Part shown: one piece after another, positions 1 to 64,000 of the stretch
How the letters are laid out: each line of letters begins with the position of its first letter
Position numbering within the stretch: position 1 is the first letter of the stretch
Translations under genes and position numbers: made by a program
Source of the DNA: Microcoleus sp. FACHB-1515
Lineage (GTDB): Bacteria > Cyanobacteriota > Cyanobacteriia > Elainellales > Elainellaceae
Direction of reading: 5' to 3'
DNA: 64,000 nt
NCBI RefSeq assembly: GCF_014696105.1
Contig: NZ_JACJPO010000064.1
Span: forward strand, 1-64,000
The notes under the pieces: generated by a model
Databases searched by the model: none
What the model was told of the DNA's origin: nothing
Seen by the model: the letters and a program-made list of their open reading frames with translations, nothing else

Positions 1-141
<141 letters not shown>

Positions 142-162
142 AACAAATTTTGCTTCTCTTAA

Positions 163-197
163 AAGCGTCCAGGGTTTCGCGCCTTGGGCGCTTTTTC
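163..197 (+). terminator. Probable terminator of psbD
   Basis: A GC-rich hairpin (arms near 164-174 and 182-192, with two G-U type pairings) is followed by a run of five T. It starts about 20 bp after the psbD stop, as expected for an intrinsic terminator of a monocistronic psbD. Confidence 0.75.
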
Positions 198-761
198 TTG
201 CACGATCGAGTCAACTTCAATCAGCCATTGCCGAGGAAGGCGAATCGATCGCCTTGGCAATTTTAGCCACCGATCTTCCTGATCTGTTCGATGAATTTTA
301 CGACCTCTCTTCGTGAGATTTGCATCAGCAAGCTAGCAGCCGACTAGAACTCGTGCGAATGCAAAGGCAGAATTTTCCAAAGCAAGAAGCGATCGCCGTG
401 ATCAGTCAAGCTAGTCAGACAACTTTTACAGAGTGTTTGTCGATCGAACCGCTCACCATTTGCAAGTCTTGCTGCTGATCGGCTTGAGCCACTTCCCCTG
501 TCTCTAGTGCCCTGAGTGAAGCGGTCAGCAATCTGACCTCTAGCAGGAGCGATCGCCCACAATCGGCAAATTTGATTGCTTTGTCTATCCTGAACCGCTT
601 AACTTTCGTGAAATCTTAATTGATTGGGCAAGAATTTTTGTGTTTAAACAGCGGCTTTTGAGTACACTTGAGTACATTTGTGAAACGAAACTTTCCCGGA
701 AAGTATAGGCGCATGTTTGACATCAGGGGTAGACGAATTTTCGAGCGGGCGAGGAGTAAGG
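198..761. other. Long gap between psbD and the YdcF-like gene
   Basis: About 560 bp without a convincing gene; the short open frames on both strands lack start context and family resemblance. Near the right end are a tandem 10-bp direct repeat (gagtacactt / gagtacattt, 660-679) and a 15-bp palindrome, ACTTTCCCGGAAAGT (690-704), 58 bp before the next start codon. These are the only clear structures and may be regulatory. Confidence 0.5.
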
Positions 762-1772
762 ATGTTTGAACTGCTAAGTCGGATTTTGCTTTGGCTGCTG
801 ATTTTTGGCGCACTCTGGTACATCTTCATCCAGTTCATTCCCAGAGTCTATCTGACTTGGCTGGGCGGACTGCTGGTCTTATCGTTTATTATTTTGGCCT
901 TCTTTGACCCGACCGATCGCACCACAAGCATTGTCTGGAATATTTTGTCGTTGCCTTTACGTCCGTTGGGCTTAACGATTTTTCTCTTGCTGATTGCTTT
1001 GCGTGACGGCGTGAAGAAAGCCACAGGCAATTTAGTTCTCGCTGCGCTGCTCGTTCTGCTACTCTCGAGTACGCCGATCGTCGCCTTTTGGCTGACGAAT
1101 CAAAGCCAGCAAACGGTCTTTCAGTCAATTCAAGCGCAAGGCGATCGACCTGCCGATCCTGCAACCGTGAAAGCCATTGTGGTGATCAGCGACAATACTG
1201 AGTCGTCATTTGGCACGCGATCGCAGGTGACTACTGCACAAGCAGGCGTCGATGCAGCCGAAACGTCACGGCTTAATTTTGCCGCCCAGCTTTATCGTGA
1301 ACAAGCCGATCAGGGCAACAATCCGCTGGTGATTGTCAGCACCGGACCACCCCGTCAGGAAAATGACGACAGCCAAAGCCAAGCGATTCGCAGTACGTTA
1401 ACCAGTGGCGGCGTGCCCGCCGATCGCATTTTGGTTGATACCAACGGTGCAAACGTCCGCACCAGCGCGGTCGAGGTCGAGCGATTATTGCGCGATCGCG
1501 GCTTCCAGGGTGGTGATGATATTGTCGTCGTCGCTTCCGCACTCAATATTCGTCGTGCCGTTTCGACTTTTGCTCAGCTTGGTGTTGATGCTGTGCCCCG
1601 GCCAACCGATCTCGTGGGCTTTCCGAACCTGCCAAACAATCGCCTACTTCTGCTGCAAGATCTCATTCCCAGCGTGGATGCCCTAGCCTTGACGACTCGC
1701 GTGTTTGAGGAATATTTGTCGTCAATCTACTATTTCCTGCGCGGCTGGCTGGTAGCTCCCGGAGGACTGTAG
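762..1772 (+). CDS. YdcF/DUF218-family membrane protein
   Basis: 336 residues. The first ~125 residues hold four hydrophobic segments (for example IIFGALWYIF-type and LVLAALLVLLLSSTPIVAFW). After that comes a soluble DUF218-like alpha/beta domain with hydrophobic strands AIVVISDNTES, PLVIVSTGP and IVVVASALN. This family (SanA/ElyC/YdcF) is linked to envelope and vancomycin-sensitivity functions in other bacteria, but its chemistry is mostly unknown. I chose the ATG at 762 because it has GAGGAG 7 nt upstream; an in-frame ATG at 717 would add 15 polar residues and has no good ribosome-binding site. The gene stands alone, ahead of psaD on the same strand with a 173 bp gap. The family call is good; the function is not determined. 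Confidence 0.8.
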   Translation: MFELLSRILLWLLIFGALWYIFIQFIPRVYLTWLGGLLVLSFIILAFFDPTDRTTSIVWNILSLPLRPLGLTIFLLLIALRDGVKKATGNLVLAALLVLLLSSTPIVAFWLTNQSQQTVFQSIQAQGDRPADPATVKAIVVISDNTESSFGTRSQVTTAQAGVDAAETSRLNFAAQLYREQADQGNNPLVIVSTGPPRQENDDSQSQAIRSTLTSGGVPADRILVDTNGANVRTSAVEVERLLRDRGFQGGDDIVVVASALNIRRAVSTFAQLGVDAVPRPTDLVGFPNLPNNRLLLLQDLIPSVDALALTTRVFEEYLSSIYYFLRGWLVAPGGL

Positions 1773-1945
1773 GGGGTGTCAGGTGTCAGCAAGCAGCCTC
1801 GCATTAGCGGCTGCGATCGCAACTTGCCAAGCCGAATGCCGATCCTCGACCCTGCTTCTAAAGTTGTGTAACAGTTCCTCACGAAGCAGAAATCTGTACC
1901 AGGCGCGGTGATAGGATGCTGTGAAAATGATCTCCAGATAAATTC

Positions 1946-2365
1946 ATGGCAGAGACTCTTACCGGACAAACTCCTTTCTATTTGGGCAGCACGGGCGGCC
2001 TGCTTGCCAAGGCTGAGCGCGAAGAGAAATACGCCATCACCTGGAACAGCCCCAAGCAACAGGTGTTTGAAATGCCGATCGGCGGTTCGGCCACGATGCG
2101 CGAAGGCGACAATTTGTTCTACTTCGCTCGCAAAGAGCAGTGCATCGCGCTGGGCGCTCAGTTGCGTACCAAAAAGATCACCAACTACAAGATCTATCGC
2201 GTTTTCCCCAGCGGCGAAATTCAATATCTGCATCCCAAGGATGGCGTCTTCCCTGAGAAGGTGAATCCCGGTCGTCCGCAGGTGGGCAGCGTGCCGCGCA
2301 ACATCGGCAGCAACCCCGAACCCGCCACGATCAAATTCAGCGATCGCAAAACCTTCGATCCGTAA
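1946..2365 (+). CDS. psaD: Photosystem I subunit II (PsaD)
   Basis: 139 residues, the usual cyanobacterial length, recognised from end to end. It opens with an [19 protein letters not shown]-type segment and has the basic central part [18 protein letters not shown]. PsaD sits on the stromal/cytoplasmic face of photosystem I, stabilises PsaC and docks ferredoxin; the basic central residues are those implicated in ferredoxin binding. It is transcribed alone and ends at a strong hairpin shared with the convergent hisC gene. No truncation or odd residues are seen. Confidence 0.98.
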
Positions 2366-2388
2366 GGCTGGCCTTGTGAATCTTGCAA

Positions 2389-2416
2389 ACCCCGATCGAT
2401 TCGATCGGGGTTTTTT
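2389..2416. terminator. Bidirectional terminator between psaD and hisC
   Basis: A near-perfect hairpin (CCCCGATCGA / TCGATCGGGG with no real loop beyond two bases) is followed by TTTTTT. It lies 24 bp after psaD and just before the end of the convergent hisC, so it can stop psaD transcription and perhaps hisC too. Confidence 0.85.
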
Positions 2417-2433
2417 ACTGGAAGCCAAATCAC

Positions 2434-3483
2434 TTACACCAAATGAATCAGCGCTTCGACTAACAGGCGATTCTGTTCTTCTGTGCCGATCGTAATTCGC
2501 AATTTATCATCCAGGCCGGGCTGCTTGAAGTAGCGAACCAAAATGCCGCGCTCTTTCAGGGCGAGATAAAGCGCTTCAGCGTTGTTTTGCGGCGGCTGCG
2601 CCAAGAGAAAATTTGCCTGTGAATTCCAAACGCGAAAGCTGAGATTTTTCAGATCAATCAGCAGTTGCGATCGCGCCTCCTTCACCTTCTGAGCGCAAGC
2701 ATTTTTGTAAGCTTGATCGCGCATGGCCGCCGCGCCGACATGACAGGCGATCGCATCGATGTTGTAGCTGTCCTTCACCTTAAACAGTCCCGCTAACAGC
2801 TTTGGCTGAGCAATTCCAAAGCCGAGCCGCAATCCGGCGAGCGAGTAGCCTTTTGACAAGGTGCGAATGATGATCACATGCTCGAATTCCTCCACCAGCG
2901 GCAACGCCGTCTCGTCGGCAAAATCCACGTAGGCTTCATCGATCGCCAACACGCCCGTCAACCCCGCCGCCAATTGTCGCAGTTCAGCTAGCGGCACGGC
3001 ATGACCAGAGGGACTGTTCGGCGTGGCGATGCAGGTGAGAGCAGCATTTTCTTGAAGCAAAGCGGCGGTCGGCAAGCGAAAATCCGCGCTGTAGGGAATT
3101 TCGATTACCTTTGCAGGCTGCATTTCGCTCAACGTCCGATACAGCACATAGGTCGGCATCGGATAGGCAACTTTGCGATCGCCCTCGACACAAGCCCGCA
3201 TCAGCACGTTCAAAAGCTCGTCGCTGCCATTGCCGACAATCACCCAGTCACGCGGCACGCCGATCGCTTCGCTGACCGCCTGCCGAAATTCGTTTGCATA
3301 CGGGTCAGGATAGCGCCGCAGCCATTCGCTATCAAGATTGCGGAGAACGGCGATCGCGCCCGGTGCAGGCGGATAGGGATTTTCATTCGTGTTGAGCTTG
3401 ATGATTGGCGTTCCGGGCTTTGGCTGCTCTCCCGGCGTGTAGCCAGCCATCGTATCGATATTGGGACGGAAAAAAGAAGTCAT
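2434..3483 (-). CDS. hisC: Histidinol-phosphate aminotransferase
   Basis: 349 residues. This fold-type I PLP aminotransferase converts imidazole-acetol phosphate and glutamate to histidinol phosphate and 2-oxoglutarate in histidine synthesis, in the cytoplasm. Visible landmarks are LNTNENPYPP near residue 30, the GNGSDEL loop near 84, TPNSPSG at 154-160, the DEAYVDF strand at 182-188 and the PLP-binding lysine in RTLSKGYSLAGLR (K211). The ATG at 3483 gives the normal family N-terminus; the upstream extension to 3552 is low quality. The gene is convergent with psaD and not part of a his operon here, which is common in cyanobacteria. Confidence 0.94.
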   Translation of the reverse strand: MTSFFRPNIDTMAGYTPGEQPKPGTPIIKLNTNENPYPPAPGAIAVLRNLDSEWLRRYPDPYANEFRQAVSEAIGVPRDWVIVGNGSDELLNVLMRACVEGDRKVAYPMPTYVLYRTLSEMQPAKVIEIPYSADFRLPTAALLQENAALTCIATPNSPSGHAVPLAELRQLAAGLTGVLAIDEAYVDFADETALPLVEEFEHVIIIRTLSKGYSLAGLRLGFGIAQPKLLAGLFKVKDSYNIDAIACHVGAAAMRDQAYKNACAQKVKEARSQLLIDLKNLSFRVWNSQANFLLAQPPQNNAEALYLALKERGILVRYFKQPGLDDKLRITIGTEEQNRLLVEALIHLV

Positions 3484-3545
3484 GACGGATGAATCAAGCA
3501 AGAGTCGATCGTAGTACGGAATTGCAGCGGCGATCGCACTCAGCC

Positions 3546-3588
3546 AAATCAAGAAACTATAGATCCAAATCGAGAAACTATAGATCCA
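3546..3588. repeat. Short direct repeat upstream of hisC
   Basis: Two near-identical copies of AGAAACTATAGATCC with a shared AATC flank lie side by side, about 24 bp apart. They sit 60-100 bp upstream of the hisC start. They may be promoter-proximal regulatory repeats; nothing further can be said. Confidence 0.4.
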
Positions 3589-3620
3589 TAAAAGATTCGG
3601 CCTATTTAGCCTCAGCAGCG

Positions 3621-3645
3621 TATTATGCGGAAGAGTTCGGCTTAA
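3621..3645. repeat. Palindromic TATGCGGAA...TTCGGCTTAAT element
   Basis: This 23-nt motif at 3623-3645 matches 19 of 23 positions of the one at 23481-23503. Both lie about 125-130 bp upstream of an AT-rich lone membrane-protein gene. Its role is unknown; it may be a fragment of a small dispersed repeat. Confidence 0.45.
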
Positions 3646-3772
3646 TCACCCGCTGCGGAATCTTAGGCGGAAACCTTCTGCCCAGTAATCATTAGGCTTC
3701 TTGAGTAATCTGCCAAGGCAGTATATCCTAATGCCTATTTAAGTTGTGGCAACGCCCTTGTGGAGGAGTGAG

Positions 3773-4222
3773 ATGCGAGGTCAGATCTGGTACATTGCTC
3801 TTCTAATTGGACTGATGTGCATTGTTCGGTTTAGTCTCAGTGCTGTTGGCTATGTTGCCCCATATTCGTTGATGCAGCAGCTTAGCATTCCTGTAAGTTC
3901 AAATGTTCAAATGCCCTACATTGTTCGTGTTTGGGCGATTAGAGACACTGTGCTTGCTGTGCTTGTTGCTTCTGCAAACAGAAGTACTGTGAAAACACTT
4001 TTGTTTGCCTGTATCGCCATTGATGTGACTGATATCATATCTGCACATCTGAGTGGTGTAGCAGGGCTATTTAATGAAGTCGAAACCTGGTCGCTCAAGC
4101 TTACTGCCATTGCCGCGCTTGTCCCCGAATCCATAGCATCAGTTTTGCTCACTGTTCGTAAACCCCAAGAACGAATTGATCTTGAGAAGAATCAAGGCAA
4201 AAGCTCAGAAACCATTGTGTAG
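3773..4222 (+). CDS. Small membrane protein, probable integron-type cassette gene
   Basis: 149 residues, unrecognised. It has about four hydrophobic segments: residues 5-26, one near 55-68, one near 75-90, and one near 112-130. A charged tail (KPQERIDLEKNQGK) follows. The ATG at 3773 is chosen over the frame's first ATG at 3746 because GGAGG lies 7 nt upstream of it. There is no HIP1 octamer and the base composition is more AT-rich than the neighbours, suggesting transfer. The stop codon is only 4 bp before an attC-like site, which is the layout of an integron gene cassette. No function is assigned. Confidence 0.6.
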   Translation: MRGQIWYIALLIGLMCIVRFSLSAVGYVAPYSLMQQLSIPVSSNVQMPYIVRVWAIRDTVLAVLVASANRSTVKTLLFACIAIDVTDIISAHLSGVAGLFNEVETWSLKLTAIAALVPESIASVLLTVRKPQERIDLEKNQGKSSETIV

Positions 4223-4226
4223 CAAA

Positions 4227-4311
4227 GCCTAACAACCCCGCTGCACTGGAACGTATCAATATTTCTGGTTGAGTTGCAGTAATCTGCGTCCGGTGAGCGC
4301 GACCGTTGAGC
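4227..4311 (+). other. attC-like integron recombination site
   Basis: 85 bp. It starts with GCCTAAC (fits RYYYAAC, R'') and ends with GTTGAGC (fits GTTRRRY, R'). Just inside are two 5-nt non-complementary spacers, AACCC and CGACC. Next are two L arms, CGCTGCACTGGA and TCCGGTGAGCG, which pair over 11 positions with one extrahelical G and one G-T wobble. The 38-nt middle can form a further small hairpin. This order of R'', spacer, L'', variable part, L', spacer, R' is that of integron attC sites, and the length is in range. No integron integrase is in the window. Confidence 0.65.
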
Positions 4312-4336
4312 GGCCTGAGCTATTGGTGAGGACGTA

Positions 4337-4406
4337 ACCGACAGATACACTGTCGGTATCTAGGTCAAATAAGTACGAGGTCATTGGCATTGACCGAACC
4401 TCGTAC
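4337..4406. other. Two hairpins between the cassette and the antiporter gene
   Basis: ACCGACA-N7-TGTCGGT (4337-4357) and GTACGAGGT-N16-ACCTCGTAC (4373-4406) are clean inverted repeats without T-tracts. The second lies just after the end of the minus-strand antiporter gene and could be a processing or weak termination structure. Confidence 0.4.
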
Positions 4407-4449
4407 CGCAATCATCCATTGAGTAAGCAGATTTAACGTTGCAGAATCG

Positions 4450-5859
4450 TTACTCACTCGCTGCTTCTACAGGAGCGGTAGGTTCTGGAATGGGATTCGT
4501 GGATGAACCAAAGGCGACCCGCAGAAAAGGCGGAGCCAGAAAAGTTGTCAGAATCACCATGATGATGATCGACACTTCCAGCGGCTTATCCAGAATGCCG
4601 CTTGCTGAGCCGATGCCAGCAAACACTAGACCCACCTCACCACGCGGGATCATCCCCACCCCGATCGCGAGGCGATTGATTCCGGGTAGTCCAAACGCTG
4701 CCCAGCCCGTCACTAGTTTGCCAGCGATCGCCACCCCTACTAAAAAGACAGCGATCAATAGTCCCGCCCGATTCTCCGGTACGGTCGGGTTCAAAACACC
4801 TAAGTCAGCCCGTGCTCCTACCGTCACAAAAAAGATGGGTACTAGTAGATCGGCGATCGGTTTGATGAGTTCATCTAGCTCGTTCCGAGCATCGGTTTCA
4901 TCGAGTACCAAACCCGCTGCAAAAGCACCCAAAATTGCTTCGAGATGAATCGCGTTGCCCAAAAATGCCATGAAGAAAGCAAAGATGAAGGCGGGCATGA
5001 CGACGTTGCCGCGAGTTTTGAGTTGATCGACGATCGCCACAAAACTTTTGTTAAAGATACCGCCCAGCAAAATCGCTCCCAGCAAAAATGCCGTCGCGCT
5101 GACAATTAAGTAGATGACATTGGCAACATCGATTTCCCCGGTTTTGGCTAAACTGGCGACGACAGCCAGGACAATAATGCCCAAGACATCATCAATCACC
5201 GCCGCGCCAACAATGATTTGCCCTTCTTTGGATTTGAGTTGCCCTAACTCTGACAGCACTTTCGAGGTAATGCCGATACTGGTTGCCGTTAGCGCCGCTC
5301 CTGCAAAAATTGCTGGAATGGCAGCGACATGAAAGAGCATCATTAACCCTGCCGTGCCCGCCGCAAACGGGGCGGCAACTCCGACACAGGCAACAACTGT
5401 AGCTTGAATTCCCACTTCCTTCAGTTGCCGCAGATCAGATTCCAGTCCAATCTCAAACAGCAGAATAATTACGCCGATTTCAGCTAGAACCGAAATTACT
5501 TCACTTTGCGACTCAAAGATTCGGGTCAGCGCATCCGGTGCCAGTTGGTTCAATCCTTGCAGTGCCCCCATAATCACCGAGTCAGAGGCAGACAGCCCCC
5601 CTTCGGGAAAGATCACCAGGTGCAGCGCCGAAACGCCGACAATCACACCCGCGACCAGTTCCCCCAGGACAGGCGGAAATTCCAATCGCCTCGCGACTTC
5701 TGCGCCGAACTTGCTCGCCAGATAAATCACCACCAGCGTCAGCAAGACGCCAGACAGAATAATCGGTGAATCCTCAGCAACAACGGTTGCCAGAAATGGA
5801 ATCGGAGCGCTGACGGCTATCCCCTCACTGAAATGAGGCAAAATGTTGGACAAAATCAT
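4450..5859 (-). CDS. CPA2-family cation:proton antiporter
   Basis: 469 residues with about 12-13 hydrophobic helices. Landmarks are the ILLFEIGLESD segment at 132-142 and the paired aspartates in VIDDVLG (D223-D224). The aspartate pair is typical of electrogenic Na+/H+ exchangers such as NapA and cyanobacterial NhaS3. The protein would exchange Na+ (or K+) for protons across the plasma or thylakoid membrane. It lies downstream of sbtA-sbtB on the same strand, separated by a terminator and about 200 bp, so it probably has its own promoter. Functionally it fits: SbtA imports bicarbonate with Na+, and an antiporter would return the sodium. No carboxy-terminal TrkA domain is present. The start at 5859 has no obvious ribosome-binding site, so the N-terminus is uncertain. 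Confidence 0.85.
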   Translation of the reverse strand: MILSNILPHFSEGIAVSAPIPFLATVVAEDSPIILSGVLLTLVVIYLASKFGAEVARRLEFPPVLGELVAGVIVGVSALHLVIFPEGGLSASDSVIMGALQGLNQLAPDALTRIFESQSEVISVLAEIGVIILLFEIGLESDLRQLKEVGIQATVVACVGVAAPFAAGTAGLMMLFHVAAIPAIFAGAALTATSIGITSKVLSELGQLKSKEGQIIVGAAVIDDVLGIIVLAVVASLAKTGEIDVANVIYLIVSATAFLLGAILLGGIFNKSFVAIVDQLKTRGNVVMPAFIFAFFMAFLGNAIHLEAILGAFAAGLVLDETDARNELDELIKPIADLLVPIFFVTVGARADLGVLNPTVPENRAGLLIAVFLVGVAIAGKLVTGWAAFGLPGINRLAIGVGMIPRGEVGLVFAGIGSASGILDKPLEVSIIIMVILTTFLAPPFLRVAFGSSTNPIPEPTAPVEAASE

Positions 5860-6015
5860 GATAAATCGATGAAGATTGAGGGTTTGGGGGAGACGGAATG
5901 CGGAGTTGTGAAGGAATCGATCGACGGTGATGTTTTAGATGCGGTTGCCTCGATATAGTCAGCTTCTCCGCTTGGGCATCATCTCGATCGACTCACGGTT
6001 TGAGTAATGGCCATC

Positions 6016-6045
6016 AAAAAGCCGGGGTTACGACTCCGGCTTTTT
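6016..6045. terminator. Terminator after sbtB
   Basis: AAAAAGCCGG ... CCGGCTTTTT forms a symmetric hairpin with a T-tract in both directions. It begins about 20 bp beyond the sbtB stop and so closes the sbtA-sbtB unit. Confidence 0.85.
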
Positions 6046-6064
6046 GGATCTGCGTCGTCTCGAT

Positions 6065-6424
<360 letters not shown>

Positions 6425-6475
6425 TTAGTCTACTGGGTCTGCTGGTGTTGCCTTGCCCAGCAGACCCATCTGGCA

Positions 6476-7684
6476 TTAGAGTCCGCCGATCGCCTGGGCT
6501 AGCCCGACGAAGAACGGGATGCACAAGCCGATCGCAATGGGTGTACCGATCGCTGTGGACGCGCCGATGTACGCGGAGGGATTGGCCGAGGGAATCCCGG
6601 CTCGCAGCGTGGGCGGACCTGAGATGTCTGAACTGGAGGCGGCGATGACGGCCAAGATCACGACGCCGCCCATGCTGAATCCTGTCGCGTAGTGGGCAAT
6701 CATGCCGAGACCGAAGGCGATCAGACCATGCACAAACGGTGCCACCACGCTATACACGACGTACCACTGAGCCACCTTACGCAATTCACCAATTCTTGAC
6801 CAAGCTTCCATGCCCATGACCAGCATCAAGATCGAAAGCAGACCCCGAAAGAGGGGATCGTAGAAGTTTTCGTAGACACTTTCGGGTCGGGCGAACAGAC
6901 CAATGGCAACACCAAGCAACATGGCTGACAGGGCAGGTCCCTGGAGGCTTTCCTGCACGATCGGCCAGATCTTGACCCGATTATCCACAGGCTCCTTCTT
7001 CTTGCTGCGATACTCTTGTCGCGTGCTGGGATAATCACCTGCGGAACCGGGATGATCACCTGTGGTGCTGAAAGAGGTGCCTGCGGGGAGAGGTGCGCCT
7101 GCGGTGCTGAGAGACGCAGTTGCGGGACTGGTATATTCTTCTGCGGGACTGGGATACTCCTGCTTGCTGATATACTCGCCTGCTGCCTTACGCTTCTGCT
7201 TGTTGTTGAGATAAATGTTGGCTACCACAATCGCAGTCACGAGTGCTGGGATATCCATAAAGGGATAGAGTGCGCCAGCCCATGCCTCGTATCCGATGTT
7301 TTGCTCATCCAGTAGCGTCAGGGCGGCGGCCATCGTAGAGCCACTCACGGCACCAAACAATCCCCCGGTCGCGATCGCATCTACAGTCTTGACCTTCGGC
7401 AGTTTCGCCAACGTGAAGCGGGCGATGAAGACAACCAGAATTCCGACTGTGATCGAAAAAGCTGCGGGTAAAATCATTTCCGCTAGGTTGGAATTGCGAA
7501 TCTCAATCCCACCACTCAGACCAATTCTGGCGAGCAGCATGAAGACAATGATCTGACAAATTGCCTCTGGGATTACCAATTGGCTACCGAAAGCGGCAAT
7601 GACCATACCAGCAATCAAAAAGCTGAGTGTTGGCGACTGCAACTGTTTGATGAAGTCCATTACAAAAAAGGACAAAAAATCCAC
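6476..7684 (-). CDS. sbtA: Sodium-dependent bicarbonate transporter SbtA
   Basis: 402 residues from a GTG start at 7684 with AAGGAGG 6-7 nt upstream; a Met eight codons in is an alternative. SbtA is the high-affinity Na+/HCO3- symporter of the CO2-concentrating mechanism, in the plasma membrane. The two inverted five-helix halves are visible, with GLFGAVSGSTMAAALTLL in the first half and AASSSDISGPPTLRAG in the second. The central cytoplasmic loop is unusual: it contains about nine copies of a 7-residue unit (EYxSxxx and variants, coded around 7005-7190), making the protein about 30 residues longer than common SbtA. sbtB follows as the second gene. Expression is likely induced by low inorganic carbon. 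Confidence 0.95.
   Translation of the reverse strand: MDFLSFFVMDFIKQLQSPTLSFLIAGMVIAAFGSQLVIPEAICQIIVFMLLARIGLSGGIEIRNSNLAEMILPAAFSITVGILVVFIARFTLAKLPKVKTVDAIATGGLFGAVSGSTMAAALTLLDEQNIGYEAWAGALYPFMDIPALVTAIVVANIYLNNKQKRKAAGEYISKQEYPSPAEEYTSPATASLSTAGAPLPAGTSFSTTGDHPGSAGDYPSTRQEYRSKKKEPVDNRVKIWPIVQESLQGPALSAMLLGVAIGLFARPESVYENFYDPLFRGLLSILMLVMGMEAWSRIGELRKVAQWYVVYSVVAPFVHGLIAFGLGMIAHYATGFSMGGVVILAVIAASSSDISGPPTLRAGIPSANPSAYIGASTAIGTPIAIGLCIPFFVGLAQAIGGL
7005..7190 (-). repeat. 21-bp-period degenerate tandem repeat inside sbtA
   Basis: About nine 21-bp units encode EYISKQ, EYPSPAE, EYTSPAT, ASLSTAG, TSFSTTG, DHPGSAG, DYPSTRQ and EYRSKKK type heptads in the central loop of SbtA. The units are degenerate but the in-frame period is clear, and the segment stays open. 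Confidence 0.75.
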
Positions 7685-8205
7685 GAATACCTCCTTGTGC
7701 CTCCTCGGATGAGGAGTATTGCAATACAATGAACGGCAGATCAAACTAACTAGAAGCGACCCATTTCATAGAAAGAATCGCTATAGATAAAATCGGCTGG
7801 GGAATGGAATCTGGCGTCTGCGATCGCGCTCAAAGAAGTCTCAACAACAAATTGCCGAGAATGATTGCTGAGCGACTTCAAGCCCCGAAAAACTAGATCG
7901 TGATAGTTAAATTATTTGGATGTTTTTAACTGTACGTTACTCCGGGTACTAATACTTATTAAGTAATCAAAAAAGATTTTCTTGTTTGCATAGAAAGATT
8001 TCTATGATTTTTAGATCACTGGACGTGAAGCCAGCGATCGCGAGCAGCAGCCCAACAGGTCGTTGCAGCGGCAACATTAAGGTTAAGGTTACTGTCAGGA
8101 ATCAGTAAGTCGCTAGCCGCCGCACGATCTCGACGTTAGCTTGAAGGTCAAAGCGTAAGAACGGTGAAAGATTTATGTGGTCGATCGCCCTTCCACTCAA
8201 ATCGC
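7685..8205. promoter_or_regulatory. sbtA upstream region with two palindromes
   Basis: This 520-bp region has no gene. It holds TACTTA-T-TAAGTA (7953-7965) and CATAGAAA-GA-TTTCTATG (7989-8006), plus several TTA...TAA pairs of the kind bound by LysR-type regulators such as CmpR and CcmR/NdhR in cyanobacteria. The promoter of sbtA must lie here. Assignment to a given regulator is only inferred. Confidence 0.4.
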
Positions 8206-8961
8206 TCACAACCCAACTTCCTGCACTTCATTCCAGCTTTGCACCGAAGCGTCTTCACGCTGACAGCGGCGAACGAAGCTACAGCCGTGACAGGCAGAAT
8301 GGGCAGTAGTTTGGGGAAACGGATGGCCTTGGGCGTAGGTTTGCAGCCAGGTTGCCAATCGATCGAGCAGCCCAGCTAATGCTTGCAAATCGCGATCGCG
8401 CTGAGCAACGCTATAGCGAAAGGTCAAGCTTTGCGGTTCGCTCGTTTCTTCGGGCTGCACAAACCAATAGGTCATCGCGACTTGTTCGGGTGCGTAGTGC
8501 GTCGTCATTGTGAGAACGAGCGGATAGAGGCGCGTTTGCCAATTTTCGGCAAGCTGGTTCGATCGCACCGGACGCCCGTAGGTTTTCCAGTCGAAAATTT
8601 GCGCTTCGTCGCCCATCAGCAGCAGATCATAGATAACCGTGAATAAATACCCTTGAAATTCCCAGGTGCGGCGATATTCGCTGTGAGAATAGACATCGGT
8701 GGTGAAGACGGCGGGGGCGGCACTGACGAGCGATCGCACACAGGATTGCAATTGCGCGACTTCCGGATCGATCGCGTCCAGCGTCGTGACGGGCAGACCG
8801 ATCGCGTACTGCTGCACCATGCGGTGAAACTTTGTGCCCCAACCGAGTCGCGCCTGCTGCTCAGCCGTCAGCGGTGATCCCAACTGCTCTAGGAAGCTGT
8901 GCTGGAAGCGGCGGGGACAGGCTTCAATCAGATTGAGCTGGGTTTGCGACAGTCGCATCAT
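8206..8961 (-). CDS. PD-(D/E)XK nuclease-family protein, RecB/AddB C-terminal type
   Basis: 251 residues. The nuclease core is seen in the GWGTKFHRMVQQ helix (GxxxH), the YDLLLMGDEAQIFDWKT stretch with D and DWK, and a following QTRLYPL helix. One cysteine in EACPRRFQ near the N-terminus and three in CHGCSFVRRC at the C-terminus have the spacing of the 4Fe-4S cluster that staples Cas4/AddB-type nucleases. It probably acts on DNA ends during repair, alone or with an unlinked helicase. An ATG pair at 8961/8958 with GAGG upstream is preferred to the GTG at 8976. It lies 22 bp downstream of the fibrillin gene on the same strand, so the two may be co-transcribed. Confidence 0.82.
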   Translation of the reverse strand: MMRLSQTQLNLIEACPRRFQHSFLEQLGSPLTAEQQARLGWGTKFHRMVQQYAIGLPVTTLDAIDPEVAQLQSCVRSLVSAAPAVFTTDVYSHSEYRRTWEFQGYLFTVIYDLLLMGDEAQIFDWKTYGRPVRSNQLAENWQTRLYPLVLTMTTHYAPEQVAMTYWFVQPEETSEPQSLTFRYSVAQRDRDLQALAGLLDRLATWLQTYAQGHPFPQTTAHSACHGCSFVRRCQREDASVQSWNEVQEVGL

Positions 8962-8983
8962 CAGCGGTTTCCTCACGCTTGGA

Positions 8984-9571
8984 TTAAGACGCTTTGGTTA
9001 AGACAAAGACGCTGCCTTCGTTGCCGCGCCCGATTCGCAAATCGTCATCGAGATACGTCACATCCAGCCAGCCTTGCTGGTCGCGATCGCCAATATTAAA
9101 GTCGATCGCTGCAAACTTTTGGCCGGATTCGATCTGCTGAACAAAATCATCGGGGGACTGATAGCCCACGAGTCGTTGCAGACCGATGATCGATCGCTCA
9201 AATTTGACTTGGACGCGGCGATCGTTCACCGGGGTAAATCGAGCGGCAACGCTGACCAAGCCTTCAAGATAAGGCAGTCCGACGACTTCGGCAATGTTGT
9301 AAATGCGGGCTTCGGGGGCACGAATGAACTGGTAGATTTGGCCGAGTTTCAATAAGGGAACCTGCTCGATTCGCAGCAGATCGCGGCTGGTCGTGTAGAG
9401 CAATCGCCAGTTGCCGTCGAGTTTATCGATCGCGCTCAAGGGTTGCGGCGTGGGATTGCGGTCTTCAAGATCGGCGATTTTGGCGAGAATGGCTTGCTGA
9501 TCGGCTGCGGTGGCAAGGAGACCGCGATTTTTCCCGGCGATCGCTTCCAAAAGCGTTGATTTTCCCAGCAT
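8984..9571 (-). CDS. PAP/fibrillin family plastid-lipid-associated protein
   Basis: 195 residues. The family is recognised by KLDGNWRLLYTTSRDLL (around residue 50), the IYNIAEVVGLP segment, and the DDLRIGRGNEGSVFVLTK ending with the GR.g..G.vFVl pattern that closes fibrillin domains. Fibrillins are lipocalin-like proteins of thylakoids and plastoglobules tied to carotenoid or quinone handling and photoprotection. The protein is probably membrane associated, without a transmembrane helix. It precedes the PD-(D/E)XK gene on the same strand. Its exact ligand cannot be told from sequence. Confidence 0.88.
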   Translation of the reverse strand: MLGKSTLLEAIAGKNRGLLATAADQQAILAKIADLEDRNPTPQPLSAIDKLDGNWRLLYTTSRDLLRIEQVPLLKLGQIYQFIRAPEARIYNIAEVVGLPYLEGLVSVAARFTPVNDRRVQVKFERSIIGLQRLVGYQSPDDFVQQIESGQKFAAIDFNIGDRDQQGWLDVTYLDDDLRIGRGNEGSVFVLTKAS

Positions 9572-9651
9572 AATTGCTTATCTCCGAATACACTGGTAGG
9601 TAGACATTGAGTCTGGAAATTCAACTTGCTACAAATTCTTTACGCAAGGGG

Positions 9652-9692
9652 TTGACAAGCGCCTTGACGTGCTGTGAAATTTGGGCTAGTCT
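9652..9692 (+). promoter_or_regulatory. Candidate promoter of the DUF3134 gene
   Basis: TTGACA (9652-9657) with a 17-bp spacer to TGAAAT, or TTGACG (9664-9669) with a 17-bp spacer to TAGTCT, both lie 120-160 bp before the start at 9813. This is a sigma-70-type layout; which pair is used is unclear. Confidence 0.45.
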
Positions 9693-9812
9693 CATCCGGA
9701 TTCGCGAGTTGTTGTGGTGATGCTATAGGACAAGGTGGCGATCGCTGCTTTGCCTTATTCTAAAGCCGCAAGTGGTTCGGAAATACTACTTTTTGAGTTA
9801 AGCGCAGTTGCA

Positions 9813-10055
9813 ATGGTTCACAATCCTGCTTTAAGAGAAACGCCTCGCAATCAGCCCGCCGCTGTCATTCCGCTTCAGCGCGATGCATCGATGCTCGATT
9901 GGCTGGAAAGCACAGGTCGCCTGCTCGATCGCGAAGTGCAAGAGGTTCCTGGCCTCGACGAAAACGAAGAGGAAATCAGCGAATTCTTGGGCGGCGACGA
10001 TGGCGGCTTTGATGTTGATGATGACGATGATGATGACCTCGATCTAGACGACTAG
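9813..10055 (+). CDS. DUF3134 family protein with acidic tail
   Basis: 80 residues. The start at 9813 gives the family opening MVHNPALRETPRNQPAAVIP followed by a SMLDWLESTGRL helix. The longer frame from 9735 has no resemblance upstream. The C-terminus is a run of aspartates (about 15 Asp in the last 20 residues), giving a very acidic, probably unstructured tail. DUF3134 proteins are small cyanobacterial proteins of unknown function. The gene is alone, 62 bp ahead of mraY on the same strand. Confidence 0.8.
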   Translation: MVHNPALRETPRNQPAAVIPLQRDASMLDWLESTGRLLDREVQEVPGLDENEEEISEFLGGDDGGFDVDDDDDDDLDLDD

Positions 10056-10117
10056 AGGGATGAAGCCGATCGCGGCTTTTGGTACGGTGTGGTGTGTGTG
10101 GAGTGAGATAACCAATT

Positions 10118-11209
10118 GTGGACGCAAAGTTTTACACAGATCGATCGCTGGGACTGTCCGGCACAAATCTACTGCTCGCGCTCGGGGTGGGTCTGGGCAG
10201 TGCCGCTTTTCTGATTGACTGGCTGGCGGGACGGGCACTCAATAATTTTTCGCTTGCCCTGCCGCTGCTGATTTCGGCAGTCGCAACGGGCGCGATCGGC
10301 TTCTGGGTCGTTCCCCTACTGCGGCAGCTAAAAATGGGTCAGGTGATTCGCGAAGACGGCCCGCAGGCGCATCTGCAAAAAGCCGGAACGCCGACGATGG
10401 GCGGGATTTTCTTTGTGCCGACAGTGGTTGCGATCGCCCTTGTTCTAACGGGATTTGCACCGAGCGCGATCGCCGTTTCTGCCCTGACGATCGCTTATGC
10501 CGCGATCGGCTGGCTGGACGACTGGCAGATTTTGCGCCGCAAATCGAATAAAGGCATTTCTCCCCGCACGAAACTGGCTCTCCAAATCGGTTTCGGCGCG
10601 TTATTTTGCGCGTGGCTGATGACGCAGCCGACGACGCTGACCACGATCGCCCTTCCCTTGGGTCTTGCCTTACCGCTGGGCTGGCTGTTTGCACCGCTGG
10701 CAGGCTTCGTTCTGGTTGCCGAAAGCAATGCAACGAATCTGACGGATGGTTTGGATGGACTTGCAGGCGGCACGGGTGCGATCGCCTTTTTGGGATTGGG
10801 TGCGATCGTCGCGCCTGCTCACCCGGAACTGATGGTCTTCTGTGCTTGCATGAGCGGCGGCTGTCTCGGATTTCTGCTGCACAATCGCAATCCGGCTTCC
10901 GTCTTCATGGGCGACACGGGTTCGCTGGCGATGGGTGGCGCACTGGCCGCTGTTGCCCTGCTGAGCAATACGCTGTTTGGTCTGCTGATTTTGAGTGGTT
11001 TGTTTCTGGTGGAAACGCTGTCTGTGATCGCGCAAGTGGGCTACTACAAGGCCACGAAGGACAGCAACGGCATCGGCAAGCGCCTGTTCAAAATGGCTCC
11101 GCTGCATCATCATTTGGAACTGACAGGCTGGACGGAAACGCAAGTCGTCGCCCGCTTCTATCTCATCGCCGCGATCCTAGCTGCGGTCTGCCTGTTCTTG
11201 TATTCCTAA
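10118..11209 (+). CDS. mraY: Phospho-N-acetylmuramoyl-pentapeptide transferase MraY
   Basis: 363 residues from a GTG start. MraY transfers phospho-MurNAc-pentapeptide from UDP to undecaprenyl phosphate, forming lipid I in the plasma membrane. Ten or so membrane helices are seen, together with GPQAHLQKAGTPTMGGIFF, the first aspartate pair in GWLDDWQI, the NLTDGLDGLAGG motif, FMGDTGSLAMGG and the histidine-rich APLHHHLELTGW. All catalytic signatures are intact. The last 47 bp overlap the end of the convergent TspO-like gene. It is not in a mur cluster, as usual for cyanobacteria. Confidence 0.97.
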   Translation: MDAKFYTDRSLGLSGTNLLLALGVGLGSAAFLIDWLAGRALNNFSLALPLLISAVATGAIGFWVVPLLRQLKMGQVIREDGPQAHLQKAGTPTMGGIFFVPTVVAIALVLTGFAPSAIAVSALTIAYAAIGWLDDWQILRRKSNKGISPRTKLALQIGFGALFCAWLMTQPTTLTTIALPLGLALPLGWLFAPLAGFVLVAESNATNLTDGLDGLAGGTGAIAFLGLGAIVAPAHPELMVFCACMSGGCLGFLLHNRNPASVFMGDTGSLAMGGALAAVALLSNTLFGLLILSGLFLVETLSVIAQVGYYKATKDSNGIGKRLFKMAPLHHHLELTGWTETQVVARFYLIAAILAAVCLFLYS

Positions 11210-11966
11210 GCGCCAACCCCGCAAGTCCGATCGCCAAAATCCCCGCCACGATCGCTACAGGCCGCTGATCGAAATGGCGAACCGCGATCGCCACATACGC
11301 CCACACAAACACGATCGCAAACGCCGTATCCTGCTGCTGTAGGACGGCGTTTGCTGCAAGAATGGCTCCGATGATCAGCATGACGATCGCCCAAACGGTC
11401 GGACTGAAACCGCCGCCGTTCCAGCCGCTACTGTCAAGCGCAGAGGCGACATTGACGATCGTCGCGACGCAAATCCACGCCAGATAAACGCTAATCGGAA
11501 TATCCACCAGCCAGCGCTCCAGCCGCGAAACGCGCTGCATTCGGGCGAACCAGTTGCGATTGTCGATCGTCCGCAACCGCACATACACGACGATCAGCGG
11601 CAGCAAAATTCCGACGATCGCAATCACCGAAGCCCAAAACTGTTCTGCCTGAAACAGTAGCACCCAGGCAATTTGAGCAACGCAGGCGATCGCCAGCCAA
11701 TATTCCATCCGCCGCAAACGGCCATTGTGCGACATCAAGACTTGATAAACGCCCAGGCCAATTAGCCCCAGATAAATCACGCCCCAGATTGCAAAGGCGT
11801 AGTTGGCGGGCAAAACGAGCAAATTTTGAAATCGCGTGTTGGCAATCTCGCCAATGTTCAACCCGTTCGGCGGATAGAGATTTGAGAGGGTGTTGACGGC
11901 CAACGTTCCCAAAATGGCGATCAAGGTGACAAGCGATCGAACCGAGTCGGCGCGAGAAGATTTCAT
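11163..11966 (-). CDS. TspO/MBR-related multispanning membrane protein
   Basis: 267 residues with about eight hydrophobic segments. The sequence NLYPPNGLNIGEIANTRFQN followed by PANYAFAIWGVIYLGL is typical of the long cyanobacterial proteins called tryptophan-rich sensory proteins. These are longer than classical five-helix TspO. Classical TspO binds porphyrins and controls stress responses; whether this long form does so is unknown. Its 3' end overlaps the 3' end of mraY by 47 bp on the opposite strand, so the C-terminal ~15 residues (rich in Arg and Gly) are constrained by mraY. Confidence 0.72.
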   Translation of the reverse strand: MKSSRADSVRSLVTLIAILGTLAVNTLSNLYPPNGLNIGEIANTRFQNLLVLPANYAFAIWGVIYLGLIGLGVYQVLMSHNGRLRRMEYWLAIACVAQIAWVLLFQAEQFWASVIAIVGILLPLIVVYVRLRTIDNRNWFARMQRVSRLERWLVDIPISVYLAWICVATIVNVASALDSSGWNGGGFSPTVWAIVMLIIGAILAANAVLQQQDTAFAIVFVWAYVAIAVRHFDQRPVAIVAGILAIGLAGLALRNTRTGRPQLGSRR

Positions 11967-12230
11967 GGCGCGAGCGATCGAGGGGTAATGAAGACTTCGC
12001 TACTCAGTTTCTTGCAGTTGCCGCATTCTCGCAACCAAAGCAGGGCTGATCCCCGCAAAAGTAGCAACACCCACACCAGGAAAATTATTTCTTGGCAACT
12101 GCGCTTAATTGCAAAAAGCATTGACCTCGCAAGATTTGGGAGATTTTCACAAAGATGCGGAATAATGTGGAGCGGGCGCAAATCCGATCGATTCAACTTC
12201 GGTGATCCGCTGCGCTTTCGAGGTGCATTT

Positions 12231-12245
12231 GTTCTACATTAGAAC
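12231..12245. promoter_or_regulatory. Perfect palindrome upstream of the sbcC-like gene
   Basis: GTTCTA-CAT-TAGAAC lies 42 bp before the start codon, in the 320-bp divergent gap (11967-12287) between the TspO-like gene and this gene. It could be an operator. It does not match the cyanobacterial LexA consensus. Just after it is a TACGCTACGCTGCCTTCGGG stretch that resembles a dispersed intergenic motif common in cyanobacteria. Nothing else is evident in the gap. Confidence 0.4.
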
Positions 12246-12287
12246 GGATTGGCGATACGCTACGCTGCCTTCGGGCGCAGGTGAGTT

Positions 12288-15047
12288 ATGCAGATTCTTT
12301 CGGTTGCGCTCAAAAACTTTAAGTCGCACAGCGATCGCGAATTTCAGTTTCAGGCCGGGACGAACGCGATTTGCGGCGAAAACGGAGCCGGAAAAAGCAG
12401 CATTTTGGAAGCGATCGCCTGGACGCTGTTCAACCACACAGGCGCTTACAACAAAGAAGATTTGATTCGCAATGGCGCGAGTAGCGCACAGGTGACAGTT
12501 CGGTTTGTCAGCAATCGCGATGGCCGCACCTACGAAGTGCAGCGCTGCACGACGAAAGGCTACACGCTCTACGACCCGCAGCTTAACGTCAAACTTGACT
12601 ACAAGCTGATTAACGAGGAAGTGATGCCTTGGCTGCGGCAGCAGTTCAACGTCGCACCGGGAACGGATTTGGCACGACTGTTCGCCAATACGATCGGCGT
12701 CCCGCAAGGCACGTTCACAGCGGCATTTCTGGAAACGACCGAAAATCGCCGCAAAGTCTTCGATTCCATCCTCAAAGTCGAAGAATACAAATCGCTGCAT
12801 CGCGATCTAAAGCCGCTGGAAGATTTGGCAAAGGCAGAAGTTGAACAGCTCGATCGCAAAATTACCGAGTGCGAAGAAGCGTTGCAGGAATGGGATGCGC
12901 TGAAGGAGCGGCGATCGATCGTCCACAGCGAAATCACCCAAAACCAAGCAAACCTCGCCCAACTGCAAACCAAACTCACACAGCTTCAAGCGGAAAAAGA
13001 CCGACTCGCCACGCAAGCGCAAGTTGTCCAGCAGCTTCAGGCAAACGTGCAAAAGGCGATCGCGCAAGCAGAAGGCAAACGGCAGGCGAATCAAGTTCTC
13101 AGGCAGTCGGTCGATCGCGCTCAGCAAGCCGTCGCCATCTGCACGGCCAAACGCAGCAGCTATCAGGCTTTCCAGCAGGCCGAAACCGCCTTGAAATCGC
13201 TCGATGAGCAGATCAAACAGCGGCAGCAGTTGCAAAAATCGCGGGACGTTCAGCAACAAGCGTTGCGCGATCGCCAAGCGGAACTCACCAAGCTTTCCCT
13301 GCAACTCGATCGACTGATTGAAGCCGAAGCGGAAATTGAGACGCTGAAGCCGCAGATCGATCGCCAGCAAGATTTGGAGCAAAAGCAGCAGGGCGCGATC
13401 GCAGAACTCCAGCAGCTTCAAACCTTTCAGCGCGAACAGCAAACCGCCGCCAAACAGTTCAGCAAAATTCAGAAAGACCTCGATCGACTGACGAAAGAAA
13501 TCAGCCGCATCGAGCAGCTTGAAGCGCAAGTGGAGCAGTTGCCGCATTTGGAGCAGCAGCGCGATCGCCTGCAAGCCCAAATTACTCGCGTGGAAGCTGC
13601 CCGCCAGTTTGAAAGCGAATTAAGCCAGCTTTTTACGTCTGCGAAGGATCAGCGCGATCGCCAAGCGGATGCCGCCAGCCAAGCCGCAACGATTCTGTGG
13701 CAGCTACGGCAGCAATTTCCGCAGGCCAGCAGTGCGTTCGACACGGTGATGACGACGCTGCAATCTGAGGTGAATCTGAACAATACGCTGCTGCAATCGC
13801 TGCAAGGCATCTTGGCCGATTTGAATCAGCAAACGGCGATCGATCAGCTTCAAGCCCAACTCCAGACCGTTAAGCGCCAAATTGAAACCGCCCAGAAGCA
13901 GCAGGCCGAAGTCGCTACGCTGACGGCTCGCCAAGAGCAAGAAAACGATTTGCGCGATCAGGCGATCGCCCTCGACAAACGCCTGCAAGAACTCAAAGCC
14001 GCGCTGACGAAGGAATCTTACTGGCAAGAGCAGCGATCGCTCCTCACGACTGCGCTCAATCAGCTTAATGATCCGAGAGGTCGCAGTCAGCTTTTGGGAC
14101 AGCAGCTAGAGCAGCGATTCCAGCTTCAGCAGAATTTCAACTTTGTTCAGCAAACCTTGGAGCCGATGCAGCAGGCGATCGATTCGATCGCGCTTCAGCT
14201 TGCCGCCTTTGCCAGTTTGGATGAGCAGATCGAAGCGCAACAGGCGATTCGGCAGCAGCACCAAAGCGACTACCTGATTTATCTGGAGCATCAAAAGGAT
14301 GCAAACAGTTTAGGCGAACTAGAAGCGCAGATGCAGGGCGCGATCGCGCAACTGCAAACCCTTGAAATTCAGCAGCGCGAACTAGAGCAGCAGTACGCCG
14401 CACAAAGTCAACAGTACAATCCCCAGCAGTATGAGCAGGTTGAAACGGAATGGGGAGAAGTGCGATCGGCCTGCGATCGACTGGTTGGCAGTTTGCCGCA
14501 GCAGCAAGCACTATTAGCCGAACTCGACGCACGGCTGAGCCGTTTGCAGTCAGTGGCCGAACAGCGGGATTCCGCCCGCAGCGACCTCAAGCAGCGCGAA
14601 CAAGTCCGCAAATTCATCGCTTTTGCCCGCAAAGCCTACAAAGATGCTGGCCCCCGCATCACCGAGCGCTATGTGCAGTCCATCTCTCGCGAAGCTGACA
14701 GGCTGTTCCGCGAACTGATGAACCGTCCCAACATCGCCCTCGAATGGACACGCGACTACGAAATCATCCTGCAAGAAGGCGCACACACGCGCCGCTTTGT
14801 GAATCTATCAGGTGGTGAACAGATGTGTGCGGCCTTGGCCGTCCGGCTTGCGCTGCTGCGTGTTCTCGCGGATTTGGATGTTGCTTTCTTTGATGAACCG
14901 ACGACGAACATGGATCGCCCACGTCGCGACAGCTTGGCCGAAGCAATCGCCAATATCAGAACCTTCCGCCAAATTTTTGTGATCAGCCATGACGATACCT
15001 TTGAGAAAGTGACGGAAAACGTGATTTTGGTGACTCGCGAAGTGTAG
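12288..15047 (+). CDS. SbcC/Rad50-like SMC-family ATPase
   Basis: 919 residues. The N-terminal ATPase half has a Walker A in CGENGAGKSS near residue 31. A very long Gln-rich coiled-coil region follows (about residues 170-740). The C-terminal half has the signature NLSGGEQMCAALAVRLALL and Walker B VAFFDEPTTNMD. Rad50/SbcC partners with the Mre11/SbcD nuclease to process DNA ends and hairpins. No sbcD lies next to it. I find no CxxC zinc-hook motif in the middle: the few cysteines are isolated. The tip of the coil may therefore dimerise differently. The start has no strong ribosome-binding site but begins exactly at the conserved MQILSVALKNFKSH. Confidence 0.88.
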   Translation: MQILSVALKNFKSHSDREFQFQAGTNAICGENGAGKSSILEAIAWTLFNHTGAYNKEDLIRNGASSAQVTVRFVSNRDGRTYEVQRCTTKGYTLYDPQLNVKLDYKLINEEVMPWLRQQFNVAPGTDLARLFANTIGVPQGTFTAAFLETTENRRKVFDSILKVEEYKSLHRDLKPLEDLAKAEVEQLDRKITECEEALQEWDALKERRSIVHSEITQNQANLAQLQTKLTQLQAEKDRLATQAQVVQQLQANVQKAIAQAEGKRQANQVLRQSVDRAQQAVAICTAKRSSYQAFQQAETALKSLDEQIKQRQQLQKSRDVQQQALRDRQAELTKLSLQLDRLIEAEAEIETLKPQIDRQQDLEQKQQGAIAELQQLQTFQREQQTAAKQFSKIQKDLDRLTKEISRIEQLEAQVEQLPHLEQQRDRLQAQITRVEAARQFESELSQLFTSAKDQRDRQADAASQAATILWQLRQQFPQASSAFDTVMTTLQSEVNLNNTLLQSLQGILADLNQQTAIDQLQAQLQTVKRQIETAQKQQAEVATLTARQEQENDLRDQAIALDKRLQELKAALTKESYWQEQRSLLTTALNQLNDPRGRSQLLGQQLEQRFQLQQNFNFVQQTLEPMQQAIDSIALQLAAFASLDEQIEAQQAIRQQHQSDYLIYLEHQKDANSLGELEAQMQGAIAQLQTLEIQQRELEQQYAAQSQQYNPQQYEQVETEWGEVRSACDRLVGSLPQQQALLAELDARLSRLQSVAEQRDSARSDLKQREQVRKFIAFARKAYKDAGPRITERYVQSISREADRLFRELMNRPNIALEWTRDYEIILQEGAHTRRFVNLSGGEQMCAALAVRLALLRVLADLDVAFFDEPTTNMDRPRRDSLAEAIANIRTFRQIFVISHDDTFEKVTENVILVTREV

Positions 15048-15167
15048 AAGACGACACCGTTCGGACAAGCCGCGATCGCGTATCGACCACAGCAGGATGA
15101 CAAATGCCCTATCTTCAGAGCGGCGCGGAAGACCCAGCACCATTCAAACCGCAAATCCGGTTGCTGC

Positions 15168-17249
15168 CTAATCTCGAACGCCGACTCCTTTTTCTGCCAA
15201 GCTGTTTGTCTGATTCGATCGCCGCTCCAGCCGCACCCACTGCTGACTCGGTTGCCCCACGCCATACGTGAGCGCATAGCTGCGAGCCAAAAGCCAAAAC
15301 CAAAGTTGCGGAGAGCGAGCTTCGATCCAGGCTTGATTCGATCGCGCCCAAGCCGGAAGCCAGCCGAACAGCCAGCTTAAAAGTGCCTCGATCGTAAAGC
15401 TGAAGTAGCTGCCCAGCCAGCGCACCAAATCTTTCGTTCCGGCAAGCTGCCAGATCCACAGCAGCAAAGCCGGATTTTTGCTCGCTGCCTTGAGTGCCAT
15501 GCGGTTGAACGGAATCCAACCCGCTCGGTCTTTAATGAAGCGATCGGCCACTTGCGGATCTTCAGCCGCCAAAATGCCAAAAAACGTGTTTAGCATCGCA
15601 TTCACCTTTTGCGGCTGCATAAATTTTCCGGTCGGAACCATCATGCCTTTCGAGAACATCCACGTGACTGCGACATTGCTTTGATAGGCACGAATGCGAT
15701 CGAGATGATGCGCTTTCAGCAAATCATGCCGCAAAGCTGTATCGAGCAAATCGGTTAAGCGCGGCAGATTTCGCACCAGCGAGCCGAAGCCTGTGAAAAC
15801 CAAGGGTGACTGAAGTGAAGCAGCATCTCCAATGGCAAGGAGGCGATCGAACGCGACACGGCGATCGGTTCCACTCGTGCTGAAGTGACCTGGAATATAG
15901 CCGAAGGTCGGCTTTTTCCACTCCAGGGCGTCCATGTCGCAGCGACGATATTCCGGCAGAATGCTGAAAAAATCTTCATACATTTCCAAAAGCGAACCGG
16001 GATTTTCGGGATTCACCTGATGGTAGTGGAACAGATAGATCGCCAATTCCTGATCGCGACCGGGAAACAGTTCCCAAATGAGCTGTCGTCCGCGTGAAAT
16101 GTCGCCGTGCGTGAACAGCACATCGCCATACTGTGAATCCCACACTTCCGGCTCAAAGCCGCGCTTGATCACCGCACCCACAGTGGGACACACACTGTCG
16201 AACGCTCGCCCGCCGTTGAGCTGCCACGCGATCGGAGAAGCCGTGCCCATCGCATCGATTAGCAGTCGCCCTTGTGCGGATCGATCGCGCTCTGTCGGTA
16301 GATGCGTTGTGTGAATCGTGACGCGATCGCCACCAATGTCTGCCCGCTCAAATTCCGTTTCATCCCAGATTTCGCCGCCTGCCGCCTTGAACTTTTCGCC
16401 GCACAGATGTAGAAGTTTTTCGGCATCAATCGCCACGTTCAACACCTGAGGCGTATGCAGAACCGGAGCTTTCGCCACAGCGGGATTGTTTGCATCAAAA
16501 AACTTGCTGAATCCATCGACATATTCACGGGCGATCAAGCCTTCAAACTCGGCCACTGTGAACAAACCCAGCGAAATTACGCTTTGAAATTCATCGCGCG
16601 AAATGTTCCATTCACGATTCATATAGCCGTAGGGCAAGCGCTCGATCAGCAAGACGCGATAGCCCAATCGCGCCATCACAGTCGCATGAATCACGCCCAA
16701 CGCGCCACCGACATAGATCAAATCGTAGGAAATCGGAGCGGAATTCGCTTCAGAATCATCTTGCTGAAAAATCACCTGCTTGGGCGTTTGCGGACGGCGG
16801 ACACTTTCGCGCCAGCGCTGTTCCCACCAGTAGACGCGATCGAGGCTATATTCGCCATTGGGCATCTTTTGGAAATAGCGCACCGTCAGCGGGTAGCGAT
16901 CGGCCAGTGCCTCAAAAACCGATCGCCCGTTCAAGGCAGGCGGTTCAGGATATTGATGCGGAAATGCTTGCCGCAACTCGCGCTGAAGCTGCTGCAAAAT
17001 CGCCTTTTCAGACTGGACGGGATTGCCCCAGCGAAACACTTTCAGGTAGGTCGATCGCTGCACCGACCACAGGAAAATCGAGAGTTCTTCCGAAACCCGA
17101 TTAGATCCAGATGTAGTGTCAAAGCTCAAGCAGCAGCCATCGGGCGTAGGGCGTTTTTGCCCGGCGATCGGCGTGTATTTTTGGTGCAGCCAAGTGAGGA
17201 CGGCGGCTGTTTCAAAAGTAGGAATTTCGATATAGAGGATTTCTTTCAT
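15168..17249 (-). CDS. cruA: CruA-type lycopene cyclase (FAD-dependent)
   Basis: 693 residues. After a ~170-residue N-terminal region there is a Rossmann strand DLIYVGGALGVIHATVMARLGY and LIERLPYG, as in CruA/CruP cyclases. A GDAASLQSPLVFTGFGSL FAD-binding motif is present near residue 475. CruA proteins cyclise lycopene to gamma/beta-carotene in many cyanobacteria; the related CruP is shorter and affects carotene redox state. The length, long N-terminal extension and C-terminal membrane-associated helices favour CruA. The gene stands alone, divergent from the small gene at 17379. The alternative is a CruA-like oxidoreductase of other function. Confidence 0.7.
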   Translation of the reverse strand: MKEILYIEIPTFETAAVLTWLHQKYTPIAGQKRPTPDGCCLSFDTTSGSNRVSEELSIFLWSVQRSTYLKVFRWGNPVQSEKAILQQLQRELRQAFPHQYPEPPALNGRSVFEALADRYPLTVRYFQKMPNGEYSLDRVYWWEQRWRESVRRPQTPKQVIFQQDDSEANSAPISYDLIYVGGALGVIHATVMARLGYRVLLIERLPYGYMNREWNISRDEFQSVISLGLFTVAEFEGLIAREYVDGFSKFFDANNPAVAKAPVLHTPQVLNVAIDAEKLLHLCGEKFKAAGGEIWDETEFERADIGGDRVTIHTTHLPTERDRSAQGRLLIDAMGTASPIAWQLNGGRAFDSVCPTVGAVIKRGFEPEVWDSQYGDVLFTHGDISRGRQLIWELFPGRDQELAIYLFHYHQVNPENPGSLLEMYEDFFSILPEYRRCDMDALEWKKPTFGYIPGHFSTSGTDRRVAFDRLLAIGDAASLQSPLVFTGFGSLVRNLPRLTDLLDTALRHDLLKAHHLDRIRAYQSNVAVTWMFSKGMMVPTGKFMQPQKVNAMLNTFFGILAAEDPQVADRFIKDRAGWIPFNRMALKAASKNPALLLWIWQLAGTKDLVRWLGSYFSFTIEALLSWLFGWLPAWARSNQAWIEARSPQLWFWLLARSYALTYGVGQPSQQWVRLERRSNQTNSLAEKGVGVRD

Positions 17250-17378
17250 CAGAGCGATCGTGAATTGGGCAAACTACCTGCCAGTACAGAGTCAACGGGG
17301 ATCAAAGTGCGATAAACTGCCGATACGTTCAAATAAAAAACTTTACAAGCCTCTCAGAATTTTAAGAAACACACTCCT

Positions 17379-17612
17379 ATGAATTATCCCATTCCCGACA
17401 GCCCCCAAGAAATAGTCGCCCTGCGCCAACAGCCAATCGACGAAGAATTGATTGCCGCTGCGATCGCGGGCGTCGTGCAGATCACGCGCTCTCAGGGGCG
17501 ATCGCTTGAAGACCTCAAGGCGGAAGTCCTGGCCGACGAAGGCGTACTCGATTTTGAATCGCGCCGCCGCCTGAGCGAAATTGTTTCAGACGCTTGGCAG
17601 GTCTTGGCCTAA
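17379..17612 (+). CDS. Small conserved hypothetical protein
   Basis: 77 residues, no membrane helix and no cysteine. Two predicted helices are visible (EELIAAAIAGVVQITRSQGRS and DFESRRRLSEIVSDAWQVL), separated by SLEDLKAEVLADEG. It resembles small all-helical cyanobacterial proteins of unknown role. The ATG opens the frame in good codon usage with several HIP1-like sites, which supports a real gene. Its TAA overlaps the TAG of the convergent gene in a CTAA tetranucleotide. Confidence 0.65.
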   Translation: MNYPIPDSPQEIVALRQQPIDEELIAAAIAGVVQITRSQGRSLEDLKAEVLADEGVLDFESRRRLSEIVSDAWQVLA

Positions 17613-18025
17613 TTCGATCGCCCCGAATCAGGAAAGCTGTAGTCAAACGTCAAGTATCGATCTCCGGCATACATCACCACATACCAGATATGCGGGGCAA
17701 ACTCGAACGGATACGCTTCGCGCTGCACCGTCGCCATGCTGCCGTCCGGTAATTCGACCTCTAGCGGTTGGAGACGGCAGTAAGGGTCGCCCAAAACCGC
17801 GATCGCTTCGGCTCTAGCTGATCCTCGTGCCACCTGACTAAACTGCCGCAGCTTCGGACGAGTCATCAAGCTGCTTTCCTGCACGATTTCGATGCAGGGA
17901 TCAAGGCGTTCGGGCGAAGTTTGGGCGCGGGTGGAAAGAGCGATCGCAAGACTGGTGGCACTGGCAAGCAGCGTTGCAAGCGTCGCGATTCTGCTCAATC
18001 TGCTCGATCGATTCAAATTCATCAT
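17609..18025 (-). CDS. Secreted protein, paralogue of the gene at 53213
   Basis: 138 residues. The ATG at 18025 gives a signal peptide-like start (basic NLNRSSRLSR, then a hydrophobic ATLATLLASATSLAIALS). The frame's first ATG at 18118 adds 31 unsupported residues. The mature part has CIEIV, a RAEAIAVLGDPYCRLQPLEV stretch and AYPFEFAPHIWYVVMYAGD. The same pattern (cysteine, AIL.PYC.L..LEV, AYP..FDP..W.VV.YEGD.Y) recurs in the protein at 53213-53629, so the two are paralogues. The two conserved cysteines may form a disulphide. Function unknown. Confidence 0.72.
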   Translation of the reverse strand: MMNLNRSSRLSRIATLATLLASATSLAIALSTRAQTSPERLDPCIEIVQESSLMTRPKLRQFSQVARGSARAEAIAVLGDPYCRLQPLEVELPDGSMATVQREAYPFEFAPHIWYVVMYAGDRYLTFDYSFPDSGRSN

Positions 18026-18129
18026 TTCTTCCATCTTTCTAAAGCACAGAACTTGATTTTGGCATTCTTCAGGACTGCGATCGTGTGGCAGGATCGAAGA
18101 GGCATTTGTTCCCGCCAAGAGAAAGAAAT

Positions 18130-18867
18130 ATGGCTCACGAGCGCAAAACGCTATCGATTGACATTGGTGGCAGTGGCGTCAAACTGCTGGTGCTGAACGA
18201 ACAAGGTGAACCACTCACCGATCGCGCTCGTGTCGATACGCCGCAGCCGCCTGTTCCCGAAAAAATTTTGGCGGCGATTGATGAACTGGCGGCCACCCAA
18301 AGCGAATTCGATCGCGTTTCGGTCGGCTTTCCGGGTGTGGTGCGAAACGGCGTAGTCTACACTGCCGCAAATTTAGACCCCGCTTGGATTGAGTTTGATC
18401 TTGCTTCTGCCCTGTCTAAACAGCTTGGCAAGCCTGTTCGTGCTGCCAACGATGCCGACATTCAAGGCTTGGGCGCAATCTCCGGGCAAGGCGTTGAACT
18501 GGTGTTGACGTTGGGAACCGGACTTGGTTCTGCCTTGTTTGTGGAGGGCAAGCTGGTTCCGAATTTGGAAATGGGGCATCATCCCTTTCGCAAAGGCGAA
18601 ACCTACGAAGAACAGTTGGGACGCGCTGCCCTCGAAGAAATCGGCAAACAGCGCTGGAATCGCAGGCTGGAAAAAGCGATCGCTCAGCTCGATCGCTTGT
18701 TTAATTTCGATCGCCTGTATTTGGGTGGCGGCGAGGCTCGCAAGGTCTCGATCGACCTGAACCAGAAAGTTTCGATCGTTCCTAATGTCCTTGGACTGCT
18801 CGGCGGAATTGCGCTGTGGCACGATGAACAGGTTGAAACGCTCGCTAGCCCCAACGCTCAAAATTAA
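18130..18867 (+). CDS. ROK-family sugar kinase, polyphosphate-glucokinase-like
   Basis: 245 residues. The ASKHA fold is shown by the phosphate-binding loop SIDIGGSGVKLLVL at the N-terminus, NDADIQGLGA (catalytic Asp near residue 115), LTLGTGLGSALFVEGK and MGHHPFRKGETYEEQLG. The form resembles cyanobacterial and actinobacterial polyphosphate or ATP glucokinases, which lack the ROK zinc-binding CGRxGC cluster; none is present here. It would phosphorylate glucose in the cytoplasm. The ATG at 18130 after GAGAAAG is chosen over 18085. It lies 12 bp upstream of the P450 gene on the same strand, suggesting co-transcription. Confidence 0.78.
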   Translation: MAHERKTLSIDIGGSGVKLLVLNEQGEPLTDRARVDTPQPPVPEKILAAIDELAATQSEFDRVSVGFPGVVRNGVVYTAANLDPAWIEFDLASALSKQLGKPVRAANDADIQGLGAISGQGVELVLTLGTGLGSALFVEGKLVPNLEMGHHPFRKGETYEEQLGRAALEEIGKQRWNRRLEKAIAQLDRLFNFDRLYLGGGEARKVSIDLNQKVSIVPNVLGLLGGIALWHDEQVETLASPNAQN

Positions 18868-18879
18868 TTTGCTCTGCTC

Positions 18880-20244
18880 ATGCTGCCTCCTGGTTCGCCG
18901 CTTCCTTCGATCGCGCAAATTCTGCGCCTGATTGCTGACCCGACTGGCTTTCTCGATGATTGCGCCCGTCGCTATGGTGATTCGTTTACGCTCAGGGTTT
19001 TAGGCAAAGAACCGCCTGTTGTGTTTTTCAGCGATCCCGATGCGATCGAAGCAATTTTTACCAGACTCAGCGATCGCTTGGAACTCGGTAAAGTAACGCA
19101 TGTCTTTCGTCCCCTTGTCGGTAACGAATCGCTGATCATGCAGGATGGAGTGCGCCATCAGCAGCAGCGGCAGATGTTGATGCCTGCGATGCACGGCGAT
19201 CGCCTGTTGCAGTGTGGGCAATTAATTTGCGACATAACCCAAGATGTGATCGATCGCTGGCAGCCCGGTGAAATTAATCTGCAAGCGTCGATGCTCGACA
19301 TTTCGCTAGAAATTATTGTGCGCGTTGTGTTTGGCATCGAACCGGGCGATCGCGCTCAGCGGCTGAAGCTGCTCCTGCATCGCCTGATGGAAGACATCAA
19401 CTCGCCTTTGTATTCTGTGCAGTTCTTTTTGCCGCCGCTTCAGCAAGATTTGGGCGCGTGGAGTCCCTGGGGAAAATTTGTCCGCCTGCGACAGCAAATT
19501 GACGAACTCATCTACGCCGAAATTGCCGATCGCCGCCGCCAAGAGCGCGATCGAGCCGACATTCTCTCGATGCTCTTGACCGCTCGCGATCGATCGGGCG
19601 AACCGCTCAGCGACGTGGAACTGCGCGACCAACTCATGACGCTGCTTCTGTTGGGGCATGAAACGACTGCTTCCGGATTGGCCTGGATTTTCTACTGGCT
19701 CTGTCAGAATTTGGACGTGCGCGATTGCTTGCTGGCCGAACTTGACGCATCAAACCAACCGCCTGCCCAGCTTGCTCAGCAGCCTTATCTAACCGCAGTT
19801 TGCAAGGAAGCGTTGCGTGTCTATCCGATCGCCTTGATCTCGCAGCCTCGCGTGGTTAAGCAGTCGATCGAACTGGCTGGCTATATGTTCGATCCGGGTG
19901 CGGTGCTTGTGCCCTGCATTTACCTCGCGCATCGTCGCGCCGCAACCTACGCCAGCCCAGCGCAATTTCAGCCCGATCGCTTCCTGACGGGCAAACTGTC
20001 GGCTTACGAATACTTGCCGTTTGGCGGCGGGGCGCGGAGCTGCATCGGCGCAGCGTTAGCCCTGTTTGAAATGAAATTGATGCTGGCGACGGTGTTGCGA
20101 AACGTGGAACTGGAGGCGATCGAGCCTTTGCCGCCTGCTCGCCCGACTCGACGCGGAATTACCTTTGTGCCGCCAAGCCGCTTTCGGTTAGCGATGAAGA
20201 AGCGATCGCTGTCCGCTCCGGTTGCTCGATCGCTTGTTGATTGA
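18880..20244 (+). CDS. Cytochrome P450, CYP110-like
   Basis: 454 residues. The haem-binding loop FGGGARSCIGAAL (Cys388), the ExxR motif (E310-R313 in KEALRVYP) and the oxygen-activation helix LLLLGHETTASG (near 255-265) are all intact. CYP110-type enzymes are common in cyanobacteria and hydroxylate fatty acids, alkanes or terpenoids, with electrons supplied by ferredoxin. There is no N-terminal anchor, so it is probably soluble or peripheral. It starts 12 bp after the ROK kinase. The substrate cannot be told from sequence and no terpene synthase is adjacent. Confidence 0.9.
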   Translation: MLPPGSPLPSIAQILRLIADPTGFLDDCARRYGDSFTLRVLGKEPPVVFFSDPDAIEAIFTRLSDRLELGKVTHVFRPLVGNESLIMQDGVRHQQQRQMLMPAMHGDRLLQCGQLICDITQDVIDRWQPGEINLQASMLDISLEIIVRVVFGIEPGDRAQRLKLLLHRLMEDINSPLYSVQFFLPPLQQDLGAWSPWGKFVRLRQQIDELIYAEIADRRRQERDRADILSMLLTARDRSGEPLSDVELRDQLMTLLLLGHETTASGLAWIFYWLCQNLDVRDCLLAELDASNQPPAQLAQQPYLTAVCKEALRVYPIALISQPRVVKQSIELAGYMFDPGAVLVPCIYLAHRRAATYASPAQFQPDRFLTGKLSAYEYLPFGGGARSCIGAALALFEMKLMLATVLRNVELEAIEPLPPARPTRRGITFVPPSRFRLAMKKRSLSAPVARSLVD

Positions 20245-20294
20245 GGCGTCGATTCAGGCAGCAGCCAGCGGGCAGAAAATAGCCTTCCGACTTT

Positions 20295-22289
20295 CTAGCT
20301 CAGCGTTGCTTGGTTGCGCGTCGATCGCCGTTTGCGGGCGGGCAACGAGACCCGATCGCCATCTTGGGCGGCTTTTGGCGGAGCGTCTTGAGCGATCGGC
20401 AAGGTGAAGTGAAAGCGACTGCCGCGATCGCGTCCGTCGGATTCTGCCCAAATTTGGCCGCCGAGTCCGAGGATGATTTGGCGACAGATGGCGAGGCCGA
20501 GTCCTGTTCCGCCGACTGTGCGCCGCAGCGAGCCTTCTTCTTGATAGAAGCGATCGAACACGGCTTCGAGGCGATTCGGTTCAATGCCGCGCCCGGTGTC
20601 GCGAATGGTGACTTCGAGCATTGTGCCGCTGTTTGGGTGAGCTTCGATGATCACTTCGCCTGCGGGGGCGGTGAATTTGCAGGCGTTGTCGAGCAGTTTG
20701 GACAAGACTTCGACGAGCCATTCGCCATCAGCACGAGCGGGCGGCAGGCTGGGCGGAATCTGCGCGGAAATTCGCGGCAGGTCGCTTCCGTTTTGGCGAG
20801 CGCGGAGGCTGCTAAGCGCCAGATCAACGCATTCATCCAGGGCGATCGCCTCCAGATGCCATTCCACGCGACCGCTTTCCAGCCGCGACAGCGTGATGAA
20901 GTCTTGAACCAGCTTTCGCATTCGTTCGGCATCGGCCAGCGCGGTGCTGAGCATCACCTGCTGCAACTCGATCGGCATGTCGGGTTCTGCCGCCAAACTT
21001 TCTAGGCACACTTGAATGGTGGAAAGCGGCGTCCGCAGTTCGTGTCCGGTAATTGCAATTAAATTGCTGCGGGTGCGATCGAGCGCTTCAAGCTGCGAGT
21101 TGAGGTCTTCCAAGTTGGCGTAGGATTCGGCCTGAATCAAAGCGACACCAAGCTGAGTAGCGATTGCTTCGATAATCTCCAGATCGTCTTCAGGCCAAGC
21201 ATGAGCGCCCGCGCAGCTTTGCAGTTCCACCATGCCCAACAGCCGTCCCTGATAGATGACCGGAGCCAGCACCCAAGCGTGAATTTGCCAGCGATCGAGT
21301 AAGGGCTGAACGGCAGTCAAATCGTACTCGCTGTTTTGCGTGTCGGCAATCGCAATTAGTTCTTGCCGCTGGGCGATCGTTTGAAAGAGCGGATTTTCAA
21401 TCAGCGGCCAGGTTTGTCCGGCCAGGCTGGAAATGCTGTCATTCTTGACATATTCTTCGGCAACGATCGCCGTGTCATCGTCGGCATGACAGCGATAGAC
21501 GAGGGTGCGGCACACCTGCATGGCCTGACCCAATTCGCGCACCGCCACTTTCAGGATTTCTTGCGGGTCAAGCGATCGCCGAATTGCCGTTGCGATCGAG
21601 TTCACCAAGCGCTCTTTGCGCTCTTGGGCAGCGATCGATCGGTAGGCTTTTAGCAGCTTGTACTGTCCAGCCTGCAAATAGGTGATCAGCCGTTGGGCGA
21701 ACGGGTCAGTATCGACTTCGCGCACGCCCGCAGGCAAATCGACCAAAAACTGCATTTTCGCCTCGCCAACTTTGGCGGCAAGTTCTGGACGGTAAGCCAA
21801 AACGCGATCGAGCAGCAAATTCGCGGCGGTTTGAGCGACTTGGCGATCGAACGTCCAGATGCCCTCAAAGCGGCGAATTTGGTCGGCGGGCAATCCGCTT
21901 GCTTCTTCTGGCATTAAGCGTTCCCGGCAAATTAAACAGGCGGAATATTGCTGGCCGATCACAACCAGGTGCCATTCTTGGCTGAGCGCGTCGCTGGGGT
22001 CGAAGGCGATCGTTTCATAGTCGCCGGATGCGTTTTGAAAATTCGTTTCGGGTGCAGCCAAGACATACACTTGCGGCGTCACTTCTGCGATCCGCAAATA
22101 GCGATGCGCTTCTTGACGATAAAATCGCTCCTGCTGAAAGTTAGCAATCACGAGCGGCTGCGTCGTGCCTGCAAGCACCTGATCTTCCATCGCGTGCGAC
22201 AAAGCCGTGAGGGAAGACTTGAAGTAAAGCTGCGATCGCAACCGAGGCAAGGCTTGCAGCAACTCTTCTAAAACAGAAGGAAGTGTCAT
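20295..22289 (-). CDS. DICT-GAF sensor histidine kinase
   Basis: 664 residues from the ATG at 22289; the longer frame to 22385 is unsupported. Domains in order: a DICT sensory domain (about 10-160), a GAF domain (about 235-385), a short coiled linker, a HisKA helix with the phospho-acceptor His416 in ITGHELRTPLSTIQ, and a HATPase with LLDNACKFT (N box), RDTGRGIEP (G1) and GGTGLGLAICRQI (G2). DICT domains are associated with cyanobacterial and Haloarchaeal light or redox signalling proteins. It is cytoplasmic, with no membrane helices. No response regulator gene is adjacent, so it is an orphan kinase. Confidence 0.9.
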   Translation of the reverse strand: MTLPSVLEELLQALPRLRSQLYFKSSLTALSHAMEDQVLAGTTQPLVIANFQQERFYRQEAHRYLRIAEVTPQVYVLAAPETNFQNASGDYETIAFDPSDALSQEWHLVVIGQQYSACLICRERLMPEEASGLPADQIRRFEGIWTFDRQVAQTAANLLLDRVLAYRPELAAKVGEAKMQFLVDLPAGVREVDTDPFAQRLITYLQAGQYKLLKAYRSIAAQERKERLVNSIATAIRRSLDPQEILKVAVRELGQAMQVCRTLVYRCHADDDTAIVAEEYVKNDSISSLAGQTWPLIENPLFQTIAQRQELIAIADTQNSEYDLTAVQPLLDRWQIHAWVLAPVIYQGRLLGMVELQSCAGAHAWPEDDLEIIEAIATQLGVALIQAESYANLEDLNSQLEALDRTRSNLIAITGHELRTPLSTIQVCLESLAAEPDMPIELQQVMLSTALADAERMRKLVQDFITLSRLESGRVEWHLEAIALDECVDLALSSLRARQNGSDLPRISAQIPPSLPPARADGEWLVEVLSKLLDNACKFTAPAGEVIIEAHPNSGTMLEVTIRDTGRGIEPNRLEAVFDRFYQEEGSLRRTVGGTGLGLAICRQIILGLGGQIWAESDGRDRGSRFHFTLPIAQDAPPKAAQDGDRVSLPARKRRSTRNQATLS

Positions 22290-22635
22290 CGAGCGTGTTA
22301 TATCGTCCGATTTGAAGTGCGCCTCGCGAGGAAAAACTGCGAAGCATTCGCCATTCGTTGAGGACGGGCGATCGTCCCGGAGCAAAAACAGTTGCAGATT
22401 GAAGTTGACTGCTTTTACATCCCCTTCCTATTCTCAAGCAAAATCGGCTGGTTTGAAGGCAAAGTTTGCGATCGAGTGTTAGGGATCAGGGGTTGGCGGT
22501 CGGTCAATCCAAACAGTCGCTTTCCTGCTGTCCTCGCTTTTGCCTGCTGCCGCGATCGATTTTTGACACTCCTTCTGGCGGATTCTTCGCCGCCACGCGC
22601 CACAGGGGGAAAACCTTTGCTGTAAAGTTGACAGT
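22290..22635. other. Gap between the histidine kinase and the HEAT protein
   Basis: 345 bp between divergent genes. It contains a GTGTTAGGGATCAGG fragment (around 22478) of the same kind as the inverted repeat at 35218-35256. No gene, RNA or strong hairpin was recognised. Confidence 0.4.
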
Positions 22636-23394
22636 ATGTATGACGATGATGACTTCACAGTTCTAGAAGCCGAAATTGAGGCTGGCAGCCCGCTCGACCA
22701 CATGGAAGCGCTGAGCGAGGAAGAAGAAACTGCTCAGCCTGACCCGGATGCAATGCTGCTGTTGCTCGATGCTCCGCAAAATCAGCAGCGGATGCTGGCG
22801 GCGCGGGCTTTTTGCGAACTCGAAGACGATCGCGCCATTCCTGCCCTGATTCGCCTGCTGAGCGATGTTTGCCCGCTAATTCGCGTCAGTGCCGCTTACG
22901 GTTTGGGACGCAATCCCAGCGCGGATGCGGTCGAACCGCTGATCGCGCAACTGGGTCGCGACTGGAACGGCTATGTGCGAAAAGGCATCGTCTGGGCGTT
23001 GGGCAACTGCCGCGATCGCCGCTCCCTGCCTCCCCTCATCGACGCCCTCAAAACCGATATTTCTGCTGTCCGCCTTTGGGCTGCAAGTGCCCTCGCACAA
23101 ATGGCAAACGTCGGCTACGAAACGATTATTGTGGCGATGCCGCCGCTGATCGAAGCGCTACGACAAGACCCGGAAGCCGCCGTGCGAAGCAATTGTGCGT
23201 GGTCGATCGGCCAGCTCTGCCGCGAACTGCCTTCCAATGTTGTTTATGCGACGGCGATCGATGCCTTGATCGAAGCATTTGCCGAAGATGAAGAACTTGG
23301 CGTTCGCGAAGATGCCCGAACCGCCATGCTCAAAGTCGGCGATCCGCGAGGCTTACAGGTAATTGAAGAAATCGAGCGGGACGGTTTGCTGTAG
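22636..23394 (+). CDS. HEAT-repeat protein
   Basis: 252 residues. An acidic N-terminus (about residues 1-50) precedes five to six HEAT/PBS-lyase-like helical repeats, for example AIPALIRLLSD..PLIRVSAAYGLG, AVEPLIAQLGRD..YVRKGIVWALG, SLPPLIDALKTD..AVRLWAASAL and MPPLIEALRQDPEAAVRSN. Such repeats form protein-binding solenoids; in cyanobacteria they occur in phycobilin lyases (CpcE/F type) and in scaffolding proteins. There are no phycobilisome genes nearby and the regular cysteine or acidic features of lyases are not evident, so I call it only a HEAT protein. Confidence 0.85.
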   Translation: MYDDDDFTVLEAEIEAGSPLDHMEALSEEEETAQPDPDAMLLLLDAPQNQQRMLAARAFCELEDDRAIPALIRLLSDVCPLIRVSAAYGLGRNPSADAVEPLIAQLGRDWNGYVRKGIVWALGNCRDRRSLPPLIDALKTDISAVRLWAASALAQMANVGYETIIVAMPPLIEALRQDPEAAVRSNCAWSIGQLCRELPSNVVYATAIDALIEAFAEDEELGVREDARTAMLKVGDPRGLQVIEEIERDGLL

Positions 23395-23429
23395 GAATTG
23401 ATGGTTCTTGGGGGCGATCGAATTTTGCA

Positions 23430-23517
23430 TTCCGGGATGTTACATGGAAACTTTCTGCATATTCACCTATTCCGGGACGCTATGCGGAAATTTTCGGCAT
23501 AATGAATTGTTATGCCG
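23430..23517. repeat. Imperfect 40-bp tandem repeat ending in a TTATGCCG hairpin
   Basis: TTCCGGGATGTTACATGGAA... at 23430 recurs 40 bp later as TTCCGGGACGCTATGCGGAA... . The second copy ends in a perfect hairpin CGGCATAA-TGAATTG-TTATGCCG (23495-23517). A TATGCGGAA...TTCGGC.TAAT core of the second copy is also found at 3623-3645. An inverted copy of TTATGCCGC is at 24316-24324, on the far side of the next gene. Confidence 0.6.
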
Positions 23518-23628
23518 CAGGGCGATCGGGAGAAACAGTACTCGAAGTTTATCTGTTGATAACCAAAGTTGAGTGCTTCGAGGCTGTCTGTGAGATGATG
23601 CTCTCAGTTTGCTGGTGGAGTGTCACAA

Positions 23629-24222
23629 ATGGATGCAGAACCTAGCCCAAGATTAGAATACCTTTACAAAGAGTATGCAAGACTGAGTGATAAAGCAGAA
23701 GAAGTGATAAAAAGTGCATATGATGATTTCAAGTTACTTGGAGTAGTAGGAGCAGTCATCATCATTTGGAAACCAGTTTCTGAAGTCGTCTTGCCCGCAA
23801 TTCCAAAGTTTGATTCCACTCTTTTCCTACTTTTAGGCTTCTTAAGCTTGTTAGCAGTTCTAGGACTGATTTTATTCTCAAATTTGATTAAGCAGTCTTA
23901 TGCATGGTACTTTGTTCGCAACTTACAAGCTTATGAGATAGAGATCAAAAAGGAGTTAGGTGAAGGAGAAAATTCACAAGTTTTTAGTTTCAATATTGGC
24001 AAAGAAGAAGCAAAATTTGTTACAGCATCTTATCGTTTAGCATTCAAAGCAACGCTACTGTCAGGGTTCTCTGTTGTGACTTTGTTACCATTTGTGATTT
24101 TGTGTTACTCAAATATTTTTTATGCAATACTCTATGCATTAATATCTTTTCTTGGTCTCACGATATATCTACAAATTTTTAGAAGAATGATGAAACAATA
24201 TTTCAACAATAAACTTTTATAA
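23629..24222 (+). CDS. AT-rich lone gene, hypothetical membrane protein
   Basis: 197 residues, not recognised. The N-terminus is helical and charged (residues 1-35). There are two hydrophobic segments near 36-55 and 65-90 and two more near 140-185, with a soluble middle holding IEIKKELGEGENSQVF. The C-terminus is basic. The ATG at 23629 follows GGTGGAG. Codons are clearly more AT-rich than the neighbours and no HIP1 site lies inside, suggesting acquisition. TTATGCCGC at 23510 and its inverted copy at 24316 bracket the gene. Membrane proteins with this layout are sometimes defence effectors, but there is no motif to support that here. Confidence 0.6.
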   Translation: MDAEPSPRLEYLYKEYARLSDKAEEVIKSAYDDFKLLGVVGAVIIIWKPVSEVVLPAIPKFDSTLFLLLGFLSLLAVLGLILFSNLIKQSYAWYFVRNLQAYEIEIKKELGEGENSQVFSFNIGKEEAKFVTASYRLAFKATLLSGFSVVTLLPFVILCYSNIFYAILYALISFLGLTIYLQIFRRMMKQYFNNKLL

Positions 24223-24528
24223 GTTGAGTTCAAGCAGTACTGTGAAAAACTTGGAATTGGTAGATATGGAAAAAAGAACATTGCTTGAGCAGTTTAGCAA
24301 CACAAGTTCAGCAAAGCGGCATAAGATAAACCCGGTCGGAGCGGACTGTTGAAAGCTGTTGGTGAGGATGCAAAGAGCAGCGATCGCAACCTCTCCCCCT
24401 CAAACAAATCAGCTTCCGATCAGCACAAATCACCAGTGAATCGATCGTTTCTGGCGCGGTGAATTTCTAAGTTGGTCGCGGTGGCGGCTAGGAGATTTGA
24501 TCGCAAGGTGCGATCGAATCGCTCTGCT
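24223..24528. other. Gap with GCGGCATAA and a half-site resembling the attC right end
   Basis: 305 bp without a gene. GCGGCATAA (24316-24324) mirrors TTATGCCGC on the other side of the lone gene. Beyond it, GGTCGGAGCGGACTGTTGAA and a GCTGTTGGTGAGGATG stretch resemble the right end of the attC-like site at 4290-4335 (GGTGAGCGCGACCGTTGAGC ... TATTGGTGAGGACG). No left half can be found, so this is at most a degenerate site. Confidence 0.4.
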
Positions 24529-25422
24529 TCAAATCGTGAATTCCGAGGCGACCAGTTTCGAGCCAATCCCCGCATCGGTGAAAATTTCCAGCAAAAGCGC
24601 GTGGGGAATGCGTCCGTCGATGATGTGGGCAGCGCGGACTCCTTGGGCGAGCGATCGCACGCAGCAGTTCACTTTCGGAATCATGCCGCCACCAACGACA
24701 CCTGAATCGATCAAGTTGCGAGCCTGACTGATATCGAGCGTGGAGATCAGCGTGGTCGGGTCGCGATAGTCGTGCAAAATTCCCGCTGTGTCCGTCATCA
24801 GAATTAGCTTCTCGGCTCCCAAAGCGGCAGCCAGCTCACCCGCCACGATGTCGGCGTTGATGTTGTAGGCTTGTCCGGTTTCGTCTGCCGCCACGCTTGA
24901 GACAACGGGAATATAGTTGTTTGTGACTAGGGTGCTCAAGATGTTGGCATCCACGCTCGTCACTTCGCCCACAAAGCCGATCCCTTCTTGTCCGGCAGGA
25001 CGCGCCTTGAGCAGATTGCCGTCTTTGCCGCACAGCCCGATCGCAGACCCGCCCGCCTGATTGATCAGTTCGACAATTTCCTTGTTGACGCGCCCGACCA
25101 AAACCATTTCCACCACGTCCATTGTCGGAGCATCGGTGACGCGCAGGCCGTTCTTAAATTGCGCTTCAATGCCCAACTTGCCCAGCCACGCATTGATTTC
25201 GGGACCGCCGCCGTGAACGACGATCGGACGCAGGCCAACGCAGGCGAGAAACACAATGTCGCGCATGACGGTGGCTTTGAGGCTGCTGTCTTTCATCGCT
25301 GCGCCGCCGTATTTAACGACGATCGTGCGTCCGGCAAACTGCTGAATGTAGGGGAGTGCTTCGCTCAACACGCGCACTCTGGTCGCTTCGGCCTTCCGAA
25401 TATATTCGCTCGTGGTGTCCAT
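24529..25422 (-). CDS. argB: Acetylglutamate kinase
   Basis: 297 residues, the normal length. ArgB phosphorylates N-acetylglutamate, the committed arginine step, and in cyanobacteria is activated by PII and feedback-inhibited by arginine. Landmarks are [12 protein letters not shown] (nucleotide-binding Lys), [13 protein letters not shown] (substrate glycines), the [12 protein letters not shown] segment and the final [11 protein letters not shown]-like ending. The N-terminal helix before the core ([20 protein letters not shown]) is the arginine-sensitive type. The ATG at 25422 matches the family start; the upstream extension is unsupported. It lies downstream of glgC on the same strand, separated by a hairpin. 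Confidence 0.96.
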
Positions 25423-25539
25423 CCGCTCAGGCAAAGAATACAAAAATTGTTCTTGTGCAGTGTAACAGGTGTAGATCGCAAAAACTGTTCGATCGATATC
25501 CGTACAGCTCTGGGTTTGAATAAAACGCACAACAAACAA

Positions 25540-25574
25540 GAGCCGCATTGCTCGCGGAGGCGATCGTGCGGCTC
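25540..25574 (-). terminator. Probable terminator of glgC
   Basis: GAGCCGCA and TGCGGCTC pair around a 19-nt loop. On the minus strand the hairpin is followed by TTGTTTGTTG. It lies 16 bp after the glgC stop and upstream of argB. Confidence 0.6.
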
Positions 25575-25589
25575 ACTGCAATTCATTTC

Positions 25590-26879
25590 TTAGATAATTG
25601 TGCCGTCTGGAATCGTTGCGCCCTTGATGATCACCACGATGCCGCTGCGAATGTAGAAACCAAGATTTTCGCGTTCGGCTTCTTCGGTCCGGTCTTTGTT
25701 GATGATTTGCACATCGCAGCCGATGCGGGCATTTTTATCGACGATCGCCCGCCGAATTGTGGTGTTTGCGCCGATGCCGATCGGAATTTCTGGGCTGCTG
25801 CAATCGGTGGCGCGTTCGGCAAACGGGCTGTAATAGTCTGCGCCCATAATCAGCGCATCTTGAATCATGCATCCGGCTTCGATGCGGGTGCGGATGCCCA
25901 AAACCGAATGGTGCACCTGACAGTTTTTGAGGATGCAGCCTTCACTGATCATCGATTCGGTGACGTGCGAATCCAGCAGCTTCGTCGGCGGCAGATAGCG
26001 CGATCGCGTGTAGATCGGCGCTTTTTCGTCGTAGAAGCTAAATTCGGGTCGCGGCTGATGCGTCAGGGCAAGGTTGGCATCGTAGAAGGCTTCGATTGTT
26101 CCAATATCTTCCCAATAGCCCCCAAACAGGTAGGCTTGGACGTTGAGGTCTTGGGCGCTAGCGGGAATAATTTCTTTGCCGAAGTCGGTTTTGTCGGGTG
26201 CGGCTTGCAGCAGATCTTTGAGGACTTGCTTTTTGAAAACGTAGATGCCCATTGAGGCAATGTAGGGCATCTGCTGAGCTTGGTCTGCCGAGAGTCCTAA
26301 GACGGTTGTATCGACCGCCATTTCCCGAAGCGCATCACCCTTTGGCTTTTCGCTAAAGTCAACGACGCGCCCGGAACCGTCAATTTTCATTAGGCCAAAG
26401 TCCGAGGCGCGTTTTTCGTCCATCGGCACGACCGAGATTGTAATGTCGGCATTCGTTTCGCGGTGGCGATCGACAAACTGCTTGTAGTCCATGCGATACA
26501 GGTGATCGCCAGAGAGAATTAGATATTCATCCACGTCCCACTCTTCAAACAGCCACAAGTACTGACGGACGGCATCCGCTGTTCCCTGAAACCAGTTGGG
26601 ATTTTCGGGCGTTTGCTGCGCGGCCAGCACTTCCACAAAGCCTTCGCTAAATCCAGCAAAGCTGTAGGTGCGCGAGATGTGGCGATTGAGTGAGGCGGAG
26701 TTGAACTGCGTCAGGACGTAGATTTTGTAAATCTCAGAGTTGATGCAGTTGCTAACAGGAATATCGATCAGGCGATATTTGCCTGCCAGCGGGACAGCAG
26801 GTTTTGCCCTCAGCTTCGTGAGCGGATACAGTCTTGTGCCTGCACCGCCGCCCAAAATGATCGATAGTACCCTTTTCAC
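25590..26879 (-). CDS. glgC: Glucose-1-phosphate adenylyltransferase
   Basis: 429 residues. It makes ADP-glucose, the committed step of glycogen synthesis, and in cyanobacteria is activated by 3-phosphoglycerate and inhibited by phosphate. The nucleotide-binding loop [20 protein letters not shown] begins near residue 10. [29 protein letters not shown] and [10 protein letters not shown] are present, and a left-handed beta-helix domain occupies the C-terminus, ending DGTII. All key residues seem intact. It is the only glycogen-synthesis gene in the window; the GH13 amylase at 41 kb is a possible downstream partner in glucan turnover. Confidence 0.97.
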
Positions 26880-27037
26880 TACAACCTGCCTGCCTATTGC
26901 TTCTCATCACCAGTGTCGAACGCCGTGCTCCCGTTTGCAAGCGACCAAAGACAGAAAAAGCAATTTGACTGTCTGATTTGGCGATCGCTCACCCGCACCC
27001 GACTTCATTATCCAGGCAAGAGGTTAACAGCAGACGA

Positions 27038-29050
27038 TCAAAGCGCAAAGATTCCGGTCAAAGCAGGCAGCAAGGTTTTCATTGCTTCCGCAAGCTGACT
27101 GGCATTGGTGAGGCTGCTCGCCAAGCCTTTGAGGGCATTCACGGCCATTGTGCAAAATTTCGTGGCGCGCTTTTCCGGTGGTTTGCTGCCTTCCTCGGCC
27201 AAGGTGGAAACGGCTTCGAGGGCTTGCTGTTTCTGGTCAGGCGTGAGGACGCGATCGCTCTCGATCGCCGTTTGCAGCTTTGCCAAGATCTGCACGAGTT
27301 CTTGTGCCTCTGTCGTTTTGATATCGTGCAACTGCTGAATCGTATTGCTCACCTGTCCGCTCAAATCACCCAAAGTCACGCTTGAACCCGTCATGCCGCC
27401 GCCGATGCTGACGCGCCCGCCGCTCGACATATCGACGTTGCCGCCTGCGCTGACGTTCTGATTGCTGTTTTCCATAATGTCGCCTGCTTGATCCATGAGG
27501 TAAATGCGATTGCCTTCTCCTTGAATCAAAACTTGGCCTTTGGTTTCCGCAATTCCCGTCACCAATCCTTGAATAAATTTCTGCTGCTGGTCGCGAAACT
27601 GCGTGAGTCGATTGATCTCTTCGTCTTTCGCTCTCAAAACAAGTTCATATCCCGATTCGATCGCCAGCATTGCTTCTTGATAGTGTCCGGTCATCTGCTG
27701 ATGAATTGCTGTTTTATTCGTCTCCAAGGACACGCCAACTTTGGCAACTACCACGCCATCGCCTTTGTTTTCAATGCTGCGAACTGCAAGATCAAGCCCT
27801 TCGTGATCGATCGCGGTTTGCGTGAGTGAAAAAGCAAAGGCTCGCCAGTTGAGACCATTTTGGAAAATGAGATCGATCGTGTCTCGAATATCCGTCACCC
27901 ACTTCTCAAATTCTCCTGGCAAAAATTCACCGCTGTCCGGTTTTGGCTCTAGAAAATGTCCACTGGGACTACGCTTTAGATAGACTCTTTTACACTCAAC
28001 TTTAGTAAATCGAGTGTTGTGATTGATATTCCAATCTTGAATGCAGGCGTCGGTAAGATTTGCGCCAGATAGATCGGCATCAAGCAGTTGCGCTCTCACT
28101 AAAATGGCTTCTCTTAGATCGGCTCCTCGTAGATCTGCACCACGTAGATTTGCATCTGTGAAATCTTCTGCATAACCACTATCTTTAGTTGTTAAAAGCT
28201 TTCTAATTTTGGGATCTTCGAGAATTGTTCCCTCAGTACGAGCAAGCTCTAATCCTACTACACCTGAAAAGCTCGATCGTGTAAGATTTGTTTTTCTCAA
28301 GTCTGTGTAGCTTAAGTCTGAATTGTCAAAACGAATGCCGCTTAAATCTAGTCCATAAAATGAAGTTGCTCCTATTGATGACCAAAAGAATGCTTTACTG
28401 GTAATCCATTTAAATTTGGGTGCGTAATTGATTGCTTTCTTGCAGATTACAATAGAAGCAAGAACGATTGTTAATGCAATAACTGTAGCTGTTGCTTTTG
28501 AGAAAATACTTGGCAAGTCTGAATACATAAACATTACTACTATTGAACAAGTGGCAGTTGCAATAGCGGCAGACTGACCAAGCTGATTGCTGATCAGTGA
28601 AACAAAAGTAATAACCGTAGCAATAACAACGCAACCACTCCAGGTAAAAATAATACTTAGTAGAAATTCGATGATATCTACCCAAACACTTATTAACCCT
28701 GGTAGCAAAGCAGTAAAAGAGCTGCATACTACTGTCAGAATTATCAAAAACACAATGAACTTGAACTCTAGCCCATAAAGAACAGTCAATATGAGTGTTA
28801 CTACAAACGCAGAAATCTCGAAAAACGAGATAAAAACGTCAAACTCATTGTTGAATGTTGGTTTGATGATAAGTCCAATAAGACCTTCAGCCGCAGTAAA
28901 GGGCAAAAGGCTACTTATACATATGCCAAAAATTCCAAAGAGGAAAAGTAGAAATTTTTGATGAAATTTATGACCCGCCTGTACATTCTCAAAATTTTGT
29001 TTTACTTCTCTAAATCGCTTACCTCTGATACTTCTTTTAGTAGCTGTCAT
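27038..29050 (-). CDS. Membrane pentapeptide-repeat protein with conserved cyanobacterial C-terminal module
   Basis: 670 residues from the ATG at 29050 (a TTG four codons earlier is possible). A basic start is followed by about seven hydrophobic segments (residues ~25-215). Pentapeptide repeats come next, of A(D/N)Lxx type (SDLSYTDLRKTNLTRSS, then NLRGADLRGADLREA and ADLSGANLTDA). A soluble part follows with a glycine- and serine-rich stretch (SSGGRVSIGGGMTGSS). The C-terminal ~100 residues, with TPDQKQQALEAVSTLAEEG, match a module that follows pentapeptide repeats in many cyanobacterial proteins. The 5' half is AT-rich and lacks HIP1, the 3' third is GC-rich and has it, so the gene looks chimeric. 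Function unknown. It follows the gene at 29085 by 34 bp. Confidence 0.78.
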   Translation of the reverse strand: MTATKRSIRGKRFREVKQNFENVQAGHKFHQKFLLFLFGIFGICISSLLPFTAAEGLIGLIIKPTFNNEFDVFISFFEISAFVVTLILTVLYGLEFKFIVFLIILTVVCSSFTALLPGLISVWVDIIEFLLSIIFTWSGCVVIATVITFVSLISNQLGQSAAIATATCSIVVMFMYSDLPSIFSKATATVIALTIVLASIVICKKAINYAPKFKWITSKAFFWSSIGATSFYGLDLSGIRFDNSDLSYTDLRKTNLTRSSFSGVVGLELARTEGTILEDPKIRKLLTTKDSGYAEDFTDANLRGADLRGADLREAILVRAQLLDADLSGANLTDACIQDWNINHNTRFTKVECKRVYLKRSPSGHFLEPKPDSGEFLPGEFEKWVTDIRDTIDLIFQNGLNWRAFAFSLTQTAIDHEGLDLAVRSIENKGDGVVVAKVGVSLETNKTAIHQQMTGHYQEAMLAIESGYELVLRAKDEEINRLTQFRDQQQKFIQGLVTGIAETKGQVLIQGEGNRIYLMDQAGDIMENSNQNVSAGGNVDMSSGGRVSIGGGMTGSSVTLGDLSGQVSNTIQQLHDIKTTEAQELVQILAKLQTAIESDRVLTPDQKQQALEAVSTLAEEGSKPPEKRATKFCTMAVNALKGLASSLTNASQLAEAMKTLLPALTGIFAL

Positions 29051-29084
29051 CTTTGCGGTCAATGCATCGCTTAAATCAAATTCT

Positions 29085-29570
29085 TTATGAACATTCTTCA
29101 GTACAATCTTGAGGAGGGCGAATCAGAACACAAGCAGAACATCTAACGAAGTCCTCCGTAGCAAGCAAGCGGTCACGAAGTGCAGTAGTACCTTCAATTT
29201 CAATATTGAAGTCTCTACCTTCAGCGGCAGGCGCTTCGGCTTCTGGCCTTTCACGCCTTTCTGGAGCTACATCAACCTCTGTTTCAAGAACCGGATGAGA
29301 TACCCCCCGTTGACGTAGTAGTTCTACGATTTTGTCTGCTAACGCGATTTTCAATTCTTCAGAGACAAGTAGGCTTGTAGCAGGCACTTCTAGGGCTTTT
29401 GCAAGACTCACCACATCAGCTAGTAAATCAGGCGTAATCTCCTCAAAAGGTACAAATGTTTTTAGCTTTTGAACAACATCAATTGAAACACCTGATACCT
29501 TGTGAAGTAGCAGTTCTGTCCTTTCCTCAGATAGCTCTTGTAGGCGAAAGCTAAGATTTCCTGTAGCCAT
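29085..29570 (-). CDS. Small hypothetical protein upstream of the pentapeptide gene
   Basis: 161 residues, unrecognised. The first 90 residues are amphipathic and helical (QELSEERTELLLHKVSGV, ITPDLLADVVSLAKALEVP, LADKIVELLRQRG). Then come an acidic, proline-rich linker (ERRERPEAEAPAAE) and a C-terminal part with four cysteines (RCSACVLIR and DCTEECS). The CSAC and DCTEEC pairs could bind a metal. Base composition is intermediate. It probably forms a two-gene unit with the membrane pentapeptide gene 34 bp downstream. I cannot assign a function. Confidence 0.6.
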   Translation of the reverse strand: MATGNLSFRLQELSEERTELLLHKVSGVSIDVVQKLKTFVPFEEITPDLLADVVSLAKALEVPATSLLVSEELKIALADKIVELLRQRGVSHPVLETEVDVAPERRERPEAEAPAAEGRDFNIEIEGTTALRDRLLATEDFVRCSACVLIRPPQDCTEECS

Positions 29571-29689
29571 TCTGTTTTTCCTGCTGGTTTACAAGTCGAT
29601 ACTACCTCTCCTTCCCAACCCACCCCGGAAATTACCGAAAAATTTAATTGAAGGATAATCTTTCGTAACAGATAGACAGAAGGACGCAA

Positions 29690-29722
29690 AAAACTCCAGC
29701 AAAGCTGAGGCTCGGCTGGAGT
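29690..29722 (-). terminator. Terminator of the DUF2996 gene
   Basis: On the minus strand ACTCCAGC and GCTGGAGT pair around a 14-nt loop and are followed by TTTTTT. It lies about 25 bp past the stop of the DUF2996 gene. Confidence 0.8.
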
Positions 29723-29747
29723 CGATCGAAGCTAATTTGATTGTCCG

Positions 29748-30482
29748 CTAATTCATCACCAGCCACTTTTGGCCGTTGAGTCGCTGCAAGGTGTAGAGCA
29801 GCATCAGATCGAGCGAAACTTTGCGCTCGTCGATCATGAACGACTCCAGCAGGCTTGGTCTGGCTCCGTATTCGGCACAGCAAAAGACTTTTTGGGCGTT
29901 GATGTCTTCTTTGAGGAAGCCGATGATAAACTGCCGCTGGCCGTTGTTCCAAAAGCCGATCACCTGCCAAATGTCGGTATCGTCAACACCACGCACAGGC
30001 AATTTTTTCTTCACCAGTTCCAGCTTCAGGTCTGTGATGCCCTGATTCGACAGGGTTTTGGTCAGGCTGGGCAAAAAGTCTTGATTGATAAATTCCGCAA
30101 ACGGCTTGTCTTCCACTGCGGGCGGACGTTCTTTTTTCGCTTTGGCGGCGGCTTTTGGCGCTTTGGCAGGTTTGTCCTCAGTTGAAGCGGTTTCGATGCC
30201 TGCTGGATCGCCTTCGACTTCGGATTTGCCTGCTTTGGCAGCGCGAGACGGAGCGCGACCTGCGGGACCTGTCGCTTCTTGGTCAGGTTTGTTGGCTGAG
30301 GGCAGCGAGCTAGCCGTTGCTTCGGAAATGCTGTTGATGTTTTCCTGGATGACCGTTTCGGTGTCGTCTTCTTTGCGCTTGCGGTTTTCTTGAGCCGGAT
30401 CGGGAGGCACGGTTCCCTCAGTGCTGGGGGTGGGAGCAGCCGACTCAGAGCTATTGGGAGACTGATTCTCTTCTTCTGGCAT
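29748..30482 (-). CDS. DUF2996 family cyanobacterial protein
   Basis: 244 residues. The first ~120 residues are low complexity, rich in Pro, Ala, Ser, Glu and Lys (for example APKAAAKAKKERPPA). The conserved C-terminal domain has PFAEFINQDFLPSLTKTL, VIGFWNNGQRQFIIGF, VFCCAEYGARPSLLESF, MIDERKVSLDL and a final RLNGQKWL, the pattern of DUF2996. The family is limited to cyanobacteria and plastids and has no firm function. It is cytoplasmic by appearance. It is monocistronic with a good terminator. Confidence 0.85.
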   Translation of the reverse strand: MPEEENQSPNSSESAAPTPSTEGTVPPDPAQENRKRKEDDTETVIQENINSISEATASSLPSANKPDQEATGPAGRAPSRAAKAGKSEVEGDPAGIETASTEDKPAKAPKAAAKAKKERPPAVEDKPFAEFINQDFLPSLTKTLSNQGITDLKLELVKKKLPVRGVDDTDIWQVIGFWNNGQRQFIIGFLKEDINAQKVFCCAEYGARPSLLESFMIDERKVSLDLMLLYTLQRLNGQKWLVMN

Positions 30483-30592
30483 GGCGAAACGATAAGCGCA
30501 ACATTCCTAATAGTAAAGGGTTGACTCGCCGCAGAACACGATCGATCGGCAAATCAACCCTTGAATCTTTCAATGAGAGCAATCAGGTCAGC

Positions 30593-30868
30593 TTAGCCGC
30601 CTGCCACAGCCGGAACGATACTGACTTCATCGCCTTCTTTCAAAGCGGTATTTGCGCCATCGAGAAAGCGGATGTCTTCGCTGTTGACGTAGAAGTTGAC
30701 GAAGCGGCGCAGTTGTCCTTGGTCGTCACACAGTCGGGCTTTGATGCCGGGACAGTTCTGCTCAAGCGAATCGAGCAGTTCGTTGATCGTGCCGCCATCA
30801 CATTCGACGGTGGCTTTATCCTGCGTGAATTTTTGCAGCGGTGTAGGGATGAGAACTTTGACAGTCAT
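30593..30868 (-). CDS. MoaD/ThiS-type ubiquitin-like sulfur carrier
   Basis: 91 residues ending in Gly-Gly (IVPAVAGG), the site where such proteins are adenylated and thiocarboxylated. The beta-grasp pattern includes [32 protein letters not shown] and [21 protein letters not shown]. Known relatives feed sulfur into molybdopterin, thiamin, or cysteine. It begins 41 bp after thrC on the same strand, so it is probably in an operon with it. That pairing suggests a role in sulfur transfer to a threonine- or homoserine-derived product, as with CysO beside a PLP enzyme, but this is inference. The ATG at 30868 is chosen for the family-like start. Confidence 0.85.
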
Positions 30869-30909
30869 GAGAGTTGGCAATTGAGAGAGTCGGGTCGTTG
30901 TTTGCGAAT

Positions 30910-32199
30910 CTAAACCAAAACTTGCTGCCATTCAAGGCGATCGAGCGTTTGCGCCCGTTCCCAAGCGCGTTCAAAGCTGTCGAGTTTGGGTTCAATGGTG
31001 AGCGGTTCACCGATGTAGCCTTGGACGGCTTCTTGGGTTTTCAGGCCGTTTCCGGTGATGTAGGCGACTGTGGTTTCGTCGGGATCGATCTTTCCGGCTT
31101 CGACCAGCTTTTTGAGAACGGCGATCGTCGTGCCTCCGGCGGTTTCCGTAAAGATGCCTTCAGTTTCGGCCAGAAGCTTGATGCCGTCGATGATTTCGGC
31201 ATCACTGACCGAGGCGATGTTGCCGTTTGTTTTGCGGGCGATTTCGAGCGCGTAGACGCCATCAGCCGGATTGCCGATCGCGATCGATTTGGCGATCGTG
31301 TTGGGCTTGACCGGATTGATGAAGTCGCGACCTTCGGCAAAGGCTTGGGCGATCGGGGAGCAGCCGTCAGCCTGTGCGCCGCTGAAGCGGACGGCTTTTT
31401 CGTCCACCAGACCCACTTTGATGAATTCCTGGAAGCCTTTATAGATTTTGCTGAACAGCGATCCGGATGCCAGAGGCGCAACGATGTGATCGGGCAGTTG
31501 CCAGCCAAGCTGTTCGGCCACTTCGTAGCCTAAGGTTTTCGAGCCTTCCGAGTAGTACGGACGCAGGTTAATGTTGACGAAGCCCCAGCCGTGCGTGTTG
31601 GCGACTTCGCAGCACAAGCGGTTCACCTGATCGTAGTTGCCCTGCACGGCCATCACGGTTGGGCTGTAGATTAAGGTTCCCAACACTTTTCCGGCTTCCA
31701 GATCGGCGGGAATGAACACGCAGCAGTCGAGTCCGGCATGAGCGGCGATCGCTGCCGTCGAGTTTGCCAAATTGCCCGTGCTGGCGCAAGAAACAGTCGA
31801 GAAACCCAGTTCGCGAGCGCGGCTGAGCGCAACCGAGACGACGCGATCTTTGAAGCTCAAGGTCGGCATGTTGACCGCATCGTTTTTGATGAACAGGCGC
31901 TTCAGACCCAGGCGGCGAGCTAAGCGATTGGCCTGCAACAGCGGGGTCATTCCGGTGCCGACATCAATATAGTTGTCGGTTTGGACGGGAAGGAACGGAC
32001 GATAGCGCCAAATTGAGTTGGGGCCAGCTTCGATCGTCTGCCGTGTCACCGTCCGCTGAAGCTGGCTGTAGTCGTAGCTGACTTCGAGGGGGCCAAAACA
32101 GTATTCGCAGACGTGCGTGGCCTTGAGTTCGTATTCCGCTCCGCATTCTTTGCAGGTGAGCGCGGTTGCTGCGGTTGTGCTGTGGGTTGCCTGAGTCAT
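30910..32199 (-). CDS. thrC: Threonine synthase with N-terminal zinc ribbon
   Basis: 429 residues. Converts O-phosphohomoserine to threonine using PLP. The N-terminus has [10 protein letters not shown] and [14 protein letters not shown], a zinc-ribbon seen in cyanobacterial and archaeal type threonine synthases. The PLP lysine lies in [12 protein letters not shown] (near residue 92), with the [12 protein letters not shown] phosphate loop and a C-terminal [10 protein letters not shown]. The ATG at 32199 is preferred to the frame's first start at 32274. A MoaD-like gene follows by 41 bp. Complete. Confidence 0.95.
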
Positions 32200-32375
32200 A
32201 GATTGAATCGACTGGGTAAAATTGCTTTTCTCATTGATGAAACTGACGGTAGCACGAGCTACAATCACCGTCAAATATACCCGACTATTTTTATCGGGTT
32301 TAAGTTTTTGAAACGGGTCAGGGGGCGATCGGTCAGCGTGTTACTTCTGAAATATCAGTTGTGAGGAAACTCGTG

Positions 32376-32777
32376 ATGCTAATTTTGCAAAAGACCGCTT
32401 TGTTTGCGATCGCGTCTGGCCTGCTGTTCACCAATCTGATCAGCAACCGTGCAATTTCTCAGCCCGTTGAACCCAATCTGGGCACTTTGTCGCTGACCTG
32501 TCGCGGCACCATTCAAAATTCAGTGGATTTCACGGCGTTCTATACTCGCGAGGGCGGCTTTAATCGTGTCGAATTTCGTCCCCGCACTTCTACCAACGTT
32601 CTCACCTCAAACCTGAGATACAGCGGCAAAAATACGCGAGGACAAGGCATCTGGCGCGGCGCGGTGGCTGCTGCGGCGGATGTTGTTCTCGTGCATCTCT
32701 CCGATCGCCCCGTGCAATCTGGCGATCAAGTCTCGATCGGCTATGACGGTCGCTGGGGACGGGCAACCTGCCGATAA
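32376..32777 (+). CDS. Secreted hypothetical protein
   Basis: 133 residues. The ATG at 32376 has GAGG about 8 nt upstream and gives a hydrophobic leader (MLILQKTALFAIASGLLFTN) with a likely cleavage site near AISQP. The mature part has two cysteines (LTCRGTI and RATCR), one at each end, which may form a disulphide, and a beta-rich appearance (TAFYTREGGFNRVEFRP, DVVLVHLSDRPVQSGDQVSIGYDG). No family was recognised. It lies alone, divergent from thrC. Confidence 0.65.
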   Translation: MLILQKTALFAIASGLLFTNLISNRAISQPVEPNLGTLSLTCRGTIQNSVDFTAFYTREGGFNRVEFRPRTSTNVLTSNLRYSGKNTRGQGIWRGAVAAAADVVLVHLSDRPVQSGDQVSIGYDGRWGRATCR

Positions 32778-32853
32778 CGGAAGCAGCTATGCGCCTCAAA
32801 GTAGCGGCGCATGAAGGCATACAATGAAAAGCGCACAGGTTGCCCTCAAAGCG

Positions 32854-33021
32854 ATGCCTTCAGACCCCAGCAAAGCGATTCAAATTAAAGTGACGGTTTC
32901 AAAGCCGATCGCCGATCGCATGAGAAAGATCGCGAAACAGCGGGGAATGCCAGTCAGTCAACTGATGCTACAGGCAACCATCAACGCGCATCCGAGTTTG
33001 CTGGAAGACGAACAGGTGTAG
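32854..33021 (+). CDS. Ribbon-helix-helix protein, first tandem copy
   Basis: 55 residues with a RHH layout: a strand IQIKVTVSKP, helix A IADRMRKIAKQRG, and helix B PVSQLMLQATINAH. The start is taken as the ATG at 32854 because it aligns with the start of the second copy. An earlier in-frame ATG at 32824 exists only in this copy, as the corresponding stretch of the second copy is shifted by one base. The upstream CATACAAT contains a -10-like TACAAT shared by both copies. RHH proteins usually act as dimeric DNA-binding repressors, often in toxin-antitoxin pairs, but no toxin gene lies beside it. Confidence 0.7.
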   Translation: MPSDPSKAIQIKVTVSKPIADRMRKIAKQRGMPVSQLMLQATINAHPSLLEDEQV

Positions 33022-33063
33022 TGCAAGCCATACAATGAAGGCGCACAGGTTGCCTTGCCAGTG

Positions 33064-33234
33064 ATGACGCTAGATCCAGAAAAATCAATTCAAATCAAAG
33101 TCACGGTTCCGCGTCCGATCGCCGATCGTATGAAGAAGATCGCGAAACAGCGGGGAATGCCAGTCAGCCAACTGATGTTACAGGCAACGATTAATGCTTA
33201 TCCCAGCTTGATCGAAGACGACGATCAAGAGTGA
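33064..33234 (+). CDS. Ribbon-helix-helix protein, second tandem copy
   Basis: 56 residues, about 75-80% identical to the copy 210 bp upstream: strand IQIKVTVPRP, helix A IADRMKKIAKQRG, helix B PVSQLMLQATINAY. The MPVSQLMLQATINA part is identical in both. The ATG at 33064 follows a GTG start codon option at 33061. Its stop overlaps the end of the convergent gene at 33225 by 10 bp. The upstream block CATACAATGAAGGCGCACAG is also duplicated, so the repeat unit includes the leader. Confidence 0.7.
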   Translation: MTLDPEKSIQIKVTVPRPIADRMKKIAKQRGMPVSQLMLQATINAYPSLIEDDDQE

Positions 33235-33575
33235 TGCCGTCTGAGGAACGCTTGCAGATCTGACAGCAGATCTCGCAGACGGGCAATCAGTTCATCGACA
33301 TCGGTTAAATCTTCTCCGACTTGCAAATTTACCTCCGGCAAACCGATCGCCCAAGCCGTTTCAAGCGCACGAGTCAGCGTTTCTAGACTCGCTTTCGCAT
33401 CCGGCAGGCTCTCAGCCAGCGGTCGCAGTTGATCAATTCGATTGACGATCACGATTTCGCTTGCCGCGATCGTGACGGCTTTTGCATAGTCGGACAATCC
33501 GTTTGTTCCGAAAGTCGCTGCTGCCGTTGTCACAAAATCCAGTTCGATCGAATCTAGCTTAATTTGTAGCTCCAT
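33225..33575 (-). CDS. Hypothetical helical protein
   Basis: 116 residues, unrecognised. It looks alpha-helical with an internal amphipathic pattern: MELQIKLDSIELDFVTTAAATFGTN-like start, then AVTIAASEIVIVNRIDQLRP, LETLTRALETAWAIGLP and ELIARLRDLLSDLQAFLRRHH at the C-terminus. There is no cysteine and no membrane helix. The ATG at 33575 gives a neat start; the frame opens at 33599. It converges on the RHH gene with a 10-bp overlap and diverges from the photolyase gene across a 130-bp gap holding direct repeats. Confidence 0.55.
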   Translation of the reverse strand: MELQIKLDSIELDFVTTAAATFGTNGLSDYAKAVTIAASEIVIVNRIDQLRPLAESLPDAKASLETLTRALETAWAIGLPEVNLQVGEDLTDVDELIARLRDLLSDLQAFLRRHHS

Positions 33576-33601
33576 CAGCGTTTGCCCAGTGTTTTTCAAA
33601 G

Positions 33602-33651
33602 CCTACTACAAATACTGCTAAAAGACCTACTAGTATTCCAAAAAGACCTAC
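33602..33651. repeat. Direct repeats AAAAGACCTAC in a divergent promoter gap
   Basis: AAAAGACCTAC occurs at 33620-33630 and 33641-33651, spaced 21 bp (two helical turns), and a further CCTAC lies at 33602. They sit between the divergent gene at 33575 and the photolyase start at 33709 and could be operator sites. Confidence 0.4.
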
Positions 33652-33708
33652 CTGAATCACACTCGATCGAATGTTCTATCCTGAAAGTTTTCAGTAGAGG
33701 ATCGATCG

Positions 33709-35211
33709 ATGAGCGTTGGCGTTTGGGTTTTGGGCGATCAGCTTTGGACAGGACAGGCCGCGCTGCAAGCTTGCGATCGCCATACGCCCGTCTTGATGAT
33801 CGAATCGATCGCCCATGCCCAAGAGCGACCGTTTCACCTGCAAAAAATCGTCCTGGTGTGGTCAGCGATGCGCCACTTTGCCGAAGAACTGCGATCGCAA
33901 GGCTGGCAGGTGGATTACGCGATCGAAGAAAGCTTCGAGGCTCCGCTGATTCAGTGGATTCGCGCCCGACAAATCACCGAACTGCGAATTATGCAGCCTG
34001 TCGATCGCCCGTTTCAGCAAATGCTGCAAGCGTGGGAACTGCCCTGCAAGGTGTCGATCGTGCCCAGCAACCGCTACATCTGGCAGGACGACGAGTTTGT
34101 GAATTGGGCAAAATCGCGCAAACGATTGATTATGGAGGATTTCTACCGCGAAGGTCGCCGCCGCTTCAATATTCTGATGGTCGGGGATCAGCCGAAGGGC
34201 GGCAAGTGGAATTTCGATCGCGACAACCGCAAGCCGCCGAAAGGTAAGCTCACTCTACCGGAAGCGCTGTGGTTTGAGCCGGACAAAATCACGCAAGAGG
34301 TGATCGACTGGATTAAGAACGACGATCGATTTGCCAAAAGTCAGGAATACTGGTCGATCGAGCCGTTCCGCTGGGGCGTGACCCGCAAGCAAGCGCTACA
34401 GGTTTTGGAATTTTTCATCGAAACCAGACTTTCAGATTTTGGCCCCTATCAAGACGCGATGGTGACGGGCGAGCAAACCATGTGGCACGCGATGCTCTCG
34501 CCCTATCTCAACATCGGTTTGCTGCATCCCTTGGAAGTGGTGGAAGCCGCTGCGACTGCTTATGAAACGAATTCCCACTGGGACTTGAGCAGCGTCGAAG
34601 GATTTGTGCGGCAGGTGATGGGCTGGCGCGAATATATGCACGGCGTTTATGTGTATGCCGATGATGACTATCGCGATCGCAACTGGTTCGGGCACGATCG
34701 CCCCCTCCCCGGCTTTTTCTGGACAGGCGAAACCGAAATGAACTGCCTGCATCAGATCATTTCGCAAGTCCGCGAAACCGGATACGCCCATCACATTCAG
34801 CGCTTGATGGTGCTGAACAACTTCGCTTTGATCTCAGGCATTTCGCCCCAAGAAATCGAATCTTGGTTTCACGCCGCCTTTGTTGATGCGTATGACTGGG
34901 TGATGCAAACGAACGTAATCGGCATGGGGCAATATGCGGACGGTGGCCTGCTCGCCTCCAAGCCCTACGCCGCCAGCGCCAACTACATCAACAACATGAG
35001 CAACTACTGCCGCAACTGCACCTACAGCCCCAAAGTGCGAACGGGCGATCGCGCCTGTCCGTTCAACTTTTTCTACTGGAACTTCCTCGATCGCCATCGC
35101 GTCCGGCTGAAAGACCAAGGCCGCATCAGCCTGATTCTGCGAAGCCTGGAGCGCTTTTCCGATGAGGAACTGGCGGCAGTTCGGCAGGAGGCGATCGATT
35201 GGCAGGAGTAG
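33709..35211 (+). CDS. Iron-sulfur cryptochrome/photolyase (FeS-BCP, PhrB-like)
   Basis: 500 residues. The FeS-BCP subgroup is recognised by a WVLGDQLW start and four cysteines: one in EMNCLHQI and three in the CRNCTYSPK and RACPFN segments near the C-terminus. These would bind a 4Fe-4S cluster. Relatives repair (6-4) photoproducts using FAD with a lumazine antenna; others are photoreceptors. FAD-domain features such as VTGEQTMWHAML, WREYMHGVY and AYDWVMQTNVIGMGQYAD are intact. It is cytosolic. The ATG at 33709 follows AGAGGA. It stands alone and ends just before a hairpin at 35218. Confidence 0.92.
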   Translation: MSVGVWVLGDQLWTGQAALQACDRHTPVLMIESIAHAQERPFHLQKIVLVWSAMRHFAEELRSQGWQVDYAIEESFEAPLIQWIRARQITELRIMQPVDRPFQQMLQAWELPCKVSIVPSNRYIWQDDEFVNWAKSRKRLIMEDFYREGRRRFNILMVGDQPKGGKWNFDRDNRKPPKGKLTLPEALWFEPDKITQEVIDWIKNDDRFAKSQEYWSIEPFRWGVTRKQALQVLEFFIETRLSDFGPYQDAMVTGEQTMWHAMLSPYLNIGLLHPLEVVEAAATAYETNSHWDLSSVEGFVRQVMGWREYMHGVYVYADDDYRDRNWFGHDRPLPGFFWTGETEMNCLHQIISQVRETGYAHHIQRLMVLNNFALISGISPQEIESWFHAAFVDAYDWVMQTNVIGMGQYADGGLLASKPYAASANYINNMSNYCRNCTYSPKVRTGDRACPFNFFYWNFLDRHRVRLKDQGRISLILRSLERFSDEELAAVRQEAIDWQE

Positions 35212-35217
35212 GCGATC

Positions 35218-35256
35218 GGGGATCGGGTGTTAGGTGTCAGCAAAACACCCGATCCC
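35218..35256. repeat. Inverted repeat GGGATCGGGTGTT, probable shared terminator
   Basis: GGGATCGGGTGTT and AACACCCGATCCC pair around 12 nt, between the convergent photolyase and the binding-protein gene. The loop carries TAGGTGTCAG. Related GGTGTCAGGTGTCAGC (1777-1792) and GTGTTAGGGATCAGG (around 22478) fragments occur elsewhere in the window, so it belongs to a dispersed family. Confidence 0.6.
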
Positions 35257-35266
35257 CGACACCCCT

Positions 35267-36589
35267 CTACGATCCACCAACCGTAATCTTGCTCTGCACC
35301 TTCAAGCTGCCGTCGTCTGCGATCGTCCAGACATCATACGTGCCCGTCACGTCGCCATTTTCGTTCAGGTCAAGTGAACCGCTAGCGCCGTCAAAATCAA
35401 TGTCTTGGCCTGCGCGAACCCGTTCCAGTGCTTGACAAACATCGGTCACTTTCTCACCGCCGCTGGCAACTTCGCGCAGCTTGTCGCGAATGGCTTCGCC
35501 CGTGTTGGATTTGGCAGCTTCGGCAGCAAGAACCAGCAGGGCGGTGGCGTCCCAGGTGTTCGGGTCGTAGACGGCAGGAGCGCGATCGAACTTGGCGCGA
35601 TACACCTGGTTGAACTGCTCGAATCCGGGGCCGCCTGCGCTGGGAGCCGTACCGAGAACACCTGCTGCGATAAAACCACCGTCACCCGTTTTGCCGACGA
35701 GGTTGGCGAGATCGTTGGTTTTCATGCCGTCGGTGAGCAAAATTTTGGTATTGCCGTCGAGCAAGCCTTGCTCTTGAGCCGCTTTCAAGATGATGCTGCC
35801 TGTTTCAGGGTACGCCACGATCATCACGGCATCTGGCTTTTGGCTAAAAGCCGAGGTGACTTCCGAATCGAACGTGGTGGCATCGGGTGCGTAGCTCACC
35901 GGATCAGATTTGTTGACGACCGTGCCGCCCAATTTTTCAAATGCAGCGGTGAACGACTGCGTTAGGCCGTTGCCATAGTCGTTGTTGATCGCCAGAATCG
36001 CTACATTCTTGAAGCCTTGCTGCTGCGCCAATTGCGCCAGCGCATCGCCCTGATAGGTGTCGGGCGGAGCCGTCCGCGCCCAGAAGCCATCAAAGTCACC
36101 TTTTTCCGCTCGTTCGGTGAAGACGGGGCTGGTGCTGGCAGGAGAAATCTGCATCACCTGGTTGCGGACGGCGATATCGACGATCGCACTCGAAACCGAA
36201 CTTGCCGCCGCGCCCACCACGCCACCGACGCGATCGACCTCCGCCAATTTGGTCATCCCTGCGGCTCCGGCAGACGGCTCAGTTTGGTCATCTTCCGAAA
36301 TAAGCTGCACAGGCTGACCAAGTGCGCCGCCGCAGGCATTCACCGTTTCCACGAGCAAGCTGGCCGAATCTTGCATTGGCCCGCCATACTGCGCCAAATC
36401 TCCGGTAATTGGCAGCACGGTTCCAAGTTTGAGTGCACCATCTCCTCCTTCGGCAGCAGGACTGCTGGCTTCACCGCTGGTTGATTCACCACCGCTGTTC
36501 GGGGCAGATTGGCAAGCTGACAGCAGCAGCAGCAGCGAAACTCCAGCGGTCAGCGGGCGCGTTACGAATTGATGGAAATTGCGTTTCAT
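35267..36589 (-). CDS. LivK-type ABC transporter substrate-binding lipoprotein
   Basis: 440 residues. The signal peptide ends in a lipobox LLLLSACQSAP, with the lipidated cysteine near residue 26, followed by an acidic linker (SGGESTSGEASSP). The type I periplasmic-binding fold is shown by LKLGTVLPITGDLAQYGGPM, GVVGAAASSVSSAIVD, VAILAINNDYGNGL and DAVMIVAYPETGS. The family binds branched-chain or neutral amino acids, or urea in cyanobacteria. No permease or ATPase gene lies beside it, so it is an orphan component or a sensor. It converges with the photolyase. Confidence 0.9.
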   Translation of the reverse strand: MKRNFHQFVTRPLTAGVSLLLLLSACQSAPNSGGESTSGEASSPAAEGGDGALKLGTVLPITGDLAQYGGPMQDSASLLVETVNACGGALGQPVQLISEDDQTEPSAGAAGMTKLAEVDRVGGVVGAAASSVSSAIVDIAVRNQVMQISPASTSPVFTERAEKGDFDGFWARTAPPDTYQGDALAQLAQQQGFKNVAILAINNDYGNGLTQSFTAAFEKLGGTVVNKSDPVSYAPDATTFDSEVTSAFSQKPDAVMIVAYPETGSIILKAAQEQGLLDGNTKILLTDGMKTNDLANLVGKTGDGGFIAAGVLGTAPSAGGPGFEQFNQVYRAKFDRAPAVYDPNTWDATALLVLAAEAAKSNTGEAIRDKLREVASGGEKVTDVCQALERVRAGQDIDFDGASGSLDLNENGDVTGTYDVWTIADDGSLKVQSKITVGGS

Positions 36590-37073
36590 TGTGAGGATTT
36601 AGAAGTGAAAAGGGCAGCGCAGACAGAATTTTTAAGGAATGCAAACAAACCTCTGCTTGCTGAATCAACAAGTACACCGCATCGATCGCCAAGCTCCGCT
36701 CAGGTAGCCAACAATCGACCTGCGGTTAGAGGTCAAATCATTTCTTCGACTATATCAGTTGCCACAATAGCGCAATTTGAAAGCTGGCCGAGCGGTGGAA
36801 CTATTTGTAGGCGATCAAGTCAAGATTTGCGGATTCACGCGACAAGCTGCTTTGCTTGTATTTTCCGAAATGTGAATAACTGTGAAGTTAAGGATCGGCA
36901 GGAGATTATAAACTGCTTCAAGAAGCGATGTTGAATGGTTGCGATCGATCGCTATCAATTTACATTGCTGATTCCCTGACCGTATCTGTTTTGATGTTTT
37001 TCTGCCGAAGTTGCATCTTTGGCAGTCGCCCTTTCGATTTGACGTTTTTCTGGAGCAATCCCAGGAGCAGTTT
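36590..37073. other. Gap upstream of the Tic22 gene
   Basis: 484 bp without a gene; it holds the divergent promoters of the binding protein and Tic22. A GCTGGCCGAGCGGTGG stretch near 36784 recalls the D-arm of a Leu/Ser tRNA, but no cloverleaf follows. No strong hairpin seen. Confidence 0.4.
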
Positions 37074-37838
37074 ATGAAGTCTTTGTTGCGATGGAGTGCC
37101 GCTTTAGGCTTAATGGGTGGCGTCATGCTGACGACGCTGCAAGTTGGCATTCAGCGAGCGTTTGCTTTGACTGACGAGCAGGTGATGGAGCAGCTTCGAG
37201 GCGTTCCAGTTTTCATGCTCACCGACCAGCGCGGCGCACCGCTCGAAGCGAGGGCTGAAGGCCAAGACCAATCCGTGACGGGCGTATTCATCAGCCAGCA
37301 AGACGCCGCCAACTTTCTCACCAGCTTGAGACAAAACAATCCGCAGCTTGGGCAGTCGGTGCAGGTGTCTCCGGTTTCGCTAGCCGAAGTTTATCAGCTT
37401 GCTCGCCGCAGCGAAGATTCGGATTTGCGCTTTCAGTTTGTGCCGATGCAGCCGCAAGTGCAAACTGCCGTGACGCTGTTGCAGCAAAGCGGCCAAAACG
37501 TTCAGGAATTCAACAGTGTGCCGCTGTTTATGGCGCGATTGTCGAACGAAGGCGATCGCTACCTCAGCATTCAACAGGGCGAGCAAGCTGCCGTGCTGCT
37601 GTTTTTCAAGCGCGAAGATTTGCAGGCCACGATCGATCGACTCCAGCAAGAGCAGCCGGATGTCGCCAGCCAAATGACCATTCAAGTCACCAGCTTGGAA
37701 GGCATCATCGAACAGTTGCGCGAAAGTGAAGACGCCGCCGCCAGCCAAATTCTGCTCGTGCCACCCCGCGAATCGATCGACTACATCCGCCAGCTTCAGC
37801 CGCAGCAGGGGCAACCTCAACCGCAGCCGCAGCAGTAA
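37074..37838 (+). CDS. Tic22-family protein
   Basis: 254 residues. A basic, hydrophobic start (MKSLLRWSAALGLMGGVMLT) is a signal peptide, ending near RAFALT. The mature protein carries the Tic22 pattern: LRGVPVFMLTDQRGAP, VFISQQDAANFLTSL, VPLFMARL, AAVLLFFKREDLQ and a proline/glutamine-rich tail (QPQQGQPQPQPQQ). In cyanobacteria Tic22 is a periplasmic or thylakoid chaperone for outer-membrane biogenesis. The ATG at 37074 follows AGGAGCAG. Its stop overlaps the prmC start in TAATG, so the two genes are co-transcribed and translationally linked. Confidence 0.88.
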   Translation: MKSLLRWSAALGLMGGVMLTTLQVGIQRAFALTDEQVMEQLRGVPVFMLTDQRGAPLEARAEGQDQSVTGVFISQQDAANFLTSLRQNNPQLGQSVQVSPVSLAEVYQLARRSEDSDLRFQFVPMQPQVQTAVTLLQQSGQNVQEFNSVPLFMARLSNEGDRYLSIQQGEQAAVLLFFKREDLQATIDRLQQEQPDVASQMTIQVTSLEGIIEQLRESEDAAASQILLVPPRESIDYIRQLQPQQGQPQPQPQQ

Positions 37839-38719
37839 TGGTTTGGGTCAGCGCGGCAGCGATCGCCCAGTGGCGGCAAACCGCTCAGCAGCAAGCGATC
37901 GCCGCAGCCATTTCACCTGCCGAGGTCGATTGGCTGCTGCAAGCGCTGACCGGACTCGATCGCCTCAGTCTCCGCTTAAATTCGCTTCCGGAGGCGATCG
38001 AGCTACCGTTCGACCTGAGGGAACTCGAAGCCTTATGGCAGCGTCGAATTGGCGATCGCGTCCCGGTTCAGTACCTCGCGCAGTCCACACCCTGGCGACA
38101 GTTTTCCCTTCAAGTTTCGCCCGCTGTTTTGATTCCCCGTCCCGAAACGGAACTACTGATCGATCTAGCCGTTCAAGCTGCGAAATCCGCTGATCTGATG
38201 AGGGGCGATTGGGCAGATCTGGGAACAGGGAGCGGCGCGATCGCGATCGGTCTGGCTGCCGCGCTTCCCGAAGCGACAATTCACGCCGTCGATATCAGTT
38301 CGGAAGCTCTGGCGATCGCGCAGGCAAACGCAACGGCTCTGCACTTCGATCGCATTCAGTTTCATCACGGTCGCTGGTTTGAACCGCTTGCGCCTTGGCA
38401 AGGCCAACTGAGTGCGATCGTTTCCAACCCACCTTACATTCCGACTGCAATGCTGGCCGACCTCCAGCCGGAAGTGCGCCTGCATGAACCGCAACTCGCG
38501 CTCGACGGTGGCACAGATGGACTTTCAGCCATTCGGCATCTCGCGATCGAAGCGCCCAAATATTTGCGATCGAATGGCCTGTGGCTAATCGAAATGATGT
38601 CTGGTCAAGCTGAAGCCGTGCGCGATTTGTTGCAGCAGCACGGCTATCAGCAGATTGAAATTCATTCTGATTTAGCGGGAATCGATCGATTTGCCTTAGC
38701 GTTTACCCGATCGTCCTAG
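37838..38719 (+). CDS. prmC: Release factor glutamine methyltransferase
   Basis: 293 residues. PrmC methylates the glutamine of the GGQ loop of release factors RF1 and RF2 using AdoMet. The N-terminal helical domain contains PVQYLAQSTPWRQFSLQV and VLIPRPETELLIDL. The methyltransferase core has ADLGTGSGAIAIGLA (motif I) and the substrate-binding VSNPPYIP (NPPY). It starts on the last base of the Tic22 stop. Its TAG stop overlaps that of the convergent GHL10 gene in a CTAG. Confidence 0.95.
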   Translation: MVWVSAAAIAQWRQTAQQQAIAAAISPAEVDWLLQALTGLDRLSLRLNSLPEAIELPFDLRELEALWQRRIGDRVPVQYLAQSTPWRQFSLQVSPAVLIPRPETELLIDLAVQAAKSADLMRGDWADLGTGSGAIAIGLAAALPEATIHAVDISSEALAIAQANATALHFDRIQFHHGRWFEPLAPWQGQLSAIVSNPPYIPTAMLADLQPEVRLHEPQLALDGGTDGLSAIRHLAIEAPKYLRSNGLWLIEMMSGQAEAVRDLLQQHGYQQIEIHSDLAGIDRFALAFTRSS

Positions 38720-39933
38720 ACTCCGGTTTGCGTGGGTGTGGGACGGAGCGGCGCAACCGGAAGCGATCGCGCAGCAGGACGATAGAACATTGCTTGAAAC
38801 GCCGATTGCCGCTCAGCAGGCGGTTCCTGGCCGTTGTCCCACAGGCTTTCGTAGAAAAAGAAGCACATGCCCAGACCGCGATCGCGAGCGGCTCGCACCT
38901 TGGCCTGCACAAACGGCATCGCAACGGGACGATTTCTGAGTCCGGTGAGAATGCCCGCCCCGGTCGGAATTTTTTGCCGCGCTTCTTGAATTTCCGGGCG
39001 GCTGATTTGCTCGACAAAGCTTTGCAGATCCGGGCGATAGATTTGCACGATTAACTCATCAATCAAATCGCGACGCAGCCAGGTGAGCCAGTCTTGCAAT
39101 GAACTGTTGTAAGCGGAAACGTAGGGATTGGGGGCGATCGAAAAAATCGCATTTGGCTTTCGCGCCTTCACTGCCTGATGTAGCTGCGTCATGAAGGCGG
39201 TGATCTTGTCGGCTCGCCAGCGCACCCACTCCGGGTCTTGTGGATTGGCGGGCGGGTCTTTTTCGGTTTCCTGCTTGTAGAGCGCTTGCGTGTAGCGATC
39301 GTAGCCAAATTCGTTCGGCAAGCTGGTGTGGTCGTCAAACTGAACGCCGTCCGCGCCATATTGCGTCATCACTTCGATCGCCAAGCTGGTGATCAACTGC
39401 TGCACCTGCGGATGAAACGGATTGAGCCACACGACTTCGCCCGCCGCCCCAATCCAGGTTTGGCTGCCGTCGCGACGCTGCGTCAGCCAGTCAGGATGCG
39501 CCATTGCCAATTCCGACATTGGCGGAGTCATAAAGCCAAACTCCAGCCAGGGCACAACCAACAGATTGCGGCGATGTGCCTGCGTCACCAGATCGGCCAG
39601 CGGGTCTTGCCCCTGCAAGCCGCGCCGCACAAACGGCTGAATGCCTGTTCGCTGAGCAACAGCACTCGGATACAGCACATAGCCCGAATTCCACACAACC
39701 GGATAGATCGTGTTGAAGTTCAATCGTGCCAACTGACTGACGGATTCTTGCAGCTTGGTTTGGTCACGCAGAATGTCCGTGTCGTTCGTCGTCATCCAAA
39801 CGCCGCGAATTTCCGGTAGGGCAGATTGGGCGATCGCCGCAGGCCACTGGCTTGCCCCGATCGCCATCAGCGTCAAGCCAATCAACAGTAAGTAGCGGAG
39901 CGATCGATGCCAACGTCGAATCAAGAGTTTCAT
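38716..39933 (-). CDS. GHL10-type glycoside hydrolase-like lipoprotein or secreted protein
   Basis: 405 residues. A signal-type start (RYLLLIGLTLMAIGASQWPAAIA) precedes the domain EIRGVWMTTNDTDILRD, FNTIYPVVWNSGYVLYPS, LLVVPWLEFGFM and YGADGVQFDDHTSLP. This is the GHL10/DUF187 family of glycosyl hydrolase-like TIM barrels, thought to act on envelope polysaccharides. It is probably exported. No catalytic assignment is certain. The last base pairs overlap the end of prmC. Confidence 0.88.
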   Translation of the reverse strand: MKLLIRRWHRSLRYLLLIGLTLMAIGASQWPAAIAQSALPEIRGVWMTTNDTDILRDQTKLQESVSQLARLNFNTIYPVVWNSGYVLYPSAVAQRTGIQPFVRRGLQGQDPLADLVTQAHRRNLLVVPWLEFGFMTPPMSELAMAHPDWLTQRRDGSQTWIGAAGEVVWLNPFHPQVQQLITSLAIEVMTQYGADGVQFDDHTSLPNEFGYDRYTQALYKQETEKDPPANPQDPEWVRWRADKITAFMTQLHQAVKARKPNAIFSIAPNPYVSAYNSSLQDWLTWLRRDLIDELIVQIYRPDLQSFVEQISRPEIQEARQKIPTGAGILTGLRNRPVAMPFVQAKVRAARDRGLGMCFFFYESLWDNGQEPPAERQSAFQAMFYRPAARSLPVAPLRPTPTQTGV

Positions 39934-40233
39934 CGGCTGGGTGAAAAAGTGAACAATTCAGGAGGGGCGCGATCGCTCAATTTGTTCCGTGAGCAATGCA
40001 AGTCTTTATTTATCTACCAGAGAATGCGTTCGCCAGCAGGATTCGTTTGCAAATTCACACTGGCCGTTCACAATTTGAAAATCTGAAGGGAAGCGAAAAG
40101 AAAATCTTTCGATCGTGCAGCAAAGCTAAGCTCTTGGGTAGAAGCACTGAGCTTGCCAAATGATTAGCTTATTGATCAGTTTGGATGGCGATCGCGCTTT
40201 GCGGAAAACTTTACTTTTGGGGGGCTGTTGAGC
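39934..40233. other. Gap upstream of the zinc metallopeptidase gene
   Basis: 300 bp with divergent promoters for GHL10 and the metallopeptidase. No gene, RNA or strong repeat was seen. Confidence 0.4.
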
Positions 40234-41079
40234 ATGGACTGGCGGAGAAGTCGCAGAAGCACCAATGTCGAAGATCGGCGGGGTTCTGGGTTGTCTGCAC
40301 CCGTTGTCGGTGGCGGGCTGGGCACGATCGTGATTGCGCTGATTGTGGCGTTTCTGGGCGGCGATCCAAGCGTGGTGTTTGACCAGGCTGCCCAAAATCC
40401 CCAAATTCAAGCGCCGCAAAATCGATCGCCCCAAGACGATCAGATGGTGGAGTTTGTCAGCGCGGTGCTGGGAGATACCGAAGACACTTGGGGCGAAATT
40501 TTCGCTCAAAACGGTGAAAGGTATGTTGAGCCGAAGCTGGTGATCTTTTCGGATGCGGTTCAATCTGGCTGCGGCGTCGCGCAGTCGTCAGCAGGGCCGT
40601 TTTACTGCTCTCGCGACCAAACGGTCTACATCGACCTGGAATTTTATCGAGAACTGCGAAATCGCTTTCAGGCTCCCGGCGATTTTGCTCAGGCATACGT
40701 GATCGCGCATGAAGTCGGGCATCACGTTCAAAACATCACCGGAACTCTGAGTCAAGTTAATTCGCTGCGGCAGCGATCGAGCGAAGCCAGATCCAATGAA
40801 CTTTCGGTGCGGCTGGAACTTCAGGCCGACTGCTACGCCGGAGTGTGGGGGCACCACGCCGATCGATCGCGCCAAATCCTGGAACAGGGCGACATCGAAG
40901 AAGCGATCAATGCTGCTAGCGCGATCGGAGACGATAACATTCAACAGAAAACCAGAGGCTATGTTGATCCCGAATCGTTTTCGCACGGCAGTTCCGAGCA
41001 GCGGGCGCGGTGGTTTGCACGCGGTTTACAGACAGGTGATCCGAGCCAGTGCGATACGTTCTCAGCGCGGACGCTGTAG
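40234..41079 (+). CDS. Neutral zinc metallopeptidase, YpfJ family
   Basis: 281 residues. One N-terminal membrane anchor (LGTIVIALIVAFLGG, around residues 30-45) is followed by a soluble domain. The zinc-binding HEVGHHVQNITG (HExxH) is seen near residue 165, and a downstream ELQADCYAGVW likely gives the third ligand. The YpfJ family is a conserved membrane-anchored metallopeptidase of unknown substrate. The ATG at 40234 follows GGGGGG-rich sequence; TTG at 40228 is possible. It ends 84 bp before the amylase gene on the same strand, so co-transcription is possible. Confidence 0.88.
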   Translation: MDWRRSRRSTNVEDRRGSGLSAPVVGGGLGTIVIALIVAFLGGDPSVVFDQAAQNPQIQAPQNRSPQDDQMVEFVSAVLGDTEDTWGEIFAQNGERYVEPKLVIFSDAVQSGCGVAQSSAGPFYCSRDQTVYIDLEFYRELRNRFQAPGDFAQAYVIAHEVGHHVQNITGTLSQVNSLRQRSSEARSNELSVRLELQADCYAGVWGHHADRSRQILEQGDIEEAINAASAIGDDNIQQKTRGYVDPESFSHGSSEQRARWFARGLQTGDPSQCDTFSARTL

Positions 41080-41163
41080 CGATCGCACCCAAAGACAGAC
41101 GTTATCGAGTGGTGCGATCGCTAAAATCGACGGCTGTAAAGATTTGCAAATGTTGTAGCCCCT

Positions 41164-42603
41164 ATGCAGATTCAAACGCCGGACTGGGTAAAGCACGCTG
41201 TTTTCTACCAAATTTTTCCCGATCGATTTGCCCGCAGCGAACATCCGCACAAGAAACTGCTCAAAAATGCCAGTTGGGAAGCGTGGGAATCAATGCCAAC
41301 GCTGCAAGGCTACAAGGGCGGAGATTTGTGGGGCGTGATCGACAAGCTCGACTATTTGCAGGACTTAGGAATTACAGCCGTTTATTTCACGCCGATCTTT
41401 CAATCTGCTAGCAATCACCGCTACCACACGCACGATTACTATCAGGTTGATCCGATGTTAGGCGGCAATCCGGCATTCAAAGAATTGCTGAATGCGGCGC
41501 ACGATCGCAACATCAAAGTTGTTCTAGATGGCGTGTTCAATCATGCCAGTCGCGGCTTCTTTTTCTTTCACGATATTCTCGAAAATGGGCCGCATTCCCC
41601 TTGGCTCGATTGGTTCCACATTGAAGGCTGGCCTTTGTCACCTTATAACGGCGAATATCCGGCAAACTATCGCGGCTGGGATAATAATCGCGCTCTGCCC
41701 GTGTTTAATCACGAAAATCCAGAAGTACGCGAATACATTATGGAAATTGCCGAATATTGGATTCAATTTGGCATTGACGGCTGGCGATTGGATGTGCCGT
41801 TTGAAATTAGCGCAGAAGGCTTTTGGCAGGAATTTCGCGATCGCGTCAAAGCGATCAATCCTGAAGCCTACATCGTGGGAGAAGTCTGGACAGATTCGCG
41901 GCAATGGCTGGACGGCACACAGTTTGACGGCGTGATGAACTATTTATTTACGGCTCCGACGATCGCATTTACGGCGGGCGATCGCGTTGATATTTCACAA
42001 GTTGAAAGCCGTTCCTACACGCCCTATCCGCCAATTTTCGCCAAAGAATATGCTGAACAAATTCAAGAATTACTCGCGCTTTATCCCTGGGAAATTCAAC
42101 TGACGCAGCTTAATTTGCTGGCGAGTCACGACACAGCAAGGCTGTTGAGTATTGCGGGGGGCGATCGAGATTCCGTCAAACTCGCAACGCTTTTACTGCT
42201 CACATTTCCGGGCGCACCGAGCATTTATTACGGCGATGAAGTCGGTTTGCCTGGAGCGCTCGATCCCGATTCACGGCGCGGTTTTCCGCTCGAAGCGCAG
42301 TGGGATCAAGAGGTGTTTTTGTATCACCGCGATCTCATTGATTTGCGTCACAAACGGCCTGCTTTACGCACCGGAGACTATCGCGTTTTGTATGCCGAAG
42401 GAACAGTTTATGCGTTTGCGCGAGTTCTTGATAGTGATGTGGTGATTGTAGTTGTAAATGTGGGAACGGCGGAGATGAAGGTGAGCTTTGAAGTAGATTC
42501 GCTCAAAGCGCAGGAAAAGCTGTATAGCGATGGGGAATTTCGCTGGGATGATTCGACTTTGGCGATCGAACTGCCTGCCCGCAGCGGTTTGATTCTGGGT
42601 TGA
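41164..42603 (+). CDS. GH13 alpha-amylase family protein, neopullulanase-like
   Basis: 479 residues. The TIM-barrel motifs are in order: VLDGVFNHAS (region I), GWRLDVPFE (region II, catalytic nucleophile Asp), IVGEVWTD (region III, acid/base Glu) and LLASHDTARLL (region IV, Asp). SNHRYHTHDYYQVDPMLGG is the cyclomaltodextrinase/neopullulanase-type segment. It has no signal peptide and no N-terminal dimerisation domain, so it is probably a cytoplasmic enzyme acting on maltodextrins or glycogen-derived chains. It complements glgC in glucan turnover. A short C-terminal beta domain is present. Confidence 0.92.
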   Translation: MQIQTPDWVKHAVFYQIFPDRFARSEHPHKKLLKNASWEAWESMPTLQGYKGGDLWGVIDKLDYLQDLGITAVYFTPIFQSASNHRYHTHDYYQVDPMLGGNPAFKELLNAAHDRNIKVVLDGVFNHASRGFFFFHDILENGPHSPWLDWFHIEGWPLSPYNGEYPANYRGWDNNRALPVFNHENPEVREYIMEIAEYWIQFGIDGWRLDVPFEISAEGFWQEFRDRVKAINPEAYIVGEVWTDSRQWLDGTQFDGVMNYLFTAPTIAFTAGDRVDISQVESRSYTPYPPIFAKEYAEQIQELLALYPWEIQLTQLNLLASHDTARLLSIAGGDRDSVKLATLLLLTFPGAPSIYYGDEVGLPGALDPDSRRGFPLEAQWDQEVFLYHRDLIDLRHKRPALRTGDYRVLYAEGTVYAFARVLDSDVVIVVVNVGTAEMKVSFEVDSLKAQEKLYSDGEFRWDDSTLAIELPARSGLILG

Positions 42604-42748
42604 TACATGCTGAACAGGGCGATCGACCCAAACCTGAAGCTTTACAACACAACACGTCGATCGCCCTCCCTCGCTAGGATAATGAAGGATGCAACTTTGG
42701 CGAACCGATGCACTTCGCCGTCGTCAACACCTAACTGAGGAGCGTGTT

Positions 42749-44050
42749 TTGGTCAACACTGCAACGTTAAAAACCACCCGATCAGAAGAAATTTTTGCCG
42801 CTGCCCAAAAATTGATGCCCGGAGGCGTGAATTCCCCGGTGCGGGCGTTCAAGTCGGTGGGCGGACAGCCGATCGTGTTCGATCGCGTCAAAGGATCGCA
42901 CATTTGGGACGTAGACGGCAACGAATATATTGACTACATCGGCTCTTGGGGACCCGCAATTTGCGGCCACGCGCACCCGGAAGTGACGCAAGCTTTGCAC
43001 GAAGTCCTCGAAAAAGGCACGAGCTTCGGTGCACCCTGCTACCTGGAAAACGTTTTGGCCGAAATGGTGATCGACGCCGTGCCGAGCATTGAAATGGTGC
43101 GGTTCGTCAATTCGGGAACCGAAGCTTGCATGGCCGTGTTGCGCTTGATGCGAGCGTTTACCGGACGCGACAAGGTAATCAAGTTTGAAGGCTGCTATCA
43201 CGGTCACGCCGATATGTTCTTGGTCAAGGCCGGATCGGGCGTCGCTACACTGGGACTGCCGGACTCGCCCGGAGTACCGAAATCGACAACGGCCAATACG
43301 CTAACCGCGCCGTACAACGATTTGCAGGCCGTGAAAGCGCTGTTTGAGGAAAATCCCGATCAGGTGTCGGGCGTGATTTTGGAACCGATCGTCGGCAATG
43401 CCGGATTTATTCCGCCCGACGCCGGATTTCTCGAAGGTCTGCGCGAACTGACTCGCGAATATGGCGCACTCCTCGTGTTTGATGAAGTGATGACCGGATT
43501 TCGCATCGCTTACGGCGGCGCACAGCAAAAATTCGGCGTCACGCCCGACCTGACGACATTGGGCAAAATCATCGGCGGCGGTTTGCCTGTCGGCGCATAC
43601 GGCGGACGGCGCGACATTATGTCGATGGTGGCTCCCGCAGGTCCGATGTATCAGGCGGGAACGCTGTCGGGCAATCCGCTGGCGATGACGGCGGGAATCA
43701 AAACGCTGGAACTGTTGCAGCGTCCCGGAACTTACGAACAACTCGATCGCATCACCAAAAAGCTCGCGGACGGTCTGCTGCGAGCGGCAAAAGAGACGGG
43801 ACACGCAGCCTGCGGCGGCAACATCAGCGGCATGTTCGGCTTCTTCTTCACCGCAGGTCCTGTCCACAGCTACGAAGACGCCAAACACTCAGACCTTAAC
43901 AAATTCGCTCGCTTCCATCGCGGCATGTTAGAGCGCGGCGTTTACCTGGCTCCCTCGCAATTCGAGGCCGGATTTACCTCGCTGGCACATACCAATGAGG
44001 ACATCGATTGCACGATCGCCGCTGCCCGTGAGGTGATGGCCGGACTGTAA
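42749..44050 (+). CDS. hemL: Glutamate-1-semialdehyde 2,1-aminomutase
   Basis: 433 residues from a TTG start at 42749 with GAGGAG about 7 nt upstream; an earlier in-frame ATG at 42689 has no good site. HemL converts glutamate-1-semialdehyde to 5-aminolevulinate, the first committed tetrapyrrole precursor. Landmarks are the N-terminal [13 protein letters not shown], the PLP-related [22 protein letters not shown] and the PLP lysine in [17 protein letters not shown]. All appear intact. The last 81 codons and the terminator are duplicated 2,701 bp downstream with 7 differences in 248 bp; the two copies bracket a methyltransferase/endonuclease pair. Confidence 0.97.
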
Positions 44051-44070
44051 TTTGCTGACGAATTAACAGA

Positions 44071-44108
44071 AAACCGTAGAGGGGGCGATCGCTCTTCTAC
44101 GGTTTTTT
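44071..44108 (+). terminator. Terminator of hemL
   Basis: AAACCGTAGA and TCTACGGTTT form a stem followed by TTTTTT. A similar hairpin follows the duplicated hemL end at 46770-46803, so the terminator was duplicated as well. Confidence 0.9.
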
Positions 44109-44182
44109 CCACTGTTCACTAGGCACGGTAGGTTACAGTTATATGCTTTGGATGCTATGGAAATTGTGATATCTTTTGTGGG

Positions 44183-45577
44183 ATGAATCACAAGCAAATT
44201 TCCTTGAATAATCAACTAACACTCAATTTATTTCCATACTCCTCGCTCGAGGTTTTCAATAATCAAAATATTAAGTTCGATCGCGCCGACTTGGGGACAT
44301 TCAAAGATTCTCTTCGCGCACCCATTCATCGCTGGTTCACTTATCCTGCGGGATTTTCCTTCAAAGCAGTAGAAGAAGCATTAAGAATTTACAACATCCG
44401 GCCAGGCATGATAGTCTACGATCCTTTTGCTGGAACGGGCACAACAAATGTTGTAGCTAAGCGAAAGGGCATAAGTTCTTTCGGCGTAGAAGCGCATCCC
44501 TTTATTCAGTTTGTGGCTCAAACAAAACTATTTTGGGAATTTGATTTTTCCACGCTCTCTTCTGAAATCGATAAGCTGATCAGTCAAATTGAAAATTCTA
44601 TTTCTGACGCAAACCTACTTGATATTTGCGTAAGCAAAATTTTTCCTGAGCTAGTGTGTAAATGCTATAGCCATCAAAAGCTAGCGCAGCTTTATCTTTG
44701 TCGAGAAGCGATCGCTGCTTTGCCTGTAAATCCTTTTCAAAACTTTGCTAGGTTAGGACTTACGAATCTATTACGCTCGATCGCGGACGTTGCTACAGGA
44801 TGGCCTTATATTGCTCCTCAGAAGGCAAGAAAAATCACAAAAACTACTCAAAGCTTGAACGTTGTTGAAGCTTACAGAATTCAACTTTATAAAATGCGTG
44901 ATGATTTGTATCAAGTGCAGACGGGCAGTTCTATCAGAGGAAATGCAGTATTAATCTCTGGTGATTCTCGTCAAAAACAAAACCTTATAGATGACGAAAC
45001 GGTAGATTTAGCATTCACTTCACCACCTTACCTCAACAATTACGATTACGCAGATCGTACTCGGTTGGAGATGTATTTTTGGGGCGAAGCGAGTAGTTGG
45101 GGGGATATTACAAGAAAAGTGCGCGATCGATTGATGATGAGCGCCACTACACAGATTAACCGATCGGACTACAACCTGGAAAAACTGTTGAGTGATGATC
45201 TTTGCCAGATTGCGCCCGAAGTTGCTGCGGAGTTACAGCCTAAAATTGCTGAGCTTTCCAAACTTCGCCTATTGAAAGGCGGAAAAAAAAGCTACGACAT
45301 CATGGTTGCTGGATATTTCAATGATATGTTGCGTGTTATGAGAGAGACCTACCGTGTTCTTCGCCCCAGTAGCACTTTTATCATGATTCTTGGCGATTCT
45401 GCACCCTATGGAATCTACATTCCTACAGATGTTTACCTTGGTGAGATTGGTAGAGCTATTGGCTTCGCTTCGTATAAAATAGAAAATCTACGCATACGCG
45501 GAGGCAAGTGGAAAGACAACCCACAGCGTCATGATGTGGCTCTAAAAGAGTGCATTGTAACATTGTCAAAGAACTAG
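44183..45577 (+). CDS. Site-specific DNA methyltransferase (probable m4C or m6A)
   Basis: 464 residues. The AdoMet-binding motif I is VYDPFAGTGTTNVVA (80-88) and the catalytic motif IV is AFTSPPYLNNYDY (279-283). The order I then IV, with ~190 residues between, is that of alpha-class enzymes with a target-recognition region in the middle. TSPPY is the form favoured by N4-cytosine methylases, but N6-adenine is possible. It is AT-rich with only few HIP1 sites. It faces the endonuclease-like gene with adjacent stop codons, and both lie between two copies of the hemL 3' end. It is most likely the protective enzyme of a type II system. Confidence 0.85.
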   Translation: MNHKQISLNNQLTLNLFPYSSLEVFNNQNIKFDRADLGTFKDSLRAPIHRWFTYPAGFSFKAVEEALRIYNIRPGMIVYDPFAGTGTTNVVAKRKGISSFGVEAHPFIQFVAQTKLFWEFDFSTLSSEIDKLISQIENSISDANLLDICVSKIFPELVCKCYSHQKLAQLYLCREAIAALPVNPFQNFARLGLTNLLRSIADVATGWPYIAPQKARKITKTTQSLNVVEAYRIQLYKMRDDLYQVQTGSSIRGNAVLISGDSRQKQNLIDDETVDLAFTSPPYLNNYDYADRTRLEMYFWGEASSWGDITRKVRDRLMMSATTQINRSDYNLEKLLSDDLCQIAPEVAAELQPKIAELSKLRLLKGGKKSYDIMVAGYFNDMLRVMRETYRVLRPSSTFIMILGDSAPYGIYIPTDVYLGEIGRAIGFASYKIENLRIRGGKWKDNPQRHDVALKECIVTLSKN

Positions 45578-46417
45578 CTATTGCTGATCTTCTTCAATGA
45601 GCCAAAGAGCAAGGCCGCTTTCATCACTCAAGATTACTTCTTCATCAAAGCTTTCTAAAAAATCTACTGCTTCTGCGATAGAGCCAAACATATAGCGTCT
45701 TGACTCACCTAAATTTGTTTCGATCGTAACTTCAACTTCTTGAATCGATCGCGGAATTGTGGTGTCCAGCGTTTCTCCTAAAGCAAGGCGCAACTGAGGT
45801 TCAATATCAGTGAGCAACGAACAAGCAATTTCAGCATACTGGTCTTCACTCAACTGCTGCCATCTTTGCCAAGCAGCGATTGCTTTATCTCTTTCTTTCT
45901 CTCCCCAATTGAATATAATTTCGTAGAAGGCTAACGTCTCAACAATCTTCTGGAATCCAATCTCAAAAAGACTGACATCAAAGCTCTGCATCATTGCTTT
46001 AGAACTACCGCTCCAGCTACCTGCTAAAACAGCGATTGATTTTCGGACAGTAGGAAAAGTACGTCTTAAACTGTAATGGGCAGTGCAAATCCAGCTTCCT
46101 TTGTCTCGGTTATGCTTTTTGTAGCGAATGTATTTTGATTCAATGAGAACTAAAGGCTGCATTTGCTGATTTGCAATTACAGAGTCAATGTTGTAGCTAT
46201 TACCTGCTGTATCTTTCAGCAGTAACTTCGTTGCTTTTCCAGTTCGTGGGTTGGGGCGGCCTGCTGAAACATATACACAATTATTTTCTTCAGCAATAGG
46301 ACGTAAAATTCTGTTGACTTCGCGCTCAATTAACGCGCCGATGGCTTCACCTAATGTGCTACCTGGGTTGGCAACTTGAATTTCTACCACTTGCAACCTC
46401 AACCATTTCTGCTTCAC
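45578..46417 (-). CDS. Probable type II restriction endonuclease (PD-(D/E)XK)
   Basis: 279 residues, not recognised as a named enzyme. A nuclease signature is visible in SYNIDSVIAN (D78) and LVLIESKYIRYKKHNRD (E93-x-K95), the D...ExK layout of the PD-(D/E)XK fold. The following part is helical and contains WSGSSKAMMQSFDVSLFEIGF. The C-terminal ~80 residues are acidic. Its convergent pairing with a methyltransferase, with the stop codons TAG and CTA touching, supports a restriction role. Endonuclease identity rests on motif and context only; a related nuclease with another job is possible. Confidence 0.6.
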   Translation of the reverse strand: MKQKWLRLQVVEIQVANPGSTLGEAIGALIEREVNRILRPIAEENNCVYVSAGRPNPRTGKATKLLLKDTAGNSYNIDSVIANQQMQPLVLIESKYIRYKKHNRDKGSWICTAHYSLRRTFPTVRKSIAVLAGSWSGSSKAMMQSFDVSLFEIGFQKIVETLAFYEIIFNWGEKERDKAIAAWQRWQQLSEDQYAEIACSLLTDIEPQLRLALGETLDTTIPRSIQEVEVTIETNLGESRRYMFGSIAEAVDFLESFDEEVILSDESGLALWLIEEDQQ

Positions 46418-46503
46418 GCCATTTTAGCTCAGTCCCCCACCTTCTAATTTCAACTCATTATCGAGCAGTTCAATCGCACTCTACAAGGCTTGTTGTGTAT
46501 CAT

Positions 46504-46751
46504 ACGCAGCCTGCGGCGGCAACATCAGCGGCATGTTCGGCTTCTTCTTCACCGCAGGTCCTGTCCACAGCTACGAAGACGCCAAACACTCAGACCTCAG
46601 CAAGTTTGCCCGCTTCCATCGCGGCATGTTAGAGCGCGGCGTTTACCTGGCTCCCTCGCAATTCGAGGCCGGATTCACCTCGCTGGCACATACCGATGAG
46701 GACATCGATTGCACGATCGCCGCTGCCCGTGAGGTGATGGCCGGACTGTAA
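46504..46751 (+). pseudogene. Duplicated 3' end of hemL (fragment)
   Basis: Identical layout to hemL 43803-44050 with no insertions or deletions. Seven substitutions are seen over 248 bp: five cluster in the codons for L-N-K-F-A (here L-S-K-F-A), one is silent, and one changes N to D. The frame is open but there is no start and no N-terminal domain, so no functional enzyme is made. The terminator follows as in hemL. The join to the upstream sequence is at 46503/46504, within a GCAGCCTGCGGCGGC block. Confidence 0.93.
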
Positions 46752-46769
46752 TTCGCGTGAGTTATCAGA

Positions 46770-46803
46770 AACCGTAGAGGGGAACCCTCTCTACGGTTTT
46801 TGT
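46770..46803 (+). terminator. Duplicated hemL terminator
   Basis: ACCGTAGAGGG and CCCTCTCTACGGT pair in a hairpin followed by TTTTTG. It has the same stem core as 44071-44108 but a different loop. Confidence 0.8.
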
Positions 46804-46817
46804 TTGCACGATCGTCC

Positions 46818-47084
46818 CTATTCGATTCGCAAGTAGCGCGTCAGCACGCTAATCACATCCCCCGGAGCGGGCGTAATCAGCAGCGGTTCCCCAACCGCCA
46901 GCGGTCTTGCCCAAGTGGTTGCATCCGCATAGCGCAGTTGTTGCAGATGCAAAATCGTGCGATCGACTGCGATCGGCTGACCGATCAGGACGTGCTTGAC
47001 CACATAGCGCGAATCTTCTGGGAAGCGAAAGGCAGACGGAATTTGCAGCAGCGGAGTGTCGCCGCGCTCGTTGGGTCGCGACAT
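46818..47084 (-). CDS. Small conserved hypothetical protein
   Basis: 88 residues from the ATG at 47084 (or 47099). It has no membrane helix and no cysteine. The middle reads EDSRYVVKHVLIGQPIAVDRTILHLQQL-like and ends PGDVISVLTRYLRIE, which looks like a small beta-rich domain. I do not recognise a family. It converges with the hemL fragment, and in the ancestral arrangement it was probably the neighbour of hemL. It is GC-rich and HIP1-containing, like native genes. Confidence 0.6.
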   Translation of the reverse strand: MSRPNERGDTPLLQIPSAFRFPEDSRYVVKHVLIGQPIAVDRTILHLQQLRYADATTWARPLAVGEPLLITPAPGDVISVLTRYLRIE

Positions 47085-47712
47085 GAAGTCGTTTCTCATC
47101 TGGGTTTTCCTTTTGTAAGCGGGCAGGAAAACCCAAAAACTCAGCCGACCCCAATGTCAAGACAAGACAATCAGGGCGGCTGGGAGAGTAAAATCTCCGT
47201 AGCCCGCTCGGACTGGCGTGATCAGTTTGACGGGTTAGCGATCCGTTGTTGCTGGACACAACTTCGGGTCGCGTCGGCTCAGCTTTTGGGCACAACGCTG
47301 GGAGCAGCGTTAAGGCAAAAAGTAGCGGAAGGATTTTGCCCTGTCAAGTAATTTTCTTCTGGAAATTGAAGCGCGATCGCAAAATTGCGGCTTTCGCACG
47401 TTTCCGGGAATCGATCGTTTCAAAACTTTGTAGCGAAGATGACATTTTCGGCGAACTGCTGCTGCAAAGTGCGGTTGTGGAACTTGCCGATTTTCGATCG
47501 CAATTTCTATCCGTATTGCTTCCATAAGGTTTATACCTCCAGATGGATAACAGCATCCAACGCTGTAGAGCTACCATCAAAAAGATGCTGAGCAAATTTA
47601 AGTCATCATTCCCATAGAAATTTCATTCAAAAATTAGGCTAAGTTCTGCTGTTGACTTGGCGATCGCTCATCGTTTCTCAAAGCAGCTTTACCCGTTAAT
47701 CAGGAGATTTTA
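47085..47712. other. Long gap upstream of the ADH gene
   Basis: 628 bp with no convincing gene; several open frames here lack start signals and family features. A small hairpin AACGCT-GGGAGC-AGCGTT lies near 47296. The promoter of the ADH-crtO pair should lie at the right end. Confidence 0.4.
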
Positions 47713-48882
47713 ATGAAAGCAGTTTGCTGGCAGGGCGCGAACAGCGTAACAGTGGAAACCGTTCCCGATCCAAAAATTATTAATCCGCGCGATGCCATCA
47801 TCAAAGTCACCGCAACAACAATTTGTGGTTCTGATCTACACATTTATGATGGCTTCATTCCCTCGATGCAGCCGGGCGACATTATCGGTCATGAATTCAT
47901 GGGCGAAGTCGTTGAAATTGGTTCTGAAATTAAGAAGCTAAAAGTCGGCGATCGCGTCGTTGTTTCCTCTATTGTTGGCTGCGGAAGCTGTTATTTCTGT
48001 CAGAATCAAAGCTGGTCGCTTTGTGACAATTCAAACCCCAGCGGACGACTGCAAGAACCGATTTTTGGCTTTGGCACATCTGCCATTTTTGGCTATTCGC
48101 ATTTGTTTGGTGGTCTAGCAGGTTCGCAAGCGGAATACATTCGTGTTCCCTTTGCCGATTTTGGCGCGGTCAAGGTTCCGAAAGAACTAACTGATGAGCA
48201 AATTTTGCCGATTTCTGATGCTTTTCCAACTGGATACATGGGCGCAGATATGTGTGAAATTCAGCCCGGAGATACGATCGCCGTTTGGGGTGCGGGTCCG
48301 GTTGGATTGTTTGCCATGAAAAGCGCCTACATGCTCGGAGCCGAGCGCGTAATCGCGCTCGATCGCATCCCTGAACGACTGCAACTGGCGCGAGATTTTG
48401 CCAAAGCAGAAACGATCAATTATGAAGAAGTTGATCCGGGTGAAATTCTCAAAGAAATGACGGGCGGACGCGGTCCCGATGCCTGCATTGATGCGGTTGG
48501 CCTCGAAGCGCACGGCATGGGACCAATGGGCGCATTTGACAAAGTAAAACAGGCAGTTCGGCTGGAAACCGATCGCTTTCATGTCGTCCGACAAATGATT
48601 TTAGCTTGTCGAAAAGGCGGCATTCTTTCAATCATGGGCGTCTATGGTGGCTTCGTTGATAAAGTGCCGATGGGCGCAGCTTTTAACAAAGGGTTGACTT
48701 TCAAAATGGGGCAGATGCACGGCCAGAAATATATGCCGATGCTGGTCGAGCGCGTCATCAATGGCGAAGTTGATCCTTCAGTTGTGTTTACGCATCACCT
48801 GCCGCTGGATGAAGCGAAACAAGCCTATGAAATGTTCAAACACAAAGAAGACAACTGCGTCAAAATTCTGCTGAAACCTTAA
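47713..48882 (+). CDS. Zinc-dependent alcohol dehydrogenase family oxidoreductase
   Basis: 389 residues of the medium-chain dehydrogenase fold. Catalytic zinc ligands are in TTICGSDLHIYDG and GHEFMGEVVEIG. The structural zinc loop reads GCGSCYFCQNQSWSLCDN (four cysteines), and the NAD-binding loop is VWGAGPVGLFAMKSAYMLGAERV. The form resembles glutathione-independent formaldehyde or threonine-type dehydrogenases. The substrate is unknown. It is followed 20 bp later by a CrtO-like gene on the same strand, so they are probably an operon. Confidence 0.88.
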   Translation: MKAVCWQGANSVTVETVPDPKIINPRDAIIKVTATTICGSDLHIYDGFIPSMQPGDIIGHEFMGEVVEIGSEIKKLKVGDRVVVSSIVGCGSCYFCQNQSWSLCDNSNPSGRLQEPIFGFGTSAIFGYSHLFGGLAGSQAEYIRVPFADFGAVKVPKELTDEQILPISDAFPTGYMGADMCEIQPGDTIAVWGAGPVGLFAMKSAYMLGAERVIALDRIPERLQLARDFAKAETINYEEVDPGEILKEMTGGRGPDACIDAVGLEAHGMGPMGAFDKVKQAVRLETDRFHVVRQMILACRKGGILSIMGVYGGFVDKVPMGAAFNKGLTFKMGQMHGQKYMPMLVERVINGEVDPSVVFTHHLPLDEAKQAYEMFKHKEDNCVKILLKP

Positions 48883-48902
48883 CCTCAAATTTGTTCGATC
48901 GC

Positions 48903-50615
48903 ATGGAAAGTTACGACATTATTCTCATCGGCGCAGGCCACAATGCTCTAGTTTGTGCTGCCTATTTGCTCAAAGCAGGCTACAGCGTTTTGCTCTTAGA
49001 AAAGCGGTCGATTCCTGGTGGAGCCGCGACAACCGAGGAACTGCTGCCTGATGAAGCTCCGGGCTTCAAATTCAGTCCTTGTGCCATCAACCACATCTTC
49101 ATTCATTTGGGGCCAGTGGTTGAAGAATTGCAGCTTGAAAAGTACGGTCTTGAATATATCTGGTGCGATCCGGTCGTGTTTTGTCCACATCCGGACGGCA
49201 AATATTTTCTGGGGCGGCGATCGATCGAGCAAACCTGTCAGGAAATCGCTCGATACAGCACTCGCGATGCTGAGAAATATGCCGAATACATGGACTTCTG
49301 GCAGCGCTTTGTCAGCATGGTGGTTCCAATCTTTAATTCGCCGCCCAAGTCGCTGGTTGACATGGCCGGAAATTTCAACGGCAACAACTTCAAAAACATG
49401 CTGTCGCTGTTGGGACCTGCCAACGAAACACTCGATCTGATTCGCACCGCTCTAACCAGTCCGCGTGACCAGATTAACGAATACTTTGATTCAGAATTCT
49501 TGAAGGCTCCGCTAGCAAGATTGTCGGGAGAATTGAGCAATCCACCGTCGCAAAAAGCCGCTTCTTTTGGCGCGATGATGATGGCGCTGCGACACAACCC
49601 CGGCATGGCAAGACCAAAAGGCGGAACCGGAGCATTAAGCGAAGCCCTCGTTCGCTGCGTACAGGATTTAGGTGGCAAAATTCTCACCGAGCGATCGGTC
49701 AAACAAATCTTAATTGATGAGGGTAAAGCGGTTGGCGTTCGATTGGCAAACGGACAGGAATATCGCGCGAAAGAAGGCGTGATCTCCAGTTTGGATGCCA
49801 AGCGATCGTTCCTTCACCTGATTGATGCTGCGGATGTCGATCGCGCCGATTCTAAATTAAGGGAACGGGTCGATCGCCGCATCGCCTGCCACAACGAAGC
49901 CATCTTAAAAATCGACTGTGCCCTGTCTGAAGCTCCCCGCTTTATTCATCACAATCATCAAGATGAATTTCTGCATGGATCGGTTTTGATTGCCGATTCA
50001 ATGGATCACGTCGAACTCGCACACACCGACCCAGAAATTGGCCGAATTCCTGATGAAAACCCGTCGATGTATGCGGTGGTTCCTTCTGCTACCGATCCGA
50101 CTTTAGCGCCGGAAGGAAAACATACGTTGTGGATTGAATTCTTTGTTCCTTATGATATTGCAGGCGCAAAAGGAACGGGAATTAAAGGTACGGGTTGGAC
50201 AGAAGAACTGAAGAACAAAGTGGCCGATCGCGTTATCAATAAGCTGGCGGACTATGCGCCCAACGTCAAAGACGCAATCATCGCTCGCCATCTCGAAAGT
50301 CCACCGGAACTTGAAGAAAGAATCGGCGTGGTTAAAGGCAATTACTATCATCTCGACATGACGCTGGATCAGATGATGTGCTTTCGTCCACTGCCGGAAC
50401 TGGCAAACTACGGAACACCGATCGAAAACTTCTATCTGACCGGAGCCGGAACGCATCCGGGCGGCTCAATTTCCGGTTTGCCGGGACGCAACTGTGCGCG
50501 AGTGTTTTTGCAGCACAAACATCCGATCGCCCAGACGATTAAAGATGCCGGAAACACCGTTGTTTCTGCGGCAAAATCCACATTCGATCTGCTCAAACCC
50601 GATTCTAAGAGCTAG
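48903..50615 (+). CDS. crtO: CrtO-type carotenoid ketolase or related FAD oxidoreductase
   Basis: 570 residues, the range of CrtO. The FAD Rossmann motif IILIGAGHNALVCAAYLLKAGY opens the protein (written as GAGHNALVCAAYL), followed by LLEKRSIPGGAATTEEL. The C-terminal FYLTGAGTHPGGSISGLPG is the signature of bacterial phytoene desaturase-like enzymes. CrtO converts beta-carotene to echinenone in several cyanobacteria. A related group of CrtI-like oxidases cannot be excluded. The ATG at 48903 is preferred to the TTG at 48891. It lies 20 bp behind the ADH gene and ends at a hairpin terminator. CruA at 15-17 kb would supply the cyclised carotene. Confidence 0.7.
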   Translation: MESYDIILIGAGHNALVCAAYLLKAGYSVLLLEKRSIPGGAATTEELLPDEAPGFKFSPCAINHIFIHLGPVVEELQLEKYGLEYIWCDPVVFCPHPDGKYFLGRRSIEQTCQEIARYSTRDAEKYAEYMDFWQRFVSMVVPIFNSPPKSLVDMAGNFNGNNFKNMLSLLGPANETLDLIRTALTSPRDQINEYFDSEFLKAPLARLSGELSNPPSQKAASFGAMMMALRHNPGMARPKGGTGALSEALVRCVQDLGGKILTERSVKQILIDEGKAVGVRLANGQEYRAKEGVISSLDAKRSFLHLIDAADVDRADSKLRERVDRRIACHNEAILKIDCALSEAPRFIHHNHQDEFLHGSVLIADSMDHVELAHTDPEIGRIPDENPSMYAVVPSATDPTLAPEGKHTLWIEFFVPYDIAGAKGTGIKGTGWTEELKNKVADRVINKLADYAPNVKDAIIARHLESPPELEERIGVVKGNYYHLDMTLDQMMCFRPLPELANYGTPIENFYLTGAGTHPGGSISGLPGRNCARVFLQHKHPIAQTIKDAGNTVVSAAKSTFDLLKPDSKS

Positions 50616-50629
50616 CTAATTTTTAACAG

Positions 50630-50674
50630 AAGCGATCGCAAACCGACTTTTACGAGGTTTCGCGATCGCTTTTT
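50630..50674 (+). terminator. Terminator of crtO built on a HIP1 hairpin
   Basis: AGCGATCGC...AAACC and GGTTT...CGCGATCGCT pair, followed by TTTTG. It lies about 15 bp after the crtO stop, an example of HIP1 used in a hairpin. Confidence 0.8.
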
Positions 50675-50739
50675 GCCTGTGGATCAACCTGAGTTGAATT
50701 GAGCTTAGAATGAAGTGTAATTTCAACTGAATCTCATTT

Positions 50740-51354
50740 GTGAATCTGGAATTCATCCCGCTACCGGAACGCCAAGCGATCGCTGAAATTTTCACCTTTT
50801 GGTTTGGCGATCCCGAAGCCAAGAGCGCAACCTATGCCGATCGCCGCAAGCTGTGGTTTGGCAAAAATTCCGCTGTTGATAACGAGATTCGCGACCGCTT
50901 TTTGCCCTTGCATCAACAGGCGGCAGCAGGTGAACTGGCCGACTGGCAATCTTCGCCGCCGGGTGCTTTAGCCCTTCTGCTGCTGCTCGACCAGTTTTCG
51001 CGCAATCTGTTTCGCGACACGCCGCAAGCCTTCGCGACTGATCCGCAAGCGTTGGCGATCGCAGAAGCCTCGATCGCGCAAGGATTCGATCGCGCCGTGC
51101 CGCCGCTGATGCGAATGTTTTTCTATTTGCCGCTGGAGCATTCCGAAGATCAAGCGCGGCAGCAGCGATCGGTCGAGTTGTTCACGCAGCTTCAGGCCGA
51201 AGCACCGGAATTAGCGGACGTGCTGGATTACGCCCACAAGCACAAGGACGTGATCGATCGCTTTGGTCGGTTTCCGCACCGCAACGAGATTTTGCATCGC
51301 CCCAGCACGATCGAGGAGCAGGAATTTTTGCAGCAGCCCGGATCGTCGTTCTAG
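50740..51354 (+). CDS. DUF924 family protein
   Basis: 204 residues from a GTG start. The family is recognised by AIAEIFTFWFGDPEAK, LLLLLDQFSRNLFRDTPQAFATDPQA (written here in two parts), MRMFFYLPLEHSEDQ and a C-terminal VIDRFGRFPHRNEILHRPST. DUF924 folds are all-helical with a conserved histidine/arginine core and unknown enzymology. It is cytoplasmic. Its TAG overlaps the TAG of the convergent gene in a CTAG (51351-51354). Confidence 0.88.
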   Translation: MNLEFIPLPERQAIAEIFTFWFGDPEAKSATYADRRKLWFGKNSAVDNEIRDRFLPLHQQAAAGELADWQSSPPGALALLLLLDQFSRNLFRDTPQAFATDPQALAIAEASIAQGFDRAVPPLMRMFFYLPLEHSEDQARQQRSVELFTQLQAEAPELADVLDYAHKHKDVIDRFGRFPHRNEILHRPSTIEEQEFLQQPGSSF

Positions 51355-52328
51355 TTGTGACTGGCAATCGCCCGTTCGATCGCACGTCTGCGGCGGTCTT
51401 GATCTGCCGTGATGCTGTGGACGTTGTTGCCGAGTCCGGGGGCGTTCCAGCGCGATGTGTCGGGGTCGAGGAAGGCGCGAGTCCGTGCCCACAAAATTGC
51501 GTCGGCATCTCGCAAGCCCATCTCGTGCGCTTGGTGGAGGCGATCGATGTAGCCGCCACGACTCAAAGCCGCACGCGGCGATTGGTTGGCGAGGTCAAGC
51601 CCGTTGAGCGTTTCGGCCAGGGTTAAGGTCATTTGGTAGCGATCGGCCTGCTGACGCAAGGTTTCAGCCTGAGTTTGCAGTCGGGCAAGCTGTTTGCGAT
51701 CGGCCTCCTGCGGTGAAGTTGCGCCGTGCTGGTAGGAAAAACTGCCCAAATTCCACGCGCTATTTCCCGGATCGACATGACCGCGATATGCCCAGGTGTA
51801 GCCGCCTGTCGGCGTCCGGGTTCCTTCCGCGCTGCCGATCGCCTTTGCCACCAGCGACTCAGAACCGCCAGCAAACAAATCGGGCGAAACCGAAGGGCGA
51901 TCGCGCTCATTCCGAGGCGGCGCGATCGGTACGTTGACAACCGTTGAGCTTTCAGCCAGAGTGAAATCTAAATTCTCGGCGGGTAATTTGGCAGGTTGAG
52001 CAGCAGGCGCGATCTCTGGGGAATTGTCCGTTGGTGGAAGAGTAGCCGGACTTTCAGCGGGTTGCACGGATGGCGATCGCTCCGGCTCCGGTGGCGGCGG
52101 TAAGGCTTCGGGTGTCTCGCTGCCGATCGGAGCTTGTCCGACAACGGGAAGCGTCATCAATCGAACAGGCTCACTTTCCGCAGGCAAATCCGCAGGCAGA
52201 TCCGCTGCCAATTCAAAATCAAGACCCATTGGCTCAGCAGCAAACGCAGTCAAACTGAGCGCGAGCCAAGCGGTGATTGCATGTCCGGCCAGTTTCAGCA
52301 GCCACCAGCAGTTAGAAGAAATGGTCAT
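51351..52328 (-). CDS. Secreted Pro-rich protein, last gene of a five-gene unit
   Basis: 325 residues. The start at 52328 forms an ATGA overlap with the stop of the GNAT gene. A hydrophobic leader (LLKLAGHAITAWLALSLTAF) is followed by a proline/glutamate-rich stretch (PPPPEPERSPSVQPAES), then a C-terminal domain with VAKAIGSAEGTRTPTGGYT, GHVDPGNSAWNLGSFSYQHG and a ThNVHS-type NNVHSITADQDRRRR end. This last part resembles proteins annotated as hypothetical in cyanobacteria and may bind peptidoglycan or another glycan, but no catalytic residue set is clear. Exported. Function unknown. Confidence 0.65.
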   Translation of the reverse strand: MTISSNCWWLLKLAGHAITAWLALSLTAFAAEPMGLDFELAADLPADLPAESEPVRLMTLPVVGQAPIGSETPEALPPPPEPERSPSVQPAESPATLPPTDNSPEIAPAAQPAKLPAENLDFTLAESSTVVNVPIAPPRNERDRPSVSPDLFAGGSESLVAKAIGSAEGTRTPTGGYTWAYRGHVDPGNSAWNLGSFSYQHGATSPQEADRKQLARLQTQAETLRQQADRYQMTLTLAETLNGLDLANQSPRAALSRGGYIDRLHQAHEMGLRDADAILWARTRAFLDPDTSRWNAPGLGNNVHSITADQDRRRRAIERAIASHN

Positions 52329-52789
52329 GACAGCGATTTGGTCATTTGGAAATTGGTGAAAGTTTGTCCAAGTCGTTCGACCTGCTGCGATCGCACGACT
52401 TGAAAGCCGCGCCGCTCGAAGAAAGGTTTGGCCGTGATGCTGGCTTCGGTGAAAAGCTGCGGCAGGGAAATCGACCGCGCTTCGGCTTCGAGGCGATTGA
52501 GCAGTTTCGTTCCGATGCCTTGGTTTTGAAAATCTTTGTGACAGTAGAAGCAGTCGATGTGACCGTCGGCTTCGAGTTCGGCAAACCCAACGATCTGCGA
52601 ATCGAGTTCGGCAACGGCGACGAAGTGATGGGCGGCGAGGCGATCGATCCAGCGCGATCGATCTTGCGCTCCAGATGCCCAAGCTTCGACCTGCGCCTGC
52701 GTGTAGTCGCGACGATTGACGGTACTCACCGTCTCTTGAAAAAGCTGGCGCAGCGTGTCGAGGTCGGCGGGCGCGTAAGGACGGATCAT
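52325..52789 (-). CDS. GNAT-family acetyltransferase
   Basis: 154 residues. Begins MIRPYAPADLDTLRQLFQET; the acetyl-CoA loop is KDFQNQGIGTKLLNRLE, preceded by the strand AVAELDSQIVGFAELE and followed by FTEASITAKPFFERRGFQVV. The substrate is unknown. Its start overlaps the upstream lipoprotein stop in ATGA and its stop overlaps the next start in ATGA, so translation is tightly coupled with both neighbours. Confidence 0.85.
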   Translation of the reverse strand: MIRPYAPADLDTLRQLFQETVSTVNRRDYTQAQVEAWASGAQDRSRWIDRLAAHHFVAVAELDSQIVGFAELEADGHIDCFYCHKDFQNQGIGTKLLNRLEAEARSISLPQLFTEASITAKPFFERRGFQVVRSQQVERLGQTFTNFQMTKSLS

Positions 52790-53241
52790 AACGGTTTCAG
52801 CGTTTGCTCTAGAATTTGCCGGGAGGGTTCGACCATTGCCCATTTGCCATCGGGCTGACGGCGCAAGGCAGCAAATTGCAGTGCGTCTGCTTTGCCGATC
52901 GCTTCTCCCTGCTGCACTTCCCCAAGCTTCGGACTGCGAATTCCACACAGCCGAAACAGATAGGCCGGAATTTCCGGGGCTTCAAACACGACGCAAATTG
53001 GATTCGACTGCACAGGCTGGACGCGACCATCGGCGGGCGCATAAACCGCATCGCCATTCAGTTCGATCGAAATATCGCCCAAGCCGCCCGCGACGCGATG
53101 TCCCGCGATCGCACTTCCGGGCTGCAACTGCCACCGCTGTTCGATCGGCAGCGATCGCCCCAGTTCGGTGGGCTGACTGCACCCTGTTAGAAACATTCCT
53201 AACAGCCAGACACTACTGCACGCGAAACTCGTAACCCGCAT
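52786..53241 (-). CDS. Lipoprotein with M23-like fold traces
   Basis: 151 residues from the ATG at 53241. The leader ends in a lipobox FLTGCSQP (cysteine near residue 22). The body contains AGHRVAGGLGDISIELNG, YAPADGRVQPVQS and EVQQGEAIGKAD, which recall a lysostaphin/M23-type beta-hairpin fold. The zinc ligands HxH needed for catalysis are not obvious, so it may be a degenerate member. It overlaps the upstream gene's end by 29 bp and the GNAT start by 4 bp. Confidence 0.65.
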   Translation of the reverse strand: MRVTSFACSSVWLLGMFLTGCSQPTELGRSLPIEQRWQLQPGSAIAGHRVAGGLGDISIELNGDAVYAPADGRVQPVQSNPICVVFEAPEIPAYLFRLCGIRSPKLGEVQQGEAIGKADALQFAALRRQPDGKWAMVEPSRQILEQTLKPL

Positions 53242-53629
53242 ATTCGTCGCCTTCGTAGAGAACCACCAGCCAGCTTTGCGGATCGAACGCCAGCGGATAC
53301 GCAACGCGATCGGCAGCCACGCCCGCCCGCACTTCGAGGCTGGGAAGCTGGCAGTACGGTTCTTTGAGAATGGCTTCGACTTTTGATTTGCGATCGCGCT
53401 CCGGCACGGCCAATAGCTGCGCGAGTTGCTGCCGCGACACAACCACGCCCGCCTTTACATCGCCCTGACAAATCGATCGCGTTGCTTTGGCCGGAGTTGC
53501 TGCGCCATGCACATCCATCAGCAATCCCACCAAGGCAAACATCAATCCGCCCGCCAAGAGCGGCTTCACGGTCGATCGCGGCGGCTCGGCACGATATCGC
53601 CTTTCCACAGTTTGGTGCGATTCTCTCAT
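53213..53629 (-). CDS. Secreted small protein, paralogue of the gene at 17609
   Basis: 138 residues. A basic N-terminus then a hydrophobic segment (KPLLAGGLMFALVGLLMDVHG) directs export or anchors it. The mature part, CQGDVKAGVVVSRQQLAQLL, KVEAILKEPYCQLPSLEV, AYPLAFDPQSWLVVLYEGDEYAG, matches the protein at 17609-18025 in cysteine spacing and motif. It starts 15 bp after the gene at 53645 and overlaps the next gene by 29 bp. Confidence 0.72.
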   Translation of the reverse strand: MRESHQTVERRYRAEPPRSTVKPLLAGGLMFALVGLLMDVHGAATPAKATRSICQGDVKAGVVVSRQQLAQLLAVPERDRKSKVEAILKEPYCQLPSLEVRAGVAADRVAYPLAFDPQSWLVVLYEGDEYAGYEFRVQ

Positions 53630-53644
53630 GATCTTTTCCTTGGT

Positions 53645-54559
53645 TTAATAAAATCTGCCGCCTAGCAGCAAGCCGATCATTGCCAAAAACAAACGATAGC
53701 CCCAGGTGAATCCGGTTTCCGGCGTGAACGTGGTGCGGTAAATGGCGATCGCCGCAGGCAAAACAATCAGTCCGGCAACGGGAAGCCACAGATGCGGAAA
53801 CGAAGACAGCAGCAGATCTAGCCCGACGCGCAGCACCGTCGCACCGATAATCCAAATCGCCGCATCCGCGATCGTCAGATTGGGCGGCGCAGGCTGGCGC
53901 GAAGGGCGATCGGGCGCATCCAAGAGCGCAACCAGTTTGTCCCCCAGGGATGGCTGGCGGCGACGATGGCGGGACGGCTGGCGCGATCGCAAACTTTTTG
54001 CAATTGAGACGGCTTCCCATTCGGCTCGGAACAAATCGATCGGGCGGCTGCTGATGACAATCACCCCGTCGCGATCGCGCTCAATCAGGGGAACCGCAGC
54101 CGCCAGAAATTCGCAGGTCGGCAAATCGTCGCTGTCTGGATCAAGCTTGCGATCGCGATCGACTGCTTCTGCCAAATTTTTTAGTTCAAGCAGGGCGGCT
54201 TCTTGCGCGATCGCCAAATCGTGAATCTGGTCGATTTGCGCTTCCAGCCGAGCGAGAGCTTCGCCTCTGGGCGTCGCTTCTCCGGGCAGCGTCGCGGTCT
54301 CCGGCAGATGAAGCTGGCGCAGCAGCGCCTCGGTTTCGCGGCTGGAAAGGCGTCGCGGCTCGATCGCAGTTTTAATGGAACGATATCGCTCTGGCGGGGT
54401 GGACGAGCGAATTTGCATTGGAGAAGCGTCTGCCCAGTCGATCGCTTCGCTCGCGGGCGGATCTTCAGTGGGGGTAGGCTGACGCATGGCGGTTCGCCCC
54501 ATTTGCAGGGCTTGCAATTTTGCCTGAATTGCCTGAATCTCGATCTGGGACTCTTTCAT
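53645..54559 (-). CDS. Large hypothetical protein with C-terminal membrane segments, first gene of the unit
   Basis: 304 residues from the ATG at 54559, with CAGGAGCC upstream. Charged helical N-terminus (residues 1-150, possible coiled coil, ALARLEAQIDQIHDLAIAQE), then a middle with VIVISSRPIDLFRAEWEA. A basic Arg-rich stretch (RSRQPSRHRRRQPS) follows, and three hydrophobic segments (IADAAIWIIGATVLRVGLDL, LWLPVAGLIVLPAAIAIY, LFLAMIGLLLGGRFY) close the protein. Unrecognised. A LexA-type box lies 59 bp upstream of its start, so it may be the damage-inducible head of the five-gene unit. Confidence 0.6.
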   Translation of the reverse strand: MKESQIEIQAIQAKLQALQMGRTAMRQPTPTEDPPASEAIDWADASPMQIRSSTPPERYRSIKTAIEPRRLSSRETEALLRQLHLPETATLPGEATPRGEALARLEAQIDQIHDLAIAQEAALLELKNLAEAVDRDRKLDPDSDDLPTCEFLAAAVPLIERDRDGVIVISSRPIDLFRAEWEAVSIAKSLRSRQPSRHRRRQPSLGDKLVALLDAPDRPSRQPAPPNLTIADAAIWIIGATVLRVGLDLLLSSFPHLWLPVAGLIVLPAAIAIYRTTFTPETGFTWGYRLFLAMIGLLLGGRFY

Positions 54560-54891
54560 CGCTGGCTCCTGAATCTCTGCTGGAGAACGTGTGGGGAACG
54601 ACACATTCAAGAGGAATGGTACAAGTGTACTAGCAAAATGTTGAAGATGCAAGCGCGATCGAGTTTATGTTTTCAGCGACGTGAATTTTTGTCAGGGCGC
54701 AGCATCACCGTATTCCTGTGGACGATCGATATTTCTTTTCCAAAAATTTTCTAAAATCATTCGATCGAACTTTTTTGCAGCGAAACGCGACACTATAATG
54801 ACGGCTAATCGGTTTGCTTGACAGGCAAGCTAAATTAGAAGAAAGCAGCCTGTATTTGCTTAATAGAAACACCTCCAGGAAACCCACACTG
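54560..54891. other. Divergent promoter gap with a LexA-type box
   Basis: 332 bp between the divergent operon (54559) and the gene at 54892. It contains the LexA-type box (54618-54631). An AAATTTTCTAAAATC stretch and a repeated CGATCGA occur further right. No gene or RNA seen. Confidence 0.5.
54618..54631. promoter_or_regulatory. LexA-type box GGTACAAGTGTACT
   Basis: It fits the cyanobacterial LexA consensus RGTACNNNDGTWCB at all 14 positions and is palindromic (GTACA-AG-TGTAC). It sits 59 bp upstream of the ATG at 54559, a usual operator position. It also lies 261 bp upstream of the gene at 54892. Whether LexA binds in this organism is unknown. Confidence 0.6.
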
Positions 54892-55173
54892 ATGATTGGC
54901 CCCCGATTTATCAAGTCAGCCTATCGGAAAGAGCCGATTTCCAGCTTTCTGTTGACGATCGGCCTGGTCGATGCGGTCATCGGCGGCGTCGATAGTCATT
55001 GGACGCTGCTGACGCTTGGACTGGCGACGGCAGGCGCAGCGATCGCCCTCCGGTGGTGGCTCGCTCAACGCAATCGCGTCGAACTGCCGACAGGTTCACC
55101 GGTTCTCTATCTGCCCGATCGATCGTCGCGGCCTTCGCTGCCGATGCTCAGCGATCGCAAACCCTCTCGCTAA
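54892..55173 (+). CDS. Small membrane protein, hypothetical
   Basis: 93 residues from the ATG at 54892. One hydrophobic segment (ISSFLLTIGLVDAVIGGV) and a second (LLTLGLATAGAAIALRWWLA) are separated by a short loop. The C-terminus is basic and proline-rich (PVLYLPDRSSRPSLPMLS). No family was recognised. It ends 12 bp before the MerR gene on the same strand, so they may be co-transcribed. Confidence 0.62.
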   Translation: MIGPRFIKSAYRKEPISSFLLTIGLVDAVIGGVDSHWTLLTLGLATAGAAIALRWWLAQRNRVELPTGSPVLYLPDRSSRPSLPMLSDRKPSR

Positions 55174-55185
55174 CTTGGCTTGAAT

Positions 55186-55614
55186 ATGAGCGCAACCCTG
55201 CTCAAAATAGGTGAAGTGGCAACCAGTAGCGGCCTACCCGTCAAAACCGTCCGCTACTACGAAGAGATTGGCCTGCTGGCGCCGACCGTCGAGCGATCGG
55301 ACACGGGCTATCGCCTGTTCACGCCGCAGATTTTCGATCGGCTGGCCTTCATCAAGCGAGCGCAGCATCTTGGCCTCAGCCTGAATGAAATTCAGCAGAT
55401 TCTCGCCGTGTACGATCAAGGCCAGTTGCCCTGCGGCGAAGTGCGATCGCATCTGGAAAAGAAAGTCGAGCAGATTGCCGAACAGATTCGATCGCTGCAA
55501 CTGCTGCAAAATGAACTGCAAGGCTTGCTGTCTGGCTGGCAAGATCAGCCCGATACCGTGCCGCAAGCTCGCGATCGCATTCCGGTGATTTGCCCGAATT
55601 TGCAGACAAAATAG
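55186..55614 (+). CDS. MerR-family transcriptional regulator
   Basis: 142 residues. A winged-helix DNA-binding domain (KIGEVATSSGLPVKTVRYYEEIGLL) opens the protein, and a dimerisation helix (VRSHLEKKVEQIAEQIRSLQ) follows. Cysteines in GQLPCGEVRS (near residue 83) and the C-terminal VICPNL lie where metal-sensing MerR proteins such as ZntR and CadR place ligands, suggesting a heavy-metal or redox signal. The target is unknown; no efflux gene lies in the window. It starts 12 bp after the preceding gene and 88 bp before the response regulator. Confidence 0.85.
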   Translation: MSATLLKIGEVATSSGLPVKTVRYYEEIGLLAPTVERSDTGYRLFTPQIFDRLAFIKRAQHLGLSLNEIQQILAVYDQGQLPCGEVRSHLEKKVEQIAEQIRSLQLLQNELQGLLSGWQDQPDTVPQARDRIPVICPNLQTK

Positions 55615-55702
55615 TGGCTCTTTGCAAAACTTGCTGACTCGCTGGGAAAACTGGCGCAGGTAAAGTATTCTGGTCTGAATCAGAACTTGACGAGGGGCAG
55701 CA

Positions 55703-56245
55703 ATGGCAAATCAAAAGGTTTTGATTGTCGATGACAGCAAAACGATTCGGATGCAGGTCAAGGACATGCTGCCGATCGGTCGGTTTGAGATTCTTGAAGC
55801 CAAAGACGGCTTGGAAGGACTCGACCTGATTCGCCAGCAGCAGCCGAGCCTTGTTCTGCTCGATTTTTTCATGCCGCGCATGAACGGCTGGGAAGTTGTG
55901 CAGAAAATTCAAGCCCAGCCGCAGCTTCAGGCAATTCCGATCGTGATGATGTCCGGTCGCAAAGAAGAAGTGGAGCAAACTGCCCCAGAGCTATTCCAGT
56001 ATTTTGAGTTTGTCAGCAAGCCGTTTGAGCAGCGCAGCTTGATGGAAGCGATTCGATCGGCCATGACCAAAGCCAAAAGCCGTCAGCCTGCCGCCAAACC
56101 TGCAACAGGAGCCGATGATCTGCAAACGCTCAAAGCAACGGTGGCAAAACTTCAGCAGCACAACATCAAACTGCAAGCCGAAGTCGATGGCTTGAAGAAG
56201 CAGATGGCGCAGTTAGTCGCATTTGTGCGCCAAAAGCTGAAGTAG
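55703..56245 (+). CDS. Response regulator with C-terminal coiled coil
   Basis: 180 residues. The receiver domain has the DD pair in VLIVDDSKTIR, the phospho-acceptor Asp in LVLLDFFMP (near residue 54) and the conserved Lys in FEFVSKPFEQ. There is no DNA-binding or enzymatic output domain; the C-terminus is a coiled coil (LKATVAKLQQHNIKLQAEVDGLKKQ). This is a PatA/CheY-like single-domain type with an added helix that may mediate contacts. It stands alone. Confidence 0.9.
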   Translation: MANQKVLIVDDSKTIRMQVKDMLPIGRFEILEAKDGLEGLDLIRQQQPSLVLLDFFMPRMNGWEVVQKIQAQPQLQAIPIVMMSGRKEEVEQTAPELFQYFEFVSKPFEQRSLMEAIRSAMTKAKSRQPAAKPATGADDLQTLKATVAKLQQHNIKLQAEVDGLKKQMAQLVAFVRQKLK

Positions 56246-56370
56246 GAGCGATCGTGCTCCTATAGGTGGTCGTGCCTCTCATCCGCTGCGATCGCAACCC
56301 GTCAGCACGCCGCGCCACGAAAGAGGATGCGATTTGTCGCACCCTCTCATTTAGTTTGAACTCAGGCAAA

Positions 56371-57450
56371 TTAAGCAGTGACGGCTTTCTTCGCAACGGC
56401 GTTCAGTTCGCCCTTGGCATATTTGGCAGCGAAGTCATCCAGCGAAACCTGCTTGATCTTGCTGGCTTGGCCTGCGGTGCCGAACTGCTGGTAGCGATCG
56501 GCGCACACTTTTTGCATGTACTTGATCGACGGCTTCAGGAAGAAGCGGGGGTCGAATTCTTTCGGATTCGAGAACAGCGCTTCCCGGACGGCTGCGGTGA
56601 TTGCCAAGCGACAGTCGGTGTCGATGTTGATTTTGCGAACGCCGCTCTTGATGCCCTTTTGAATTTCTTCGACGGGAACGCCGTAGGTTTCCGGAATTGC
56701 GCCGCCGTACTGGTTGATCAGGGCGAGCAGATCTTCGGGAACCGAGGACGAACCGTGCATGACCAGGTGCGTATTCGGCAGGCGGCGGTGAATTTCTTCG
56801 ATGCGGCTGATTGCCAAGATTTCGCCCGTCGGCTTGCGGGTGAACTTGTAAGCGCCGTGACTGGTTCCGATCGCCACTGCGAGCGCGTCAACCTGCGTTT
56901 TCTCCACAAAGTCAACGGCTTCGTCGGGGTCGGTGAGCAGCATCGAGTGGTCGAGTTCGCCTTCAAAGCCGTGTCCGTCTTCGGCTTCGCCCTTTCCGGT
57001 TTCCAGCGATCCCAAGCAGCCCAGTTCACCTTCGACCGAAGCACCGATCGCGTGAGCCACTTTCACCACTTCGCGGGTGACGTTAACGTTGTATTCATAG
57101 CTCGAAGGCGTTTTGGCGTCGGCTTCCAGCGAACCATCCATCATGACGCTGGTGAAGCCGTTTTTGATGGCGGAGTAGCAGGTGGCAGGCTCGTTTCCGT
57201 GATCTTGGTGCATCACGATCGGAATATGCGGGTAGGTTTCGACCGCTGCCAGAATTAGGTGACGCAAAAAGTTTTCGCCAGCGTATTTGCGTGCGCCACG
57301 CGAAGCTTGCAGAATCACAGGGCTGTCGGTTTCATGGGCAGCCTGCATGATCGCTTGGATCTGCTCCATGTTGTTGACATTAAATGCTGGAATGCCGTAG
57401 CCGTTCTCTGCTGCGTGATCGAGCATTAGCCGCATAGGAACGAGCGCCAT
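56371..57450 (-). CDS. fda: Class II fructose-bisphosphate aldolase
   Basis: 359 residues. It splits fructose-1,6-bisphosphate and sedoheptulose-1,7-bisphosphate in glycolysis and the Calvin cycle, using zinc. Landmarks are the metal ligands in [16 protein letters not shown] and [16 protein letters not shown], plus [13 protein letters not shown] and the [14 protein letters not shown] segment. Length and sequence are of the cyanobacterial class IIB (CbbA/Fda) type. The ATG at 57450 has AGGAGGATAT upstream, a strong ribosome-binding site. Alone. Confidence 0.97.
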
Positions 57451-57504
57451 AGATATCCTCCTGAGGATGTCAAAAAATTCTGTCGGATGATTTAGACAAG
57501 CTAA

Positions 57505-57545
57505 ATTGTTACAACAATCTTAAGATACTTTTCACCGCTGGTGAA
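57505..57545. promoter_or_regulatory. Inverted repeats upstream of fda
   Basis: ATTGTT-AC-AACAAT (57505-57518) and TTCACC-GCT-GGTGAA (57531-57545) lie 55-95 bp before the fda start. They may be operators for carbon or nitrogen control; the match to NtcA or RpaB boxes is not exact. Confidence 0.4.
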
Positions 57546-57651
57546 GTGTATCGATCGATCTTCTCGGTCAGTCACGCTTGATGAATCGACTCACCGCTTC
57601 AGCTTGCTTTATGTTAAGTATAAATCCCTAGCTGCACCAATTGCAATCGAG

Positions 57652-59553
57652 TTAAGGCAGCGCCCAGACTTTGATCACTCCTTCGCCATCTCCTGAAACC
57701 AAAAATTCGTTTGAACTAAAAGCTACCGAGAAAATCGGGCTGAGATGTCCTTGAAAATGGCGAACGAGTGCGCCCGTGTGCAGATTCCACAGCTTCACCG
57801 TCATGTCGCGACTGCCGCTTGCCAGCAGTTTTCCATCTGGGCTGACGGCCACCGCCTGAACGAGGCCAACGTGAACATCAAAGCTGGCGCTTCCGGTCAG
57901 ATGGCGATCGACAAAATCCCAGGTTTGAATCGCGCCATTTTTAGACGCAGAACTGCCACAGGCGATGATTCTGCCATTGGGACTGATGGCGATCGAACTG
58001 TATCCATGCGTCGCTTCACCGCGCAGCGTTTGCAGTTTCCTTCCTGTGCCAAATTCCCACAGGCTAATCGTTGCGCCATAGTTGCTGCTAGCGAGAAATT
58101 GGCGATCGGGACTGATTGCGATCGCTGGAATGCGCTTTGATTGTGCGTTCAAATTCCGAATCAATCGGCCTGTCGTTAAATTCCACAAGTTGATCATGCC
58201 GTCTGTGCCGCTAGTTACCAGCGTATCTCCTGCCGAACAAATCGCCAGAGAACTCACCTGCCCTGCATGAGCATGAATGCTGCCCATCAGTTCGCCTGTC
58301 TGCAAACTCCAAAAATTCAGCGTTCCGTTTGTGCCACCACCCACCAAAACGCGCCCATCGGGGCGAATCGCGATCGCATTCATCCAGGCGGTTTGCTGAA
58401 ACTGATGGATCATCTCTCTGGTTTGCAAATTCCAAACGTTGACAGCGTTGTCGTGCGCTTTGCGAGAAGCACTGCTGCTCACCAGCATTTTGCCATCCGG
58501 ACTCAGGGCGATCGAAACCACTTCGCCAACGGCACTCAGCGTACAAATCGATTGATCTTCGGCAATTCGAGGCAAGCCAAGGCTGTGTCGCGTCAATAAC
58601 GGTCTTGCCGTTCCTGACAGAAAGTAAGCCTCTTGCTTGCGAGTGGAAGTTGCGATCGCTAGCTCAGGTTGCCGCAGATCTGTTAGCACTTGATCGGCAA
58701 ATTGATAGCGCCGACTCGTCGCATTTTGCAGCATTCGATCGAGAACTTGAGCTAGTGAATCGCTCACCGGATGAATTAGATAGTCGCGCCACACCCAGCG
58801 ATCGTCACTCGTATCGAATAAATCAAACGGTGACATCTGCGTCAGCAAATGAACACAAGTCGCGCCCAAACTATAAATATCACTGGCAAAAACTGCTCGA
58901 CCTCGAACCTGTTCGGGAGCCGTATATTCCGCACTGCCGATCGTTGTTCCAGTCCTTAATAAAGCGGTTCCCGTTGCATATTTCGCCGCACCCAAATCTA
59001 CCAATACCAACTTTTGATCAGAAGCACGGCGAATAATATTAGCAGGCTTAATGTCGCGATGAATCACTTGGCGATCGTGCATGAACTGAACGACAGGCAG
59101 CAAATCCAGCAAAAGCTGACGAATTTGACTTTCGCTCAATGCGCTTTGTGTTCTTAGCTCCTGCTCTAAGTTTTGCCCCTCGATAAATTCTTGAATCAAA
59201 TATTGTTGTCCATCTTGCTCTAGATAATCGAGCAAATTTGGAATCTGCGGATGGGCGCTCAATTGGCTCAGACGTTCAGCTTCTTCACGAAACAGTTCAG
59301 ATGCTTTCGGGCGATCGATCCCTACATTTGGAAAAAACTGCTTAATTACACATAGCGGCTTGTCAGGTTTTGCCAAACCAACTGCGAGAAACGTGCGACC
59401 AAATCCACCTTGACCGAGCGGCCTCAATGCTCTGTAGCGAGCCGCTCCGGGAGCTTCACTCGCGCCCAACTGCAATTTTGCTCCACACTGACAAACTTCC
59501 GTATCGTCTGCATTTTGCGGCGAAGTGCAGCGAGGATTGAGACAATAGCTCAT
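57652..59553 (-). CDS. Ser/Thr protein kinase with C-terminal WD40 repeats
   Basis: 633 residues from the ATG at 59553. An N-terminal zinc-ribbon-like MSYCLNPRCTSPQN...CQCG is followed by a Hanks kinase: glycine loop PLGQGGFGRTFLAV, Lys71 in CVIKQFF, catalytic HRDIKPANII and LVDLGAAKYATG. From about residue 335 at least five WD40 repeats follow (for example VVSIALSPDGKMLVSSSAS, SLAICSAGDTLVTSGTDGMINLWNL and AVAVSPDGKLLASGSRDMTVKLWNL). This is a cyanobacterial SpkB/SpkF-like architecture for signalling. The neighbouring gene at 59636 encodes a close relative without WD40. Confidence 0.9.
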   Translation of the reverse strand: MSYCLNPRCTSPQNADDTEVCQCGAKLQLGASEAPGAARYRALRPLGQGGFGRTFLAVGLAKPDKPLCVIKQFFPNVGIDRPKASELFREEAERLSQLSAHPQIPNLLDYLEQDGQQYLIQEFIEGQNLEQELRTQSALSESQIRQLLLDLLPVVQFMHDRQVIHRDIKPANIIRRASDQKLVLVDLGAAKYATGTALLRTGTTIGSAEYTAPEQVRGRAVFASDIYSLGATCVHLLTQMSPFDLFDTSDDRWVWRDYLIHPVSDSLAQVLDRMLQNATSRRYQFADQVLTDLRQPELAIATSTRKQEAYFLSGTARPLLTRHSLGLPRIAEDQSICTLSAVGEVVSIALSPDGKMLVSSSASRKAHDNAVNVWNLQTREMIHQFQQTAWMNAIAIRPDGRVLVGGGTNGTLNFWSLQTGELMGSIHAHAGQVSSLAICSAGDTLVTSGTDGMINLWNLTTGRLIRNLNAQSKRIPAIAISPDRQFLASSNYGATISLWEFGTGRKLQTLRGEATHGYSSIAISPNGRIIACGSSASKNGAIQTWDFVDRHLTGSASFDVHVGLVQAVAVSPDGKLLASGSRDMTVKLWNLHTGALVRHFQGHLSPIFSVAFSSNEFLVSGDGEGVIKVWALP

Positions 59554-59635
59554 AGACAAACTGGCAGATGGTTTTTCCAATCTACAGCAGCGATCGAGCA
59601 GATTGCGAAGATTGATAAGTTTTGTTGCAGATGAT

Positions 59636-60799
59636 TTAAGAAGACGTAGAAGGAGTTGTTACAGGCGATCGCTCCGGCTGTTTTGGCTCCAACGACAATA
59701 GATGAATTGCCACAATGGGAAATATCAAACTAATCACAACAAATGCGGCTGCCCACACCCAAATTCGCTGAGAGCGTGATACTTTGGCAGGTTGCGATCG
59801 CTTGCTGGCAACCGACAATTTGCCGCGCTGCTCAAAGTTCCAACTTGGGTAAGCAGAAATCGGTTGCACATCTGCAAATATAGGCGATCGTGCTTGAGGA
59901 AAGTCCTGACGATTTGCACTCGCTTTTGCTTGATTGGTGTGATAGAAATCTTGCAAAACTTCATTTGCCGATCGATAGCGCCGTTTGGTGGCACTTTGCA
60001 GCATTCGATCGAGAACAGCAGCAATTGAGTTGCTAACAGGCTGGTCAAGATAGTAACGCCAAATCCAGCGATCGTCGCTGCCGTCGAATAAGTCAAACGG
60101 CGACATTTGGGTGAGTAAATGAATGCAAGTTGCGCCCAAACTGTAGATATCACTGGCAAAAACCGCTTTGCCTCTAGTTTGTTCAGGTGCGGTATATTCT
60201 GCGCTGCCGATCACGGTTCCAGTTTTGGCGATCGCCGTTCCAGTAGCATATTTAGCGGCTCCCATATCCACCAGCACCAATTTATTGTCTGTTTCGCGGC
60301 GGATGATGTTAGCGGGTTTGATGTCGCGATGAATTACTTTGTGATCGTGCATAAACTGAACGACAGGCAGCAAATCCAGCAAAAGCTGACGAATTTCGAG
60401 TTCGCTAAATGTGCCGCGATCGTTCAGTTCCTGCTCTAAGTTTTGCCCGTCAATAAATTCTTGAATCAGATATTGCTGTCCGTCTTGTTCCAAATAATCG
60501 AGCAAGTTTGGAATTTGGGGATGATGGCCGAGTTGTTTGAGCCGCAGGGCTTCCTGGCGAAACAGTTCGGAGGCTTTTGTATTGGCTTGAACAGCCGGAA
60601 AAAACTGCTTAATCACGCACAGGGGCTTCGATTCCGTTGCTCTATCAACAGCAAGAAATGTCCGGCCAAAGCCGCCCTGACCAATTGGCCGAAGCGCCAT
60701 GTAGCGATTTCCTAGTCGCAATCGCGCTCCGCACCGACAAAATTCAGAACTGTCTGCATTTTGGGGTGAGGAACAGGCAGGATTGAGACAATAGCTCAT
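59636..60799 (-). CDS. Ser/Thr protein kinase with C-terminal membrane helix
   Basis: 387 residues from the ATG at 60799. The same zinc-ribbon-like start (CLNPACSSPQN...CRCGARL) and kinase core are present: GQGGFGRTFLAV, Lys64 in CVIKQFF, HRDIKPANII at 157-166 and VDMGAAKYA. A single hydrophobic segment (IWVWAAAFVVISLIFPIVAI) near the C-terminus is followed by a short extracellular tail. The kinase parts of this and the preceding gene are clearly related, so they are tandem duplicates with different output domains. It lies 82 bp upstream of the WD40 kinase on the same strand. Confidence 0.9.
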   Translation of the reverse strand: MSYCLNPACSSPQNADSSEFCRCGARLRLGNRYMALRPIGQGGFGRTFLAVDRATESKPLCVIKQFFPAVQANTKASELFRQEALRLKQLGHHPQIPNLLDYLEQDGQQYLIQEFIDGQNLEQELNDRGTFSELEIRQLLLDLLPVVQFMHDHKVIHRDIKPANIIRRETDNKLVLVDMGAAKYATGTAIAKTGTVIGSAEYTAPEQTRGKAVFASDIYSLGATCIHLLTQMSPFDLFDGSDDRWIWRYYLDQPVSNSIAAVLDRMLQSATKRRYRSANEVLQDFYHTNQAKASANRQDFPQARSPIFADVQPISAYPSWNFEQRGKLSVASKRSQPAKVSRSQRIWVWAAAFVVISLIFPIVAIHLLSLEPKQPERSPVTTPSTSS

Positions 60800-61209
60800 G
60801 TGGGCTAAAAAACGAGCTTCATTCGACCCTTCATGGCAATTCCCAGAGATCCGGATGGCTCGTAACAAATATTTAGTAATACCGATCGCAGGAGTAGAGG
60901 GTGTGCGATTGCGAAGCGCTGTCCGCAGGAATCGATCCCGCTCAATTCTCCTCAGCAAGGGGAACTTTGAGCGGTTAGTTCGGCTCCCTTTCGACAGCTT
61001 GTCTCTGACGTGAAGGCTAACAAGACCCAGAAAAAGCCGGATAAATTTTCGCTTGCTTTGTTTCCTTTGCGATCGGCGAGCTTGATGTGGGTGGAAGACC
61101 CGCTGCCTAGATGCGATCGCCAGTTGCCCTGACAAACGCACCGTCTTCACCTGCACACCACGATCGATCCCCGCCTGATAGTTCAGCCAATGATGGCAAC
61201 GGTCATGGT
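60800..61209. other. Gap between DUF928 gene and kinase gene
   Basis: 410 bp with no gene. It contains a long inverted repeat, CCGCTCAA (60938-60945) with TTGAGCGG (60967-60974), extended by partial pairing of TTCTCC with GGGGAA. It could be a structured leader of the minus-strand kinase transcript. Confidence 0.4.
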
Positions 61210-62001
61210 TCAATTCACGATTGGGCTAGCCACAATGTTACGGGTGTCAAAATCAATGCCGCGATCGCGCAAATCAATCTCCAACGCGGACAATAAACTT
61301 GCCCAGTCGCTCGCTAGTTCAGCATTAACAGGCTCAGTTCGATACAGATTGCCCAGCGTGGTCAGAGCGTCGTACCAGATGCCATTTTCGGCATAGAGCT
61401 GGGCTTGTTCATGCGGTGATGCTGCTGCAAGTGAGCCAGCAAGAGTTGGATCGATCGCCACTCGCTGAATCGAGCCTTCCACAAACAGTGGCTCCGACGG
61501 ATTGCTTTGACATGAGACGGAGACCGACCATTGATAGGTTTGGCCGATTTCCAGCGGTGGAGCGTCATTCGGCAAGGCGATCGAAATAATTCCCGGTCGA
61601 TCTGGTGGCCTCAACCCAATCAAAGTTGCAGATCCATCCCGCCCCAGCGAAAAGTTGATCGACTCAACCTCGCTGCTGGTGTAGGGAATATACACCCAAA
61701 AAGTCGGACGTTCTGAAACGGTGAAGACGGGTTGTGACTTGGGAATTAAAGCGGTGAGAAACTGATTGACAGCAGCAAAATTGCCGCAGGGCGATCGCGT
61801 TCCCATGTCGATTTGGCGGGTGGGACTGCCTCGATCTGATCCGGGTGGTGGCGGTGGGGCGACGTAGTGAAGCGGTTGCGGCGTGGCAAGGACGGCAGGG
61901 GCGATCAGCAAGCTGGCAGTACCTACGGTGAGCGAAGCGTGTAACAGCAAACCGTGAATCCGCCTAAGGGCGATCGAGCGTCGCAAACTGCTATGCCACA
62001 T
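61210..62001 (-). CDS. DUF928 family protein
   Basis: 263 residues. A signal peptide-like start (HGLLLHASLTVGTASLLIAPAVLA) precedes the domain with FTVSERPTFWVYIPYTSSEVESI, GIISIALPNDAPPLEIGQTYQWSVSVSC and ENGIWYDALTTLGNLYRTEP. This is the DUF928 pattern. Proteins of this family are often encoded beside CHAT/CHASE2 genes in cyanobacteria. Its start lies 2 bp after the CHAT-CHASE2 stop, so they form an operon. Exported; function unknown. Confidence 0.85.
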   Translation of the reverse strand: MWHSSLRRSIALRRIHGLLLHASLTVGTASLLIAPAVLATPQPLHYVAPPPPPGSDRGSPTRQIDMGTRSPCGNFAAVNQFLTALIPKSQPVFTVSERPTFWVYIPYTSSEVESINFSLGRDGSATLIGLRPPDRPGIISIALPNDAPPLEIGQTYQWSVSVSCQSNPSEPLFVEGSIQRVAIDPTLAGSLAAASPHEQAQLYAENGIWYDALTTLGNLYRTEPVNAELASDWASLLSALEIDLRDRGIDFDTRNIVASPIVN

Positions 62002-62003
62002 TT

Positions 62004-64000
62004 TCAATCCTTCAATTTGTGACTGTAGCGTTGGACGATCGATCCGGCTGCAATTGTTCCGCTTAGGGCGAAAGCAGCCGGAACGAGGGGAACCCAATTG
62101 CCCCGCAGCAGCAGCACATAGCAGCCGCCGATCAGCAAGACGATCGCGCCACTTCCGATCAGCAATTGTTTGGCAGAGGTGAACCGCCAAACGATTGCGC
62201 CGCCTGCGATCGACCAAACCATAATCCAAACGAGATCACCCGCCGCTGACCAAGGTTGCAGTAACGGCTGTTTATCCAGCACAACGCTGAGAATTTGGCT
62301 GATCATGTGCGCTTGAATTTCGACTCCGGGCATTTTTTCGCGGCTGTCGCGGCTGTAGGGCGTCAGGTGAACATCGCGGAAGCTGGCGTCAGTATTGCCA
62401 ATTAGAACGATGCGGTCTTTTACCCAGGCGGGATCGATCGCGCCCTGAAGCACCTGCGCCAAGGTGACGGTTCGCGCCACGCCATCTTGAGCAGGACGAT
62501 AGTTGAGCAAAATTTGATGGCCTCTCGCATCGATCGATCGATAGCCGCCGCTGTTGCCTTCAAGCGGCGTGAACAGAGTGTCGCCAATTTTGAGGCGGGG
62601 CAATTCTTCGGCTGTCCACTCCAGGTGGATGCCTTCATCTTCGAGATAGCGCAAGGCAGTGAGCAAGCCAAACGAGTAGTTCGCCGGACAAATTGAGTTG
62701 GCAGGCGGCGACTGCATCAGCAGATGGCGACGAATGCGATCGTCAAAGTCAGGTGGTGTGCTGCTAAAGCCCACGCTGCCCAATTGCCGAGCGGCGGGAA
62801 TTTCTGGCGGTGGCGCAATGCCAAGATTGCCCTGCGTTTTGCCAAAGCTGCAAAGGGTGATAAGGCGATCGTCTTGCAATCGCTTTGCCAGGGGAGGCGC
62901 GTCCGCCGCAAAGTCGCGATATAAGTCGAGTCCGATCGCACGTGGCCGATAGGACTGGAGCCGCTGGAGCAACTGATCGAGGTTGCGATCGCTCAAGGAT
63001 GCACCCCGCCGCTGCTCAGAAGGCTGGGCGGCAACATCGGCCTCAGTGATCGTGACGATTAAGAGGCGGTCGTCTTGGCCTCGATCGGGACGCAGCCGCA
63101 TCAACTGATCAAACGCGCTCAACTCTAGCGGTTGTAGGACGCCTGAAAGTCTTGCAAGGAGAGCAACACAGACGAATAGGCCGCTGAGGGCAAAGGCGAA
63201 TCGGGGCGGAGTGTGGTGGCAGCGCAAACGGGCGGACGGTTGAAGGAGCGATCGCCAAGTGAGTTCTGGGGCAGTCGGTGTTTGATAAATGACGGGCAAC
63301 CAGCTTGCACATGGGAAATGGTCTTCCAAGCCCTGCAAGCGTTCTCGTGCGGCTCGAACGGCAAGATGAAACGATTGATTTCCGGCAAAAGCGTTCAAAA
63401 AGTACAGCAAAAACTGTTGTGCAACGCGATCCGGCACAGGTTCACGCATCACAATCAGGTGCGGAATGTGCAGGTCGGCCAGCGATCGCGCCAACCCCAA
63501 TCCATCACAAGAGTTGAAGATCGCAAGCTGCAAACCCTGCGCGATCGCTCGCTTCAATCCATAGCGCAAATCTTCGATCGACAAGCTATCCCAAGCGTTA
63601 ATAAAAATTCGACCCGCCTGCACACTGTCTTGACTTGAACTATGTCCGGCAAAAAACAAAATGTCCCAAGGTTGTTCCCAAAGTCGATCGTTAATTTGCT
63701 GCCGTTCCGGTTCCACTAAAAACGTTACGTCTGCATTTGGCAAGCTTTCAAGAAACTGGCGATCAATCTGCGTATCGATGTTCAGGCTGTTTCCTAAAAT
63801 CGCGAGAATCTTAACTTTTGCAGCCGTCACAATTGTCGCAGAAGTAATCTGCTCAAAGTCCGGCGAACTAAAAGCAATTTCCGCTTGGGAATAGCGATCG
63901 ATGAAGTCCCATTTGTGCCAGGGAAGCTGGCTTAAACGTGAATCTTGCGATCGAATTAACACCTGAATTGGCTCTTGTGGATTCAGCGCTTCTCGCAGCC
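62004..64000 (-). CDS. CHAT-CHASE2 protein (5' end beyond window)
   Basis: The reading frame stays open to the right edge, so the start is beyond 64000. The N-terminal part is a CHAT protease-like domain with the catalytic His in FFAGHSSSQDS and Cys in IFNSCDGLGLA. A membrane helix (FALSGLFVCVALLARLSGVL) and an extracellular CHASE2 sensor domain (with RLLIVTITEADVAAQ and DRIVLIGNTDASF) follow. Two to three C-terminal helices (DLVWIMVWSIAGGAIVW, LLIGSGAIVLLIGGCYVLL) end it. CHAT-CHASE2 receptors are thought to couple an external signal to proteolysis. It is followed 2 bp later by DUF928. Confidence 0.88.
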   Translation of the reverse strand, partial: LREALNPQEPIQVLIRSQDSRLSQLPWHKWDFIDRYSQAEIAFSSPDFEQITSATIVTAAKVKILAILGNSLNIDTQIDRQFLESLPNADVTFLVEPERQQINDRLWEQPWDILFFAGHSSSQDSVQAGRIFINAWDSLSIEDLRYGLKRAIAQGLQLAIFNSCDGLGLARSLADLHIPHLIVMREPVPDRVAQQFLLYFLNAFAGNQSFHLAVRAARERLQGLEDHFPCASWLPVIYQTPTAPELTWRSLLQPSARLRCHHTPPRFAFALSGLFVCVALLARLSGVLQPLELSAFDQLMRLRPDRGQDDRLLIVTITEADVAAQPSEQRRGASLSDRNLDQLLQRLQSYRPRAIGLDLYRDFAADAPPLAKRLQDDRLITLCSFGKTQGNLGIAPPPEIPAARQLGSVGFSSTPPDFDDRIRRHLLMQSPPANSICPANYSFGLLTALRYLEDEGIHLEWTAEELPRLKIGDTLFTPLEGNSGGYRSIDARGHQILLNYRPAQDGVARTVTLAQVLQGAIDPAWVKDRIVLIGNTDASFRDVHLTPYSRDSREKMPGVEIQAHMISQILSVVLDKQPLLQPWSAAGDLVWIMVWSIAGGAIVWRFTSAKQLLIGSGAIVLLIGGCYVLLLRGNWVPLVPAAFALSGTIAAGSIVQRYSHKLKD

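Follow-up and report, generated by a model that had tools for sequence, protein, structure and literature searches.

How did a gene followed at once by an integron recombination site come to lie between hisC and an antiporter gene, with no integrase beside it? We addressed this question in the window, the whole stretch of 64,000 nucleotides analysed here, which belongs to contig C61 of the Microcoleus sp. FACHB-1515 genome (5.79 Mb in 96 contigs). The left neighbour is hisC (2434..3492, minus strand; TIGR01141, 312.8 bits, over the cut-off), and the right neighbour is a CPA2-type Na+/H+ antiporter gene (4450..5859, minus strand; PF00999, E 9.3e-69). The analysis showed that the locus between them is composed of an attI and one 614-bp cassette, without intI. 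We give a probability of roughly 0.68 to the reading that it is the minimal integrase-less remnant of a chromosomal integron, with attI (3596-3691) and cassette (3692-4305) left behind after intI was lost in place.

The cassette gene (3773..4222, plus strand; ORF listing and Pfam) encodes a 149-aa product, predicted to be a small membrane protein; its resemblance to DUF4267 is weak and under the cut-off (PF14087, E 0.0024). The Shine-Dalgarno-like motif GGAGGAG stands directly upstream of the ORF, and the gene may be expressed. Its GC content is 0.444, versus 0.527 for the window. An attC site follows the pattern RYYYAAC...GTTRRRY, with crossover between G and TT and with extrahelical bases. 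After a gap of 4 bp from the ORF stop, an attC of 85 bp (4227..4311, plus strand) begins with R'' GCCTAAC (4227-4233), the spacer AACCC and L'' CGCTGCACTGGA, and closes with L' TCCGGTGAGCG, the spacer CGACC and R' GTTGAGC (4305-4311). Because L' is one base shorter than L'', the site has one extrahelical G. Gene, gap and attC layout are as given in a preliminary description of this DNA, to which we add the left end of the cassette at 3692, on the attI boundary. The 614-bp cassette (3692..4305, plus strand) thus runs from TTAGGC to the G of R', with its right edge set by the attC model R1 and its left edge by the attI model R2. Its 5' bases TTAGGC (TTRRRY) are exactly complementary to the GCCTAA with which R'' GCCTAAC opens.

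We constructed R1 as a covariance model from 16 attC close to intI genes of other genera in the family, with no sequence from the own genus. Ad hoc attC scans, which yield many false sites at loose settings, served as a seed source only, and the training junctions of both models were picked by eye. The hand-set structure of R1 had 82.3% paired cells, versus 68.7% when shuffled, and a covariation of 0.405 versus 0.162. The results showed that the held-out window attC scored 48.7 bits, with E 1.7e-8 over the 5.79-Mb genome and E 3.1e-10 over 101 kb, and ranked ninth among 24 matches in its own genome (150 of 1096 first-look candidates scored). With the ad hoc stem scan, 4227-4311 was top in the window at 12.9 (runner-up 10.4), and with a looser scan the site at 8050-8141 stood above it (14.5 vs 13.8). 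The single-stranded folding energy of the window attC was ordinary against shuffles (z -0.34 for the bottom strand and -0.67 for the top strand); one strong family attC gave z -3.27 in the same analysis.

At E<=0.01, R1 detected attC in all 36 family genomes, from 3 to at least 124 each (at least 124 in G027). At E<=1e-5, 84 of the 116 genomes in a class-wide cyanobacterial sample matched and 32 did not, six listed f2 genomes among them; R1 therefore does not match everything. The held-out model scores reject a chance stem as the source of 4227-4311, and the element at 3692-4305 is a real integron gene cassette, one gene with attC directly downstream. The preliminary description had called it a cassette on the order of gene and site and had proposed a covariance model as the check; run on the region and the genome, the model scored the site well above background. 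That description had also named what would speak against a cassette, namely no score above background, or the same gene and site fixed in all relatives with no arrays anywhere. We obtained neither: the model scores, the occupant of the place varies among relatives, and attC occur throughout the family. Its statement that the window has no second complete attC needs qualification, since R1 also gave 25.4 bits to a weaker attC-like site at 8050-8141 (genome-wide E 0.023, and E 0.00041 over 101 kb), and the window has a further, degenerate attC-like sequence at about 24319-24395.

Relatives of the cassette gene (E<=0.001) were found in 8 of 60 genomes searched, the own genome counted. G001, of the same genus, has two well-conserved copies (78% and about 65% identity), both followed by an attC (28.6 and 38.0 bits) at places other than that in the window. 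The copy on its contig C275 gave two overlapping matches in different frames and looks frameshifted. It adjoins the same transporter gene as the intI remnant on contig C53 of our genome, together with a divergent HxlR-like regulator ORF, and therefore occupies the corresponding integron locus. Among the loci examined, no attC was detected at the copies in other genera (L014, L015 and L016) or at the homologues in G005, G032 and G037; the G016 homologue has an attC match of 30.1 bits about 0.9 kb off, on the opposite strand.

At the left edge of the cassette, positions 3596-3691 form a tandem 37-bp inverted-repeat element that ends exactly at the cassette start TTAGGC. It consists of a first attI-type inverted unit of 37 bp (3596..3632, plus strand; TTCGGCC...TATGCGGAA), a second of 37 bp (3636..3672, plus strand; TTCGGCTTAAT...TTAGGCGGAA) and a terminal half-unit, TTCTGCCCAGTAATCA (3676..3691, plus strand), and the cassette is joined after 3691. 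The units hold the GTT cores TATTATGC and ATGTTATGC. We built R2 from 19 attI regions beside complete or partial intI in other genera, leaving out the own genus; one of the 19 is another attI of G010, a genome used below. R2 matched 3633-3697, covering unit 2 and the half-unit, with 43.2 bits (E 4.3e-6 genome-wide), and the match ends on TTAGGC. Unit 1 lies left of this match and has the layout of the tandem units beside intI in other genera. At E<=1e-3, R2 matched 34 of 36 family genomes, training genomes among the 34, and found no attI in G008 and G011. Support for pairing is weaker in the attI unit than in attC: 78.0% of the R2 cells were paired versus 73.8% in shuffled alignments. The same architecture adjoins intI genes in other genera (e.g. 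G014, G024, G026, G027 and G032), and several cassettes of the own genome are preceded by tandem 37-38-bp inverted units, then a 16-18-bp half-unit, then TTRRRY. By the R2 match, 3596-3691 is an attI-type site related to the sites next to intI, with a putative role in recombination. The half-site in the window reached only 6.7 bits with a position weight matrix (PWM) and has A at the junction base 3691 where the consensus has G, and for both reasons we count it as worn.

We then compared the same place in relatives. The homology to G010 (85% identity) begins at window position 4305, the G of R', and at that point the preceding bases in G010 are AGAAAACTTTCAGCCTAAGAATAG. The right flank in the window, TTGAGCGGCCTGAGCT (4306..4321, plus strand), is the shared target side, with antiporter 3' DNA next to it. 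Exactly at the equivalent position, pairing with the worn half-site of the window, G010 carries an attI half-site without a cassette, with a PWM score of 19.3 bits; in the 11-kb stretch, 1 of 21,948 positions was at or above this score, and the next best reached 6.7. The motif GTTGAAC stands at the right flank in both G005 and G010, and GTTGARC is conserved in the own genome (G000), G005 and G010. In G005, whose locus pieces are identical to those of Elainella sp. Prado103 (L140), the attC model has a match that ends at this GTTGAAC too; with 16.9 bits (E 0.61 over 816 kb), the match is weak alone. The left flanks differ, with hisC in the window and another gene in G010, and that of G005 is also non-homologous to the window. 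Proof of the empty site for which the preliminary description suggested looking is therefore limited to its right side together with the half-site motif. The closest comparison would have been G001, of the same genus, but in this genome (82% complete) the antiporter region found no match.

Integron pieces also occur near this antiporter elsewhere. In Elainella saxicola E1 (L150), an attI (7620-7686, 38.4 bits) and a small gene described below (8206-8403) lie 1.2-2.0 kb downstream of the same antiporter (5001-6410), and no IntI was found at this locus at E<=1e-5. A methyltransferase-like ORF likewise lies downstream of the antiporter, in the region of 7620-8403. We considered GTTAGGATACCTGAGC as an extra attI half-site at the E. 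saxicola antiporter and rejected it, as it is absent from the best four PWM sites. On contig C15 of G010 (L250, 1-735), across the antiporter from the cassette-free half-site, we observed a copy of the small gene (535-735) and an attI match of 15.6 bits that is cut off by the end of the stretch.

The window locus is one of many in its genome. R1 found at least 19 attC at E<=0.01 on many contigs (150 of 1096 candidates scored), and R2 found at least 12 attI at E<=1e-3 among 32 matches at E<=10 (150 of 775 candidates scored). Taking the 19 attC together with the site at window 8050-8141 as the twentieth, 9 of the 20 lie within 3.5 kb downstream of a strong attI on the same strand, with 0.07 expected under uniform placement. 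Fifteen of the 20 attC, that of the window among them, have a same-strand ORF whose end falls in the range from 31 nt inside the attC to 60 nt upstream of it (raw counts), and at three further sites the ORF ends 83-196 nt before; no ORF of at least 100 aa precedes the attC at C53:36584 and window 8050. Ten attI loci had a detected attC downstream, and at six of them (C36, C63a, C24, C52, C13 and the window) the cassette opens with six bases exactly complementary to R''; the attI matches of C52 and C13 are weak (E 0.07 and 0.19). C32b is one base off, and C3, C56 and C53 showed no match. As 6-mer complements were sought over 2.6 kb upstream of attC, where chance matches are common, only those at the attI junction were counted. 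The strong attI at C32:672 and C42:119 run into contig ends, and no attC was detected for the C31 attI.

Pfam searches of 17 of the same-strand ORFs before attC matched, among others, HAD hydrolase, SMI1/KNR4, two PIN domains, GNAT acetyltransferase, PvuII endonuclease, glutathione peroxidase, glycosyltransferase, DUF4365, DUF2891 and haem-oxygenase-like families; 5 of the 17 matched no Pfam family at E<=0.001. On contig C32 (L217, 1847-3864), an attI and, about 1.9 kb downstream, an attC enclose two ORFs: a helix-turn-helix regulator-like ORF and then one for a PvuII-type restriction endonuclease, which stops 4 bp short of the attC. The window itself has a second attI at 23450-23515 (47.1 bits). 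Behind it come an AT-rich ORF for a membrane protein (ATG 23629, stop 24222) and the degenerate attC noted above, which starts GCATAAG at 24319. Together (23450-24395) they make another unit without an integrase, 20 kb away from the one at 3596-4311. The integrons of this genome seem to have been broken up into scattered small units.

As to the integrase, none of the 15 own-genome matches to the IntI model at E<=10 lies on C61, in line with the preliminary description, which had seen no integrase in the window. That description also pointed to other parts of the genome as a place to look for intI. There intI is present only in pieces, and no match over the cut-off of TIGR02249 was obtained in the 96 contigs. 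The best match, at C53:36900-37208 (96.4 bits), is truncated to the N-terminal part (profile positions 1-103) and adjoins an attI and an attC. This region (L022, 8585-9209), which lies beside a transporter gene and combines the truncated intI with the attI and a single attC, is a relic integron. Two further candidates were discarded as integron integrases: C45:15565 (54 bits), an open 359-aa frame under the cut-off, is probably another tyrosine recombinase, and C83:3757 (51 bits) contains three stops. Weak matches to the IntI model occurred in 14 of 14 control genomes at E<=10, none over the cut-off, and small scores therefore mean little. Across the family, intI over the NCBIfam cut-off was present in 18 of 36 genomes. 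We also ran tblastn with 11 family IntI on the DNA to the left of 14 attI loci, over at most 2.5 kb each (67 bp for C24), and a remnant at E<1e-5 was detected at one of them, C53.

The DNA left of these attI sites is itself repeated. At C36, C13, C32b and C42 (L249, L245, L246 and L242), 0.6-0.8 kb directly left of attI is common to the four loci (75.7-85.7% identity), and C53 and C63a have 0.6 kb in common (87.3% identity). The common DNA encodes a protein of about 100 aa, on the opposite strand at four loci, with no Pfam or NCBIfam match over the cut-off. Relatives of this small gene (tblastn, E<=1e-3) adjoin intI in G002, G009, G026, G027, G031 and G032 and lie near the intI pieces of G001:C213 and G027:C73. 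In other genera the small gene sits just 3' of intI (e.g. L056, L038, L057 and L049). A profile made from the four own-genome copies found it at 6 of 24 intI loci in the first round and at 15 of 24 after iteration, the iterated E-values including the matches themselves and two loci having less than 300 bp to search. As a control, 80 other cyanobacterial loci (794 kb) gave one match, which is the E. saxicola locus with attI. Judged from this DNA, C36, C13, C32 and C42 are probably copies of one platform without intI. A paralogue of the small gene was observed in the window at 46818-47099 (minus strand; profile E 1.8e-15, 49% to the C53 copy), with no attI match near it.

In the remnant reading, an IntI tyrosine recombinase would have joined a circular cassette to an attI downstream of the antiporter gene, cutting between G and TT and giving the product ...TCA/TTAGGC...cassette...CCG/TTGAGC... 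(slashes mark the joins). The intI gene, which is truncated elsewhere in the genome, would later have been lost from this locus, leaving attI, cassette and attC; with intI gone, the cassette would now be fixed. Several observations count against the reading: there is no sign of intI or the small gene at the window locus, where hisC starts about 100 bp left of attI, the attC folding energy is ordinary, the half-site is worn, and the C31 attI has no detected attC. An intact intI could also lie in a gap between the 96 contigs.

An unlikely alternative is that attI and cassette arrived as one block and that intI was never here, through IntI acting on core sites in tandem attI units or through homologous recombination among platforms. 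The GTT cores inside the attI units would allow this, 13 of the 14 attI loci tested have no intI in their left DNA, and four loci share DNA together with attI; in class 1 and 2 integrons, partial attI are also reported to move with cassettes, on the downstream side of the ORF (excerpt of PMC12901181). However, the common 0.6-0.8 kb holds the intI-associated small gene, which fits copies of a platform minus intI, and the integron pieces at the same antiporter in G010, G005 and E. saxicola fit an old residence. The recurrent integron pieces at the antiporter, and the small gene as a mark of former platforms at other loci, lead us to favour loss in place over block arrival.

We regard as improbable that IntI put a circular cassette at a GTT outside any attI between hisC and the antiporter gene, an attG insertion. 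The locus has no intI, GTTGARC is conserved downstream of the antiporter as a plain GTT target would be, and such insertion has been reported for E. coli by Loot et al. 2024, as cited in an excerpt of PMC12444791. But the held-out R2 recognises the sequence left of the junction as attI-type, which places the locus outside attG insertions, G010 has an attI half-site at the same position, and 9 of the 20 own-genome attC sit behind attI-type elements. The presence of attI leads us to favour loss in place here too, and the secondary-site insertion of a stranded cassette, entertained in the preliminary description, is not supported for this locus. attG insertion may apply to attC with no attI upstream, such as C40, C72, C76 and window 8050. 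Chance resemblance, or an unrelated palindromic repeat beside an ordinary gene, would suit the ordinary folding energy and the worn half-site but is highly improbable, as two independent held-out models (E 1.7e-8 and 4.3e-6) meet exactly at the two ends of one gene, and neither model matches everywhere (32 of 116 cyanobacterial genomes without attC at E<=1e-5, 2 of 36 family genomes without attI at E<=1e-3).

A broader possibility, which we hold only tentatively, is that of a distributed integron, in which a single integrase at most would act in trans on many attI spread over one chromosome, each holding a cassette or a few. G009, a single contig, has one intI match (E<=1e-12) versus six attI (E<1e-8); five of the attI lie away from intI, and four of these five have an attC up to 5 kb downstream on the same strand. 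If this applies, the platform of small gene, intI and attI would be the unit that multiplies, as the small gene recurs beside both intI and orphan attI. If the attI model holds, many cyanobacterial landing sites would be invisible to searches based on attC only or intI only, and integron gene gain would be spread over the chromosome rather than confined to one array. R1 and R2 can be applied to any cyanobacterial genome.

Integrons in cyanobacteria are already in print (excerpts of PMC2426708, PMC8618304 and PMC8352920), and CALIN and SALIN are established terms (excerpts of PMC9024848 and PMC12690207). In the open-licence papers we found no account of the attI architecture, of dispersed cyanobacterial attI-cassette units or of the small gene beside intI, which is weak evidence. 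An excerpt of Ghaly et al. 2021 (PMC8352920) lists Cyanobacteria as one of 11 taxa with an attC model, singletons removed; R1 was built anew and is a separate model from that cyanobacterial attC class. The choice between off-target insertion, intI loss and rearrangement for integrase-less cassettes is presented as an open matter in the excerpt of PMC8618304, where intI loss is one of three listed routes to integrase-less attC. A recognisable attI at the left edge of a cassette makes this question of origin decidable locus by locus.

Compared with known systems, the locus resembles a sedentary chromosomal integron in attC layout, gene-attC order, the upstream attI-type element and G/TT junctions, but such an integron has intI and an array, whereas the window locus has one cassette and no IntI match near its attI, and we do not class it as a complete integron. 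The attG insertions of Loot et al. 2024, also cited in an excerpt of PMC11023631, are alike in being single cassettes away from an active integron; the insertion point in the window, in contrast, is attI-like and not a plain GTT. The Delta-attI-type cassettes of class 1 and 2 integrons (excerpt of PMC12901181) likewise carry part of attI apart from intI, but in those the attI fragment stands downstream of the ORF in place of attC, whereas in the window attI is upstream and attC is present. With CALIN and SALIN the locus shares attC without an integrase nearby and belongs among them (excerpts of PMC9024848, PMC8618304 and PMC12690207). Those classes are defined in these excerpts by attC only, whereas the window locus keeps its attI, which speaks for an origin by intI loss. 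The cassette is thus ordinary in kind, and its state is unusual: attI kept, integrase gone, and a dozen attI in one genome.
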